A program made the position numbers and the translations under genes. Of a DNA stretch of 64,000 bases, positions 1-64,000 are shown one piece after another (within the stretch, counting starts at the first letter, position 1; each line of letters opens with the position of its first letter). Below the pieces are notes generated by a model. That model was not told the origin of the DNA and searched no databases. It saw nothing but the letters and a program-made list of their open reading frames with translations. Source of the stretch: Nitrosospira multiformis. GTDB taxonomy: Bacteria > Pseudomonadota > Gammaproteobacteria > Burkholderiales > Nitrosomonadaceae. The stretch spans positions 310,001-374,000 of the forward strand of contig NZ_FOHI01000002.1 in the NCBI RefSeq assembly GCF_900111585.1, read 5' to 3'.

Positions 1-110
1 ATGGCAAGCAGGACAGCACTCAGAAGAATTCCAGTTTCTTTGCCCTTCCGGATGATCCAATCGAAAACCGCCATGCGCGGCTTTATGTGCTTCAGATCCA
101 GGCGCTGCAT
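1..110 (-). CDS. Partial gene downstream of the oxidase cluster, unidentified membrane protein
   Basis: An open minus-strand frame runs off the left edge. It begins at ATG 110, overlapping the end of the preceding gene by 19 bases, or at ATG 74. From the second Met the peptide reads MAVFDWIIRKGKETG and then turns hydrophobic (ILLSAVLLA), as at the start of a signal anchor or first membrane helix. Neither start has a strong ribosome binding site. Its place directly behind coxB-coxA-coxC suggests an oxidase accessory or assembly factor, but too little is visible to name a family. Confidence 0.4.
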   Translation of the reverse strand, partial: MQRLDLKHIKPRMAVFDWIIRKGKETGILLSAVLLA

Positions 111-538
111 GATCGGATCGAAAGCACGGCAAAAGTGTTGAACAGGATCGCAACGATGAACACAAAGCTCGACATCATTCCCAGCATCGTCAGAAATCGC
201 GCCTGCCCTTCATCTTTCTGAAAGGGAAGCTGTTTATTCGACGCGTCTTTCGAGTAGCGGGCGAGGCTCCGCCAGGAGGCAAGAGCGATATAGCCGGAAA
301 ATAGAGCGCCGGCCAGGCAGACAAAGCCTATTGTTGCCAGTATTGCCGTCAATCCGGGCCAAAGCGGGACAGGGAGCGGAAACTGATGCGGATAGCAGGC
401 ATAGGCGGCAATCGGCGGGGTCAACGCCATTTGCATTACCCAGGCTCCGGGCGCGCCGAAGAGCGCAAGCAATGTCCTGATCCTTTGCGGGGAATGAAGG
501 AAGTGATGTTCTGTGGAAACAGTTTGTCTTGCATCCAT
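92..538 (-). CDS. Small three-helix membrane protein of the oxidase operon
   Basis: A 148-residue protein starting MDARQTVSTEHHF, chosen because the ATG lies 7 bases after the coxC stop and follows GGATGA. A longer frame upstream would only overlap coxC. Three hydrophobic segments are visible, roughly at residues 20-45, 55-85 and 115-140, separated by a charged stretch (SKDASNKQLPFQKDEG). I do not recognise a named family. The tight spacing within the cox cluster argues for co-expression with cytochrome oxidase and a role as an accessory subunit or assembly aid. That role is inferred from position only. Confidence 0.65.
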   Translation of the reverse strand: MDARQTVSTEHHFLHSPQRIRTLLALFGAPGAWVMQMALTPPIAAYACYPHQFPLPVPLWPGLTAILATIGFVCLAGALFSGYIALASWRSLARYSKDASNKQLPFQKDEGQARFLTMLGMMSSFVFIVAILFNTFAVLSIRSCSAWI

Positions 539-545
539 TTGAAGA

Positions 546-1154
546 TCATCCGCGCTGGAGATAAGGAGACAAATACAAGGCGGAGAAAACGAACAGCCAG
601 ACGACATCGACAAAATGCCAGTAAACCCCGCCGATGGTGATTGCAACATGACGCTTGTGGTCAAAATAACCCATCATGGTCCAGGCGAGCAGGAGCAAAA
701 GCACTCCCAGTCCGATAATGACATGGCACAAGTGAAAGCCGGTGATCGTAAAGTAGAGTGATCCGTACAGGTCGGAGTTGATGCTGAATGTCTTGTTTTT
801 CCACTCCAGAAGCTGAATCGCGACAAAGGCGCTACCCAAGGCAATCGCGGCGATAAATCCGAAAATGCTGGATCGTGTTCCACCTTGCTGGATGCGCCGT
901 TCTCCCGCCCAGAAAGCAGCGCTGCTGGCAAGCAGGATGATGGTATTGATGCCCGGAATGAGCAGGCCCGGCAATCCGGTTGGGGGCCAGTCCTGCCCGC
1001 TTTGTGCCGCGAGGTAGAAGTAGGTGAACAGCAGGTATCCGAACAGGGAAGCCTCGGTTACGATGAGCGCGATCATCCCCCACCATCCGCCGGAGAGCTT
1101 ACCGACGCTTCCCACCGGCAAAGGCTGGCTGACGACGCGGGCAGTCTCGCTCAT
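546..1154 (-). CDS. coxC: Cytochrome c oxidase subunit III
   Basis: A 202-residue polytopic membrane protein of the CoxC/CyoC family, the subunit that stabilises the catalytic core of haem-copper oxidases in the inner membrane. About five transmembrane helices are visible. Family signatures are the Glu in EASLF of the first helix, ITGFHLCHVIIG, and the C-terminal YWHFVDVVWLFVF. The start MSETARVV is chosen because its ATG overlaps the coxA stop as ATGA, indicating translational coupling; the upstream extension in the same frame lies inside coxA. At about 200 residues it is the short, five-helix form typical of caa3 and quinol-type enzymes. Confidence 0.93.
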   Translation of the reverse strand: MSETARVVSQPLPVGSVGKLSGGWWGMIALIVTEASLFGYLLFTYFYLAAQSGQDWPPTGLPGLLIPGINTIILLASSAAFWAGERRIQQGGTRSSIFGFIAAIALGSAFVAIQLLEWKNKTFSINSDLYGSLYFTITGFHLCHVIIGLGVLLLLLAWTMMGYFDHKRHVAITIGGVYWHFVDVVWLFVFSALYLSPYLQRG

Positions 1155-3166
1155 GGGCCTTCTCCTCCTCTTCCGGCAGAGGCTGGGCCGTGCCTGGTAG
1201 TACGCTGACCCAGTTTCCTGCGAGGCCACATCCAGCTGCTCAACGCGGCACAGCTTAAAGCCGCCATTAATGCGGTGAATGTCCATGAATGCAGCAACAG
1301 GCCGACGAATAGCAACGAGACGAACAAACCGACAAGGAAAGGCGTATAGGAATCCTCCGGCATTTTGAGGATGACAACCGGCTTTGCATCGATGGGCGAG
1401 GTGCCCAGTGTTTCCCGGCCCCGCATCAGCAGGTAACCTTCTTCCAGTTTGGTTCGGCTATGTTCTTCTTCTCCTTCGATCCGTCCCTCCCATAACGGGT
1501 GCCGGCTGGCAATCGTAGGAATAGTCGCAAAGTTATAAGCGGGCGGCGGGGAAGATACTGCCCATTCCAGAGTGGGCGCATCCCATGGATTGGCGCCTGC
1601 CCGCGCTCCACGTTTCACGCTGAGGACGACATTGACGAGGAAGATCAGCACGCCAACGGCGAATATGAAGGATCCGACAGTCGTAATCAGGTTGACTTCG
1701 TCCCACCCCATGCGGGAGGGATAGGTATAAATGCGGCGCGGCATCCCGAGCAGTCCAGCGATATGCATTGGAAAAAATCCGGCGTTGAAGCCAATAAACA
1801 TGGTCCAGAAACTCCACTTGCCCAGTTTTTCACTCATCATGCGCCCGGTGAATTTGGGAAACCAGTAGTAGATCGCTCCTACCACCGGAAACACGTTGAT
1901 CCCGAGCAGGACATAGTGCAGGTGCGCCACGATGAAGTAGGTTTCGTTAAGTTGCCAGTCGAGCGGCACCGCGGCTGTCATGACTCCCGACATGCCCCCG
2001 ATGATGAACAGCGCGACGAAACCGGCAAAAAACAGAAAAGGGGTCTTGAATACGGGTTTTCCCAGCCAGATGGTCGCAATCCAGGCGAAGACGGCGACCG
2101 CGCTGGGAATGGAGATGACCATGCTGGCGGCGCCGAAAATCGACAGAGCCACTGTTGGCAGCCCCGTGGCGAACATATGATGGACCCACACCCCGAAACC
2201 GAGCAGCATGGTTGCCATGGTGGCAAGGGCCACTGCCGTGTAACCCACGAGCGGCCGGCGACAGAATGTAGGCAGGGCATCGGAAACGATGCCCATTGCC
2301 GGAAGCACAACCACATAGACCCAGGGATGGCCGAAAATCCAGAACAAGTGCTGCCAAAGCAGGGGCTGACCGTTATTTGCCACATCAAAAAAATGCGCGC
2401 CTATCTGGCGGTCGAGCCACAACAGAAAGAACGCGAGGCTGACGGCGGGGATTGCGAACAGGTTAGCCACGGAGGCGGTGAGCGTTCCCCACACCAGGAT
2501 GGGGACACGGTTTATGGTCATGCCCGGTGCTCGCATCCTGAACAGCGTAACCACGAAATTAATCGATCCCACCGTTGTAGAAATCCCGAGCAGCACCATG
2601 CCGAGCGCAAAGACGTCGATATTGGGTCCGGTGTTATATATCGGGCCCGAGAAGGGCACATAATTGAACCAGCCCGCATTCGGCGCCTGCCCAAGAGGGA
2701 AGCTGATGTACATGAAGAGGCCGGCGAACAGAAAAATCCAGTAGGAAAGTGCATTGAGGCGCGGAAAGGCCATATCCCTGGAACCGAGCAAAAGCGGCCA
2801 GAGGTAGTTGGAGAAACCGGACAGAACGGGCAATGCGTAGAGGAAAATCATGGTGACGCCATGCATCGTGAAAAGCTGGTTGTATTGCTCCGGCGTCAGA
2901 AACGCCATATCCGGCCCGGCAAGCTGGATGCGCAGGAACAGTGCTTCGATTCCGCCGATCACGAGGAAAAGAAAGGCCGTGACGAGATATCGTACCCCGA
3001 TCGTTTTATGATCTACTGTGGAGAGCCATCCGCGCCAACCTGGCGCCGTCTCCCAGATCTTCTCCAGACGCGCTTCGATTGCGGATCCCGCAGGAATACG
3101 TCCCATTTCCGGGATCCGCTCGAGAGGGGGGTCGATGCGATACTGGGGGGCGTCGGTAGCGGCCAT
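1151..3166 (-). CDS. coxA: Haem-copper oxidase subunit I with altered proton-channel residues
   Basis: A 671-residue catalytic subunit of a cytochrome oxidase. It carries the haem a ligands H102 and H417, haem a3 ligand H415, and CuB ligands H280, H329 and H330. Y284 is the Tyr normally cross-linked to a CuB His. D131 in DMAFPRLN matches the D-channel entrance. Two hallmark residues differ: the Glu of the usual GHPEVY is Trp (W282 in GHPWVY), and the K-channel Lys is Ala (A358 in PSAVAVF). The C-terminus adds two hydrophobic segments (about residues 610-650) beyond the classical twelve helices. The start lies three bases after the coxB stop. Electrons presumably come from the CuA and haem c of CoxB. 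Family assignment is secure; pumping ability is uncertain. Confidence 0.93.
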   Translation of the reverse strand: MAATDAPQYRIDPPLERIPEMGRIPAGSAIEARLEKIWETAPGWRGWLSTVDHKTIGVRYLVTAFLFLVIGGIEALFLRIQLAGPDMAFLTPEQYNQLFTMHGVTMIFLYALPVLSGFSNYLWPLLLGSRDMAFPRLNALSYWIFLFAGLFMYISFPLGQAPNAGWFNYVPFSGPIYNTGPNIDVFALGMVLLGISTTVGSINFVVTLFRMRAPGMTINRVPILVWGTLTASVANLFAIPAVSLAFFLLWLDRQIGAHFFDVANNGQPLLWQHLFWIFGHPWVYVVVLPAMGIVSDALPTFCRRPLVGYTAVALATMATMLLGFGVWVHHMFATGLPTVALSIFGAASMVISIPSAVAVFAWIATIWLGKPVFKTPFLFFAGFVALFIIGGMSGVMTAAVPLDWQLNETYFIVAHLHYVLLGINVFPVVGAIYYWFPKFTGRMMSEKLGKWSFWTMFIGFNAGFFPMHIAGLLGMPRRIYTYPSRMGWDEVNLITTVGSFIFAVGVLIFLVNVVLSVKRGARAGANPWDAPTLEWAVSSPPPAYNFATIPTIASRHPLWEGRIEGEEEHSRTKLEEGYLLMRGRETLGTSPIDAKPVVILKMPEDSYTPFLVGLFVSLLFVGLLLHSWTFTALMAALSCAALSSWMWPRRKLGQRTTRHGPASAGRGGEGP

Positions 3167-3169
3167 ACT

Positions 3170-4231
3170 CTAGTTCAGTGTCGAAAGATAGGAGGCCAGT
3201 GCTGAAGCTTCACTATCCGATAATGCGATGCTTGGCATGCGTGCTCCGGGCTTGAAGTACTGTGCACGGGTAATCCAATCCATCAGGTGATCCGGTGTAT
3301 TGGTCAACAGTCCGGCAGCAATGCGACCGCGCGAGTTCAGATGCGTGAGATCAGGACCGTGCAGGCCTTCCGCTTCTGTTCCACGCACTGCATGACATCC
3401 CCCGCAGCGATCCATGAACAGCTTGTATCCATGCTCATTGTGTTCTGATACAGGGAAAGCCGTGCGGCGCTGCGCCTCTTGCCATTTCTCGAAATCCTGA
3501 TCGCTTTCCGCAACCACTTCCAGATTCATATGGGCGTGCGCCACCCCACAAAATTGTGCGCATTGACCAACATAAACGCCGGGGGCGTCTGCCTGAATCC
3601 ACTTCTGATTGACCAGCCCCGGAATCATTTGAGTTTTTCCGGCGAGTACGGGTACCCAGAATGCGTGAATGACATCCGCGCTTTTCAACTTGAGCAGTAC
3701 AGGCCTGCCTACAGGTATATGAATTTCATTGGCGGTCACAAAACGTTTCGCCGGATCGGCATGCTCGTATTCAATGCTCCACCACCAGTCGTAACCGGTT
3801 ACAGTCAGGGTGAGGGCTGGAGCCTCGGTGGGCTTGGCAACCGCATTGAGCACGGCCAGGAAATAAACGGTGAGCCCCGCCAATATGAAGGTGGAAATGC
3901 CTGTACCGATATAAACCCATCTGAGTCCTCCGCTCTCGGCGCCAATCATGCCGGAGTCGGCAGAGCTGCGCTTGCGAACTATGGCGATTACCAGGAGCAG
4001 TATGACGATAAAGGTAATGGCGGAGAGCAAAGCCGTCATCAGCCACCCCAGATGCATGACGGGTGTGGCGGCGGGTCCGTAGCTATACAGGAAATAGTTT
4101 AAAGGGGTGCGCAGCGTGTCTGCTGCTTCGGATGGTCTTGCAGCGATCGTGGATAGCGCCAGAAACGTTATCCGGAAACGCAGGTTTTTTATTGCCGACC
4201 TGGAATCGAAACCTGACTTGGAAGCTTTCAT
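3170..4231 (-). CDS. coxB: Cytochrome c oxidase subunit II fused to a cytochrome c domain
   Basis: A 353-residue subunit with a signal peptide, two transmembrane helices (about residues 55-85 and 105-130), a periplasmic CuA cupredoxin domain and a C-terminal class I cytochrome c. CuA ligands are seen as the His of VIHAFWVP and the cluster CAQFCGVAHAHM. The haem c site is CGGCH, with a plausible Met ligand in ARMPS near the end. The fusion marks it as caa3-type, taking electrons from soluble cytochrome c and passing them to CoxA. The start MKASKSGF is preferred over a longer frame because it places the signal sequence at the N-terminus. It is the first oxidase gene of the visible cluster. Confidence 0.93.
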   Translation of the reverse strand: MKASKSGFDSRSAIKNLRFRITFLALSTIAARPSEAADTLRTPLNYFLYSYGPAATPVMHLGWLMTALLSAITFIVILLLVIAIVRKRSSADSGMIGAESGGLRWVYIGTGISTFILAGLTVYFLAVLNAVAKPTEAPALTLTVTGYDWWWSIEYEHADPAKRFVTANEIHIPVGRPVLLKLKSADVIHAFWVPVLAGKTQMIPGLVNQKWIQADAPGVYVGQCAQFCGVAHAHMNLEVVAESDQDFEKWQEAQRRTAFPVSEHNEHGYKLFMDRCGGCHAVRGTEAEGLHGPDLTHLNSRGRIAAGLLTNTPDHLMDWITRAQYFKPGARMPSIALSDSEASALASYLSTLN

Positions 4232-4605
4232 GGGCTTGACCAACTCCAGTGTACGCAGAGATGCAACAATATGCGCGATCCCGGCTGCGGCGGAGTGACT
4301 GAAGGCGGAGCGGACTGCAAGGGAATATTGAACTCCCACCCTCGGCCTGGTGTTGGCGTGCAATAATCATGCACTTTCCAGCATGCAGGGAACCGACGAT
4401 GTCGCAGTGTTTTCAAAAATTCTACACTGCTCATTCGGGTCTTCTGTGCGTTAGCGTACGTAGGGTTTCGAAAAAACCCTGAACAGGTCAGCACTCCTGT
4501 TCAGGGGTAGTTCCTAATGCTCTTTCAGTTTGCAGTTTGGAAGGAGGCCGGAAAACAGGCGCTACATTGCTGGAACCGACCGGAGACACGAGCCTGAAAT
4601 GCGAT
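4232..4605. other. Intergenic region between coxB and the first carbonic anhydrase gene
   Basis: This 374-base gap holds the terminator of the carbonic anhydrase gene (4471-4506) and presumably the cox promoter in 4232-4460, though I could not pick a convincing -35/-10 pair. No credible coding frame was seen. Confidence 0.6.
4471..4506 (-). terminator. Rho-independent terminator after the carbonic anhydrase gene
   Basis: A perfect 11-bp inverted repeat (CCCTGAACAGG at 4477-4487, CCTGTTCAGGG at 4496-4506) with an 8-base loop is followed on the minus strand by six T residues (4476-4471). It lies 100 bases past the stop of the gene at 4606-5547 and insulates it from coxB. Confidence 0.9.
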
Positions 4606-5547
4606 TCAGGCTGTTCCAGCTGATCTTGCTCCACGTTTGAGGCCAATAAAACTGATTACCGCGAGTCCGGCGAGGAGCATGGCGTAGGTTGATGGTTCGG
4701 GAACGCTCGTCGCAAGTTTGGATAGGTCGGCCGTGACAGAAACGTTTGCTTCCAGGCCAGGGATCAGCGTGCCCAGGAGATCTGGGTTGGAATCGCCGTG
4801 AATGCTGACGAAGCCAGGCACGTCGGTAAGCACGATCCGACCGTTCAAATCCTGAATCTCGCGCGAATTGCCTTCGGGAAACAGTGATTTGAAGGCATTG
4901 ATCTGACTCCCGGATAGATATAGCGGAGAGGCCAGTTCAACCCAGCTTACTCCTTCTGTAAAAGGCGGTGTCGTCAACGAACCAGAGTAGCGGAAAGAAC
5001 CGAGATAATTCGGCAGAAGATTGTTCAGGTTGAAGTGCTCGATATTCAGTGTTTCATCAGTAGTTTTCGGCAAATCGGAGAAAATGGGAGCGAGTGCCTG
5101 GTTCTTGAAGAGGCCTTGCTCGATATCCCGGCCGACCACGAGTAGATTGTTCGCAGCATCGCTGAAGACGAGGTGCATCTCCATGGGACTGGCTCGACCA
5201 TTTATCAAATGCTCCGAGGGGGTGTGAAAGTGGAATTGAGCGAGGTTCCATTGATGTCCTGACAACATCAAGGTTCCTTCACCGGGACTGACATTAGCCC
5301 TGATAGTACTTTCGTGATCAGGGGAGCCGTTATTGATCACGGTAAGCGGGGTATCGGAACTGAGATTGAAGTTCAACTTGGGCAGATTTCCGTAATAGGT
5401 GCTATTCGAGCGAATATCGATTGGACTTTGTGCTTCCATCAATTCCAGATTGCTCGCCAGCGTACCCGCATATGCAGTATTGAAGCTCAGCAAGAAAAGG
5501 ACCGCGGCAAGCACGGCCACCCTCAGGGATCGAGATGTTTCATTCAT
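4606..5547 (-). CDS. Exported alpha-carbonic anhydrase with PEP-CTERM anchor (copy 1)
   Basis: A 313-residue alpha-class carbonic anhydrase, interconverting CO2 and bicarbonate outside the cytoplasm. A signal peptide (about residues 1-27) is followed directly by QSPIDI. Zinc ligands are H106 and H108 (QFHFHTPSEH) and H125 (MEMHLVF); E112 and the LTTPPF threonines complete the active site. The C-terminus has VPEPSTYAMLLAG, a hydrophobic stretch and a basic end, a PEP-CTERM sorting signal cleaved by exosortase. The region after NNG (residues 72-74) reads SPDHEST, so the His that shuttles protons in human CA II is not at its usual place. The family's N-terminal segment before QSPI is also shortened. 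It is paralogous to the gene at 9220-10086. Confidence 0.93.
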   Translation of the reverse strand: MNETSRSLRVAVLAAVLFLLSFNTAYAGTLASNLELMEAQSPIDIRSNSTYYGNLPKLNFNLSSDTPLTVINNGSPDHESTIRANVSPGEGTLMLSGHQWNLAQFHFHTPSEHLINGRASPMEMHLVFSDAANNLLVVGRDIEQGLFKNQALAPIFSDLPKTTDETLNIEHFNLNNLLPNYLGSFRYSGSLTTPPFTEGVSWVELASPLYLSGSQINAFKSLFPEGNSREIQDLNGRIVLTDVPGFVSIHGDSNPDLLGTLIPGLEANVSVTADLSKLATSVPEPSTYAMLLAGLAVISFIGLKRGARSAGTA

Positions 5548-5971
5548 AAAATGACCTCAGAAAAATAGATGTTCATAGGGTTTATAGGATGAAAGTTCTA
5601 AAAGCTTGAGAAATTCCGAATGATCGGTTCCAGCGCTCGTCAGATCGGAGAGCAACTGGTTGGAACAGACGGGGAAGATGAACTGGTGCTTGGCCAGTCG
5701 CTGTTGTTATGAGCCACCGAGTCGGCAGCCGCTCCCCGCACGAAACCTGCTGAAGGCTTGAAACCTTGCGAAGAACGACACCCGAGTGGTGACGGAAGCC
5801 CTTTTTATGCAGCCGGTGATGCTACGAACTGCAGAGGGCGGATGGCCTGCTTTGCCGGGCTTCGTCAGCCTTCTATTGCAGACTCTTGTTGAAATGGAAG
5901 TTGATTCAATTCTTGACGTTCGACTCGTCCAAGTCCCTCCACGCAAGTGGGACTCATCACGGACGAAAGTG
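5548..5971. other. Intergenic region downstream of the porin gene
   Basis: This 424-base gap lies between the start of carbonic anhydrase copy 1 and the 3' end of the porin gene. A short inverted repeat (AGTCCC...GGGACT, about 5932-5954) just past the porin stop may help end transcription but lacks a T-run. Overlapping short frames on both strands (5707-5982, 5786-6016) look like chance and show no domain I recognise. Confidence 0.5.
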
Positions 5972-7564
5972 TCAGAAGGCAATCTGATATTGCAGGACGA
6001 ATTGATTCCTGTTTGAAATTTTGTATCCGGCTGAGTTGAATATGGGCCGGTTCTGGATATCGAAAGTCAGTTTGCTGTTATGTCCCTTGATCAGCCAGTT
6101 TATCCCACCATTGAATACATTCATCTGATCATGCAAACGCTCAAAGTCTGCGCTGATGAAAGAGAAGTAAGGCATCAACTGGCCATTGTTTCCACCAAGG
6201 AGGTCCTTGGGCAGCAGATATCCTATTTGCCCATACCATTGATTGCCTGTGCCAAACATGGGGAAGGCATTGCCGCCGACACTGGCCGGGTTTACCCCGT
6301 TGCCGTTCATGCGCAGATAGTTGGGGCCATAATTGGTATTGAAGTAACCGATATAAGCGGATATCGCAGTTTCCTTCACCTTGTCTACCGGAGCATCCAG
6401 ATAGGCTGCAACCGACCATAAATTCATATCGTGGAACTGGGCTGTGGCTTCCGTAAGGCCGGTCCAGGTTGCATTTTTCTGCGTAATGAAACCTGCTTCC
6501 AGGTTCAGGATGCTTTTCTTGCCCAGATAGGTACCCTGCATGTAAGGATTGGTCATCGGCTCCTTATCCCAGAAATTCCACATGAAGAACCCCTGGTACT
6601 GTTTCCTGTGGCCGGTTCGAGCAAATTGGGCGTTTACCGGGGAAATGACTTCAGGAGGAAGCCCGGCAGTATTGATGGGGAACGGGTCACTTGCCGTAAT
6701 GCGATAGTTGAGGGGGCCGATCTGGCCTCTCAGGTAGACGCTCAGCTTACGGTTGAATTGGTCGGTACGATCAGCAGTTGCCTGAGCCACCAGTGGCACA
6801 TCCATCGTCATGATCGTGCTCACGCTGGGACTGCTGAAGCGGGAAAGACCATTGGCCATGACAAGACCCCCCCCCACGATCATCTGATGTCCCTGTGTCA
6901 GCCGTAATTCGCCAAAGGCATCGTGAAAGAAGGATTGAAGCTTTCTGTTATCGGCGTTCTGACTCAGGAAATTAAAATTGTTCATCCCGTACTGGGTATA
7001 AAAATATACCCGATCGGTCAATTGTCCCTGTAATACAAAACGCGTACGACGCAGGCTGATGTCAGTGACATCATCCACTGACTCACCCAGCACAGTGGAG
7101 CCGGGGTTGGTTTGTTCATATCGCGCCCATACCTGATTCAGGAAGCCGAATTTGATGTATTGGCTTCCATCCGGATTCAGGTTGAACTTGAACGGGTCCT
7201 TCTCTTTCCAGTTCGCGTATCCATATCCTCCCTGGGGTTTTTCCTGGGATTTTTCCACGGATTTCGGGACGTCGCGCACCAGCACGCCTCCCTCGCCCTT
7301 TGCCTTGCCGTCAGCAACGACCCCATCCTGGCTCGATGTGGCCACGGGTTTTGCCGGTTTCTCCGAAACTTTTTCAAAGGAACCCATGCGGACACGTCCT
7401 TCTCCAGGCTCGGCATAAATCTGTTTTGTTTTGGTATCGACATAGAGGTCGATGACGTAAGACGCTGCGGTATCGGGGTCTGAAGACGCTGGTTTTTCTT
7501 CGGCATACAGCGGAGCTGCAAGCAGGCAACCCGATAACAACACAAGCGAAGGTTTATATTTCAT
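5972..7564 (-). CDS. OprO/OprP-like outer membrane porin with N-terminal extension
   Basis: A 530-residue exported beta-barrel protein. After a signal peptide ending AAPLYA (about residue 21) comes a polar, Lys/Glu-rich region of about 100 residues, then from about residue 125 alternating amphipathic strands typical of phosphate-selective or general anion porins (FKFNLNPDGSQYIKFGF onward). The chain ends in Phe (QYQIAF), the usual barrel-assembly signal. Strand-like segments such as ISLRRTRFVLQGQLTDRVYFY and GYLLPK support the family. The extended N-terminal region is unusual and may be periplasmic or interact with peptidoglycan. Substrate is unknown. It sits between two exported carbonic anhydrases, so anion (for example bicarbonate) passage is an attractive but unproven idea. 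Confidence 0.8.
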   Translation of the reverse strand: MKYKPSLVLLSGCLLAAPLYAEEKPASSDPDTAASYVIDLYVDTKTKQIYAEPGEGRVRMGSFEKVSEKPAKPVATSSQDGVVADGKAKGEGGVLVRDVPKSVEKSQEKPQGGYGYANWKEKDPFKFNLNPDGSQYIKFGFLNQVWARYEQTNPGSTVLGESVDDVTDISLRRTRFVLQGQLTDRVYFYTQYGMNNFNFLSQNADNRKLQSFFHDAFGELRLTQGHQMIVGGGLVMANGLSRFSSPSVSTIMTMDVPLVAQATADRTDQFNRKLSVYLRGQIGPLNYRITASDPFPINTAGLPPEVISPVNAQFARTGHRKQYQGFFMWNFWDKEPMTNPYMQGTYLGKKSILNLEAGFITQKNATWTGLTEATAQFHDMNLWSVAAYLDAPVDKVKETAISAYIGYFNTNYGPNYLRMNGNGVNPASVGGNAFPMFGTGNQWYGQIGYLLPKDLLGGNNGQLMPYFSFISADFERLHDQMNVFNGGINWLIKGHNSKLTFDIQNRPIFNSAGYKISNRNQFVLQYQIAF

Positions 7565-7650
7565 TTGACGCTCCCTTTCTAGTTATGCCACATGCTTAAT
7601 TACCCACATTCCAAAAGTGGGAAATGCTGAGGTTATGGGGGAAAAATAAC

Positions 7651-7878
7651 ATGGCATATGTCAAGAAAATGTCATTCAAAAGTGAAGAAATAGTGAATTT
7701 CCTACGAAAAAGCAGGAGAATAGACAAAAATGAAATACAGTATATACACCGGGGAACCCGTATGCAAAACGTCTATGACAAGGTATTTTTGGAAGAATCG
7801 GATCTCTTGGGGGTAAAGAATTACATTGGAAAATTGCAACGAGTCCTGGAAGAAACTGATCCGTTTCGTTGGAAATGA
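7651..7878 (+). CDS. Possible small hydrophilic protein, unrecognised
   Basis: A 75-residue frame starting MAYVKKMSFKSEE, rich in Lys, Glu, Ile and Asn, with no signal peptide or membrane segment. Its codons are much richer in A/T than those of the neighbours, and the stretch 7565-7880 is the most A/T-rich in this part of the window, so it could be recently acquired or non-coding. It is divergent from the porin gene (start 7564). The upstream GGGGG run is a poor ribosome binding site. The other strand of 7676-8066 carries no convincing alternative. Confidence 0.3.
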   Translation: MAYVKKMSFKSEEIVNFLRKSRRIDKNEIQYIHRGTRMQNVYDKVFLEESDLLGVKNYIGKLQRVLEETDPFRWK

Positions 7879-8066
7879 ACGAACAGCTGAAGGCGCCGGC
7901 AGGGAAAGTAGAAGAGCGGGCTGTCAGATTCCGTGGGGCGGTCTGGGACACGACGACACGAAAACCAGACGCTGGGGAATGAGGTGTGGAACATCTCAAA
8001 AGCGCAAAAGGGTGTGCGCGCGACCTGACAACAGCAGAAAACAGGTTTCGGGTCCGATTCCGGCTC

Positions 8067-8501
8067 TCAGCCGCCGCCAGCACCTCCCGCTGAAATATTG
8101 GTGTCTACGTCCGGGTTTGGGCGGCTGGGGGCAGGCGCCACGAAGAAGCGGAGAATTTTATGCAGAAGGTCTTTCCGATGCTCGGTATCCTGCGGACAGG
8201 GAGCGGTACTTTTTTCTGCAGTCTGTCCCTCTTCTGACGCATTTTCGTGCTTGGGTGCCGCTTTCCCATTCGGAGAGACAGCATTTCCAGATGTCGCTTC
8301 CTGGCAATCGACCTGCGCATCGTTCTGATGGGATGCAATCAGTGTCGGGGAAGCGGACGGAGATGGATGTTCATGCCCGGGCGTATCGGCAGCGACCGGA
8401 AGGGGGAGGGCAACTGCCGAAAAAAACAGCAAACAACCGAAGAGGAAGGAACGGAAAGTGCTTTTCAAGATCAATCCCCCTGAGTTGGAGCAGGCGCTCA
8501 T
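8067..8501 (-). CDS. Small exported protein with NIS-GGAGGG tail (paralogue A)
   Basis: A 144-residue protein with an N-terminal hydrophobic signal (FLFGCLLFFSAVALPLPVAA), a low-complexity Ser/Ala/Glu/His-rich middle, and a C-terminal block CPQDTEHRKDLLHKILRFF followed by a Pro-rich stretch and the tail DTNISAGGAGGG. That block aligns with the end of the next gene upstream (8520-8996). A TTG at 8468, seven bases after AGGGGG, is an alternative start that puts Lys second and gives a tighter signal peptide. The gene follows its paralogue by 18 bases, so the two are likely co-transcribed. I do not recognise the family. Confidence 0.65.
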   Translation of the reverse strand: MSACSNSGGLILKSTFRSFLFGCLLFFSAVALPLPVAADTPGHEHPSPSASPTLIASHQNDAQVDCQEATSGNAVSPNGKAAPKHENASEEGQTAEKSTAPCPQDTEHRKDLLHKILRFFVAPAPSRPNPDVDTNISAGGAGGG

Positions 8502-8519
8502 CTGCTGCTTAAAGCGGAA

Positions 8520-8996
8520 TCAGCCTCCCGCGCCGCCCACGGAAATATTCTCGTCCATCTCGCGATTGGGTCCACGGGGCGTATCAGGTCCATACAGAAT
8601 GCGTACCATTTTGCAGAGAAAATCCTCCTGCTCGGGCGATGCATATTTGCATGAACCGGATCCGGACTCGGAACCCTGCGCAGGCGCCTCCCATCCCTCG
8701 GTGGCATTCGCCTGATCTGTTGGCTGGGGCGCAACAGAAGTCTTATCACTCTCTCCCTTTTCAGTCCTGTTTCCCTGTTCTTCATTGGTCCCCGGGGGAA
8801 GCTCCCAGCCCAGCGCATCCTTTTCCAGCGATTGATTCCGCTGGTTCGTATCGACAAATATATCCTGTACCCATCTGTTTGCACGGTCCGACACACCCGA
8901 TTGCGCGTGCGACATTCCTGCAGCACCAGAAATCACGATGCCGGCAAATAATGCGGCTTGCATCTTCCGCGTTTTCCGTAGCCGTGGATGTTTCAT
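8520..8996 (-). CDS. Small exported protein with NIS-GGAGG tail (paralogue B)
   Basis: A 158-residue protein with a basic N-terminus (MKHPRLRKTRKMQ), a signal sequence ending at about MSHAQS, a polar Glu/Asn/Gln-rich middle, and a C-terminal block beginning C-KYASPEQEDFLCKMVRIL and ending DENISVGGAGG. The last 40 or so residues align with paralogue A almost without gaps: Cys, D-(L/F)-L, Lys, Arg, Pro, Asn, Asp and NIS-x-GGAGG are shared, while the rest is unrelated. This pattern (signal, variable middle, conserved tail) resembles a sorting or processing signal. No transmembrane segment or basic end follows the tail, unlike PEP-CTERM or GlyGly-CTERM proteins. Function unknown. Confidence 0.7.
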   Translation of the reverse strand: MKHPRLRKTRKMQAALFAGIVISGAAGMSHAQSGVSDRANRWVQDIFVDTNQRNQSLEKDALGWELPPGTNEEQGNRTEKGESDKTSVAPQPTDQANATEGWEAPAQGSESGSGSCKYASPEQEDFLCKMVRILYGPDTPRGPNREMDENISVGGAGG

Positions 8997-9219
8997 GGTC
9001 CACCTTTATTCAAATGAGGGATAGAGCGAATGGTGCGCGCTTGAGGGTGCGCGGTCAAGACAGATTTTGTGGATTTGTCGAAATCCTCAAAACTCCGGGA
9101 AGAACGGTGCAAACAAGACTGTTTGAGGTGGACGAGTACGTATCTTAGGTACTCATCCACATTGCTTCACGATTTTCAAGAATGAAGGTTACACGGATCC
9201 AAACACGATACAGCCTGCC

Positions 9220-10086
9220 TCATGCAACAGAACCGGTGGGTACATCACTGGTTAACGGCTTGCTTTTACCCCTGGCAACAAATGCCATGAGGCATAACCC
9301 TGCCAGCATCATTGCGTAAGTTTCAGGTTCGGGAACGGCGGTGACGAATCCAGGCACATCCGTCAATACGATACGACCATTAAGATCCTGGATTTCGCGT
9401 GCATCTCCCTCCGGAAACAGCGAGCTGAACGCATTGATCTGCTCCGAAGACATGAATAGCGGCTGCGATAACATCACCCAACTGACTCCTTCATTAAAAT
9501 CAGGCGTGGTCAGCGAACCGGAATAGCGGAAGGATTCCAGGTTGGAGGGAATGAGCGTATTGAGGTTGAAGTGGTCGATATGGAGTGTCTCGGAAGTGTT
9601 CTGCGGAATATGGGAGAAAATCGGATCGAGATCGCTGTTGAATGCGCCCGCCTGAACCCAGCGGCCAACCACGAGAAGATCATTATTGCTGTCGCTGAAG
9701 ACGAGATGCATCTCCATTGGAGATGCCACGCCATTCAACAAATGCTCGGAAGGAGTGTGAAAGTGAAACTGGGCAAGCTCCCAGTCATGACCGGAAAGCG
9801 TGAGGGAACCTGCACCGGGATTGACATTGCCTCGTACTGCGGTTTTTTCGGGATCCGGCGAACCGTTGTTGATGACATCGAGTGACGTGTCGGAACTCAG
9901 GTTGAAGTTGAGCGCCGGCAGACGACCGAAATAGGTGCTATCCGAGCGAAAATCGATGGGACTTTGCGACTCCATCGTGGCCAGCGCCGATGGAGTGACC
10001 TCCGCGTGCGACGTTGACATTCCAAACACCAAAAGGACTGAAAAGAGTGCGGTTTGCCGCGATAAACGTAACAATGACATATTCAT
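9220..10086 (-). CDS. Exported alpha-carbonic anhydrase with PEP-CTERM anchor (copy 2)
   Basis: A 288-residue paralogue of the carbonic anhydrase at 4606-5547, alike throughout the catalytic domain. Signal peptide (to about residue 28), QSPIDF, zinc ligands H108, H110 (QFHFHTPSEH) and H127 (MEMHLVF), and LTTPDF are present. The C-terminus has AVPEPETYAMMLAGL, a hydrophobic helix and RGKSK, a PEP-CTERM signal. As in copy 1, NNG is followed by SPDPEKT, so the usual proton-shuttle His is absent, and the N-terminal segment is short. It lacks the roughly 35-residue linker that copy 1 has before its PEP motif. Likely role: CO2/bicarbonate equilibration in the periplasm or at the cell surface. Confidence 0.93.
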   Translation of the reverse strand: MNMSLLRLSRQTALFSVLLVFGMSTSHAEVTPSALATMESQSPIDFRSDSTYFGRLPALNFNLSSDTSLDVINNGSPDPEKTAVRGNVNPGAGSLTLSGHDWELAQFHFHTPSEHLLNGVASPMEMHLVFSDSNNDLLVVGRWVQAGAFNSDLDPIFSHIPQNTSETLHIDHFNLNTLIPSNLESFRYSGSLTTPDFNEGVSWVMLSQPLFMSSEQINAFSSLFPEGDAREIQDLNGRIVLTDVPGFVTAVPEPETYAMMLAGLCLMAFVARGKSKPLTSDVPTGSVA

Positions 10087-10327
10087 CGAGTCTCTCCAGA
10101 ATTATGGCACGCATTATGCGCACCGGGTTATGAAAAATGGATAAGATGTTGTTGCCACTTTAAACTAGCACAGCAGTTGTGAATTTAATGTCCCTGAATT
10201 GTCAAAATTTTGTCAGGAGCTCTTCGCATCAGAAGGGCAGGAAGGTTCCTGAAAAGAGCAAAAGAATATGCAAAAGGCATTTTTCATGAGAATGGGGGAC
10301 GGGGAAACGGTCAGGAATTCCTTACAG

Positions 10328-10350
10328 CCCTTCGGCAGGCTCAGAGCGAG
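10328..10350. repeat. Dispersed repeat fragment (GGCAGGCTCAG type)
   Basis: CCCTTCGGCAGGCTCAGAGC resembles the CCTTCGACAGGCTCAGGGC-type repeat that is scattered through many proteobacterial genomes. A second copy in the opposite orientation lies at 52212-52233 in this window. Confidence 0.6.
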
Positions 10351-10433
10351 TGGAGACGAGGGGTTTGGGTGAACAGGAAGATGGAGAAATCTCAGTCAAA
10401 CCATTAATTCGGCGAGCAAACAACCCAAACGTC

Positions 10434-10453
10434 ATACCGGCGGAAGCCGGTAT
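10434..10453. repeat. Short palindromic extragenic element
   Basis: A perfect 8-bp inverted repeat, ATACCGGC / GCCGGTAT, around GGAA. It sits in GTCAT...CCC context like the common CGTCATTCCGGC-type extragenic palindromes of betaproteobacteria. Confidence 0.6.
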
Positions 10454-10549
10454 CCCGTGACGTTCAAAGTACATCGTCATGGGTTTGGGCTGGATTCCGG
10501 ATCAAGCCCGAAATACGAGGTTCATGGGATTTTCTGGTCGATCAATGGC

Positions 10550-10595
10550 ACCTGTCGATACTTGTTTCGTAGGCGTGGAACAAGTATCGACAGGT
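10550..10595 (-). repeat. 17-bp perfect inverted repeat at the zwf 3' end
   Basis: Arms ACCTGTCGATACTTGTT (10550-10566) and its exact complement (10579-10595) flank a 12-base loop, 12 bases past the zwf stop. It would form a strong hairpin in the zwf transcript and could terminate or stabilise it, although no T-run follows. It may instead be a REP-like mobile palindrome. Confidence 0.75.
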
Positions 10596-10606
10596 TCTGG
10601 AGATGC

Positions 10607-12001
10607 CTACCCCGGATTGTGCCAGCAGCCATCCGGCTCGATCAGGGCGTCGGCTGCGGGGGGACCCCAACTGCCGCGCTCGTAGGGCAGAACGTGAGGA
10701 TATGTCTTGAGTACAGGATCGAGTGCTGTCCAGGATGCCTCTACCGCCTCCCTCTTGGTAAACAGGGTGTCGTCGCCAATCATTGCATCATGCAGGAGGC
10801 GTTCATAAGGCGATTCACGCCCGAAGTGCTCCTCGACCAGGCACAACTCCTGCTGATCGCCTTTGAACTCTTTTCCGGGATACTTGACTCTCGCTGCAAT
10901 TGCAACCGCTGAGACCGGAGAAAGGCGGAACCTGAGGTAATTGGCATCACACGCGGCGCTTGCCGAATCAGCAAAAAGCTTTTGCGGCGGCGGCTTCAAC
11001 TGGACAAGGACCTCGGCAGCGGTCTTGGCCAGACACTTGCCGGAACGCAGATACCAAGGGACGCCTTCCCAGCGCCAGGAGTCGATGAAAAGCCGCAGGG
11101 CGCAGAATGTCTCGACATCCGAGTCCTCCGCCACGCCTGGTTCCTGGCGGTAACCCACATATTGTCCACGCACCAGATCCTCGGGTACAAGGGGACGCAT
11201 CGCGTGGAATATATTGATTTTTTCGCTTTGGACCGTTCCGAGACCACGATAAGCGGGAGGTTCCATGGCCAGCAGCGCAACAATCTGGAAAAGATGATTC
11301 TGAATCACGTCACGCAGGCAGCCGGCGGATTCGTAAAATGCGCCTCGTTCTTCAACTCCGAATTCCTCAGCCAATGTAATCTGCACGCTGGCTACATAAT
11401 TACGATTCCATATTGGTTCCAGAAATGAATTGGCGAATCTGAAATAAAGAATATTCATGATCGCCTCTTTCCCGAGAAAATGGTCGATGCGAAATATCGC
11501 CTCCTCGGGGAACACGGAGCGTGCAATACGGTTCAGCTCACGTGCTGACTCAAGATCTCGTCCAAAAGGTTTTTCCACAATGACGCGCGCCCCCGCGGCC
11601 AGATCGAGCGCACCAAGACCTCTTATGACATTCTCGAAAAGAAGAGGGGGGATGGCGAGATAGTGCACGGGATGACGTGCATCTCCCAGAGCCTGTTTGA
11701 GTTCCTTGAACGTATCGAGGTTGTTGTAGTCTCCACGCACATATCGCAGCAAGGAAAGGAGGTGATCCAGCGCCCGTTTGTCATCGATCTTTCCGGACTC
11801 GCTGATGGACTGGGTTGCCCGTTCCTTGAGTTGATCGAGATTCCAGGGTGTCGAGGCGACACCGACCAGCGGCACATCGAGCATGCCCTTTTTGATCATC
11901 GCGTACAGCGCCGGAAAGATCTTTTTATAGGCGAGGTCACCCGTTATCCCAAACAGCACCAGTGCATCGGATGGCTCGGTGTAGTCATTGGTTTTTCGCA
12001 T
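10607..12001 (-). CDS. zwf: Glucose-6-phosphate 1-dehydrogenase
   Basis: A 464-residue cytoplasmic enzyme oxidising glucose 6-phosphate to 6-phosphogluconolactone, the entry step of the oxidative pentose phosphate and Entner-Doudoroff routes. The NAD(P)-binding motif [10 protein letters not shown] is at residues 18-27. The active-site signature RIDHFLGKE is near residue 172, and EKPFGRDL precedes it. Length is slightly below the roughly 490 usual for the family. It lies downstream of pgm, tkt and pgi on the same strand in a sugar phosphate cluster, 194 bases after pgm, so it may have its own promoter. Confidence 0.95.
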
Positions 12002-12195
12002 TTCGTCACTCCTCCCTTCCTGCAGTAAAAGACGAAGCCTCCGGAGCTGTCGATTGACCGGCTACAGTGGGAATGCCGGTACAAAAAATCTAACGTGCTG
12101 AACGACTTTCGGCATGGATACCCTGCATAGCCGCCAGAAATTCGATGAGGTGATCGTTACCACCCAAAAGAAAAAGACGGAGCATCAAGCAAGAC

Positions 12196-13860
12196 TTATT
12201 CAGGACTGCCCTTGCGGGTCCCTGCGAATGCATCCTCGACGATTGTTTGAGCTTCCGCCACGATGCGGTGCAGGTGGTCTTTTCCCAAAAAGCTTTCAGC
12301 ATAAATTTTGTAGATATCTTCCGTGCCGGAAGGGCGCGCCGCAAACCATCCGTTATCGGCGATGACCTTGATGCCACCGATGGAAGCATTGTTGCCGGGT
12401 GCGCGAGTGAGAATAGTGCGAATTGCCTCGCCTGCTATTTCAGTATGCCTTATCTGATCCGGCGACAGCCTGCTCAAAGTTTTCTTCTGCTCGGGGGTAG
12501 CCGGAGCGTCGATCCGTTGGAACTCGGATCGCCCGTATTCGCGTTCGAAACCGCTGTATATCTCGCCTGGATCGCGCTCTATACACGCCAGTATTTCACC
12601 GGAGAGCAGTGCTGCCACGATGCCATCCTTATCGGTTGTCCAGGTCTTGCCATTGATGCGCAGGAACGAGGCTCCGGCACTTTCTTCTCCGCAAAAACCA
12701 AGTGACCTGTTGCCCAAACCCTCCACAAACCACTTGAAGCCGACCGGTACTTCATAGAGCTTGCGATCGAGCGCGGCAGTCACACGGTCAATCATCTGGC
12801 TGCTTACCACCGTTTTGCCGACTGCGGTATTCGAGGTCCACTCGTGGCGGGATTGGAAGAGGTAGTGGACGGCAACAGAAAGATAATGATCCGCAGGAAG
12901 TAAGCCGCTGCTCCGGGTAACGATTCCATGCCGGTCATGATCGGTATCGCATGCGAAAGCAATGTCGAAGCGATCTTTCATATTCAGCATGCCGCGCATC
13001 GCATACGGGGAAGAGGGATCCATGCGGATTTTGCCGTCCCAATCCAGCGTCATAAAACGGAAGGTCGGATCTATCTGGTTGTTGACCACGGTCATGTTCA
13101 GCTTGTAGCGCTCCGCGATTGCGTTCCAGTAGTGAACGCCCGCGCCGCCGAGCGGGTCAATACCCATGTGGATCTTCGAATCGGATATGGCTTTCGTATC
13201 CACTACGTTCTGCAGATCGGCAACGTAACTGTTGAGGAAGTCGTGCCGATGGGTGGTATCCGCATGCAACGCTTTCTCGAAAGACATTCTCTTTACATCT
13301 GCCAGATTCCTTTCGAGGAAGGTGTTGGATCTGGATTCGATCCAGGAGGTGACCTCGACTCCAGCCGGTCCCCCATGTGGCGGATTGTATTTGAAACCCC
13401 CGCTCTCAGGAGGATTGTGGGAAGGTGTGATGACAATGCCATCTGCCAGCCCATGCGTGCGGCCCTCGTTGTAAGTCAGTATGGCATGGGAAACTGCCGG
13501 AGTGGGCGTATATTCATCGTTCGCGGCAAGCATGATTTCCACGTCATTGGCAGCCAGCACTTCCAGAGCGCTTGCATAGGCAGGTTCCGACAATGCATGA
13601 GTATCGATCCCCAGGAACAGGGGACCGTTGATATCGTGTTGTTTGCGGTATTGGCAGATCGCTTGCGTAATGGCGAGAATGTGCCATTCATTGAAACTGC
13701 CATCCAATGCCGAGCCACGATGTCCGGAGGTCCCGAACACGACCCGCTCCGTGGGCAAATTCGGGTCGGGGATACGGGTATAATAGGCGGTGACAAGCCG
13801 GGGCACATTCACCAGCATCTCGGGTTGGGCGGGTTTTCCGGCGTTAGGATTTATTTTCAT
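12196..13860 (-). CDS. pgm: Phosphoglucomutase, alpha-D-glucose phosphate-specific
   Basis: A 554-residue cytoplasmic enzyme interconverting glucose 1-phosphate and glucose 6-phosphate, connecting glycolytic sugars to glycogen, sucrose or polysaccharide synthesis. Visible motifs are FGTSGHRG near residue 43, the phosphoserine loop ITPSHNPPESGG (about residue 144), the metal-binding DTDHDRHG (about residue 308), and the phosphate-binding RPSGTEDIYK near the C-terminus. Length matches the E. coli Pgm type. It follows tkt by 74 bases on the same strand, consistent with an operon. Confidence 0.96.
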   Translation of the reverse strand: MKINPNAGKPAQPEMLVNVPRLVTAYYTRIPDPNLPTERVVFGTSGHRGSALDGSFNEWHILAITQAICQYRKQHDINGPLFLGIDTHALSEPAYASALEVLAANDVEIMLAANDEYTPTPAVSHAILTYNEGRTHGLADGIVITPSHNPPESGGFKYNPPHGGPAGVEVTSWIESRSNTFLERNLADVKRMSFEKALHADTTHRHDFLNSYVADLQNVVDTKAISDSKIHMGIDPLGGAGVHYWNAIAERYKLNMTVVNNQIDPTFRFMTLDWDGKIRMDPSSPYAMRGMLNMKDRFDIAFACDTDHDRHGIVTRSSGLLPADHYLSVAVHYLFQSRHEWTSNTAVGKTVVSSQMIDRVTAALDRKLYEVPVGFKWFVEGLGNRSLGFCGEESAGASFLRINGKTWTTDKDGIVAALLSGEILACIERDPGEIYSGFEREYGRSEFQRIDAPATPEQKKTLSRLSPDQIRHTEIAGEAIRTILTRAPGNNASIGGIKVIADNGWFAARPSGTEDIYKIYAESFLGKDHLHRIVAEAQTIVEDAFAGTRKGSPE

Positions 13861-13934
13861 GTTGTTTTTTTAAGCAGCAGACTTTTCTCATCCCACTGGC
13901 AACTGGCACCGACGGGAGCGCGAGCATGCAAAGC

Positions 13935-16058
13935 TCAGCGGGCTTTTTCGCTCTCGTTTTTCGTACTCTTCGTATTGTGCCGTGCAATCTGCTCCTTGGC
14001 CGCTGCGACTATGTGCCCGGGTTCGAATCCGAAGCGTCGCGCAACAACTTTTGCCGGCGCGGATAGGCCGAAGCAATGCATGGCAATGATGCAGCCGCCT
14101 GCGCCTGTGTAGCGCTCCCATCCGAAGCCCGACGCCTCCTCAACCCCCACGCGCGCCAATATCCCCGGGGGCAAAATTTCGTCTCGATATTCCTGGCCTT
14201 GATGTTCGAAAACTTCCCATGATGGCATGCTGATCACGCGTGATGATATTCCTTCTTTCTTGAGCTGTTCGTGGGCAGCTACGCAAAGCGCGACCTCGCT
14301 TCCAGTCGCCAGCAGCAGCACGGCCGGTCTGCCGTCTTCGGCGTCGGCCAATACGTAGGCGCCGCGAGCAAGGCCGCTCGCGGACGCATAACGAGTCCGG
14401 TCGAGAGTCGGCACTGCCTGCCGCGTCAGTATCAGGCAAACGGGGCGGTCAGTGAGTTGCATGATCAGCCGCCACGCTTCCACCACTTCATTCGCATCCG
14501 CCGGCCGCAGAACAACTAGACCGGGGGTGGCGCGCAGGGAGGCCAGATGCGCGATGGGCTGATGAGTGGGACCGTCCTCTCCCAGGCTGATGGAATCATG
14601 GGTCCAGATGTAGATGATGGGAATCTCCATCATTGCACTCAGCCGGAGTGCGGCTCGCCCGTAGTCGCTGAATACGAGAAAGCTCGCTGCATAGGGACGC
14701 AATTTCGATAGACTCATTCCGTTGGCAATGGCGCACATGGCATGCTCGCGCAAGCCAAAATGAAAATTGCGTCCGCGGTAGTTGCCCTTGGCGTTTTCGT
14801 ACTGTTCAGGCGGCTGAAACTGTCCGTAGAAATCACCTTTCAGTTCGGTTTTTGTGGAAGGCGAGAGATCGGCGGCTCCACCCAGCAACCAGGCAATTTT
14901 CCCGGCAATGGTATTCAGTACCTTGCCGGATGACTCCCGGGTAGCCATACCTTTCTCGTCCGCGGGGAAGGTCGGTAATTCGCTATCCCAGTCCCCCGGC
15001 AAGCCGCGTTGCTGCATGCGGTCGATCTGCTCCGCCAGATCCGGATATTGCTTCCGATAGGCATCGAACTGTGCACGCCAGGCGACGTGTGCAGCTCTGC
15101 CGCGCTCACCGAACCCTGTCTGGAAGTATTCCCGGACTCCATCCGGTACATAAAATTGCTTGTCGGGGTCGCACCCGTAGAATTCCTTGGCGAGGCGAGA
15201 TTCTTCAGGCCCCAGCGGTTCGCCATGCGCTTCCCGCGAGTCATGCTTGTGCGGCGCCCCATAACCGATATGGCTATGCACGATGATCAGCGTGGGACGA
15301 TCATCGGTGTGCAGGAACGTCTCGTAAGCTTCCGCCAGGAGCGGTAATCCGTTTGCATCATCCACGTGAGCGACACTCCACCCGTATGCGGAAAACCGCG
15401 CGGCTACATCTTCCGTGAAGGTGAGATCGGTCGATCCTTCGATCGTGATGCGGTTATCGTCATATATCCAGCACAGGTTTCCAAGCTTGAGATGCCCGGC
15501 CAGGGATGCCGCCTCACTGCTGACGCCTTCCATCATGTCGCCGTCACTGCACAAGGCATAAACGTTGTGGTTGAACAATTCGAAATCGGGCCGGTTGTAA
15601 GTGGCCGCAAGCCATCGCCCGGCTATAGCCATGCCGACGCTGTCTCCCGCACCCTGGCCCAGCGGTCCCGTCGTCGTTTCCACTCCTGAAGTCCATCCAT
15701 ATTCCGGATGACCGGTACAACGGCTGCCTGCCTGGCGAAACGTCTTGAGGTCATCCATCGTTACCGCCAGCCGGTCTTCATCCTCGTAAGAGGGACTCGT
15801 TGCCTTTACTCCTGTCAGATGGAGGAGGCTGTAGAGCAACGCTGAAGCGTGACCGGCAGAAAGTATGAAACGGTCGCGATTGGGCCAGTCCGGGTTATCC
15901 GGATCGTAACGCAGAAAGCGCTGCCAGAGACAAAAGGCTGTAGGAGCTGCGCCCATCGGGGTACCGGGGTGACCGGAGTGGGCTTTTTCTACCTGGTCGA
16001 TGGAGAGGCTGCGAAGCGTGTTGATACAGATTTGGTCCAGATCGGTCTGCTCGCTCAT
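13935..16058 (-). CDS. tkt: Transketolase
   Basis: A 707-residue thiamine diphosphate enzyme transferring two-carbon units between sugar phosphates in the pentose phosphate pathway and, in autotrophs, the Calvin cycle. The N-terminal domain holds KAHSGHPGTPMG and the ThDP/Mg motif CSDGDMMEG...YDDNRITIEG. The central domain has the cofactor-activating Glu in FGLREHAM, and TLDRTRYAS and EEASGFGWERY follow in the C-terminal domain. The length is a little over the usual 660-670, through a longer C-terminus (RHNTKSTKNESEKAR). It is not near cbb genes in this window. Confidence 0.96.
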   Translation of the reverse strand: MSEQTDLDQICINTLRSLSIDQVEKAHSGHPGTPMGAAPTAFCLWQRFLRYDPDNPDWPNRDRFILSAGHASALLYSLLHLTGVKATSPSYEDEDRLAVTMDDLKTFRQAGSRCTGHPEYGWTSGVETTTGPLGQGAGDSVGMAIAGRWLAATYNRPDFELFNHNVYALCSDGDMMEGVSSEAASLAGHLKLGNLCWIYDDNRITIEGSTDLTFTEDVAARFSAYGWSVAHVDDANGLPLLAEAYETFLHTDDRPTLIIVHSHIGYGAPHKHDSREAHGEPLGPEESRLAKEFYGCDPDKQFYVPDGVREYFQTGFGERGRAAHVAWRAQFDAYRKQYPDLAEQIDRMQQRGLPGDWDSELPTFPADEKGMATRESSGKVLNTIAGKIAWLLGGAADLSPSTKTELKGDFYGQFQPPEQYENAKGNYRGRNFHFGLREHAMCAIANGMSLSKLRPYAASFLVFSDYGRAALRLSAMMEIPIIYIWTHDSISLGEDGPTHQPIAHLASLRATPGLVVLRPADANEVVEAWRLIMQLTDRPVCLILTRQAVPTLDRTRYASASGLARGAYVLADAEDGRPAVLLLATGSEVALCVAAHEQLKKEGISSRVISMPSWEVFEHQGQEYRDEILPPGILARVGVEEASGFGWERYTGAGGCIIAMHCFGLSAPAKVVARRFGFEPGHIVAAAKEQIARHNTKSTKNESEKAR

Positions 16059-16284
16059 GAGAGTGCTCCCGTAAAAGCAACCTTACGCGAATTACAGAAA
16101 CCCGTTAATGGGATTCCATGGGACTGGGAGCAATGCGCTTTCCGTCTCCCGTCAATATATAAAGTGCGAATATACGAATTATTACGGGGTTTCCCCGACC
16201 GTCGCAGCGCAGTGGAGGGCGACGCGCAAGGGAAGTTGTAGAAAACCATACTTTTCGACTCCTGACAGGAGCCAATGTTCACAG

Positions 16285-17925
16285 CTATTTTTGTTTCAGC
16301 CTGTTGTACCGCTGTATCAGGGCGTTGGTGGAGCTATCATGTTTCAGTGACTCGCCGTTTTCATCCTCCAGTTCCTGCCCGATGTTGCGTGCGAGCACTT
16401 TGCCGAGTTCGACGCCCCATTGATCGAACGAATCGATCTGCCAGATTGTCCCCTGCGTAAAAACACTCTGCTCATAAAGAGCGACAAGGGCACCGAGGGT
16501 GTGGGGTGTGAGGCGCTCGGCAAGTATCGTATTGGTGGGACGATTACCCTCAAAACTGCGATGCGGGCAAAGCCAGTCCGGGATACCTTCGGCTTTGACT
16601 TCATCTTCCGTTTTTCCGAAAGCAAGCGCCTCGGTCTGGGCAAACAGATTGGCCATGAGGAGGTCATGGTGATCGCCCAAGGGGTTCAGGGTTTGGCAGA
16701 AGCCGATAAAATCACAGGGAATCAATCGGGTTCCCTGATGGATGAGCTGGTAAAACGAATGTTGTCCGTTGGTGCCGGGTTCTCCCCACACGATAGGTGA
16801 GGTCTGGTAGTCAACCTGGGAGTCATCCAGTGTAATGTGCTTTCCATTGCTCTCCATTGTCAGTTGCTGGAGGTAAGCCGGAAAGCGCTTCAAGTATTGC
16901 TCGTAGGGCAGCACGGCGAGTGTCTGCGCGCCAAAGAAATTGTTATACCAGAGTGATAGCAACCCCATCAGGACGGGAAGATTCCTGTCGAATGGAGCGG
17001 AATGGAAGTGCTCGTCCATTGCGTGGAAGCCGGTGAGCATCTCACGGAAATTCTCTGGGCCGATGGCAATCATGGTCGAGAGTCCGATCGCGGAATCCAT
17101 GGAATAGCGTCCACCTACCCAGTCCCAGAATTCGAACATGTTGGCGGTATCGATGCCGAATCTGGCTACTTCCTCCGCATTGGTGGAAACAGCGACGAAG
17201 TGCTTGCGCACCCCATCCAGATCCTTTATCTGTCGCAGCATCCATCGCCGGGCGGTGTGCGCATTGGTCAGCGTTTCCGTGGTCGTGAATGTCTTGGAGC
17301 AGATAATGAACAGGGTTTCTTCGGGATCAAGACCCCGTGTAGCCTCCACGAAATCCGTGCCATCCACATTGGAGATGAAACGAAAGCTGAGATTGTGCAG
17401 GCTGTAGTGGCGCAGCGCTTCATACGCCATGACCGGGCCCAGATCGGAGCCGCCGATACCGATATTGATGATATTGCGAATTCGCTTGCCAGTATGCCCC
17501 TGCCAGTCCCCGTTGCGTATCCTGTCGGAGAAATCCGACATACGGTCGAGCACGGCATGCACCCCGGGCACAACGTCCTTTCCGTCGACGAGGATTTTTT
17601 CATTACGAGGCGCGCGCAAGGCGATGTGGAGTACAGCACGCTGCTCCGTCACATTGATGGCGTCGCCCCTGAACATGGCTTCAATGCGCTCGCGCAGGCC
17701 GCATTCTTCGGCAAGCTGCACCAGTAGATGAAGCGTTTCATCAGTAATGCGATTTTTCGAATAATCCAGGTACAGGCCGACGGCCTCGGCCGTAAATCGC
17801 TCACCCCGCTTCGGGTCGTCAGCGAAGAACTGACGCAAATGCATGCCTTTGATTGCCTGGTAGTGAGCTTCCAGCGCCTTCCAGGCGGGCCTTTGCGTCA
17901 GGGGCGTGATCATGGGTCTCGTCAT
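16285..17925 (-). CDS. pgi: Glucose-6-phosphate isomerase
   Basis: A 546-residue enzyme interconverting glucose 6-phosphate and fructose 6-phosphate. The family signatures [23 protein letters not shown] with its catalytic Glu region, and near the end GVELGKVLA are present. The start MTRPMITPL is chosen because its ATG overlaps the pssA stop as ATGA (17922-17925); the frame extends further upstream only inside pssA. Coupling to pssA is unusual but clear. A gap of 226 bases follows before tkt, containing a weak hairpin (CGGGG-AAA-CCCCG, about 16186-16204) without a T-run. Confidence 0.95.
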
Positions 17926-18698
17926 GCTTGCTGTCCCTCGATCATCTTTCGTTTTCTTTTGGCCAGCCGCCGCCAAGTCCACATGGCATAACCCGACAAG
18001 GCGTACAGAAAAAACAGGCAGAACAGCACGACCGGTGGATGACTCGGAATCAATGCAAAAAAGAACAACGCCAACAACAGGGCAGTGATGAATGGCACCG
18101 ACTTGCGCAGATTGATTTCCTTGCCGCTGTAGTAGGGAATATCGCTCACCATAGTCAGGCCTGCGAACAGGGTAATGCACCAGGCGAGCCACCGTACATC
18201 TGTGCCCGCTATGTCAAAATCCAGCATGAGCCATATGAGCCCGGCAATGAGGGCAGCCGCTGCGGGACTGGGCAGACCCTGAAAATAGCGCTTGTCCACA
18301 ATTCCAATATTGGTATTGAAACGCGCGAGCCGCAGCGCAGCGCAGACGCAATAGATAAAAGCAGCGATCCAGCCCCATTTGCCCATCCCTTTCAGCGCCC
18401 ATTCGTATATTACGAGCGCAGGTGCGGCGCCAAATGAAACCATATCGGAAAGGCTGTCGTATTCCGCGCCAAATTCGCTTTGCGTGTGGGTAAGGCGGGC
18501 GACGCGCCCATCGAGTCCATCCAATACCATCGCGATAAAAATCGCCACGGCGGAGTGCTCGAAGCGCCCATTCATTGCCTGGACAATGGCATAGAACCCC
18601 GCAAACAGGGCACCGGTGGTGAAGAGATTAGGCAGCAGATAAATGCCCCGCCGGCGCAGCTTGGCTTCGAAAACAGGGCGCGACTGAGATTCCTGCAT
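17922..18698 (-). CDS. pssA: CDP-diacylglycerol--serine O-phosphatidyltransferase
   Basis: A 258-residue inner-membrane enzyme forming phosphatidylserine from CDP-diacylglycerol and serine, the precursor of phosphatidylethanolamine. The CDP-alcohol phosphatidyltransferase motif DG-x2-AR-x8-G-x3-D-x3-D is present as [10 protein letters not shown]...GAEYDSLSD near residues 60-85. Six to eight hydrophobic helices follow, and the tail is very basic ([10 protein letters not shown]). In many betaproteobacteria pssA follows ilvBHC. Here it is separated from ilvC by an insertion remnant and a PEP-CTERM gene, and overlaps pgi instead. Confidence 0.95.
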
Positions 18699-18863
18699 CT
18701 TGATGCAATCCCGAAGGGAGATAGATGCATGTTAAACGGTTATCGGGCGGCGGTAAACACCACCAGGTTGGCCTCAGAAATGTGACCGGCAAAATGTCAG
18801 TCCTTGACGAGGATGATCCGTTGGGGTTTTCACGGCCATTCCGAAAGTTGGTTTTCGGCGTTG

Positions 18864-19037
18864 TTAAATCGAAACAGGCCTTAGAACGCTCGCCCTGTTT
18901 GCAAATTCAGCCGGCGTCAGGTCATTGAGAGTCGAGTGAGGCGGCTCTCGTTGTATTCCCGCCGCCAGTCTTCGATGATTGCTTTGACCTCTTCCAGCGT
19001 TTCAAACCAGTGCAAGTTAAGACACTCGTCCTCGAAG
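18864..19037 (-). pseudogene. Remnant of an IS3-family transposase (OrfB C-terminus)
   Basis: Minus-strand translation gives DECLNLHWFETLEEVKAII then EDWRREYNESR, the conserved end of IS3-type integrase/transposase OrfB. The following PHSTLNDLTPAEFANR is present only after a one-base frame change near 18938, so a single deletion has broken it; the frame then closes at 18864-18866. Upstream of about 19037 the match decays (a trace of NGKFR/ESF-like bases). This is a roughly 175-bp fossil with no intact ends. The rest of the gap (18699-18863 and 19038-19149) shows nothing else I can identify. Confidence 0.85.
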
Positions 19038-19149
19038 GAAGCTCTACTTCAACAATGCGTATTCAGTAGTCCGTCTGGACTATTGTACAGCCCTGGCTGG
19101 AGGTCTATTTTGCTTGAAGTATAGGAATAACAACGATTAGGAGCTAAAT

Positions 19150-19875
19150 ATGAATACCAAGCTTTTGAGACGGTTATCCAGCCTGGCAATAATAGCTACA
19201 TCCCTTACTTTTACCGTTCCCGCAGCTGCATATACTTTTCGGGATGATCCCTCTTCTGCCTGGGGTGGCGATTCATTAACTACACCCCATACCAATGGGA
19301 ACGTCTACACGGTCGAAAATCTTTTGGTCCAAAACACCACCGCGAATTCCTTGCCAGAATTGAACTTCACGATTCCTTTCGCATGGCAGAAGGTTGGCGA
19401 GACTTACCTGCCCATGGAATGGCGCAATGACCTAAACGGATGGTACACCAGCAATTTCAACAATACTGGAACCAGCCTGACCGTTAAATTAACAAGCCCG
19501 GTTGCGAACACTGTAGCCATGGGGGAACTTGCGGATTTGAGCGGAAGCCAGCAGCTCCCGTTGACGGAGCCATGTTTCTCCGGCTCGCCCAGTTGTCAGA
19601 GTGGAGTAGGCCAGCCGCCTGAAACCCGTAATACAACGGATCTTATCCCTGTTTTTTCATTAGGTTCATTTGCACCAAACGAGGCAAAACATTTTGATGT
19701 CTCGTTTACCTATACTTTCGGAGATAATAGGGGTGGGACTGATGGCGCAACAACCTCGTTTTTTGGTTATACGGTTTCTCCCATTCCAGAACCCGAAACC
19801 TACGCCATGTTTCTAGCTGGTCTGGGCATGATGGCTTTTATGGGGCGCGGCAGGAAAGCCTGGATGGCTTCATAG
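19150..19875 (+). CDS. PEP-CTERM exported protein of unknown function
   Basis: A 241-residue secreted protein. A signal peptide (about residues 1-27, ending PAAAYT) is followed by a Ser/Thr/Asn-rich, probably beta-structured domain and the C-terminal sorting signal PIPEPETYAMFLAGLGMM with the basic end GRGRKAW. Two cysteines (TEPCFSGSPSCQSG) may form a disulfide. AGGAG six bases before the ATG is a good ribosome binding site. The central domain is not one I recognise. Export through Sec and processing by an exosortase are inferred from the tail. It stands alone, in opposite orientation to both flanking operons and next to a transposase remnant, suggesting a mobile or recently inserted position. 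Confidence 0.85.
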   Translation: MNTKLLRRLSSLAIIATSLTFTVPAAAYTFRDDPSSAWGGDSLTTPHTNGNVYTVENLLVQNTTANSLPELNFTIPFAWQKVGETYLPMEWRNDLNGWYTSNFNNTGTSLTVKLTSPVANTVAMGELADLSGSQQLPLTEPCFSGSPSCQSGVGQPPETRNTTDLIPVFSLGSFAPNEAKHFDVSFTYTFGDNRGGTDGATTSFFGYTVSPIPEPETYAMFLAGLGMMAFMGRGRKAWMAS

Positions 19876-19884
19876 GCCCATTCA

Positions 19885-19920
19885 GCATGCAAACCCCGCT
19901 TGGGCGTGGGGTTTGTATGC
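19885..19920 (+). terminator. Terminator-like hairpin after the PEP-CTERM gene
   Basis: GCATGCAAACCCC and GGGGTTTGTATGC pair with one G-T mismatch around a 10-base loop, ten bases past the stop. There is no clean T-run, so it is a likely but not classical terminator. The rest of the 255-base gap to ilvC shows no gene. Confidence 0.65.
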
Positions 19921-20130
19921 TAAATCGTTTGAGACCCTTTTTCAAAATTCCTGTAATGAGGAAGAGGGGGACGTTTGAGAATGACTATTAGATCATCAGG
20001 ATTGCCCGTCAATACGTGACACTCCCATAAGCATTCAATCTATTTCTACTTCTGGCAGAGAACGGTATACGTCTCTTATAGAGTAAGGGGCGGCCGAACA
20101 ATAGCACTACTACCCCCTCCAACTAACTTC

Positions 20131-21180
<1,050 letters not shown>

Positions 21181-21237
21181 TTAAACGCCAAGCCCGCAAG
21201 GCTCAGCTCTTCCCGGCGCAACTGTTGCTGAATTTTG

Positions 21238-21729
21238 TTAAACCTTCAATATCCGTTCGCCGCGACCGATGCCGGATGCACCGGTGCGTACCGTTTCCAG
21301 AATGGTCGTGTGATTCATGGCTTCGATGAATGCATCGAGCTTGGAACCGGTACCCGTCAATTCGATCGTATACGACTTGTCGGTGACGTCAATGATGCGG
21401 CCGCGAAAAATATCAGCCATGCGCTTTATCTCCTCGCGATCATGGTCAACCGCCCGCACCTTGATCAGCATCAGTTCGCGCTCAATGTGATTGCCCTCAC
21501 TCAAGTCAACCACCTTGACCACTTCAATGAGCTTGTTCAGTTGCTTCGTGATCTGCTCGATCACGTCGTCAGACCCGGTGGTGACCAGCGTCATGCGAGA
21601 CAGAGTGGAATCTTCAGTAGCGGCAACGGTAAGCGATTCGATATTGTAGCCACGTGAAGAAAACAGGCCGGCGACGCGAGACAGGGCGCCTGCTTCGTTT
21701 TCCATCAAAAGTGAAATGATATGCCGCAT
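21238..21729 (-). CDS. ilvH: Acetolactate synthase small (regulatory) subunit
   Basis: A 163-residue regulatory subunit that activates the catalytic subunit IlvB and confers valine feedback inhibition. An N-terminal ACT domain begins MRHIISLLMENEAGALSRVAGLFSSRGYNI. The C-terminal ALS_ss domain includes VRAVDHDREEI and IIDVTD. It lies 8 bases after the large-subunit gene and upstream of ilvC, the standard operon order. Confidence 0.97.
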   Translation of the reverse strand: MRHIISLLMENEAGALSRVAGLFSSRGYNIESLTVAATEDSTLSRMTLVTTGSDDVIEQITKQLNKLIEVVKVVDLSEGNHIERELMLIKVRAVDHDREEIKRMADIFRGRIIDVTDKSYTIELTGTGSKLDAFIEAMNHTTILETVRTGASGIGRGERILKV

Positions 21730-21737
21730 ATTTGTTT

Positions 21738-23441
21738 TTATACCAGAATCATTTCAGAGAGACCCTTGCCCCCCGGCACCATCGGGAATACGTTTTCGGT
21801 CTGGTCGGTGACGAAATCCATGAACACCAGCCTGTCCTTGAGCTTGAATGCCTCCTGCAAGGCGGCTTCGACATCGCCGGGTTGTTCGATCCGCATACCG
21901 ACATGGCCGTAACTCTCCGCCAGCTTCACGAAATCAGGCAGCGCGTCCATGTAGGACTCCGCATACCGGTTGCCATGGAAGAATTCCTGCCACTGCCGCA
22001 CCATTCCCATATAGCGGTTATTCAGGTTGATGATCTTGAGCGGAAGGTGATATTGCTTGCAGGTCGACAGCTCCTGGATGCACATCTGGATGCTGGCTTC
22101 GCCGGTAATGCAGGCCACGTCCGCGCCTGGATTAGCCATCTGAACACCCATGGCGGAAGGCAGGCCGAAACCCATCGTTCCAAGCCCTCCGGAATTGATC
22201 CATCGCCGCGGCAGGTCGAATTTGTAAAATTGTGCTGCCCACATCTGGTGCTGACCGACATCCGAGGTAATGAAGGCATCGCCATTCGTCACCTTGTAGA
22301 GCGTTTCCACCACCATCTGCGGCTTGATGATCGCGCTTGCGCGGTCATACCTGAGGCAGTCGCGCTCCCGCCATGAATCGATCTGGGCCCACCAGGCGTC
22401 AAGAGCGCTCTGATCGGGCTTTTCCTTGCGCAGTTCAAGCAGCTTTATGAGTTCATCCAGCACATCGGGGACATTGCCGACGATAGGCACGTCCACCTTG
22501 ACACGCTTCGAAATGGATGAAGGATCGATATCGATGTGGATGATCTTGCGGTCCGGATTGTAGAAATGCTTGGGATTGCCGATGACGCGATCATCGAAAC
22601 GGGCACCTACCGCCACCAGCACGTCGCAATGCTGCATCGCCATGTTGGCCTCGTAAGTGCCATGCATGCCCAGCATGCCGACAAACTGGGGGTCCGTTGC
22701 GGGATAACCCCCCAAGCCCATCAACGTGTTGGTGCAGGGAAAGCGCAGCAAGCGGACGAGTTCCGTCAACCGGGCAGCGGCATCGCTGAGGATGACTCCT
22801 CCGCCGGTGTAGATCATCGGACGCCTGGCTTCCAGGATCAGTTGAACTGCTTTTTTGATCTGTCCGGCGTGCCCGCGGATATTCGGATTATAGGAGCGCA
22901 TTGTGACACGCTCGGGATAAACGAATTTTGTTTTCTGCTGGCTCACGTCCTTCGGGATGTCAACCAGCACTGGACCGGGACGTCCTGTCGAAGCGATATA
23001 GAACGCTTTCTTGATGGTGACGGCAAGCTCTGTGACATCCTTCACCAGAAAATTGTGCTTCACGCAGGGACGCGTGATGCCTACGGTATCGACCTCCTGG
23101 AATGCGTCCAAGCCGATGGCATGGGTGGGGACCTGGCCGCTGATGATGACGAGGGGAATCGAATCCATATAGGCAGTGGCGATGCCGGTCACGGCGTTGG
23201 TCACGCCCGGTCCGGAAGTGACCAGCGCCACCCCTACCTTGTTGCTGGAGCGGGCATAGCCGTCCGCGGCATGTACCGCGGCCTGTTCGTGCCGCACCAG
23301 GATATGTCTGACCTTATCCTGCTTGAACAATTCGTCATACAGGAACAGCACAGCGCCCCCGGGATAGCCGAAAATATGTTCTACCCCTTCCTCTTGTAAG
23401 CAACGCACCGTAATTTCGGCGCCCGTCAAATCCGCACTCAT
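21738..23441 (-). CDS. ilvB: Acetolactate synthase large (catalytic) subunit
   Basis: A 567-residue ThDP-dependent enzyme making acetolactate from pyruvate, the first common step of branched-chain amino acid synthesis. Motifs include EGVEHIFGYPGGAVL, the catalytic Glu in LVRHEQAAVHAADGYAR, the GP-GVTNAVTGIATAY segment, and the ThDP/Mg site CITGEASIQMCIQEL...NLNNRYMGMV. The start MSADLTGAEI is chosen because AGGAAAGC precedes it; an upstream ATG at 23495 has no ribosome binding site. Note GEASIQM where most relatives have GDGSIQM (Asp to Glu at the Mg ligand). Confidence 0.96.
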   Translation of the reverse strand: MSADLTGAEITVRCLQEEGVEHIFGYPGGAVLFLYDELFKQDKVRHILVRHEQAAVHAADGYARSSNKVGVALVTSGPGVTNAVTGIATAYMDSIPLVIISGQVPTHAIGLDAFQEVDTVGITRPCVKHNFLVKDVTELAVTIKKAFYIASTGRPGPVLVDIPKDVSQQKTKFVYPERVTMRSYNPNIRGHAGQIKKAVQLILEARRPMIYTGGGVILSDAAARLTELVRLLRFPCTNTLMGLGGYPATDPQFVGMLGMHGTYEANMAMQHCDVLVAVGARFDDRVIGNPKHFYNPDRKIIHIDIDPSSISKRVKVDVPIVGNVPDVLDELIKLLELRKEKPDQSALDAWWAQIDSWRERDCLRYDRASAIIKPQMVVETLYKVTNGDAFITSDVGQHQMWAAQFYKFDLPRRWINSGGLGTMGFGLPSAMGVQMANPGADVACITGEASIQMCIQELSTCKQYHLPLKIINLNNRYMGMVRQWQEFFHGNRYAESYMDALPDFVKLAESYGHVGMRIEQPGDVEAALQEAFKLKDRLVFMDFVTDQTENVFPMVPGGKGLSEMILV

Positions 23442-23752
23442 GCTTTCCTGCGTTTCAAGATGTTGAATATCGGCAATATATGTTGGGTTAAACATTAAAC
23501 AGTAACGGTTAGGTGACTTTTGGTCAACAGTTCGAGTATGGAATCAACAGGTATCCGAGGCAATTTCAAATGCGCTAAAACCGTATCCGCCGCGTAATTC
23601 GCAAGCGGCGCAGGAATGACAGATCAGGAAGCCATGAAGCAGAGCAGGGCAGGTCTCAAGATCCTGCTTCTGAAGAACATGCGCATACAACTGCCGTATC
23701 GGGCCGTAACGTCACGATACTTGACTCTGCGCTCCATGAAGGGATGAAAAGC
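23442..23752. other. Intergenic region between fur and ilvB
   Basis: This 311-base gap probably holds the ilvBHC promoter and leader. A short GC-rich hairpin, CGCCGC (23588-23593) / GCGGCG (23605-23610), is present. I did not find a leader peptide rich in Val, Leu or Ile that would show classical attenuation. Confidence 0.5.
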
Positions 23753-24202
23753 TTAACTTTTACTATCCTTTTCATCCCCTTTTCGATACGGACATGACGG
23801 CTTGATGCAATCCGCGTAAAGTGAAAGCGAGTGCTCGTGTATGGCAAATCCGCGTTCACGGGCAATTTTAATCTGACGCTTCTCGATTTCAGCGTCATAA
23901 AACTCTTCCACCCTGCCGCATTGCAGGCAGACCAGATGGTCATGATGGGCGTCACTGGCAAGCTCAAACACTGCCTTGCCGCCTTCAAAATGGTGGCGCT
24001 CGAGCAACCCGGCCTGTTCAAACTGGGTCAGTACCCGGTAGACCGTGGCCAGACCGATATCATCGCCTTCGCTGATGAGCGTTCTGTAAACATCCTCCGC
24101 AGAGAGATGCCGGACAGGACTGCTTTCGAACAGACTCAGTATTCTAAGGCGCGGCAGCGTAGCCTTCAAGCCCATGGTCTTAAGATTGCTCGGATTACTC
24201 AT
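23753..24202 (-). CDS. fur: Ferric uptake regulator
   Basis: A 149-residue metal-responsive repressor that uses Fe(II) to bind operators of iron-acquisition genes. The N-terminal winged helix runs over residues 1-85 ([33 protein letters not shown]). The C-terminal dimer and metal domain has [16 protein letters not shown] and the second CxxxxC, CIKPSCPY. The ATG at 24202 is preferred over a TTG at 24220 because it gives the usual MSNPSNLK-type start. It is divergent from bamE across a 73-base gap, the usual arrangement in betaproteobacteria. Confidence 0.97.
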
Positions 24203-24275
24203 AGTGCATCCAATCGTCAAGTTATTTGCTGTATCATATAACGTTAAGTTTGCTTTGGAAACCTACGTCGCCGCG

Positions 24276-24980
24276 ATGCGCGCAAGAATTATCACGTTGG
24301 CTGTTTTGCTGCTCGCGGGGTGTTCATCGGTTCCTTCCTTGCTCTACAAGATAGAGATTCAGCAGGGTAATGTCATTACCCAGGAAATGGTGAACAAGCT
24401 GAAGCCCGGCATGACTCGTTCGCAAGTACGCTTTGCGCTGGGCTCGCCCATGATCAGCGATGCGTTTCATGAAAATCGCTGGGATTATCTATACCGGTTT
24501 GAGCAGAGGGGAAAGCTGGTCGAACAGAGAAAGCTCACGATCTTTTTTGAAGACGATCATCTGGTGCGTATCGACGGTTCGTTCACTGCTCCGATCGCCT
24601 TTCTTCAGTCTCAGCCTCAGGCGCCGGAGGCAGGTACTTCGCCTGAATCAACCGTATTGCCCGGGGGGGCAGCCATGGAAAAGAGCGCCAATTCGGTCCC
24701 GGCTCAAGTGCCCACGGAGGTGCCGCTTTCAGCGCCCCTTTCAGCACCTCCTTCGGCGCCCCTTTCGGCCGGCACTGAAACAACGGGCACTGTGCCCATC
24801 TTGCCCGCATTGCCCGCCTCACCACCTCCTTCCCCGGCGGCATCTCTCTCAGCCGGCTCGGCCGAGGTTTCTTCGAGTGCTGCTCCAGAGGCACCCTTGC
24901 CGGAGAAACCAGGGCCCAGGCAAGTACCCTCGCGGGCGACGGATACCGGAATTATGGATGCAGATCAGCCAAAGGAATAG
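24276..24980 (+). CDS. bamE: Outer membrane assembly lipoprotein BamE with long Pro/Ala-rich tail
   Basis: A 234-residue SmpA/OmlA family lipoprotein, a component of the BAM complex that inserts beta-barrels into the outer membrane. The lipobox LLAGC puts the lipidated Cys at residue 16. The conserved fold follows (VTIQQGNVIT-like start, KLKPGMTRSQVRFALGSP, DAFHENRWDYLYRF). After about residue 120 the chain continues for over 100 residues of Pro, Ala, Ser and Leu (repeats such as LSAPLSAPPSAPLSA), absent from E. coli BamE. The start is chosen at the Met preceding the signal peptide. It faces fur and precedes dapB by 33 bases. Confidence 0.92.
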   Translation: MRARIITLAVLLLAGCSSVPSLLYKIEIQQGNVITQEMVNKLKPGMTRSQVRFALGSPMISDAFHENRWDYLYRFEQRGKLVEQRKLTIFFEDDHLVRIDGSFTAPIAFLQSQPQAPEAGTSPESTVLPGGAAMEKSANSVPAQVPTEVPLSAPLSAPPSAPLSAGTETTGTVPILPALPASPPPSPAASLSAGSAEVSSSAAPEAPLPEKPGPRQVPSRATDTGIMDADQPKE

Positions 24981-25823
<843 letters not shown>

Positions 25824-26188
25824 ACGGCGGCTTCAGTCCTCGCATTCGTCCTCGCATTCCAGTGCGTTCTCTTCCGAGCTCTCGGATCCTCGGGAAGTAC
25901 CCTGGGGGATTGATTGCACGAATGCAGCGGCGGGGATCTGACGGAAATTTTCGATTTGTGAGAGGCGAATATGTCAGCCCAGGTTTTGGAAGGCCTCTAT
26001 AGGAGCAGGTGTCTTGTTCCTCATTCCTTGTTCCCTTACTGTCCCATCCCCGCTCCGCGAGGGATTCGTTGTGCTACGCTGCCGGTTCATTGAAGCATCG
26101 TCCTTTTGGACGTATAATTTCCAGATTTGAAGCGGCGCAAACAGAACCTCGTGCCGTTTCTGCCTTGTCCCAATTCCCAGGAGTCTTC
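25824..26188. other. Intergenic region upstream of carA
   Basis: This 365-base gap separates dapB from carA and contains the carA promoter at 26090-26118. A longer frame through it in phase with carA has no ribosome binding site and is judged non-coding. Confidence 0.6.
26090..26118 (+). promoter_or_regulatory. Sigma-70-type promoter of carAB with a palindrome in the spacer
   Basis: TTGAAG (26090-26095) and TATAAT (26113-26118) are separated by exactly 17 bases, about 70 bases before the carA GTG start. The spacer contains a palindrome, CGTCC-TTTT-GGACG (26099-26112), abutting the -10 box, a natural place for a repressor or regulator to bind. Confidence 0.75.
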
Positions 26189-27340
26189 GTGCCACAACAT
26201 TCGTATGCCGTCCTTGCGCTTGCTGACGGCACAGTTTTTCGCGGCATGTCCATCGGCGCAGAAGGCATCAGCACAGGGGAGGTGGTCTTCAACACCTCGA
26301 TGACGGGATATCAGGAAATTCTCACGGATCCCTCCTACTGTCGCCAGATCGTTACCCTCACTTATCCCCATGTAGGCAATACAGGCACCAATCCGGAGGA
26401 CGTGGAGTCCGGCAATATCGATCGGATATATGCCGCCGGGCTGGTGATAAGAGATCTGCCGTTGGCTTCCAGCAACTGGCGCGAAACGCAGACGTTGCCG
26501 GAGTATCTCAGGCAGCAGGGGGTGGTCGCCATTGCCGACATCGATACCCGCAAGCTCACACGCATTCTGCGGGAAAAGGGCGCTCAGGCAGGTTGCATCA
26601 TCGCAGGTCAGCCGGATGAAGCGGAGGCGCTGAAGCTGGCCAGGGAATTTCCTGGCCTTGCCGGGATGGACCTGGCCAAAGTGGTAAGCTGCTTGCAGCC
26701 TTATGAGTGGAGCGAAGGGGAATGGCGGCTTGGGCAGGGTTACCCGGTTCAATCTCATCCCCGTTTTCATGTTGCAGCGATGGATTTCGGAATAAAACGG
26801 AACATTCTGCGCAAGCTCGCGCAGCGCGGCTGCCAAGTCACCGTATTCCCCGCGCAGACAACCGCCGACGAGATTCTGGCATCGCAACCTGACGGAATAT
26901 TCCTTTCGAATGGACCGGGTGATCCCGAGCCTTGCGACTACGCTATCGAGACAACCAGAAGGCTGCTGGAAAAGGAAATACCAATTTTCGGCGTGTGCAT
27001 GGGGCACCAATTGCTAGGGTTGGCAACAGGCGCTAGAACCATAAAAATGAAATTTGGCCATCATGGCGCCAATCACCCGGTTCAGGACCTCGAGACGGGA
27101 AAAGTGATCATAACCAGTCAGAATCACGGGTTTGCGGTGGATACGGCCACTTTGCCGGCAAATGCAAGAGTTACGCATTTATCTTTATTCGATGGCAGTT
27201 TGCAAGGATTTGAGCTGGCAGGAAAGCCTGTATTCTGCTTTCAGGGGCATCCCGAAGCGAGTCCGGGTCCGCATGACCTGGACTATCTGTTCGATAAATT
27301 TGCGGGATTGATGGAGAGAAAACGGACGAAAGCGATATGA
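26189..27340 (+). CDS. carA: Carbamoyl-phosphate synthase small (glutaminase) subunit
   Basis: A 383-residue subunit hydrolysing glutamine and passing ammonia to CarB for arginine and pyrimidine synthesis. An N-terminal CPSase small domain ([29 protein letters not shown]) is followed by a class I glutaminase domain with nucleophile Cys in [11 protein letters not shown] and the His/Glu of [11 protein letters not shown]. The GTG start at 26189 follows CAGGAG by five bases and gives the family's usual length. The frame upstream is open for 60 more codons but unlike the family. Confidence 0.95.
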
Positions 27341-27385
27341 AGCCGGGAAGTCATCCGCTCTTTCCCATTATCGTCCCTCCCACTT

Positions 27386-30300
27386 ATGCCTAAACGTAAC
27401 GACATCAAGTCTATCCTCATCATCGGCGCGGGTCCCATCATTATCGGCCAAGCGTGCGAGTTTGATTATTCCGGTGCCCAGGCGTGCAAAGCGCTGAGGG
27501 AAGAAGGTTACCGGACCATTCTGGTGAATTCCAATCCGGCCACGATCATGACGGATCCTGAAACGGCCGATGTGACCTACATCGAGCCTATCATCTGGCC
27601 GATGGTCGAAAAAATCATTGCCATTGAACGTCCGGACGCGTTACTGCCCACCATGGGTGGACAGACAGCATTGAACTGCGCGCTGGACCTGGCAAAGAAC
27701 GGTGTGCTGGACAAATACGGGGTCGAATTGATCGGTGCCTCGCGCGAAGCAATCGACAAGGCCGAGGATCGCGAAAAATTCAAGCAGGCCATGACGCGTA
27801 TCGGTCTGGGTTCTGCGCGCTCCGCCATTGCTCATAGCCTGGAGGAAGCATTGCAGGTCCAGGCAATGGTGGGTTATCCCGCCATTATCCGTCCGTCATT
27901 CACGCTGGGGGGGAGTGGCGGCGGTATCGCCTATAACCGCGAGGAATTTCTCGAAATCTGCGAGCGCGGGCTGGAAGCCTCCCCGACGAAGGAACTGCTG
28001 ATCGAGGAATCGGTTATCGGCTGGAAAGAGTTCGAGATGGAAGTCATACGCGACAGGAAAGACAACTGCATTATTGTCTGTGCCATCGAAAACGTTGATC
28101 CCATGGGTGTTCACACAGGCGACTCCATCACGGTTGCACCCGCGCAAACGCTGACCGATAAGGAATATCAGATCATGCGCGATGCCTCCATAGCGGTCTT
28201 GCGCGAAATCGGGGTTGAAACCGGCGGCTCCAACGTGCAGTTTGCCATCAATCCGGAGGACGGGCGCATGCTCGTGATTGAAATGAATCCTCGGGTTTCA
28301 CGCTCATCTGCACTGGCTTCAAAAGCTACCGGGTTTCCCATTGCCAAGGTGGCAGCCAAGCTTGCCGTGGGCTACACCTTGGACGAACTCAGGAACGATA
28401 TTTCGGGCGGCGCAATGCCGGCATCTTTCGAGCCGTCCATAGATTACGTCGTCACCAAGATACCGCGGTTTGCCTTCGAGAAATTTCCCCAGGCCAACGA
28501 TCGCCTCACCACCCAGATGAAATCGGTAGGGGAAGTCATGGCCATCGGACGGACATTTCAGGAATCTCTGCAGAAAGCGTTGCGCGGGCTGGAAATCGGG
28601 GTTGATGGACTGGACGAAAAAACGGCCGATATTGAAACTGTCGAGGCCGAACTGGCAGATCCTGGTCCCGAGCGAATCTGGTATGTTGCGGATGCCTTTC
28701 GCTGCGGCATAGCATTTGATGAGATACATGCGCACACTCACATCGATCCCTGGTTTCTGACGCAGATAGAAGATTTGATACGGCAGGAACGGTCGATTGC
28801 GGGAACGGCGCTGGATGCGCTTGATTTTTCCACGTTCCGCAAGCTGAAACGCAGCGGCTTTTCCGACCGGCGACTTGCCCGGCTGATGAGTGTGACACCC
28901 GAGGAGGTCCGCTCACGACGTCATCAACTCAATCTGCGGCCGGTGTACAAGCGTGTCGATACCTGCGCGGCCGAATTCGCGACATATACGGCCTACATGT
29001 ATTCCACTTACGAAGAAGAATGCGAGGCGCTGCCAAGCGATAATAAGAAAATCATGGTGCTGGGGGGGGGACCCAACCGCATCGGCCAGGGTATCGAGTT
29101 CGACTACTGCTGTGTCCACGCCGCCCTGGCTTTGCGCGAGGATGGTTTCGAGACCATCATGGTCAACTGCAACCCTGAAACGGTTTCGACCGATTACGAT
29201 ACGTCCGACCGTCTTTATTTCGAACCTTTGACGCTGGAGGATGTGCTCGAAATAGTAGCGGTCGAGAAGCCTTCGGGTGTCATCGTGCAATTCGGGGGCC
29301 AGACTCCGCTGAAACTTGCGCGCGATCTCGAGGCAAATGGGGTGCCGATTATTGGCACCAGTCCGGATATGATCGATTGCGCGGAGGATAGGGAACGTTT
29401 TCAGAAAATGCTGCACCAGCTTGGGCTGAAACAGCCGCCCAATCGTACTGCGCGCACGGCGGAGGAGGCACTCGCTGCGGCGGAAGAGATCGGTTATCCG
29501 CTGGTGGTACGCCCGAGCTATGTATTGGGCGGGCGGGCCATGGAAATCGTCCATGAGCAGACGCACCTGGAGCGCTACATGAAAGAGGCGGTAAAGGTCT
29601 CGCACGATTCCCCGGTGCTACTGGATCATTTTCTGAACGATGCGGTAGAAGTGGACGTGGATGCGGTTTCGGACGGAGAGAACGTCCTGATCGGAGGCAT
29701 CATGGAGCACATCGAACAGGCGGGCGTGCATTCAGGCGACTCCGCCTGTTCGCTGCCTCCCTACAGCTTATCCGCCCGGTTGCAGGACGAGTTGCGCCGT
29801 CAGACTGCGGCAATGGCGCGCGCCCTCAACGTGGTGGGTCTGATGAACGTGCAATTCGCCATCCAGAACGATATTGTCTACGTACTGGAAGTCAATCCAA
29901 GAGCGTCCCGCACGGTGCCTTTCGTCTCCAAGGCTACCGGCATCCCCCTGGCAAAAATATCCGCCCGTTGCATGACAGGGTTGAGCCTGGTCCACCAGGA
30001 CAGGGTTCGTGAAGTAATTCCGGACTATTATTCGGTCAAGGAAGCTGTCTTCCCTTTTATCAAGTTTCCCGGTGTGGACACCATACTCGGACCCGAAATG
30101 AAATCGACCGGTGAAGTGATGGGAGTGGGGCAGACATTTGCAGAAGCCTTCGTCAAGTCCCAGTTGGCGGCGGGAGTGAAACTTCCGCGGAGCGGGAAGG
30201 TCTTCATAAGCGTACGCCAGGCGGACAAACCGCGCGTGGTTGAAATCGCCCGCAATCTTGCTCAGCTAGGGTTTACGCTTTATGCTACCCGGGGCACCGC

Positions 30301-30613
30301 CGCGGTTCTGAGTGCGGCAGGACTATCCGTGACGCCTGTAAACAAGATGTCGGAAGGACGTCCCCACATCGTAGACATGATCAAGAACGGGGAGATGGAC
30401 TTGATCATCAATACGGTGGAAGACAAGCGGAGCGTCCATGACTCCTACTCGATTCGCCATGCGGTACTGCAGGCGCGGGTAACATACTATACTACGTTAG
30501 CCGGGGCGCGGGCCGCCTGCATAGGCATGGCAAACATGCAGGAATTGCATGCCTATGGGTTGCAGCAACTCCACGAATCGCGGGAGGCGGCCTTTCTGAA
30601 CGCCGCTTCCTGA
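27386..30613 (+). CDS. carB: Carbamoyl-phosphate synthase large subunit
   Basis: A 1075-residue enzyme making carbamoyl phosphate from ammonia, bicarbonate and two ATP. It consists of two homologous ATP-grasp halves: the first starts [20 protein letters not shown] and includes [12 protein letters not shown]; the second starts [18 protein letters not shown] and includes [16 protein letters not shown]-terminal MGS-like allosteric domain (about residues 940-1075, [12 protein letters not shown] onward) is the usual site for UMP/ornithine control. Length is typical. It follows carA by 45 bases. Confidence 0.98.
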
Positions 30614-30721
30614 AGCGAGAACTTTGAATTTAAATTTTGAATTGCCCAAGGAGGCTGGGCTCCGGTATAGCAATATCGAACAACAGGCACACCCGATCCA
30701 AAACAGGTAGCAGAAGAGACT

Positions 30722-31198
30722 ATGAGTACAATTCCCTTGACAGTGACAGGCGCGGGAAAACTGCGCGCCGAATTGCATGAGATGAAAACAGTTCAGCGAC
30801 CCGCCGTGATTGCGGCCATTGCGGAAGCTCGAGCCCATGGTGATCTTTCCGAAAACGCCGAATACGAGGCGGCCAAGGAACGTCAGGGTTTTATCGAAGG
30901 ACGTATCGCTGAACTTGAGAGCAAGCTCTCCAATGCACAGATCATCGATCCTACGACGCTGGATGCGGATGGAGCCTGCGTATTCGGTGCAACCATTGAT
31001 TTGGAGGATGTCGAGTCTGCCACAATCGTTACTTATCAGATTGTCGGGGATGATGAAGCGGATATCAAGGAGGGAAAGATTTCCATCAGTTCCCCTATCT
31101 CTCGCGCTCTGATAGGCAAATATCCCGGGGATGTGGCTGAAGTGATGGCGCCGGGCGGGGTGCGGGAGTATGAAATTCTCGATGTGAGATACATTTGA
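30722..31198 (+). CDS. greA: Transcription elongation factor GreA
   Basis: A 158-residue factor that enters the RNA polymerase secondary channel and promotes cleavage of backtracked RNA. The N-terminal antiparallel coiled coil carries the acidic tip in the [23 protein letters not shown] signature. The C-terminal FKBP-like domain includes [14 protein letters not shown]. It starts [14 protein letters not shown] and follows carB by 108 bases, the common carAB-greA arrangement. Confidence 0.97.
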
Positions 31199-31201
31199 GG
31201 A

Positions 31202-31240
31202 AGTTCCCAGGCGCGGGGCTGGGAACTCCCGCACTTTTTT
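31202..31240 (+). terminator. Terminator after greA
   Basis: AGTTCCCAG (31202-31210) and CTGGGAACT (31219-31227) pair perfectly, followed after seven bases by six T residues (31235-31240). It lies directly after the greA stop. Confidence 0.8.
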
Positions 31241-31410
31241 ATCTTGAATTTGAATAATTTGAATATATAGGTCCTGTCCGAATGTGTTCTCGCCGGGGCA
31301 CGTTCCTCCGGATGCGGATATGGGAATCCATATTAGTCCACGAGCGGAGCGGTCAAGGCCAATGGGCACCTCGGTTGACTCATTGCCAGTGGACCCATCC
31401 TCGGTTTGCT

Positions 31411-31698
31411 TCAGTTCTTTGTTTTTTCGGGCTCAGGACGGTAAATCACCAGCATCTTGCCGATGTGCTGCACAGGTGCAGCATTGAGGCGTCCGCAAAT
31501 TTTCTCCAGTAACGCGTTTCGTATTTCCCAGTCGTCACTCGCCACTTTGATTTTGATCAGTTCGTGGCTTTTAAGCCGCTGATCCAGTTCGTTCACCACG
31601 TTGTCCGATAAACCCGCTGCGCCTATCCAGACGACTGGCTTGAGGGCATGCGCGCGCGCCTTGAGCTCGCGTCGGAAATCCGGAGTAAGTGCTAACAT
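31411..31698 (-). CDS. yhbY: CRS1/YhbY-type RNA-binding protein
   Basis: A 95-residue single CRM-domain protein associated with pre-50S ribosomal particles. The family pattern is clear: LKARAHALKPVVWIGAAGLSDNV, HELIKIKVAS, and the C-terminal HIGKMLVIYRP. The start MLALTPDFRREL matches the E. coli YhbY N-terminus and follows AAAGAAG; an ATG seven codons upstream (31719) is possible. It is divergent from rlmE across about 30 bases, a widely conserved pairing of ribosome-maturation genes. Confidence 0.94.
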   Translation of the reverse strand: MLALTPDFRRELKARAHALKPVVWIGAAGLSDNVVNELDQRLKSHELIKIKVASDDWEIRNALLEKICGRLNAAPVQHIGKMLVIYRPEPEKTKN

Positions 31699-31727
31699 AT
31701 CTTCTTTCACGACGATCATTTTACGCG

Positions 31728-32348
31728 ATGAAGCGAACCAAAACCAGCAAGGCCTGGATGAAGGAGCATGTGAATGATTTTTTTGTCAAGCAGGCGAAAA
31801 AGGAGGGCTACCGCTCACGCGCGGCCTATAAGCTGATGGAGATCGCCGAACGCGATCACTTGTTCAAGCCGGGCATGACGGTAGTAGATCTTGGCGCCGC
31901 TCCCGGCGGGTGGTCGCAGGTAGCAGCGGAGAAGCTCATGGGCAAGGGTAGAGCCGTAGCTGTGGATATCCTGGAAATGGCGCCCATATCCGGCGTAACC
32001 TTCATTCAGGGAGATTTCCGCGAAGCGTCTGTCCTGGCCGAATTGAAGGAACAATTGAAGGATTTGCCCGTTGACCTTGTAATTTGCGATATGTCACCTA
32101 ATATAACGGGCATAGGGATAATTGATCAAACGCGTGGCATGCATCTGGCGGAGTTGGCTCTCGAGTTTTGTAACGAGCGGTTGAACTCTGGCGGCAACTT
32201 CCTCGTCAAAGTGTTTCAAGGTTCTGGTTTTGACGAGTTTTTTCGCGCGATGCGCGCTACATTCGGTCGGGTGGTAACACGTAAACCCTTGGCATCACGA
32301 GGTCGGAGCAGTGAAACCTATTTGCTGGGGCTGGGGAAGCGGGATTAG
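31728..32348 (+). CDS. rlmE: 23S rRNA 2'-O-ribose U2552 methyltransferase
   Basis: A 206-residue SAM-dependent methyltransferase (FtsJ/RrmJ) that methylates U2552 in the A-loop of 23S rRNA. Motif I is VVDLGAAPGGWSQVA. The K-D-K-E catalytic set is consistent with the early Lys, the Asp of ICDMSPN, the Lys of NFLVKVFQG and Glu in RSSETYLL. The start MKRTKTSKAWMKEH matches E. coli RlmE, while an ATG 13 codons upstream adds an unrelated segment. It lies upstream of ftsH as in E. coli. Confidence 0.96.
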   Translation: MKRTKTSKAWMKEHVNDFFVKQAKKEGYRSRAAYKLMEIAERDHLFKPGMTVVDLGAAPGGWSQVAAEKLMGKGRAVAVDILEMAPISGVTFIQGDFREASVLAELKEQLKDLPVDLVICDMSPNITGIGIIDQTRGMHLAELALEFCNERLNSGGNFLVKVFQGSGFDEFFRAMRATFGRVVTRKPLASRGRSSETYLLGLGKRD

Positions 32349-32450
32349 ACATTCCCGGTTCGCATGTCAACGCAGTAGCAGTAAATATATAGGGGTTGAG
32401 AGGTTGCAGATCCCGCGCGAACCTGGAGGCTAGTAGCAGGGATAACAGCT

Positions 32451-32478
32451 ATTCTAAATCTAGAAATGGGTTTAGAAT
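32451..32478. repeat. Inverted repeat upstream of ftsH
   Basis: ATTCTAAA (32451-32458) and TTTAGAAT (32471-32478) form a perfect 8-bp inverted repeat with a 12-base centre, 42 bases before the ftsH start. It could be an operator or a leader hairpin; no known motif is matched. Confidence 0.5.
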
Positions 32479-32520
32479 GAAACATTCGAGTATTTTGACG
32501 GCGCAAGCCAAGGAGCTACT

Positions 32521-34416
32521 TTGAACAATCTCATTAAAAACATGGCCATCTGGCTGGTGATTGCTCTTGTGCTGATGACGGTGTTCAATCAGTTCAGTAC
32601 ACGGCAGTCGGGGCAAGCACCGATGGAATATTCCCAGTTCATCGACGAGGTGAAACAGGGCAGGATCGCCAAAGTAACTATAGAAGGCCGCACGCTGAAG
32701 GGTACGAAAACCGATGGCAGACGTTTTACGACGTACACGCCCTCGGATCCATGGATGGTGAGCGATCTGCTTAAGGCGGGTGTCATCATAGATGCCAAGC
32801 CGGAGGAAGAACCTTCTCTCCTGATGAATATCTTCGTTTCCTGGTTCCCCATGCTTCTGCTGATCGGGGTATGGATTTTCTTCATGCGGCAGATGCAGGG
32901 TGGGGGTCGTGGCGGCGGTGCCTTTTCGTTCGGGAAAAGCAAGGCGCGCATGCTCGACGAATCCACCAACCAGGTGACGTTTGCCGACGTTGCAGGTTGT
33001 GAAGAAGCCAAGGAGGAGGTTTCCGAACTGGTGGAATTCCTGCGCGATCCCAGCAAGTTCCAGAAACTGGGAGGACGTATCCCCCGCGGCGTGTTGATGG
33101 TGGGAAATCCGGGTACGGGTAAAACGCTCCTGGCGCGTGCTATTGCTGGTGAAGCCAAGGTACCCTTCTTCAGTATCTCCGGCTCCGATTTTGTGGAAAT
33201 GTTTGTGGGGGTGGGTGCAGCCAGAGTGCGCGATATGTTCGAGCAAGCGAAGAAGCATGCTCCCTGCATTATTTTCATCGACGAGATCGATGCGGTCGGG
33301 CGTCAGCGTGGCGCGGGTCTCGGTGGTGGCAATGATGAGCGCGAACAGACGCTCAATCAGTTGCTGGTGGAAATGGATGGTTTCGAAGGCACTGCGGGTG
33401 TGATTGTCATCGCAGCTACCAACCGCCCGGATGTGCTCGACCCTGCGCTGTTGCGTCCCGGTCGTTTCGACCGGCAGGTGACGGTGCCGCTCCCCGATAT
33501 CCGCGGCCGTGAGCAGATATTGCACGTGCACATGCGCAAGGTGCCGATCGCGCCCGATGTACACGCCGAAACCCTCGCCCGCGGAACCCCGGGGATGTCC
33601 GGAGCCGATCTCGCCAATCTGGTGAATGAGGCCGCCCTGTTTGCTGCGCGCAGCAACAAGCGGCTCGTCGACATGGAGGATTTCGAGCGGGCCAAGGACA
33701 AGATTTTCATGGGTGCAGAGCGCAAATCCGTTCTGATGCCGGAACGTGAGCGGCGCAATACTGCTTATCATGAATCCGGGCATGCGGTGGTTGCCCAGTT
33801 GTTACCCAAGACCGACCCGGTACACAAGGTTTCCATTATCCCACGGGGGCGGGCACTGGGTGTGACCATGCAACTGCCAACCGAAGACCGTTTCAGCATG
33901 GACCGTGAGGAAATCCTGCAGAATATTGCGGTTCTGTTCGGCGGCCGTATCGCCGAGGAAGTCTTCATGGGCCAGATGACGACCGGTGCATCCAATGATT
34001 TTGAGCGTGCGACAGAGATGGCGAGACGCATGGTCACCCAATGGGGCATGTCTGATTCGCTTGGCCCGATGGTTTATGGCGAGAACGAGGGAGAAGTGTT
34101 TCTAGGTCGTTCCGTCACAACCCACAAGAATGTCAGCGAAGCGACCATGCAGAAGGTGGATATAGAAATTCGCCGCATCATCGATACGCAGTACAGTCTG
34201 GCGCGCAAGCTGATCGAAGAAAATCGCGATAAGATCGAGGTTATGGCCAAAGCACTGCTGGAATGGGAAACCATAGACGCGGAGCAAATAGGCGACATCA
34301 TGGAAGGCCGTACGCCTCGGCCTCCCAAGCCAAGCAGGACTGTTCCAACGCCGCCCAAGGATAATGCACCCCCCGCGGCGCCTGCGCCTACAGCGACACC
34401 CGCGCAGGAAGCTTAG
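32521..34416 (+). CDS. ftsH: ATP-dependent zinc metalloprotease FtsH
   Basis: A 631-residue membrane-anchored AAA+ protease degrading misfolded membrane proteins and regulators. Two transmembrane helices (about residues 8-25 and 100-122) flank a periplasmic domain. The AAA module has Walker A GNPGTGKT (most relatives have GPPGTGKT), Walker [12 protein letters not shown] and an SRH ending RPGRFDR. The zinc site is HESGHAV with a downstream Asp. The start is TTG, with AAGGAG seven bases before it; the N-terminus [19 protein letters not shown] is the family form. The C-terminus is Pro/Ala-rich. Confidence 0.97.
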
Positions 34417-34448
34417 GCAAGGAAGTTACTGTTGAACAGTAAACAATG

Positions 34449-34475
34449 AAAAAGGCGGGTTCGTTCCGCCTTTTT
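34449..34475 (+). terminator. Terminator after ftsH
   Basis: AAAAAGGCGG and CCGCCTTTTT pair around a 7-base loop, with the T-run forming part of the stem, 33 bases past the ftsH stop. Confidence 0.9.
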
Positions 34476-34574
34476 CATCCATCTTTTTTGTCCTGTCTTT
34501 TTCGTCCCATCTTTTTCATACCGCCTTTTTCCGGTTCATAGAAAAGAAAATTACTCCGCAATGGGTGAGTCTCG

Positions 34575-35462
34575 GTGTCACCATCTTCTATCCCGCCTGT
34601 AGAAATTTTCAGGCTTCCTCATCGCCCTCTTGTAATGGGCGTTGTCAATATAACTCCTGACTCCTTTTCGGATGGCGGCTTGTTCGCTTCGACTGAACAT
34701 GCCCTGAGTCATGCTTTTCATTTGATGGAAGAAGGGGCAGATCTGCTGGACGTCGGCGGTGAATCAACGCGTCCTGGCAGCACCCCGGTTTCTGTCGAAG
34801 AGGAATTACGTCGGATTATCCCGGTAGTGGAAGAATTGGCAAACCAGAATGTGCAGGTTTCGGTCGATACTTCCAAACCCGAAGTCATGCGAGCTGCCAT
34901 CGCCGCGGGGGCCGTGATGATTAACGATGTGAGGGCACTCCAGATCCCGGGTGCGCTGGAGGCGGTCGCAGAAGGAGGTGTGATGGCTTGCCTCATGCAT
35001 ATGCAGGGTGAACCCGCCAATATGCAGGTCAATCCCCAATATGATGATGTAGTGCAGGATGTCAAAGCTTTTTTGAAGCGGCGTCTGGAGGCTGCGCAAG
35101 CCGCAGGTATTCCGCGGGAGCGACTGATAGTCGATCCGGGCTTTGGTTTTGGTAAAAACCAGGTTCATAATATCGAACTATTACGCCATCTCGATCAGTT
35201 TCTCGATCTTGGAGTACCGATGCTGATAGGTCTCTCTCGCAAATCGATGCTCGGAAAAATCACGGGCAGTGACATAAATAACCGGATTCATGCCAGCATA
35301 GCGGCAGCATTGATAGCGGCGATGAAGGGTGCGGCCATCCTCCGCGTGCATGACGTCCGGGCAACCCGGGATGCGCTCGCCGTTTACAATGCCGTTTACG
35401 ACCGAGGCTCTGCACGGGAGAATGCATCATCCGCTCACTTCACGGTGGAAACCCTCAGTTGA
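34575..35462 (+). CDS. folP: Dihydropteroate synthase
   Basis: A 295-residue enzyme of folate synthesis joining p-aminobenzoate to dihydropterin pyrophosphate, the sulfonamide target. Signatures: VMGVVNITPDSFSDGG near residue 20, LLDVGGESTRPGS, IVDPGFGFGKN and GLSRKSMLGKI. The start is GTG at 34575, with GGTGAG just upstream; no in-frame ATG lies earlier. It precedes glmM by 36 bases, the conserved ftsH-folP-glmM order. Confidence 0.96.
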   Translation: MSPSSIPPVEIFRLPHRPLVMGVVNITPDSFSDGGLFASTEHALSHAFHLMEEGADLLDVGGESTRPGSTPVSVEEELRRIIPVVEELANQNVQVSVDTSKPEVMRAAIAAGAVMINDVRALQIPGALEAVAEGGVMACLMHMQGEPANMQVNPQYDDVVQDVKAFLKRRLEAAQAAGIPRERLIVDPGFGFGKNQVHNIELLRHLDQFLDLGVPMLIGLSRKSMLGKITGSDINNRIHASIAAALIAAMKGAAILRVHDVRATRDALAVYNAVYDRGSARENASSAHFTVETLS

Positions 35463-35498
35463 ATTCAATTCATTTCGATAACCAATGGATTTCTTCCA

Positions 35499-36887
35499 AT
35501 GACAAGAAAATATTTTGGAACTGACGGCATACGCGGACGCGTAGGAGAAGCGCCTATCACGCCCGAATTCGTGATACATCTGGGCTATTCTGCCGGCAAG
35601 GTTCTGACTTCCTCGGACTGGCATCTTTCAAAAGGAGAGCGCCCGGCAGTATTGATCGGCAAGGATACGCGCATATCAGGCTATATGCTGGAATCAGCGT
35701 TACAGGCAGGGCTTTCCGCAGCCGGGGTGGATGTCCTGCTTTCAGGTCCAATGCCCACTCCCGCAGTTGCCTATCTCACCCGTGCCCTGCGTTTGCAGGC
35801 AGGCATCGTCATTTCGGCTTCCCACAATCCTTTCGAGGATAATGGCATCAAGTTTTTTTCTGCCCTCGGGACCAAATTACCCGATGCGACCGAGCAGGAG
35901 ATTGAAGCGGGATTGAACGCGCCTCTCAAGGCAATGCCGTCGGCGCAGCTCGGAAAAGCGCGGCGCGTCAATGATGCAAGAGGACGCTATATTGAGTTCT
36001 GCAAAAGCACTTTTCCAAATCACCTCGATCTGCGGGGTCTGCGTATCGTGGTCGATTGCGCCCATGGTGCCACCTATCAGATTGCCGGTCCTGTACTGCA
36101 TGAACTGGGCGCCGAAGTGGTTGCGATTGGAATTCATCCCGACGGTCTCAATATCAATCACGAGTGTGGCGCAACGCATGGCGCGACCCTGCAGGAAGCA
36201 GTCCGGCACCATCAGGCAGATATCGGAGTGGCATTGGATGGGGATGGTGATCGCGTAATCATGACCGATGGCGAGGGCGTGCTTTACGACGGCGACCAGT
36301 TGATTTATCTCATCGCGAAACATCGAAAACAAAACGGGCTGCTCAAGGGGGGGGTGGCGGGTACGCTCATGACGAATCTGGCGATTGAAAACGGGTTAAA
36401 GAAACTGGATATTTCTTTTGCGCGCGCGAATGTCGGCGATCGCTATGTGCTGGAACTACTGCAGATAAAAAATTGGCAGCTGGGCGGCGAAGGTTCCGGC
36501 CACATTATCTGCCTCGACAAACATACCACCGGTGACGGAATCATTTCGGCACTACAGGTACTCTACGCGATACGTGATTCCGGCAAGACCTTGGCCGAGC
36601 TAGCATCGGACGTGACGCTCTATCCGCAGCAACTGATCAATGTCAGGGTGCCCAAGGGATTTGATGCGCACAACAGTCTCGCTATCAAAACCGCTCAGAC
36701 AGAGGCCGAAAGCGATCTCGATACCACGGGCCGGGTACTTCTGCGTGCCTCGGGTACGGAACCGTTGATAAGGGTAATGGTAGAAGGCGAGTCCGGGCAG
36801 AAAGTCAAACACTGGGCGGAGAAAATAGCGGAGGTTGTGCGAAATGCGGCGGCAGAGAGATCGGTTGAAAAGGCCGTGCCGAACTGA
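35499..36887 (+). CDS. glmM: Phosphoglucosamine mutase
   Basis: A 462-residue enzyme converting glucosamine 6-phosphate to glucosamine 1-phosphate for peptidoglycan and lipopolysaccharide precursors. It starts [16 protein letters not shown]. The phosphoserine loop is [16 protein letters not shown] (about residue 104), the Mg-binding loop is ALDGDGDR (about residue 246), and the sugar and phosphate loops include [11 protein letters not shown] and [12 protein letters not shown]. Length is slightly above the roughly 445 usual. Confidence 0.97.
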
Positions 36888-37082
36888 ATCAAAGGACATC
36901 TTGCCTCTTCCCCCCGGTCAAAATTTTTTCTACCCGTTCTTCTTGGGAAAATTAATTCATGGAGGAATCCACCTTATCTGCTCTGGTTGCTCCGGGCACA
37001 GGATGTCACAAAAACGCAATACTCATGACCTAGCATGGCAGCTGGAAAAAAGGATGGTCTGTTTAATTGAACGGGGAATGAA

Positions 37083-38102
37083 ATGTTGAAATCATTGAAT
37101 CGGATGGGACTGACAAGGTCAGCGGTGCTGGGCGCAGTGTTCAGTGCCGCCACTATAGGTATGATTGCTGGTGCGAATGCGGCGGGGCTGGTTAAGATAG
37201 ATGGCTCGAGCACTGTTTTTCCCATTACCGAGGCGGTAGCGGAAGATTTCCAGAATGCGAAGAAAGGGGCGGTAAGAGTAACCGTCGGTATCTCCGGTAC
37301 TGGTGGAGGTTTCAAAAAATTCTGCCGCGGCGAAACGGATATCGTGAATGCTTCCCGTCCCATTCTGCAGAAGGAAATGGAGGAATGCAAAAAATCCGGT
37401 ATCCAGTACGTTGAAATGCCGGTAGCATTCGATGCGTTAACGGTGGTGATCAATCCCAAGAATGACTGGGCAAAAACGCTCACCGTCGCCGAGCTGAAGA
37501 AGATCTGGGAACCCGAGGCACAAGGTAAAATCATCAAATGGAACCAGGCAAATCCGGCATGGCCCGATGAAAAACTGACGCTCTATGGAGCGGGTGCCGA
37601 TTCGGGCACCTTCGACTACTTTACCGAAGCGATCGTAGGTAAAACCAAATCCAGTCGAGGTGATTTCACTGCTTCCGAAGACGACAACGTACTGGTACAA
37701 GGGGTCGCCAGCGACAAGAATGCGCTGGGTTTTTTCGGTTTTGCCTACTATGTTGAAAACCAGAAAAAGCTCAAAGCGGTGGCCATCGATTCGGGAAAGG
37801 GTCCTGTGCTCCCCTCTGAAAAAACAGTGGAAGATGGCAGTTATCAGCCTTTATCCCGTCCGATTTTCATTTACGTAAATATCAAATCAGCGGAAAAACC
37901 AGAGGTCAGGGAACTGGTTGAGTTCTACATGAAAAATGCGCCGGCGCTGGTGAAAGAAGTCAAATTTTTTCCGCTGCCCCCGCAAGCCTATAGCACTAAC
38001 CTTGAACATCTCAACAAAAAGAAGGTGGGAACCGTATTTGGCGGCCGGACAGAAACGGGTGTCAGGGTAGAAGAATTACTCGAGCGCGAAGCGAGCTTAT
38101 AA
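37083..38102 (+). CDS. pstS: Phosphate ABC transporter substrate-binding protein
   Basis: A 339-residue periplasmic phosphate-binding protein. A signal peptide (about residues 1-33, ending GANAA) precedes the fold. Phosphate-contacting motifs are [33 protein letters not shown] and the [12 protein letters not shown] segment. It belongs to the longer PstS/SphX-like type. No pstCAB genes follow; the next gene is thrS, so the permease is encoded elsewhere. In the 195 bases upstream, ATGTCACAAAAACGCAATA (from about 37002) vaguely resembles a Pho box but its second half is poor. Confidence 0.93.
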
Positions 38103-38160
38103 CAGCAGATCCAACTACGGACTCTTGATTCGGGAGTTCCCGTTTTGCACCAAGGATCCG

Positions 38161-38197
38161 AGTGCGCGGATGATGCACTGTCCGCGCATTCCTTTTT
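38161..38197 (+). terminator. Terminator after pstS
   Basis: TGCGCGGA (38163-38170) and TCCGCGCA (38181-38188) pair perfectly and are followed by TTCCTTTTTCC, about 60 bases past the pstS stop. Confidence 0.65.
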
Positions 38198-38345
38198 CCG
38201 TTCGCCTTGAATTCTTCGCAAAATCTTCTCTAACCCCAACCAGAAACCGCTTTTTCCGACACGTCCCCGCCCCAACCCCCTCCGTGCCGCTGAATCCTGT
38301 AAAATCAGGATTTTTAGTCAGTCTTACTTATCAAAGGGAGAAGCC

Positions 38346-40262
38346 GTGGCTGTAGTTCGTTTGCCGGATGGTTCGGAGCGCGTGTATGAGCATCCTGTAA
38401 CGGTGGGTGAGGTTGCAGCTTCGATAGGTGCTGGACTGGCTCGTGCTGCGCTTGCAGGCAAAGTGAACGGCAAGCTGGTCGACCTTTCCGCTCGTATCGA
38501 AAATGACAGCGATGTAGCCATCATCACGGAAAAGGATGCGGAAGGGCTCGAGATCATTCGTCATTCCAGCGCCCATCTGCTAGCGCATGCGGTGAAAGAA
38601 TTGTTTCCGGAAGCGCAGGTCACGATTGGACCGGTAATCGAGGACGGCTTTTATTACGATTTTTCCTACAAGCGACCATTCACCCCCGAAGATCTGGCGG
38701 CAATCGAGAAACGCATGGCTGAAATCAGCGCGCGCAACCTGAAAGTCGAGCGTCAGGTTTGGGATCGATCCGAGGCAATCAATTTTTTCAAGAACCAGGG
38801 CGAACACTATAAGGCACAGATCATCGAAGCCATTCCCGGCAATGAGGACGTTTCCCTGTATTCTCAGGGAAATTTTACCGATTTATGCCGCGGTCCCCAT
38901 GTGCCCGCCACATCTCGCCTGAAAGTTTTCAAGCTGATGAAACTTGCGGGCGCCTATTGGCGCGGGGATGCGCATAACGAAATGTTACAGCGGATCTATG
39001 GGACTGCATGGACCAATAAAGACGATCAGAATGCATATCTGCGCCGTCTTGAAGAAGCGGAAAAACGCGATCACCGCAAGCTCGGTAAGCAACTGGGTCT
39101 GTTTCACCTTCAGGAAGAAGCGCCTGGAATGGTGTTCTGGCATCCGAAGGGATGGGTCGTCTGGCAACAGGTCGAACAGTACATGCGGGACATCTTCCGC
39201 AATAACGGCTATCTCGAAATCCGCACGCCTTCCGTACTGGACAAGGGTTTGTGGGAGCGTTCCGGACACTGGGAAAACTTCCGCGAGAATATGTTCGTGA
39301 CGCAGGCCGAAGACCGGGAATTTTCCGTCAAGCCGATGAATTGTCCGGGGCATGTGCAGGTGTTCAAGCAGGGGCTGAAAAGTTATCGCGACCTGCCGCT
39401 CCGACTCGCGGAATTCGGTTCCTGTCACCGTAACGAGCCTTCCGGAGCACTGCATGGGATCATGCGGGTGCGAGCTTTCACTCAGGACGATGCTCACATC
39501 TTCTGCACCGAGTCCCAAGTGCAAGATGAGGCCGTCCAGTTTATCGATCTCTTGCAGAAGGTTTACAACGATTTTGGCTTTAATGACATCCTGGTGAAAC
39601 TTTCCACCCGTCCCGCAAAGCGCGTAGGTTCCGAAGAGCAGTGGGACAAGGCGGAAGAAGCGCTGCGATCCGCGCTGAATCACAAAAACCTCATCTGGGA
39701 ACTGCAACCCGGTGAAGGTGCGTTCTACGGGCCGAAAATAGAGTTTTCGCTCAAGGACAGTATCGGTCGCATCTGGCAGTGTGGCACCTTGCAACTGGAT
39801 TTTTCCATGCCGGAACGTCTCGGGGCAGAGTTTGTGGCTGAGGATAACTCCCGGCAGATACCGGTAATGCTTCACCGCGCAATCCTCGGCTCACTGGAGC
39901 GTTTTATCGGCATTCTTATCGAAAATCATGCGGGAGCACTGCCGCTATGGTTGTCGCCGGATCATGCAGTCGTACTGAATATCTCGGAAGGGCAGGCCGA
40001 TTATGCCCGAGAAGTGACCGAAGAACTCAGGCGGGCCGGAATTCGAGCGTATGCGGACTTGAGAAATGAAAAAATAACTTATAAAATACGAGAACATAGT
40101 CTGCAAAAACTGCCCTATCAAATCATCGTGGGTGATAAGGAAGTGGCAGCGCAGAGGGTGGCTGTACGTACCCGCACTGGCTCTGATCTTGGTCAAATGA
40201 CATTGCCGGCGGTGGTGGACCGTCTTGAGGAAGAGATCCGCACCCGAGCCGGGGCGGCTTGA
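38346..40262 (+). CDS. thrS: Threonyl-tRNA synthetase
   Basis: A 638-residue class II synthetase charging tRNA-Thr. Domains in order: TGS (residues 1-60, [14 protein letters not shown]), the editing SAD domain with [11 protein letters not shown] (about residue 75), the catalytic core with motif 2 [15 protein letters not shown] and zinc-site Cys/His, and an anticodon-binding domain from about residue 535. The start is GTG with GGGAG seven bases upstream. It begins the conserved thrS-infC-rpmI-rplT-pheS-pheT run. Confidence 0.97.
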
Positions 40263-40288
40263 TTCATTAACAGATTTTGGGAGTTACT

Positions 40289-40894
40289 ATAGTTCAAGAA
40301 AAAGCAGCACGCATCAATTATGAGATTACTGCGCCCGAGGTGCGCTTGATTGGTGTAGATGGAGAGCAGATAGGTATAGTCCCTCTGGCAGCCGCCAACA
40401 ATCTGGCGGAAGAAGCGGAGGTGGATTTGGTTGAAATCGCACCTACCGCCAAACCTCCCGTATGCCGCCTGATGGATTACGGGAAATTTCGGTATCAGGA
40501 AAGCAAGAAAAAGCACGAAGCCAAGCTCAAACAAAAACAGATTCAGATAAAGGAAGTCAAGTTTCGTCCCAATACCGACGAGGGTGATTACAACATCAAG
40601 CTGCGCAATCTGATCACCTTCCTGGATGAAGGCGATAAAGCCAAAATTACCCTTCGCTTCCGCGGGCGGGAAATGGCTCATCAGGAATTTGGAGTGCGGT
40701 TGCTGGAGCGAATAAAAGGCGATCTGGAATCGCATGCGGTAGTGGAGCAATTTCCCAAAATGGAGGGACGCCAGATGGTGATGGTGTTATCTCCACGAAA
40801 GAAAGAAATAAAGAACTCCAAAGAAGTAAAAACCTCCGATCCAAAGGAAATAAAACCGAAGACTGCCACCGAAAACCAGCCTGAGCGGCACTAG
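40289..40894 (+). CDS. infC: Translation initiation factor IF-3, apparent ATA start
   Basis: A 201-residue factor binding the 30S subunit to police initiator tRNA and start codon choice. N-domain: [19 protein letters not shown] and [20 protein letters not shown]-domain: [20 protein letters not shown] and [13 protein letters not shown]. The chain ends in a lysine-rich tail. The best ribosome binding site (GGGAG, 40279-40283) lies five bases before ATA (40289), giving [13 protein letters not shown] as in related proteins; the in-frame TTG at 40277 has no such site. Rare start codons are known in infC and let IF-3 repress its own translation. Confidence 0.93.
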
Positions 40895-41111
40895 CCCACT
40901 CATTTTTCACCGATTTCAGGTCCCGTACCTGTACCCGTTGAATGGAATCGGGAGATGCGAGGCAGGGATATAGCGTCCAGGATGGAGAGGCAGGTATGGT
41001 AATTTCCTGTCGGTCTGACACAGTTTCATTTCATTGAAAACAAGTGATTCCAAGGTTTAAAGCGTTCCATTCGGGAACCACCTTGTGTCATGTTAAAGCA
41101 GGAGCAAAGTA

Positions 41112-41309
41112 ATGCCAAAGATGAAAACAAAGAGTGGTGCAGCAAAACGTTTTACGGTGAGGGCGGGCGGTACCGTGAAGCGCTCGCAGGCATTCAAACG
41201 TCATATTCTTACCAAGAAAACGACGAAAAGCAAGCGCCAGTTGCGGGGTTCCGTGAACGTGCACTTCAGCGATGTGGCGTCGGTGCGCGCCATGATGCCC
41301 TACGCATAG
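41112..41309 (+). CDS. rpmI: 50S ribosomal protein L35
   Basis: A 65-residue, very basic ribosomal protein, with the family start [14 protein letters not shown] and the end [14 protein letters not shown] lies nine bases before the ATG. It sits between infC and rplT. The 217-base gap after infC contains no other gene and may carry a promoter or an L20-responsive leader, as in other bacteria, but no defined element could be shown. Confidence 0.97.
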
Positions 41310-41321
41310 GAGGAGACTGAT

Positions 41322-41681
41322 ATGCCAAGAGTGAAACGTGGTGTAACAGCTCACGCTCGCCACAAGAAAATACTGGACCTAGCGAAAGGTTATCGGGGTC
41401 GCCGCAAGAATGTTTATCGCGTAGCGAAGGAAGCGGTGATGAAAGCGGGGCAATATGCCTATCGCGATCGCCGCCAGAAGAAACGCGAGTTTCGAGCCCT
41501 TTGGATCGCTCGCATCAACGCCGCTGCCAGAGAGTGCGGTTTGTCGTACAGCGTGTTCATGAACGGCCTGAAGAAAGCCGAGATCGAGGTGGATCGCAAG
41601 GTCCTGGCAGATTTGGCTGTATTCGACAAGCCGGCCTTTGCAAAAATAGCGGAGCAGGCCAAAGCCAGTTTGGCCATTTAG
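41322..41681 (+). CDS. rplT: 50S ribosomal protein L20
   Basis: A 119-residue basic protein needed for early 50S assembly. Family markers are [17 protein letters not shown], the [35 protein letters not shown] region (long basic helix) and [13 protein letters not shown] strong AGGAGGAG site precedes the ATG, 12 bases after rpmI. Confidence 0.97.
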
Positions 41682-41748
41682 AAGCGTTTTTGCAAGCCCG
41701 GCGTGAAATCGGGGCTTCGTTCGCGCGTTTCCGGGATTAAAAGACTGG

Positions 41749-41785
41749 GAGGAGGCTGAGGCAAAAACGCCTGGCCTCCTCTTTT
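41749..41785 (+). terminator. Terminator or attenuator between rplT and pheS
   Basis: GAGGAGGCTGAGGC and GCCTGGCCTCCTC pair with a small internal mismatch around AAAAAC and are followed by TTTT. Its position, ending 36 bases before pheS, also fits attenuation of pheST, but no Phe-rich leader peptide was seen. Confidence 0.75.
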
Positions 41786-41821
41786 CATATGCAGCGTCCC
41801 ATTGATCAAACTGTTATTTGA

Positions 41822-42856
<1,035 letters not shown>

Positions 42857-43057
42857 AACCTCAAATCAGGAATATAAAAAGAAAAAATATAAAAAATCCC
42901 CAAGAAAAATAATGCATGGTGATATGCGACGGGATTCAGATCCCTTAAGAGGGACTGCGGAGCGATCTTTAGTCGCAGGTCAGTGTATGAGAAGAGCATC
43001 CAAAGCTGAATACAAGACCCTGCATGACGTTCATTTCTCTGCTGAACGGTAAAATTT

Positions 43058-45436
43058 ATGAAATTTTCAGAAAACTGGCTGCGTACCTTTGTAAACCCTC
43101 CCTTGTCGACGCGTGATCTTGCCCATGCGCTGACGATGGCAGGACTGGAAGTCGAGAGCATCGAGCCGGTCGCGCCAGCCTTTGAAAAGGTGGTGGTAGC
43201 GGAAGTGGTATCGGTTCAGAAACATCCTGATGCGGATCATCTTCAGGTTTGCGAGGTGAAGGCCGATACCACAGGAAATGATGAGCCCTTGCAAATTGTC
43301 TGCGGCGCCGCCAATGTTCGCGCCGGTATAAAGGTGCCATGCGCTCTTCCAGGAGCGCAATTGCCGGGCATGACCATAAAGCAGACCAGGATACGCGGAG
43401 TCGAATCCACGGGAATGTTGTGTTCAGCCAAAGAACTAGGATTGGAGGATACTTCGTCCGGCCTGTTGCTGCTTTCGCCCGATGCGCCGGTAGGAACAGA
43501 TTTTCGGGCGTATTACGACCTCGAGGACAACCTTCTCGCTCTCAAACTCACGCCGAACCGCGGCGATTGCCTGGGATTATCCGGCATAGCGAGAGAAGTG
43601 GCGGCAATTACTTCCCAAAATCTCCAATCCGTCGAAATCAAGCCTGTGTCAGCACAGATCGCCGAAACCCTGGCAATCCATGTGGACGCGGCTGTCGCCT
43701 GTCCACTCTACTGTGGTCGGGTAGTACGTGGCATTTCTCTTGATGTCGTTACCCCGCAATGGATGGTGCAGCGACTGGAACGCAGTGGGTTGCGCGCTAT
43801 CAACGCTGTGGTGGATGTGACCAATTATGTCATGCTGGAGACTGGCCAGCCCCTGCATGCTTTTGATCTTGCAAGGATACAGGGTGGTCTCGCCGGTTCC
43901 ATTCACATCAGGTTCGCCAGCCCGGGGGAAAGTATCGAATTGCTGAATGGCGAGAATCTTGTGCTGCAACCCGATATGCTGGTTATCGCAGATGAGACCA
44001 AGCCGCTGGCGCTCGCAGGTATCATGGGTGGGAATGAAAGCGGGGTCACCTCAGGGGCCGTCGACTTGTTTCTGGAGAGCGCTTTTTTCAGCCCCGACGT
44101 TATCGCCGGCAAATCCTTCTTGCTTGGGTTCAGCTCGGATTCGGCCTATCGTTTTGAACGCGGCGTCGATTTTGGCGCCACGCGCGCAGCAATGGAGCGC
44201 GCAACTGACCTGATTCTGAATATCTGCGGGGGCAGGGCCGGACCAGTTACTGAACTCCGTGGAAGCTTGCCAACGCGTGATCCCATCCGGCTGGGTCTGG
44301 AGCGAGTCGGACGAGTGTTGGGTGTAGAGCTGGATGAAGGCCGCGTAGCGGAGCTGTTGCACCGACTGCAGTTCGGTTTTTTGAATACAGACGCAGTATT
44401 TTACGTGACGCCTCCCACTTACCGATTCGATCTTGCCATAGAAGAAGATCTGATCGAGGAGTTGGCGCGTATGTACGGATACAACCGTATAGCTGCAACC
44501 ATGCCGCGAGCGAAACTCGACATACTTTCTGCGCCCGAGACCCGGCGAACGCAATCAAGCCTGCGACAAATTCTAGTGGCGCGGGATTACCAGGAAGTCA
44601 TCAATTATGCTTTCGTCGAGACCTCGTGGGAAACGGAGCTGGCGGGTAACAGGACGCCTATCGCGTTGAAAAACCCTTTGTCCAATCAATTGGCGGTGAT
44701 GCGCAGCAGCCTTTGGGGGGGACTCATCTCTAATCTTCAGTTCAATCTCAACCGTAAACAATCCAGGATTCGCCTGTTTGAAATCGGCGGTTGTTTCCAG
44801 AAAGATGGGCAGAGCTACTCGCAACAGGAAAAGCTGGCAGGACTCTGCTATGGGGATGTCGTGGAGGAACAGTGGGGCTTGCCTGCCCGTCCCGTGGATT
44901 TCTATGATGCAAAAGCCGATATTGAGGCGCTGTTGTGGCCAGGGGAGCTTGGAGCCGCTGCCGTGCGTCATCCAGCCCTGCATCCGGGCAAGTCCGCGGA
45001 GATTTCCATAGATGGCCGTATTGGCGGTTTTCTGGGGGAGCTTCACCCCCGCTGGCAACAGAAGCTGGGTTTGGCTCGATCCGTCGTCCTGTTCGAATTG
45101 AATATGGATGTCCTGCTGGCCCGAACGCTGCCAAAGGCTTCAGAAATTTCCAAGTATCCCCTGATCCGGCGCGATATCGCTGTGCTCGTGCCGAAGGATG
45201 TCAGCGTGCAGGCGATTCTGGACAGCATGCGGAGCGAGAAATTATCCATCATTTCTGAAATTGCGCTCTTTGATGTATACCAGGGGAAAGGGGTGGAAAG
45301 CGACAAAAAAAGTCTTGCATTCCGTATGTTATTACAAGATACTGAAAAAACTTTAACTGACGCACAAGCTGATCAGGTAGTCGCAAAACTGGTAAGTGTT
45401 CTTGAAAACAGGTTTGGAGCAAGACTGCGCAGTTGA
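43058..45436 (+). CDS. pheT: Phenylalanyl-tRNA synthetase beta subunit
   Basis: A 792-residue subunit with an N-terminal tRNA-binding OB fold (about residues 40-150, VQKHPDADHLQVCEV), the B3/B4 editing domain, B5 domains, a catalytic-like core, and a C-terminal ferredoxin-fold anticodon-binding domain (SKYPLIRRDIAVLVP to the end). It starts MKFSENWLRTFVNPP, typical of the family, and is followed after 50 bases by ihfA, the conserved pheT-ihfA pairing. Confidence 0.97.
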   Translation: MKFSENWLRTFVNPPLSTRDLAHALTMAGLEVESIEPVAPAFEKVVVAEVVSVQKHPDADHLQVCEVKADTTGNDEPLQIVCGAANVRAGIKVPCALPGAQLPGMTIKQTRIRGVESTGMLCSAKELGLEDTSSGLLLLSPDAPVGTDFRAYYDLEDNLLALKLTPNRGDCLGLSGIAREVAAITSQNLQSVEIKPVSAQIAETLAIHVDAAVACPLYCGRVVRGISLDVVTPQWMVQRLERSGLRAINAVVDVTNYVMLETGQPLHAFDLARIQGGLAGSIHIRFASPGESIELLNGENLVLQPDMLVIADETKPLALAGIMGGNESGVTSGAVDLFLESAFFSPDVIAGKSFLLGFSSDSAYRFERGVDFGATRAAMERATDLILNICGGRAGPVTELRGSLPTRDPIRLGLERVGRVLGVELDEGRVAELLHRLQFGFLNTDAVFYVTPPTYRFDLAIEEDLIEELARMYGYNRIAATMPRAKLDILSAPETRRTQSSLRQILVARDYQEVINYAFVETSWETELAGNRTPIALKNPLSNQLAVMRSSLWGGLISNLQFNLNRKQSRIRLFEIGGCFQKDGQSYSQQEKLAGLCYGDVVEEQWGLPARPVDFYDAKADIEALLWPGELGAAAVRHPALHPGKSAEISIDGRIGGFLGELHPRWQQKLGLARSVVLFELNMDVLLARTLPKASEISKYPLIRRDIAVLVPKDVSVQAILDSMRSEKLSIISEIALFDVYQGKGVESDKKSLAFRMLLQDTEKTLTDAQADQVVAKLVSVLENRFGARLRS

Positions 45437-45486
45437 CCAGAAGATAGAGCACGATGTTTGAGAGTAATAAAAGTGAGAGGGAGACT

Positions 45487-45792
45487 ATGACCTTAACAAA
45501 GGCCGAGCTGGCGGATTTGCTCTTTGAAAAAGTCGGTTTCAACAAACGCGAAGCCAAGGACATGGTGGAGTCTTTTTACGAAGAGGTTCGCATTGCGCTG
45601 CAAAATGGCGACGGCGTCAAGCTATCGGGATTCGGTAATTTCCAGTTACGCGACAAGCCCCAGCGTCCCGGCCGAAATCCCAAAACAGGCGAAGAAATTC
45701 CTATCACCGCCCGCAGGGTAGTTACTTTCCACGCAAGCCAGAAACTGAAGGCGATGGTTGAAAAGAATCAGCATGGCAAAGATAACGCCTGA
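45487..45792 (+). CDS. ihfA: Integration host factor subunit alpha
   Basis: A 101-residue HU/IHF-family DNA-bending protein. Hallmarks: [24 protein letters not shown], the GNF motif [25 protein letters not shown] with the intercalating Pro on the beta-arm, and [13 protein letters not shown]. The start follows AGGGAGAC and matches other IhfA N-termini; the frame extends 11 codons upstream without support. It overlaps the next gene by 20 bases. Confidence 0.97.
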
Positions 45793-46138
45793 TACTGCGC
45801 TTACCCCTATTCCCGCCAAACGCTATTTCACGATTGGAGAAGTAAGCGAACTATGCGGTGTGAAGCCACATGTATTGCGTTACTGGGAACAGGAGTTTAC
45901 GCAACTGAAACCAGTCAAGCGCCGGGGCAATCGGCGCTACTATCAACACCACGAAGTGCTGCTGATTCGCCGCATTCGGGAGTTGCTCTATGAGCAGGGC
46001 TTTACCATCCATGGCGCACGCGCGCGCCTGGGACAGGGTTTTGTCAATCCCCTGCCGGTTGTCACACTTTCCTCATCTATCGATCTAGCGTCGCTACGTA
46101 GCGAGATCCAGGATGTACTGGCGTTGCTTCGCTCCTGA
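45773..46138 (+). CDS. MerR-family transcriptional regulator
   Basis: A 121-residue protein with an N-terminal MerR winged helix ([27 protein letters not shown], then [37 protein letters not shown]) and a short C-terminal coiled-coil-like end ([15 protein letters not shown]). No metal-binding cysteines are seen, so the ligand is unknown. The position directly after, and overlapping, ihfA is conserved in beta- and gammaproteobacteria. The ATG at 45773 is preferred over a TTG at 45758. Confidence 0.93.
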
Positions 46139-46265
46139 GTGCTCTCTTTTTTCAATTTCATGGACTGCAAGAGGTTGGTAAAGCACTGGCTCACATCCGA
46201 TTGACGTCCATTGAGAACTCCGCAGCTTTCTAACCTTTCGGGTTTATTGTTATAATTCGCCACGT

Positions 46266-46343
<78 letters not shown>

Positions 46344-46435
46344 TCAAGCTTATCAACAAGTACTGTCATGCGCAGTGGAGGTTGAGCGCATCTATCTCCC
46401 CTTTAAGCTGAAACGATCACCTGGGGCATGTTCAA

Positions 46436-47203
46436 ATGCGCATACTGCTCAGTAATGACGATGGGTATTTTGCGCCAGGTCTCGCTTGTCTTGCGGAAGC
46501 GCTTTCCGTCATTGCGGACGTCGTAGTCGTCGCCCCGGAGCGCGACCGAAGCGGCGCCAGCAATTCTCTTACGCTGGACCGGCCTCTCAGTCTTCGTAAA
46601 TCCCACAACGGGTTCTATTACGTCAATGGCACGCCGACAGATTGCGTGCATCTGGCGGTTACAGGCATGCTCGACACCTTGCCTGACATGGTCGTATCCG
46701 GAATCAACGATGGCGCCAACATGGGGGATGACACCATTTATTCCGGGACGGTAGCAGCGGCGACTGAAGGCTTTTTACTTGGTGTACCTTCCCTTGCCAT
46801 TTCGCTCGCTGGTTTTTCGGCCGGAAATTTCCCTACTGCCGCCCGTGTCGCGGCTGAAATAGTGCGTCGCTTTGAAACAGATAAACTTCATGGCCCCGTG
46901 CTGCTGAATATCAATGTACCTGATATCCCGTACGATGAGTTGCAGGGCCTGGAGGTTACACGGCTGGGGCGCCGGCATAAGGCGGAACCCGTAGTAAAGT
47001 ATAAAACCCCACGAGGTGAGACAGTATATTGGGTGGGTGCGGCAGGACCCGCGCAGGATGCCGGAGAGGGAACAGACTTTCTCGCGATTCAGCGCAACCG
47101 TGTATCAGTGACCCCCTTGCAAATCGACCTCACCCGGTATGGGCAGTTGGACGCGGTAAAGGAATGGCTGAATAATCACGCTCTTGTCAGCCCGCGGAGC
47201 TGA
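46436..47203 (+). CDS. surE: 5'/3'-nucleotidase SurE
   Basis: A 255-residue metal-dependent phosphatase acting on nucleoside monophosphates and implicated in stationary-phase survival. The N-terminal metal motif is [12 protein letters not shown], and the active-site Asn/Ser lie in [12 protein letters not shown] and [11 protein letters not shown]. Further family blocks include [10 protein letters not shown] and ITPLQ-like [11 protein letters not shown]. It heads the conserved surE-pcm-nlpD-rpoS set. Confidence 0.97.
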
Positions 47204-47255
47204 AGGCCGTGTTCAAGGCAGATCGGGATTGAACGTTCACCATTCCGGAATCGGC

Positions 47256-47891
47256 ATGACTTCACAGCGGACGCGTGCGCGCATGGTTGAGCGGCTGCGC
47301 ACGCAGGGTGTTACGGATGAAGCAGTGCTCGCGGCCATGATTACCATTCCTCGCCACATCTTTGTGGAGGAAGTACTGGCAAGCCGTGCTTACGACGACG
47401 TCGCGTTGCCGATCAATTTCGAGCAGACGATTTCGAGCCCGTTCACCGTAGCGAGAATGAGTCAGCTGCTGCGCGCAGGTTCCAATCTTGGCAAGGTGCT
47501 TGAGATTGGTACGGGCTCCGGCTACCAGACTGCGATACTGGCGCAGTTCTCCCGGGAAGTCTATTCGGTCGAGCGAATCGGGCCTCTGCTGACGCGCACT
47601 CGCGGACGACTAAGAGAGTTACGCATCAACAATGTGCGCCTGAAGCATGCAGACGGTCTGCTTGGCCTTTCCGAGGCAGCACCGTTTGACGGAATCATTC
47701 TCACGGCTGCAACGCCGCACATACCTCCGGCACTACTTGAACAATTAGCCATTCGTGGCAGAATGGTATTTCCCAGGGGAACCAGTGAGCAAGTTTTGTG
47801 CGTTATCGAACGCAACTTGCAAGGTTATACTGAGACAATACTGGACGAAGTCAAGTTTGTCCCAATGATACCGGGAATCTGGCAGCGTTAG
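47256..47891 (+). CDS. pcm: Protein-L-isoaspartate O-methyltransferase
   Basis: A 211-residue repair enzyme methylating isoaspartyl residues in aged proteins, using SAM. Motif I is VLEIGTGSGYQTAILAQ. The substrate region QTISSPFTVARM precedes it, with PRHIFVEEVL near the start. The ATG at 47256 (MTSQRTRARMVERL) is chosen because it gives the family length and N-terminus. A TTG at 47184 would overlap surE. The gene follows surE closely. Confidence 0.95.
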   Translation: MTSQRTRARMVERLRTQGVTDEAVLAAMITIPRHIFVEEVLASRAYDDVALPINFEQTISSPFTVARMSQLLRAGSNLGKVLEIGTGSGYQTAILAQFSREVYSVERIGPLLTRTRGRLRELRINNVRLKHADGLLGLSEAAPFDGIILTAATPHIPPALLEQLAIRGRMVFPRGTSEQVLCVIERNLQGYTETILDEVKFVPMIPGIWQR

Positions 47892-47930
47892 GAAACCGCA
47901 ACGATATCGAGCAAGGGAAACGAGACAACA

Positions 47931-49013
47931 ATGAGCGCTACACGAATCAGGGATATGAGTCTGAACAGTAATCTTTCCGGTCTTGGAGAAGATCTTCCTC
48001 GCACATTTTTCGCGCAGCGGCATCTTGTCCCATACTGTCTGTCCCTCGCATTATGCTTGCTGATTGCCGGTTGTTCATCCACGCCTCGTCAGGGGCCCAT
48101 GAGTAACAAGGCCGTGCCGGACCGGCAAAAAAATGGCGTTTCAACATCCCCTCAACCTCAGCGACCTGGCGTGCATATCGTTCGCAGAGGAGACACGCTC
48201 TACAGCATTGCGACGAGCAATAATATTAATCCCAGGGATTTGGCGGCGTGGAACAACATCCCTGATCCAGGCGCAATCCGGATTGGCCAGGAAATCTTTT
48301 TATCCCGACCCGAGGGGCCGGTAGCGGCACAACCAACCCTGTTCGCCATTCAGGAGGCCGCCCCATCTTCGTCCGTAGTAGCGCCAGTATCGCCGGCACA
48401 AACCAGACAAGACAGTATGCCGATGCCGGAAGCAAGACAACCGGTCCCGGTGGGGAAGGTGAAAACAGAACCAAAGGCGTTCAAGCTGCCTTACTCGGAA
48501 CAGGCCCTTGCGCAGGTGAAAAGCCAGGCGGATGCAGCTCTGCCGGTAACGGTGGTAAAAGTCACGCCGGCTATCGAAAAAACTACGCCCGCCGAAATCA
48601 GCACGATTTCCATTCCTCCGTCGGAAGCTGTCAGAAATAATGCCCATGGCGAATGGGTATGGCCCGCCAAAGGCAGGGTATCCGACCTCTTCTCGGAAAG
48701 CACCAAAGGCATCGATATCGTCGGGATGAAAGGACAAACGGTAGCCGCGTCCGCAGGAGGGAAAGTGGTTTATAGCGGCGAGGGCCTACGCGGGTACGGC
48801 AAACTGATCATTATCAAGCATAGCGATACCTATCTCAGCGCTTATGCACATAACAGCAAGCTCCTTGTGAAAGAAGGGGAGACGGTGATCAAAGGACAGA
48901 AAATTGCTGAGATGGGAAGCACGGACGCTGGTCTTGTCAAGCTCCATTTCGAAATTCGGAAGAATGGCAAGCCGGTCGATCCTCTGAAATATTTGCCGGG
49001 TATTTCCGGATGA
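47931..49013 (+). CDS. nlpD: Lipoprotein NlpD, LysM and degenerate LytM domains
   Basis: A 360-residue outer-membrane lipoprotein that activates cell-separation amidase in its relatives. The lipobox LLIAGC (Cys about residue 48) follows an unusually long N-terminal stretch, so initiation at the later Met (MSLNSNLSG, residue 9) is possible. A LysM domain (about residues 80-125, VHIVRRGDTLYSIATSNNIN) and a C-terminal M23/LytM fold (about 245-355) are separated by a low-complexity linker. The first zinc-ligand His of active LytM enzymes is missing (STKGIDI), consistent with a regulator rather than an enzyme. It precedes rpoS by 15 bases. Confidence 0.93.
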   Translation: MSATRIRDMSLNSNLSGLGEDLPRTFFAQRHLVPYCLSLALCLLIAGCSSTPRQGPMSNKAVPDRQKNGVSTSPQPQRPGVHIVRRGDTLYSIATSNNINPRDLAAWNNIPDPGAIRIGQEIFLSRPEGPVAAQPTLFAIQEAAPSSSVVAPVSPAQTRQDSMPMPEARQPVPVGKVKTEPKAFKLPYSEQALAQVKSQADAALPVTVVKVTPAIEKTTPAEISTISIPPSEAVRNNAHGEWVWPAKGRVSDLFSESTKGIDIVGMKGQTVAASAGGKVVYSGEGLRGYGKLIIIKHSDTYLSAYAHNSKLLVKEGETVIKGQKIAEMGSTDAGLVKLHFEIRKNGKPVDPLKYLPGISG

Positions 49014-49028
49014 ATTGAGGATGAGCTC

Positions 49029-49982
49029 ATGATGAATCAGCAAGAATACACTGACGAAGAAGAACTCTTCGAGAAGGAGGATTCACTGGAGCAGGATGAT
49101 GGGGCTGTCGACACGCCCTCCAGCACAATAACGGACACATCCAACGACTTTCTATTGACCGATGTTACTCAAATCTATTTCAACGAGATTGGTCATAACG
49201 CCCTGCTGACCGCGAAGGAAGAAGGGGAATTGACTCGTCGCGTCAGACAGAACGATTTTGCCGCACGGCAAAAAATGATTGAGTGTAATTTGCGACTGGT
49301 GGTCAATATAGCAAAACATTACACTAATCATGGCGTCGCCCTGCTCGATCTGATAGAAGAAGGCAACATGGGGATGATGCACGCTCTTGATAAATTCGAT
49401 CCGGAACGAGGATTCCGTTTTTCGACCTATGCGACTTGGTGGATACGACAGAATATCGAGCGTTGCATCATGAATCAGTCGCGGACCATTCGTCTTCCGG
49501 TCCATGTCATCAAGGATTTGAACATCATATTGCAGGCTGCCCGCCACCTTGAAGCACATACGGGAAAAGACCCCAAAGCGGAGGATGTCGCCCATCTGCT
49601 GGGGCGGACGGTCAAGGAAGTGCAAAGAATGTTGTCTTTGAACCAGAGCATGATGTCACTGGACGCGCCGCTCGATGTTGATCCCTTGCTGTCAATCGGT
49701 GATGCAATTGCAGATGACCAGAGTCCCGGCCCCGATCTTATGTGGGAGCAGTCCGAGATAAAAGGTCGCGTACAGGATTGGTTAAACCGGTTAAATGATA
49801 AACAGCGCTATATAATCGAGCAGCGCTACGGGCTCAACGGTTATGAAACCCAGACCCTGGAGCAGCTGGCTGCAAGTCTCGATCTTACACGCGAACGCGT
49901 GCGCCAGATTCAACTGGAAGCGCTGCAAACCTTGCGCATGATACTGAGGTGCGAAGGCGTATCGAAGGACGGCGTATTTTGA
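49029..49982 (+). CDS. rpoS: RNA polymerase sigma factor RpoS (sigma-38)
   Basis: A 317-residue group 2 sigma factor of stationary phase and general stress. An acidic N-terminal region is followed by region 1.2 ([22 protein letters not shown]), region 2 ([36 protein letters not shown] in two parts), region 3 and region 4 ([18 protein letters not shown]). ATG-ATG starts at 49029 with GAGGAT upstream. The upstream neighbour nlpD commonly carries the main rpoS promoter within its coding sequence; I could not locate one here. Confidence 0.97.
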
Positions 49983-50377
49983 GGAACCGCTGATCAGATC
50001 TTCCGTAGCGCGCATTGCGCCACTGGAGGATTTATTCAGCGGCCCCTTAAGTTTTCAACCTCCTGGAGTCTTCAACCCCAGGCAATCAACACTGGTTTGA
50101 TCGCTTTGGCGACAAACTTTCATTTTACAAATCATTTCACCGATCCCGTTCGGTTTGGATTGGTTTAAACTCTTTGGTTTAAACTTTGATTACTGAACTT
50201 ATAACATTCATGCTTGTCTAAAGTACGGGATATACTTGAGGTTTGGGCTGCTCGCCAAACCATTTCCGCGTAAGTAAGGTTAAATGTAATCCCGCTTTCG
50301 AATATGAATCAGAGCTAAGTCCCGGCATCGCCTTTTGCGATGAAATTCTCACTTTCCAAGATATCACAATCACCGCC
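49983..50377. other. Intergenic region between rpoS and the truncated haemoglobin gene
   Basis: This 395-base gap contains an imperfect hairpin just after rpoS (CCGCTGA...TCAGCGG, about 49985-50043), possibly its terminator, and a tandem 12-base repeat at 50160-50185. A longer frame in phase with the haemoglobin gene starts at 50243 but lacks family similarity. Confidence 0.55.
50160..50185 (+). repeat. Tandem TTGGTTTAAACT repeats
   Basis: Two exact copies of TTGGTTTAAACT (50160-50171 and 50174-50185), each with a TTTAAA core, lie about 190 bases before the truncated haemoglobin gene. They could be paired binding sites for a regulator. Confidence 0.6.
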
Positions 50378-50803
50378 ATGTCTGAACCACAATTCTTTGC
50401 TCCCGATCCGGGCCTGTGTACAGAAGAAGAGATTTCCTATCTAGTTCATACGTTTTATGCAACGGCCAGAAAGGATTCGCTGCTCGGTCCGATCTTCGAG
50501 GCTCATGTTACTGACTGGGACGCGCATTTCGTGCAGATGATCAATTTCTGGTCGATGAAGCTGCGGGGAACAAGCAGGTTTCGCGGCGCGCCCATGCCCA
50601 AGCACGTAGCCCTGCCCGGACTGACGCCTGAATTATTCGAACGATGGCTTCAACTTTTTCATCAGACCACGAGCGGGATGGAAAACGCCAATTTACAGTT
50701 CAACGCGGATATGCTGGCGCGGCATATCGGCAGCAGGCTTTGGCTAAGGTATCAAATGGAGCGCTACCCCAACAGGCAGCTGGTGGAACTCTGCGGTGCG
50801 TAG
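50378..50803 (+). CDS. Group III truncated haemoglobin
   Basis: A 141-residue haem protein of the trHbIII type. Visible pattern: DSLLGPIFEAHVTDWDAHF, FWSMKLRGTSRFRG, then PKHVALPGLTPELFERWL with the proximal His (PKH) in the F region, and a C-terminal helix RHIGSRLWLRYQM. Group III globins are linked to oxygen or nitric oxide handling; in an organism exposed to NO, detoxification is a reasonable guess. The start MSEPQFFAPDPG matches family N-termini. Convergent with the FadL-type gene. Confidence 0.9.
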   Translation: MSEPQFFAPDPGLCTEEEISYLVHTFYATARKDSLLGPIFEAHVTDWDAHFVQMINFWSMKLRGTSRFRGAPMPKHVALPGLTPELFERWLQLFHQTTSGMENANLQFNADMLARHIGSRLWLRYQMERYPNRQLVELCGA

Positions 50804-50850
50804 TCCTCACTCTGGGAGTCCCTAACGGATGGTCGGTCGTCCTGACGAAA

Positions 50851-52113
50851 TCAGAAGTGGTGATTGAGTTGAAGGGAAATGATGTGTGCGTCTGTGTTGA
50901 ATGAGCCGCGCACTACCTGAAGCGATGGGTTCGGGAAGGTGGGGCGCTCGATCTCCGCTCCTTTGAAGAACACATGTGAATACCCTACGTCGATCGACGT
51001 TCGTTCGCCAAGTTTTTGGTTGAGACCCACCGCTAACCAGAAACGATCGGAGTCCGGCAGACGTACAGATCGATCCCTGGCGTTACGCACGGGGGATTGG
51101 TCGTAGGCGAACCCGGCGTGGAGTCGAAGGCGGTCCGTATATTGATATTGCGTACCAAGACCCACGCGGAAACTGTCTTCGAATCCCAGCCGTTCATTTG
51201 CGAGAATGGCGCCGGAAGCACGACTCGTGGCGACAATTGCCGGTATGTGGCCCCAGCCTGTCCAGGTCAGGTCTGCAAGCAATCGCAATCGATCGCTCAT
51301 CATGTGAGAGATTGCCAGCGACGCAGTGTTTGGAAGCTCGAGAGCGACCGAAGCGGGAATGACAGTGCCAGGCGCGCTCAGTCGGCCGTCAACCTTCAAA
51401 TCCACCGTTGATCTGTAAGTCAACCCCATGCGCGTGGACGGTGAAAACCGGAACATAACGCCAAGGTTATAGCCAAAGCCTACATCATCCCCTTTCATCT
51501 TTGTTTCAACGTCTACCGGGAGGGGCAGCAGGGATGTTACGGGCACCATGCTGCGCAGATCTGCGTCAAACTTCACGATATTCAAGCCCGCGCCAATCGA
51601 GACATCCTCGCTCAACTGCCAGGCAAAGCTCGGATTGAAATTAATCGCCAATATCTCAGAGAATCTTCCCTGGTAACGGCCAATAAAGGTCTTGTTCCAT
51701 TCCGTGGAGTTGCCAAAGGTGGGGGATACCCCCAATCCGAGGCGGAAGGCGGAACCCAGCGACATGCTCCAGTAAAAAGCGGGAATTGGGGAGAGGCCTC
51801 CGGCCTGGCCGCCATTATCGCCCAAGGGATAGCTGAGGAAAGGACTGCTGCCCGTATTCTTGAATCTCAAAGACCGGATGAGCAGGTTACTCGCTCCGGA
51901 AACATGATGCCCGGGAGCAAGGTAGGTCATGCCAGCCGGATTGAAATAAATCGTGGATGCGTCTTGCGCGACAGCCGCCGCGCCCGCATAGGCGTACCCG
52001 TTTCCGGCCCCATTCTGGTTTTGCAGAGCAAATCCTGCCGCGACAGCGTCATTGGCAACGAACACGGTTCCTGTCAACAGCAAAGGCATCAATAGTAATC
52101 TGGAAGCTTGCAT
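50851..52113 (-). CDS. FadL/TodX-family outer membrane transporter
   Basis: A 420-residue beta-barrel of the OmpP1/FadL/TodX family, which passes hydrophobic molecules such as long-chain fatty acids across the outer membrane. The signal peptide ends at about VAA, and mature protein starts GFALQNQNGAGNGYAYAG, the plug-like N-terminus typical of FadL (NPA box STIYFNPAGMTYL). Many amphipathic strands follow, ending QLNHHF with terminal Phe. Substrate is unknown. Confidence 0.93.
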   Translation of the reverse strand: MQASRLLLMPLLLTGTVFVANDAVAAGFALQNQNGAGNGYAYAGAAAVAQDASTIYFNPAGMTYLAPGHHVSGASNLLIRSLRFKNTGSSPFLSYPLGDNGGQAGGLSPIPAFYWSMSLGSAFRLGLGVSPTFGNSTEWNKTFIGRYQGRFSEILAINFNPSFAWQLSEDVSIGAGLNIVKFDADLRSMVPVTSLLPLPVDVETKMKGDDVGFGYNLGVMFRFSPSTRMGLTYRSTVDLKVDGRLSAPGTVIPASVALELPNTASLAISHMMSDRLRLLADLTWTGWGHIPAIVATSRASGAILANERLGFEDSFRVGLGTQYQYTDRLRLHAGFAYDQSPVRNARDRSVRLPDSDRFWLAVGLNQKLGERTSIDVGYSHVFFKGAEIERPTFPNPSLQVVRGSFNTDAHIISLQLNHHF

Positions 52114-52665
52114 GATTCGGGCCTGCTGATTTGAGAAGTTCTGTTGCTACCGGTTATCGATGCGTGCCTATGTAATCAAGCATAGTCGATATTTCGGTTC
52201 CTGTTAAAAATCCTGCCCTGAGCCTGCCAAAGGAGCACATCCTGGAGCCCGGTATTTGGGACGTGTAATGACAGGTTCCATGATTTTACTGAAAGTATCG
52301 AGAGCTTCGACGCTCCGGATAAAGCCGAGACAGCTTTGGGGAGTAACGGCCATTCGTGGAGTCATTGTTGCGCTCGAGCAATTTGTTTCCACACCTGACT
52401 TGCAAAAGTGACTTGATGCACGGGCAGCGCTGGGTAGGTATTCCTGTTTTCAGATATACTTGCCCTCATAAATATAATTCTCCCTGCAAGTGCATTACGA
52501 AATGGAACTGAAAACTCTGGCTCCGTTTTTATCCGTATCCTCGGCTCTATTTTGCGGGAGATGACCAGTATGTCAGGTATCAGGATGCGCTGATCTCTTG
52601 TCAAAGTTTCAGAGGAAAGCGCGGCACCGATCAAATTTTTATGTCACCACATGGGAGTGAAAACA
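52114..52665. other. Intergenic region upstream of sodB
   Basis: This 552-base gap between the divergent fadL-like gene and sodB holds a dispersed repeat (52212-52233). Short minus frames at 52204-52392 and 52362-52634 have no ribosome binding site or recognisable motif. The sodB promoter is presumably in 52400-52640, but I could not assign it. Confidence 0.5.
52212..52233. repeat. Dispersed repeat fragment, inverted relative to 10328
   Basis: CCTGCCCTGAGCCTGCCAAA is the reverse-complement counterpart of the GGCAGGCTCAG repeat at 10328-10350, sharing most positions. Confidence 0.6.
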
Positions 52666-53286
52666 ATGAGCAATCAAAATACCGGAAGCGCCCCGTATGT
52701 TTTGCCACCTTTACCCTATGCAGATAACGCACTGGACCCCGTCATTTCGGCAAATACGCTTGGCTTCCACTACGGGAAACATCACAAGACATATGTCGAT
52801 AATCTCAACAAGCTGGTTGCAGGTACAGATCTGGCGGATATGTCTCTGGAGGAGATCATCACTTCCACGGCGGGCAAGGCAGACAAGGTAGGAATTTTCA
52901 ATAACGCTGCCCAGGTGTGGAACCATACCTTTTACTGGAACAGTTTGTCGCCCAAGGGCGGTGGTGAGCCACCCGCGTCGCTGAAGCAAAAAATCGAGAC
53001 TGCTTTCGGCAGCGTGGAGGTTTGCAAAAAGGAACTGGCAACGGCAGCCACAACCCAGTTCGGCAGCGGATGGGCATGGCTGGTAAACGATGATGGCGAC
53101 AGGTTGCAGGTGATAAAGACGGGTAACGCGGATCTGCCGCTCACAAAAGGAATGAAGCCACTCTTAACGATCGATGTCTGGGAACACGCCTACTACCTTG
53201 ATTACCAGAACCGGCGCGCGGATTATGTCAATGCCGTGCTCGACAAGCTGATCAACTGGGGCTTTGCCGCTGACAACGATAAATAA
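52666..53286 (+). CDS. sodB: Superoxide dismutase, iron type
   Basis: A 206-residue cytoplasmic Fe/Mn-family superoxide dismutase. Metal ligands: His in [15 protein letters not shown] (about residue 33), His in [11 protein letters not shown] (about residue 80), and Asp and His of [13 protein letters not shown]. The Gln in AAQVWNH and the GSGWAW block are Fe-type features. Start ATG at 52666 is preceded by GGGAGTG; an ATG at 52651 adds five residues and sits on the ribosome binding site. tyrS follows 17 bases later. Confidence 0.96.
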
Positions 53287-53303
53287 TACCGCGACCTGCT
53301 GAT

Positions 53304-54515
53304 GTGACGATACCAATTTCAGAACAAGTCGAAATCATCAAGCGTGGTTGCAGTGAGCTTTTGCTGGAAGACGAACTGGAGCAGAAGCTTGCCCTGAATC
53401 GTCCACTCAGAATCAAGGCTGGATTCGATCCTACAGCACCTGACTTGCATCTGGGTCATACCGTTCTGCTGAATAAAATGCGCCATTTACAGGATTTAGG
53501 GCATCACGCCCTATTCCTGATTGGCGACTTCACAGGCATGATCGGCGATCCCAGCGGCAAGAATACCACGCGCCCCCCACTTACCCGTGAGCAGGTAGCC
53601 GAGAACGCGAAATCCTATCAGGACCAGGTGTTCCGCATACTCAAACCTGAGCAGACCGAGGTGGTGTTCAACTCCGCATGGATGGATAAGCTGAATGCCG
53701 CTGATCTGATCAAACTGGCTGCCACTCATACAGTCGCGCGTATGCTGGAGCGGGACGATTTTGGCAAGCGCTACCAGAGCAACAAGCCCATTGCCATTCA
53801 CGAATTTTTATACCCGTTGATTCAAGGCTATGACTCGGTCGCGCTCCACGCAGATATCGAACTGGGAGGCACTGACCAGAAATTCAATTTGCTGATGGGA
53901 CGGGAGTTGCAGAAACACTTCGGGCAAGCGTCGCAATGCGTCATCACAATGCCGCTTCTCGAAGGACTGGACGGCGTCAATAAAATGTCCAAGTCTGCCG
54001 GCAACTACATCGGAATCACCGAGAGTCCGGGGAACATGTTCGGCAAATTGATGTCTATTTCCGATGAATTGATGTGGCGGTATATTGAGTTATTGTCGTT
54101 CGAGCCGCTGCGCGTTGTTCGTCAGTGGCAGCAGGATGTAGGGAATGGACGCAATCCTCGCGACATCAAGGTCCTGTTTGCCCAGGAGATCGTTACCCGC
54201 TTTCATAGCAGGCAGGATGCCGAGGCCGCTCTCGCAGATTTTGAATCACGCTTCAGGCGGGGAGGTATCCCGGATGATCTGCCGGAAAACATACTGCAGG
54301 CTGGAAAAGAGGGATTGCCGATAGCGCAGTTGCTCAAACAGACCGGACTCACTGCCAGCACCACCGAAGCCTTGCGCATGATCGAGCAAGGGGGTGTAAA
54401 ATTGAATGGCGAAAAGGTGAGCGACAAAACTTTCCGGCTGCCTTGTGGTCAAACGGTGGTAGTGCAGGTGGGCAAGCGGAAGTTTGCCAGAGTAAGAATC
54501 TCCGAAGAAAAATAA
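53304..54515 (+). CDS. tyrS: Tyrosyl-tRNA synthetase
   Basis: A 403-residue class I synthetase charging tRNA-Tyr. Signatures: the HIGH-type LHLGHTV in [29 protein letters not shown], and KMSKS in [14 protein letters not shown]. An S4 RNA-binding domain occupies about residues 340-403. This is the TyrRZ type. The start is GTG at 53304. The final 45 codons and the following promoter are repeated immediately downstream (54570-54767). Confidence 0.96.
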
Positions 54516-54569
54516 AAAAGTTATCAAAAACCTTGACCGGGTATCTGGCGTCTGTATAATGCCGGCTTT
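54375..54569 (+). repeat. Tandem repeat unit 1: tyrS tail plus rrn promoter
   Basis: This 195-base unit comprises the last 46 or so codons of tyrS and the A/T-rich promoter region to CCGGCTTTCGC. It is repeated directly in 54570-54767 with about 15 substitutions and one inserted C by eye. Confidence 0.92.
54533..54560 (+). promoter_or_regulatory. Upstream rrn promoter (P-distal)
   Basis: TTGACC (54533-54538) and TATAAT (54555-54560) with a 16-base spacer, preceded by an UP-element-like A/T run (AAAAATAAAAAAGTTATCA). It is within repeat unit 1, so its transcript would cross the duplicated tyrS tail. Confidence 0.85.
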
Positions 54570-54767
54570 CGCGTGATCGAGCAAGGTGGTGTAAAATCGA
54601 ATGGCGAGAAAGTAAGCGACAAAACTTTTAAGCTGCCTTGTGGTCAGATGGTGATAGTGCAGGTAGGCAAGCGGAAGTTTGCCAGAGTAAGAATCTCCGA
54701 AGAAAAATAAAAAAGTTATCAAAAACCCTTGACCGGGCATCTGGCGTCTGTATAATGCCGCCTTCGC
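54570..54767 (+). repeat. Tandem repeat unit 2: duplicated tyrS tail and rrn promoter
   Basis: Second copy of the unit at 54375. The tyrS-like frame stays open from GTG 54573 ([17 protein letters not shown] ... RISEEK, 45 codons) to a TAA at the matching place; four residues differ. The last part (GGCAAGCGG to TTATCAAAAA, about 60 bases, including the UP element) is identical in both. It has no ribosome binding site of its own that I can see and is treated as a gene fragment. Confidence 0.92.
54729..54756 (+). promoter_or_regulatory. Proximal rrn promoter
   Basis: TTGACC (54729-54734) and TATAAT (54751-54756), 16-base spacer, with the same A/T-rich upstream element. It is the copy nearest 16S and very probably the main rRNA promoter. 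Confidence 0.9.
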
Positions 54768-54769
54768 TA

Positions 54770-54817
54770 GCTAACATTAGTAACAAAGTTTGTTAGCCAG
54801 CATCGCTCTTTAAAAAT
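54770..54817 (+). promoter_or_regulatory. rrn leader antitermination boxB-boxA
   Basis: GCTAAC (54770-54775) and GTTAGC (54792-54797) form a boxB-like hairpin. GCTCTTTAAAAAT (54805-54817) matches boxA. Together they are the site where Nus factors assemble on the nascent rRNA. The leader continues to 54990 with a 10-bp hairpin CTGTTTCGCC/GGCGAAACAG (about 54858-54882). Confidence 0.85.
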
Positions 54818-54820
54818 TTA

Positions 54821-54846
54821 CAGCCGATAGGTGTGGGCACTTGAAC
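54821..54846 (+). other. 5' strand of the 16S processing stem
   Basis: CAGCCGATAGGTGTGGGCAC and the next bases are nearly complementary to 56541-56567 beyond the 16S 3' end. Such stems bracket pre-16S rRNA and are cut by RNase III. Confidence 0.8.
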
Positions 54847-54990
54847 GGGACATACGGCTGTTTCGCCTTTCAGGCGAAACAGTCAGTTCCAAGAATCGAA
54901 GTGCTCGCACAACGTACCAAGATTCTGATCATCCCGATCGCTCGGGAGAAACAGAATCAAATAACGTCAAGCGAGAGTTTTACCAGTATT

Positions 54991-56529
<1,539 letters not shown>

Positions 56530-56540
56530 GAGAAATTCCT

Positions 56541-56567
56541 GTTTGAGTGCCCACAACCTATCGGTTG
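56541..56567 (+). other. 3' strand of the 16S processing stem
   Basis: GTTTGAGTGCCCACAACCTA and the following TCGGTTG are complementary, with one or two mismatches, to 54821-54846. Confidence 0.8.
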
Positions 56568-56650
56568 TTTAGAAAAGCAAGGCTAGGGGGCTAAGGAAAT
56601 AGGCTTGAGAACCACAAAAGGCCCATCTCTTTGTTTCCAGGCTCTGTTCA

Positions 56651-56727
<77 letters not shown>

Positions 56728-56734
56728 ACTAAAA

Positions 56735-56810
56735 GGGGGTGTAGCTCAGATGGGAGAGCACCTGCTTTGCAAGCAGGGGGTCATCGGTTCGATCCCGTTC
56801 ACCTCCACCA
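56735..56810 (+). tRNA. tRNA-Ala (anticodon TGC)
   Basis: 76-base tRNA, 7 bases after tRNA-Ile. Acceptor GGGGGTG/CACCTCC includes the G3-U70 pair that marks alanine tRNAs; anticodon loop TTTGCAA; CCA encoded. Confidence 0.98.
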
Positions 56811-57179
56811 ATCAGAAAAGCAATTACCTAATTAGAAGCCAGAAGTAAACGGAAAGGTTTACTTCTGGTTTTTAACCAGCGGCTGTATTTCGGGAACATT
56901 CAGGTTTTCGGGTTGTTTTATTCAACTTTGAATTCCTCGTATTTGTTCCTGACGTTCTTTAACAATCTGGAAGAAGTAAATATTTCGTATCGACGGATGC
57001 GTTGCCCGTGAGGCTACGTTTTCCCGAGAAACGGAATAATGGGTTAGATTGTATCGACGTATCGCATTTTTAGTCGGATGCGATGCGAAGCAAACACCTG
57101 TAACCACCGGTTTGGAAGATGAAAAGGAGTCAGTTTTTCGATGATATCCGCTTCGGCTTCTAAAGCCCTTAAGGTTATA
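56811..57179 (+). promoter_or_regulatory. tRNA-Ala to 23S spacer with boxA and processing stem
   Basis: This 369-base spacer has a second boxA-like sequence, GTTCTTTAACAATCTGG (about 56954-56970), and a segment CAATCTGGAAGAAGTAAAT (56963-56981) that pairs with 60117-60135 after 23S as the RNase III stem. A hairpin AAACCAGAAGTAAAC-type repeat (AGAAGTAAAC...GTTTACTTCT, about 56841-56867) lies just after tRNA-Ala. Confidence 0.8.
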
Positions 57180-60070
<2,891 letters not shown>

Positions 60071-60116
60071 ATAACCTTAAGCAAGAACAAGGTGTTTAGC
60101 AGATACAATCATTCCC

Positions 60117-60135
60117 ATTTACTTCTTCAAGATTG
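60117..60135 (+). other. 3' strand of the 23S processing stem
   Basis: ATTTACTTCTTCAAGATTG pairs, with a single mismatch, with 56963-56981 upstream of 23S, forming the expected precursor stem. Confidence 0.75.
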
Positions 60136-60193
60136 CGGTTTTCGATAGAAGCCAGAGTTGCTCATTGCTTTTGTCGGATGCCATTAAAAGTTA

Positions 60194-60309
60194 CGCTTGG
60201 TGGTCATAGCACTTTGGACCCACCCCTTCCCATCCCGAACAGGGCCGTGAAACGAAGTCGCGCCGATGATAGTGTGTTTTCACATGCGAAAGTAGGTCAC
60301 TGCCAGGCA
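60194..60309 (+). rRNA. rrf: 5S ribosomal RNA
   Basis: About 116 bases. The 5' strand CGCTTGGTGGTCATAGC pairs with the 3' end TGCCAGGCA. The core CCCATCCCGAACAGGGCCGT and the GCGCCGATGATAGTGTG block are typical. Ends are approximate. Confidence 0.95.
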
Positions 60310-60317
60310 CCTTATAG

Positions 60318-60353
60318 AAAAAAGCCCCGACTCGCGAGAGTCGGGGCTTTTTT
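60318..60353 (+). terminator. Terminator of the rRNA operon
   Basis: A 16-bp perfect stem, AAAAAAGCCCCGACTC with its complement, around GCGA, ending in a T-run. It lies nine bases after 5S. Confidence 0.97.
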
Positions 60354-60446
60354 GTTGATACGTGGGAATCAGCTTATATTGTGCAAGTTTCCACGGTCGA
60401 ATTTCAGTGTCAGATGACAAGGAAATCATCAGGCGATGAACTCATC

Positions 60447-60881
60447 ATGAAACTACAGGGGTTTTTATTCCCCCGATTTTTATCCCTGTTACTGGCACTG
60501 GTGATCAGCTTCACAGCCGGAGGTGTCGCCGCGCAGTCAGGGAATGAACCCTATCGGGCAGCGATAGGCAGTGATGGCGTGCAACACGTGAACATTCTGG
60601 CGGGCGACTATTTTTTCCGTCCCAGGCACATCATCGTCAAAGTCAACGTGCCTGTAATGCTTGTCGTTCGAGTAGAACAGGGCGTCATCCCTCACGGCCT
60701 GGTGCTAAAAGTTCCCAAAGCGAATATCTCGATCGATGAAGATCTTGGCCGTGAGTCTCAAACATTCACTTTTACCCCAACTGCGTCAGGCAAATATGCT
60801 TTCTATTGTCCAAAGAAGCTGCTCTTTTTCAAGAGCCATAGGGAGCACGGGATGGAGGGGATTCTGGAGATTGTCGAGTAG
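60447..60881 (+). CDS. Periplasmic cupredoxin-like copper protein
   Basis: A 144-residue exported protein with a signal peptide (to about residue 30, GVAAQS) and one cupredoxin domain. Likely type 1 copper ligands are H83 (IPHG), C121 (FYCPKK), H134 and M136 (REHGMEG). The loop between Cys and the second His is longer than in plastocyanin-type proteins, closer to oxidase subunit II-like cupredoxins. It may be a periplasmic electron carrier or copper-handling protein; the partner is unknown. The start MKLQGFLF is chosen for the signal peptide. It is convergent with the cys genes. Confidence 0.8.
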   Translation: MKLQGFLFPRFLSLLLALVISFTAGGVAAQSGNEPYRAAIGSDGVQHVNILAGDYFFRPRHIIVKVNVPVMLVVRVEQGVIPHGLVLKVPKANISIDEDLGRESQTFTFTPTASGKYAFYCPKKLLFFKSHREHGMEGILEIVE

Positions 60882-60992
60882 CCGACGTGGATTGCGGCTG
60901 TCCTCATGCGGCTTCGCACGGACTGCCGTTCTCCTCTTGTTCCAGGAAACGGTATCAATACCGTCAATCCGTAACCTGATAAGTCAAGCCTG

Positions 60993-62075
60993 TTAGTGTA
61001 GCTGCGCCGGAAAGAGATCGAAACGGGAAGGTTTGATGAAAACCTGATCGCCTTGCGTCAACTGCAGTTCCCGAAAGCGCTCCCTGCTGATTTCGACTTC
61101 GATCAATTCCTTATCTTTGCCGTCATCGCGCCTCAGCTGGAGGCGAACGACCGGGCCCACCGAGAGAATGTGGGACACATGCGCGGCAATTGCTCCCTTC
61201 CCATTCAAGGCATTGTCCACCTTATCCACATGGATGTCATGCGGACGCACATAGGCCACCGCTGAGAGCTCTTCGGCCTCGGTATGCTCCGGCGCATCGA
61301 TTTCGATTCCCCCTATCCAGGCGCGACCGCGATGGAGCCGCCCATGGAAAAGATTCACCTTGCCCAGGAACTTGTACACGAACGGGCTTGCCGGGTGCTC
61401 GTATACCTCATCTGGGCTACCGATCTGCTCGATGCGACCTTCGTTCATGACTACGACCCGATCCGCGACCTCCAATGCCTCTTCCTGGTCATGGGTGACG
61501 AACACACTGGTGATGTGCATCTCATCGTGAAGTCTTCTAAGCCATGAACGCAGTTCCTTGCGCACCTTGGCATCCAGCGCCCCGAATGGTTCGTCGAGCA
61601 GTAGAACCTTAGGTTCCACAGCCAATGCCCGTGCCAGGGCGATTCTCTGGCGTTGCCCTCCCGAGAGTTGATGGGGGTAGCGGTCTGCCAGCCAGTCGAG
61701 TTGCACCAGTTTCAGCAACTCATGTACGCGTTGCTGAATCTCTGCTGTGGAAGGCCGGAATCTTTTCGGACGTACACGCAGACCGAAGGCTACGTTTTCG
61801 AAAATGGTCATGTTCCGGAACAGGGCGTAGTGCTGGAATACAAAGCCAACCTGTCGCTCACGGACGTGCTGATCTGTTGCGTCTTCGCCCTGGAACAGCA
61901 CCTGGCCGGTATCCGCTGCTTCCAGTCCCGCAATGACACGCAACAGGGTCGTTTTCCCTGATCCTGAAGGGCCGAGCAGCGCGAGCAGTTCGCCAGACTT
62001 TACTTCCAGGCTGACATCACGTAGCGCGGAAAATGTCCCGAATTGTTTGGAAAGATTACGAATTTCTATGCTCAT
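60993..62075 (-). CDS. cysA: Sulfate/thiosulfate ABC transporter ATP-binding protein
   Basis: A 360-residue ATPase energising sulfate import. Walker [10 protein letters not shown] (about residue 35), Q-loop [13 protein letters not shown], signature [15 protein letters not shown], Walker [13 protein letters not shown] and H-loop VTHDQEEA are intact. A C-terminal TOBE-type regulatory domain (about 240-350) includes YVRPHDIHV. Its ATG overlaps the cysW stop as ATGA, so the two are translationally coupled. Confidence 0.95.
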
Positions 62076-62953
62076 TCTTGTATTCCTGTGGTTTCCGGTT
62101 TTTCCCCGGTTTTTGATTCAATGATAGTCTTCAATGCCAAGGTGACCAGTGCGAGCAGTGCGAGCAGCGACGCCACGGCAAAGGCGGCCGCGAAGTTATA
62201 TTCGTTATAAAGAATCTCGACATGCAGCGGCAAGGTATTGGTGCTTCCCCGGATATGCCCGGATACCACCGATACTGCACCAAACTCTCCCATTGCGCGC
62301 GCATTACAAAGGATGACACCGTAAAGCAGGCCCCATTTAATATTGGGAAGCGTTACACGGAAGAATATCTGCCAGCCGTTCGCCCCGAGTACCACGGCCG
62401 CTTCTTCCTCTTCGGCCCCCTGGGATTGCATCAGGGGAATCAGTTCGCGTGCAATAAAGGGAACAGTGACGAATATGGTCGCTAGTACGATGCCGGGCAC
62501 CGCAAAGATAATCTTGATGTCTTGTTCTGCCAGCCATGGCCCCAGCCAACCCTGCAAGCCGAAAATAAGCACATAGATGAGCCCGGACACGACAGGTGAA
62601 ACCGAAAAAGGCAAATCGATGAGCGTGACCAGCAGGTTTTTGCCGCGAAACTCAAACTTGGCAACTGCCCATGCTGCCGCTACGCCGAATACCAGATTAA
62701 GCGGAACTGCAATGGCGGCTGCGGTCAAGGTAAGCTGAATGGCGGACACCGCATCCGGCTCGGTAATTGCGGCAATGTAAACATCCCAGCCTTTCCTGAG
62801 CGCTTCGTAGAAAACCGATATCAGCGGTATGAAGAGAAAGAGTGTAAGAAAGACCAGCGCAAGCCCGATCAGGGGCCGACGCACCCACGCGGATTCCTCG
62901 ATGGGGCGCACGCGACCGGAAGGGACGGGCAACGGAAGAGCAATAGCAGTCAT
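62072..62953 (-). CDS. cysW: Sulfate ABC transporter permease CysW
   Basis: A 293-residue inner-membrane permease with six or so helices. The EAA-loop motif [28 protein letters not shown] contacts CysA, and [19 protein letters not shown] is the CysW family block. It pairs with CysT; the start is 16 bases after the cysT stop. Confidence 0.95.
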
Positions 62954-62969
62954 CAGGATATCCTCATGC

Positions 62970-63806
62970 TCATACTGACGATGAACTCCGGCTGCGACTC
63001 CACCATTGCAGCAGGTTGATGATCAGGAGCAACACGAAAGAAATCACGAGCATGACCACGGCGAGCGCCGTAGCGCCTGCATAGTCGTACTGCTCGAGCT
63101 TGGTAATGATCAGGAGCGGCGTGATTTCGGAAATCATCGGCATGTTGCCCGCAATAAAAATAACGGACCCGTATTCCCCGATCGCACGGGCAAAGGCAAG
63201 CGCAAAGCCGGTTATCACTGCCGGAAAAATGGCGGGAAAAATGACTCGCAGGAATGTCTGCAAGCGGTTCGCGCCGAGCGTAGCCGCTGCTTCTTCCAGT
63301 TCAGGTTCGAGGTCTTCCAGCACAGGTTGCACCGTTCGTACTACAAATGGCAATCCGATAAACGTCAGCGCCACGAAGACCCCTGCTGGCGTAAAGGCGA
63401 CCTTGAGGCCAAGCGGCTCCAGATACTGACCGATCCACCCGTTCCCCGCATAGAGCGCTGTCAGGGCAATACCCGCTACCGCGGTGGGCAGGGCAAATGG
63501 AAGGTCTACGAGCGCATCAATCAGCTTCTTTCCTGGAAAGTGGTAACGTACCAGCACCCACGCAACCAGGAGTCCGAATATCGCATTAACCAGCGCCGCT
63601 GCGAATGAGGCGCCAAATGTCAACCGGTAGGAAGCCAGTACTCTTGGTGTCATCACCACATTCCAGAATTCAGGCAATGTGAGCTCTGCAGTGCGAACAA
63701 ATGCCGCGGAGATTGGAATCAGAACCATCAGGCTCAGATAAAGCAACGTAAATCCAAGCGCGAGGTTGAATCCGGGCAGAACGCTGTGTTGTCTGAACGT
63801 GCCCAT
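62970..63806 (-). CDS. cysT: Sulfate ABC transporter permease CysT
   Basis: A 278-residue permease, partner of CysW. Block [21 protein letters not shown] and the coupling loop [23 protein letters not shown] are characteristic, as is [16 protein letters not shown]. The ATG follows one base after the stop of the preceding gene, indicating an operon that continues off the right edge. Confidence 0.95.
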
Positions 63807-63807
63807 T

Positions 63808-64000
63808 TCAGATTCCCGCCGCGTCGATATAGTGTTGAAGCGTTCTGACGTTTCCGGGGGAAGCCTCCGCGCTCAGGTACCTTGTTGCCGTAGCAGGTAG
63901 AAGCAAGTCAAACTCAATCGCCTGCGCCGGGATACCGAGAAAGCGGCCCTGGAGAAGATCAACGCCTGCGCGAACAGCTCCTGTCAATTGCCGTGCTGTT
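63808..64000 (-). CDS. Partial gene upstream of cysT, unidentified C-terminus
   Basis: The last 63 codons of a gene run to a TGA at 63808. They include GVDLLQGRFLGIPAQAIEFD and RTLQHYIDAAGI. The position, one base before cysT, suggests the sulfate-binding protein or another transport component, but this tail does not look like the Sbp/CysP C-terminus I know. Its family cannot be fixed from the visible piece. Confidence 0.6.
   Translation of the reverse strand, partial: TARQLTGAVRAGVDLLQGRFLGIPAQAIEFDLLLPATATRYLSAEASPGNVRTLQHYIDAAGI

Follow-up and report, generated by a model that had tools for sequence, protein, structure and literature searches.

Tandem promoters in front of rRNA operons are well known, and partial tandem gene duplications that form at microhomology and are changed by gene conversion represent a general class. 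In the accessible part of the literature on enterobacterial rrn operons, those of E. coli are described as bearing tandem P1-P2 promoters in series before one operon (PMC5179076). For mycobacteria, the available passages of another study report two tandem promoters of rrnA in M. tuberculosis and five in a further Mycobacterium species, place rrnB behind tyrS with a promoter said to be not yet duplicated, and consider, for Mycobacterium kumamotonense, that tandem rrn promoters are unequally used and possibly occluded (PMC10218544). Among the matches listed in the literature searched by genus name, no paper on a Nitrosospira rrn promoter was found. The locus analyzed here, located in a 64-kb window (the whole stretch of DNA under analysis) from Nitrosospira multiformis, shows two promoter-like elements in series on the same strand before one rrn operon, with a copy of the tyrS 3' end ahead of each (Table 1).

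By TRF, the tandem repeat spans 54369-54764 with a period of 195, 2.0 copies and 91% matches, and its score of 673 is the highest of the six TRF rows for the window. A second repeat search returned 162 nt at 91% identity with a spacing of 195. The copies are oriented head-to-tail, above chance by the TRF score, and each unit consists of the last 45 tyrS codons plus stop, an A/T-rich stretch and the sequence TTGACC-N16-TATAAT. Hence, the two adjacent units of about 195 bases with tyrS tail and promoter described in the first-pass annotation are corroborated, as is its estimate of a dozen or so changes in the coding half, the copied tail differing from copy 1 at 13 positions, 8 of them synonymous and 5 not. 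Elsewhere in the window, at 34466-34531, a short tandem repeat of 14/28-base units (CCGTCTTTTTCATC-like) gives TRF scores of 62 and 81.

Table 1. Features of the tyrS-rrn junction, given as positions in the window.
Feature	Position	Strand	Basis
tyrS, working gene, 403 aa, GTG start in ORF call	53304..54515	+	ORF call; adjoins rrn in 23/23 genus genomes
First copy of the repeated coding part (last 45 tyrS codons + stop)	54378-54515	+	ORF call
Unit 1: tyrS 3' end, A/T-rich stretch and P1, ending at the duplication join	54378..54572	+	TRF period 195, alignment
Identical 60-base block, one copy in each unit	54471..54530 = 54666..54725	+	Alignment
Putative promoter P1, TTGACC-N16-TATAAT, 17 bases past the tyrS stop codon	54533..54560	+	Consensus scan
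Duplication join, GGCTTTCGC/G in G000	54564..54573	+	Alignment; microhomology with tyrS GCCTTGCGC at 54369-54377
Unit 2: copied tyrS tail, A/T-rich stretch, putative promoter P2	54573..54767	+	TRF, repeat search, alignment
Second copy of the tyrS 3' end (45 codons + stop), probable passenger	54573..54710	+	ORF call, alignment
Putative promoter P2, TTGACC-N16-TATAAT, copy adjoining the rrn leader	54729..54756	+	Consensus scan
rrn leader, strong predicted structure	54757..54990	+	Folding versus shuffles
16S rRNA, first gene of the only rrn operon found	54991..56526	+	rRNA search

P1 and P2 each match the promoter consensus at 11 of 12 positions, in agreement with the two tandem rrn promoters of the first-pass annotation, and precede the only 16S gene found. 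In total, the scan gave four promoter-like sites compared to 0.8 (sd 0.9) in shuffles, the two further sites being weaker 9/12 matches, one per unit. Terminator-like sites were not found within 53900-55000 (0 versus 1.2 in shuffles), leaving the interval between both promoters free of such a site. The leader is predicted to fold strongly (z -6.56, with 0 of 200 shuffles folding as well) and contains at 54805-54819 the sequence GCTCTTTAAAAATTT, which we take to be boxA-like. The predicted fold includes a long hairpin around TTTCGCC...GGCGAAA, and a leader of pre-rRNA would be expected to look like this. The operon follows directly behind tyrS in the order 16S-tRNA-Ile-tRNA-Ala-23S-5S. One 16S match was obtained in 21 of the 23 genus genomes, including the source genome, where it has to be considered that most assemblies are drafts in which an identical second operon could be collapsed. 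The two genomes without a match are drafts with contigs ending inside the 16S gene, and the single-contig genomes G001, G003 and G012 also show one match. Since the search in these ammonia oxidizers yielded a single rrn operon, ribosome supply should depend on its promoter. P1 and P2 would act as serial sigma-70 promoters of this operon, with P1 transcripts carrying about 195 extra leader bases. Judged from their sequences, both promoters are probably active, and we think that P1 is used and adds to rRNA output, while selection for promoter dosage is possible.

For tracing the distribution of the duplication, the genus set comprised 23 genomes, i.e., 22 relatives and the source genome of the window (G000). 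The tyrS gene adjoins 16S in all of them. Two units, and accordingly two intact promoters between tyrS and 16S, are present in four genomes, namely G000, G004 (presumably ATCC 25196), G005 (N. multiformis Nl18) and G007 (N. multiformis Nl12). The other 19 possess one promoter, thus representing the single-copy state in relatives, and every spacer is 16 bases long. Of the genomes with a single unit, G008, a MAG under the name N. multiformis, is the closest. A profile search did not reveal a second tyrS tail in 15 of the 19 single-promoter genomes. A self-match scan covering 22 of the 23 genomes (G010 being without an exact mark) and 25 named loci (8 of them without a tyrS end near the mark) gave matches in G000, G004, G005, G007 and G018 as well as in loci L061, L063 and L070, which correspond to G005, G018 and G007, respectively. 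In Nitrosovibrio sp. Nv17 (G019, locus L050), tyrS ends with a TGA that forms part of the -35 hexamer (TTGACC) of the single rrn promoter, the coding sequence thus running into the promoter.

The first-pass annotation had proposed comparing the junction in Nitrosospira and Nitrosomonas. This was feasible within Nitrosospira, resulting in the 4 of 23 genomes given above, but not in genus g3, presumably Nitrosomonas, because a long distance separates tyrS from the rrn leader in the two genomes having both on one contig among the matches listed (G060 and G078). In genera g2 and g4, several genomes among the matches listed keep tyrS and the leader adjacent. Six sister-genus loci were tried (L105-L107 and L113-L115), and in the three with a readable tyrS end, L105, L107 and L114, no second tail was found by profile.

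Across about 12.7 kb of upstream genes, the duplicated genomes are 2.9-6.6% apart. Hence, calling the duplication recent was only partly right, as it is already common to four genomes that far apart. In a tree of the 12.7-kb upstream genes (9 genomes), single-unit G008 is placed beside G007 inside the duplicated set (88/93), and a topology uniting all genomes with the duplication is not rejected (p-AU 0.13). The tree from the tyrS body, upstream flank and leader (16 of the 23 genomes) unites these four in one group (80/72), while in the tyrS-body tree of all 23 genomes the order within this group is unresolved. G008 may thus have lost the duplication or, as a sister, never have possessed it.

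At the duplication join, G004, G005 and G007 show the spelling GCCTTTCGC versus GGCTTTCGC in G000. The join is TATAATGCCGCCTTTCGC/ATGATCGAG in G004 and G005, while G007 and G000 have GTGATCGAG after the join and G000 bears one further change (GGCTTTCGC). The tyrS source is GCCTTGCGC/ATGATCGAG, with 8 of 9 bases matching across the join in three genomes. This tyrS spelling, GCCTTGCGC, matching GCCTTTCGC at 8 of 9 positions, is present in the four duplicated genomes and in 0 of the 19 others, where the corresponding codons match GCCTTTCGC at 5 to 7 of 9 positions. The better microhomology is thus found only where the duplication occurs, in line with illegitimate recombination at this site, although the GCCTTGCGC spelling could instead be a later change. 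In the four duplicated genomes and G008, the -35 hexamer begins 16-18 bases past the tyrS stop, and the tyrS tail would have been copied along because the rrn promoter sits right behind this codon. As the probable route of formation, illegitimate recombination between tyrS GCCTTGCGC and the promoter start region GCCTTTCGC would have created a 195-bp tandem duplication doubling the rrn promoter in an ancestor of the four Nitrosospira genomes.

The likeness of the two copies was analyzed by a site-by-site comparison of both units from all four genomes, column 208 (the unit end) being left out of the test. The 5' halves differ by copy in all four genomes, and columns separating the copies in at least one genome pair number 13 within columns 1-95 and 3 within columns 96-205. 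Conversely, columns agreeing within a genome and differing between genomes are absent from 1-95, while four (99, 157, 158 and 185) are found in 96-205. This contrast between 5' and 3' parts gives a Fisher p of 0.007, and 41 of 2000 label shuffles are as good when the split point is left free. From the private changes, 0.015 parallel identical changes would be expected in the 3' part, compared to three substitutions observed; if the rate were five times higher, three or more would arise with a probability of 0.006. Hence, the within-genome sharing characteristic of concerted evolution is found at four columns, all in the 3' half, a small number made up of three substitutions and one indel column (157) in an A-run. 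As the 3' half bears genome-specific changes common to both copies, homogenization between the copies is suggested, albeit from few sites. After the duplication, the 5' halves of the units would have diverged by copy, while recombination between copies, by conversion or unequal exchange, may have kept the 3' halves with tyrS end, A/T-rich stretch and promoter alike.

These results also bear on the stretch of about 60 identical bases through the UP element, which the first-pass annotation took as a sign of promoter selection. The block is indeed exactly 60 bases long. However, the tyrS coding sequence with its stop accounts for 45 of them, leaving just 15 in the A/T-rich stretch. For this reason, the block alone is no proof of promoter selection, and since it also lies in the half that looks homogenized by its within-genome sharing, selection is not needed for explaining the identity. 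A further sign of homogenization is TyrS residue 398 (codon 54495-54497, AGA). G000 and G005 (L036) have Arg there, compared to Thr in 18 of the remaining 21 genus genomes and Ile, Val and Ala in one each. AGA is also present at this site in the second tail of every duplicated genome, as read in G004 at the DNA level because copy 2 is frameshifted there. We read the Arg as a probable copying from the dead tail into the working tyrS, with independent mutation or recombination between strains as possible alternatives.

Four of the single-promoter genomes deserve separate consideration. In G011, G012, G014 and G018, the single promoter is located 228-325 bases past the tyrS stop, compared to -4 to 40 in the other 15. 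By profile, the gap contains a clear decayed tyrS tail in G018 (E 8e-13) and G014 (2e-9) and a weak one in G012 (0.009), while the match in G011 is not significant (0.2), though it aligns with the other remnants. G018 is the only one of the four with a self match, extending over 148 columns at 65% with an offset of 194. An intact first promoter was not found in any of them. As for a decayed one, none was detected in G018, G011 and G012 (223, 454 and 466 of 500 shuffles being as good, respectively), and the match in G014 is marginal (8 of 500). The remnants in L045 (G014), L042 (G011), L043 (G012) and L049 (G018) share GGCGACGGTCACCT just before the promoter region, a motif apparently less decayed than the remaining sequence.

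The decayed tails may derive from the event seen in the duplicated genomes or from a second one. The offset of 194 in G018 resembles the 195 of the window repeat and counts for one shared event, which is also favored by the tyrS-body tree of all 23 genomes grouping G011, G012, G014 and G018 with the N. multiformis group (82/71). The 16-genome local tree does not show this grouping and does not reject it (p-AU 0.42). In G018, the tyrS likeness seems to extend about 25 bases further upstream than the join in the window (equalled by 42 of 1000 shuffles), which weakly hints at a second event. This extension is absent in G011, G012 and G014 (180, 332 and 841 of 1000 shuffles), and the duplicated genomes as control gave values not very different, namely 397 (G000), 72 (G004), 185 (G005) and 157 (G007) of 1000. 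In either case, such duplications can lack a lasting second promoter.

Considering all this, a duplication at microhomology giving serial promoters P1 and P2 for one rrn operon, followed by recombination between the copies, is the account that we favor with moderate confidence. The main competitor is a neutral leftover, where a duplication arising by chance is tolerated and drifts, P1 contributes hardly anything, if at all, to rRNA output and owes its good sequence to copying from P2 and limited time. The four genomes with one promoter behind a decayed extra tyrS tail speak for this, as does the loss of frame in the copy-2 coding part of one genome. Moreover, the P1 hexamers are identical in all four duplicated genomes, but their conservation (0 of 12 positions variable versus 4 of 16 in the spacer) is indistinguishable from chance (p about 0.09, hand calculation). 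However, both promoters are intact with 16-base spacing in each of four genomes as distant as stated above, and we regard the neutral scenario as clearly the less likely one, though by no means negligible. A job of P1 differing from that of P2, by separate regulation, a longer leader RNA or P1 acting as an occluder of P2, appears improbable. The start regions of G000 do differ slightly (GCCGGC versus GCCGCC, and one C fewer before the -35 of P1), and the available text on M. kumamotonense discusses unequal use and possible occlusion (PMC10218544), but both differences are specific to G000, the P1 start region in G004, G005 and G007 reading GCCGCC as in P2.

The second tyrS tail probably does nothing and looks like a passenger. 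Retention of the tail for a small protein, or as a template for repairing tyrS, would agree with its 45 codons staying open in three of the four duplicated genomes and with the tyrS end of G000 and G005 matching copy 2. This is nevertheless highly improbable, as a 1-base deletion in copy 2 of G004 breaks the frame and creates internal stops, the second copies of all four genomes have a T to C change in common (Leu to Ser where the frame is open), and a ribosome-binding site for the second tail was not seen by eye. The frameshift rules out a protein role, in accordance with the first-pass view that the duplication is not kept for protein. Still less can be said for an assembly artefact having produced the repeat, which is practically ruled out because the duplication is present in four genomes and the differences between its two copies are particular to each of them, and in G004 it resides on a 3.18 Mb contig.

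Beyond the favored account, it is conceivable, though rather speculative, that single-operon nitrifiers tune rRNA capacity by recurrent duplication of the promoter and not of the operon, that the tyrS junction is a hotspot duplicated more than once, and that recombination between units both maintains the additional promoter and overwrites the terminal part of the essential tyrS with sequence from its dead copy. In any case, a doubled promoter in four genomes that is absent from close relatives constitutes a natural experiment, which could show whether growth rate or the recovery from starvation is governed by the number of promoters. At the same locus, the possible recombination of a gene fragment with the terminal part of an essential gene can be traced.

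Like E. coli rrn operons as described in the part of the literature available, the locus has two promoters in series before one rrn operon (PMC5179076). Unlike in E. coli, the Nitrosospira promoters are evident copies, 196 bases apart and with a fragment of the upstream gene between them. To our knowledge, the P1-P2 pair of E. coli is not known to consist of duplicates. With duplications formed at microhomology in general, the locus shares the join at short homology, the passenger gene fragment and the mosaic similarity of the copies, while its cargo, the promoter of an rRNA operon, sets it apart. The closest parallel that we found is the mycobacterial one, where, according to the available passages, an rrn operon also lies behind tyrS, rrn operons per genome are few, and promoter number is considered a means of raising rRNA synthesis (PMC10218544). 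Nitrosospira, however, belongs to an unrelated phylum and duplicates the tyrS-linked promoter itself, together with a gene tail. Overall, the doubled promoter departs only modestly from the widespread arrangement of tandem rRNA promoters.
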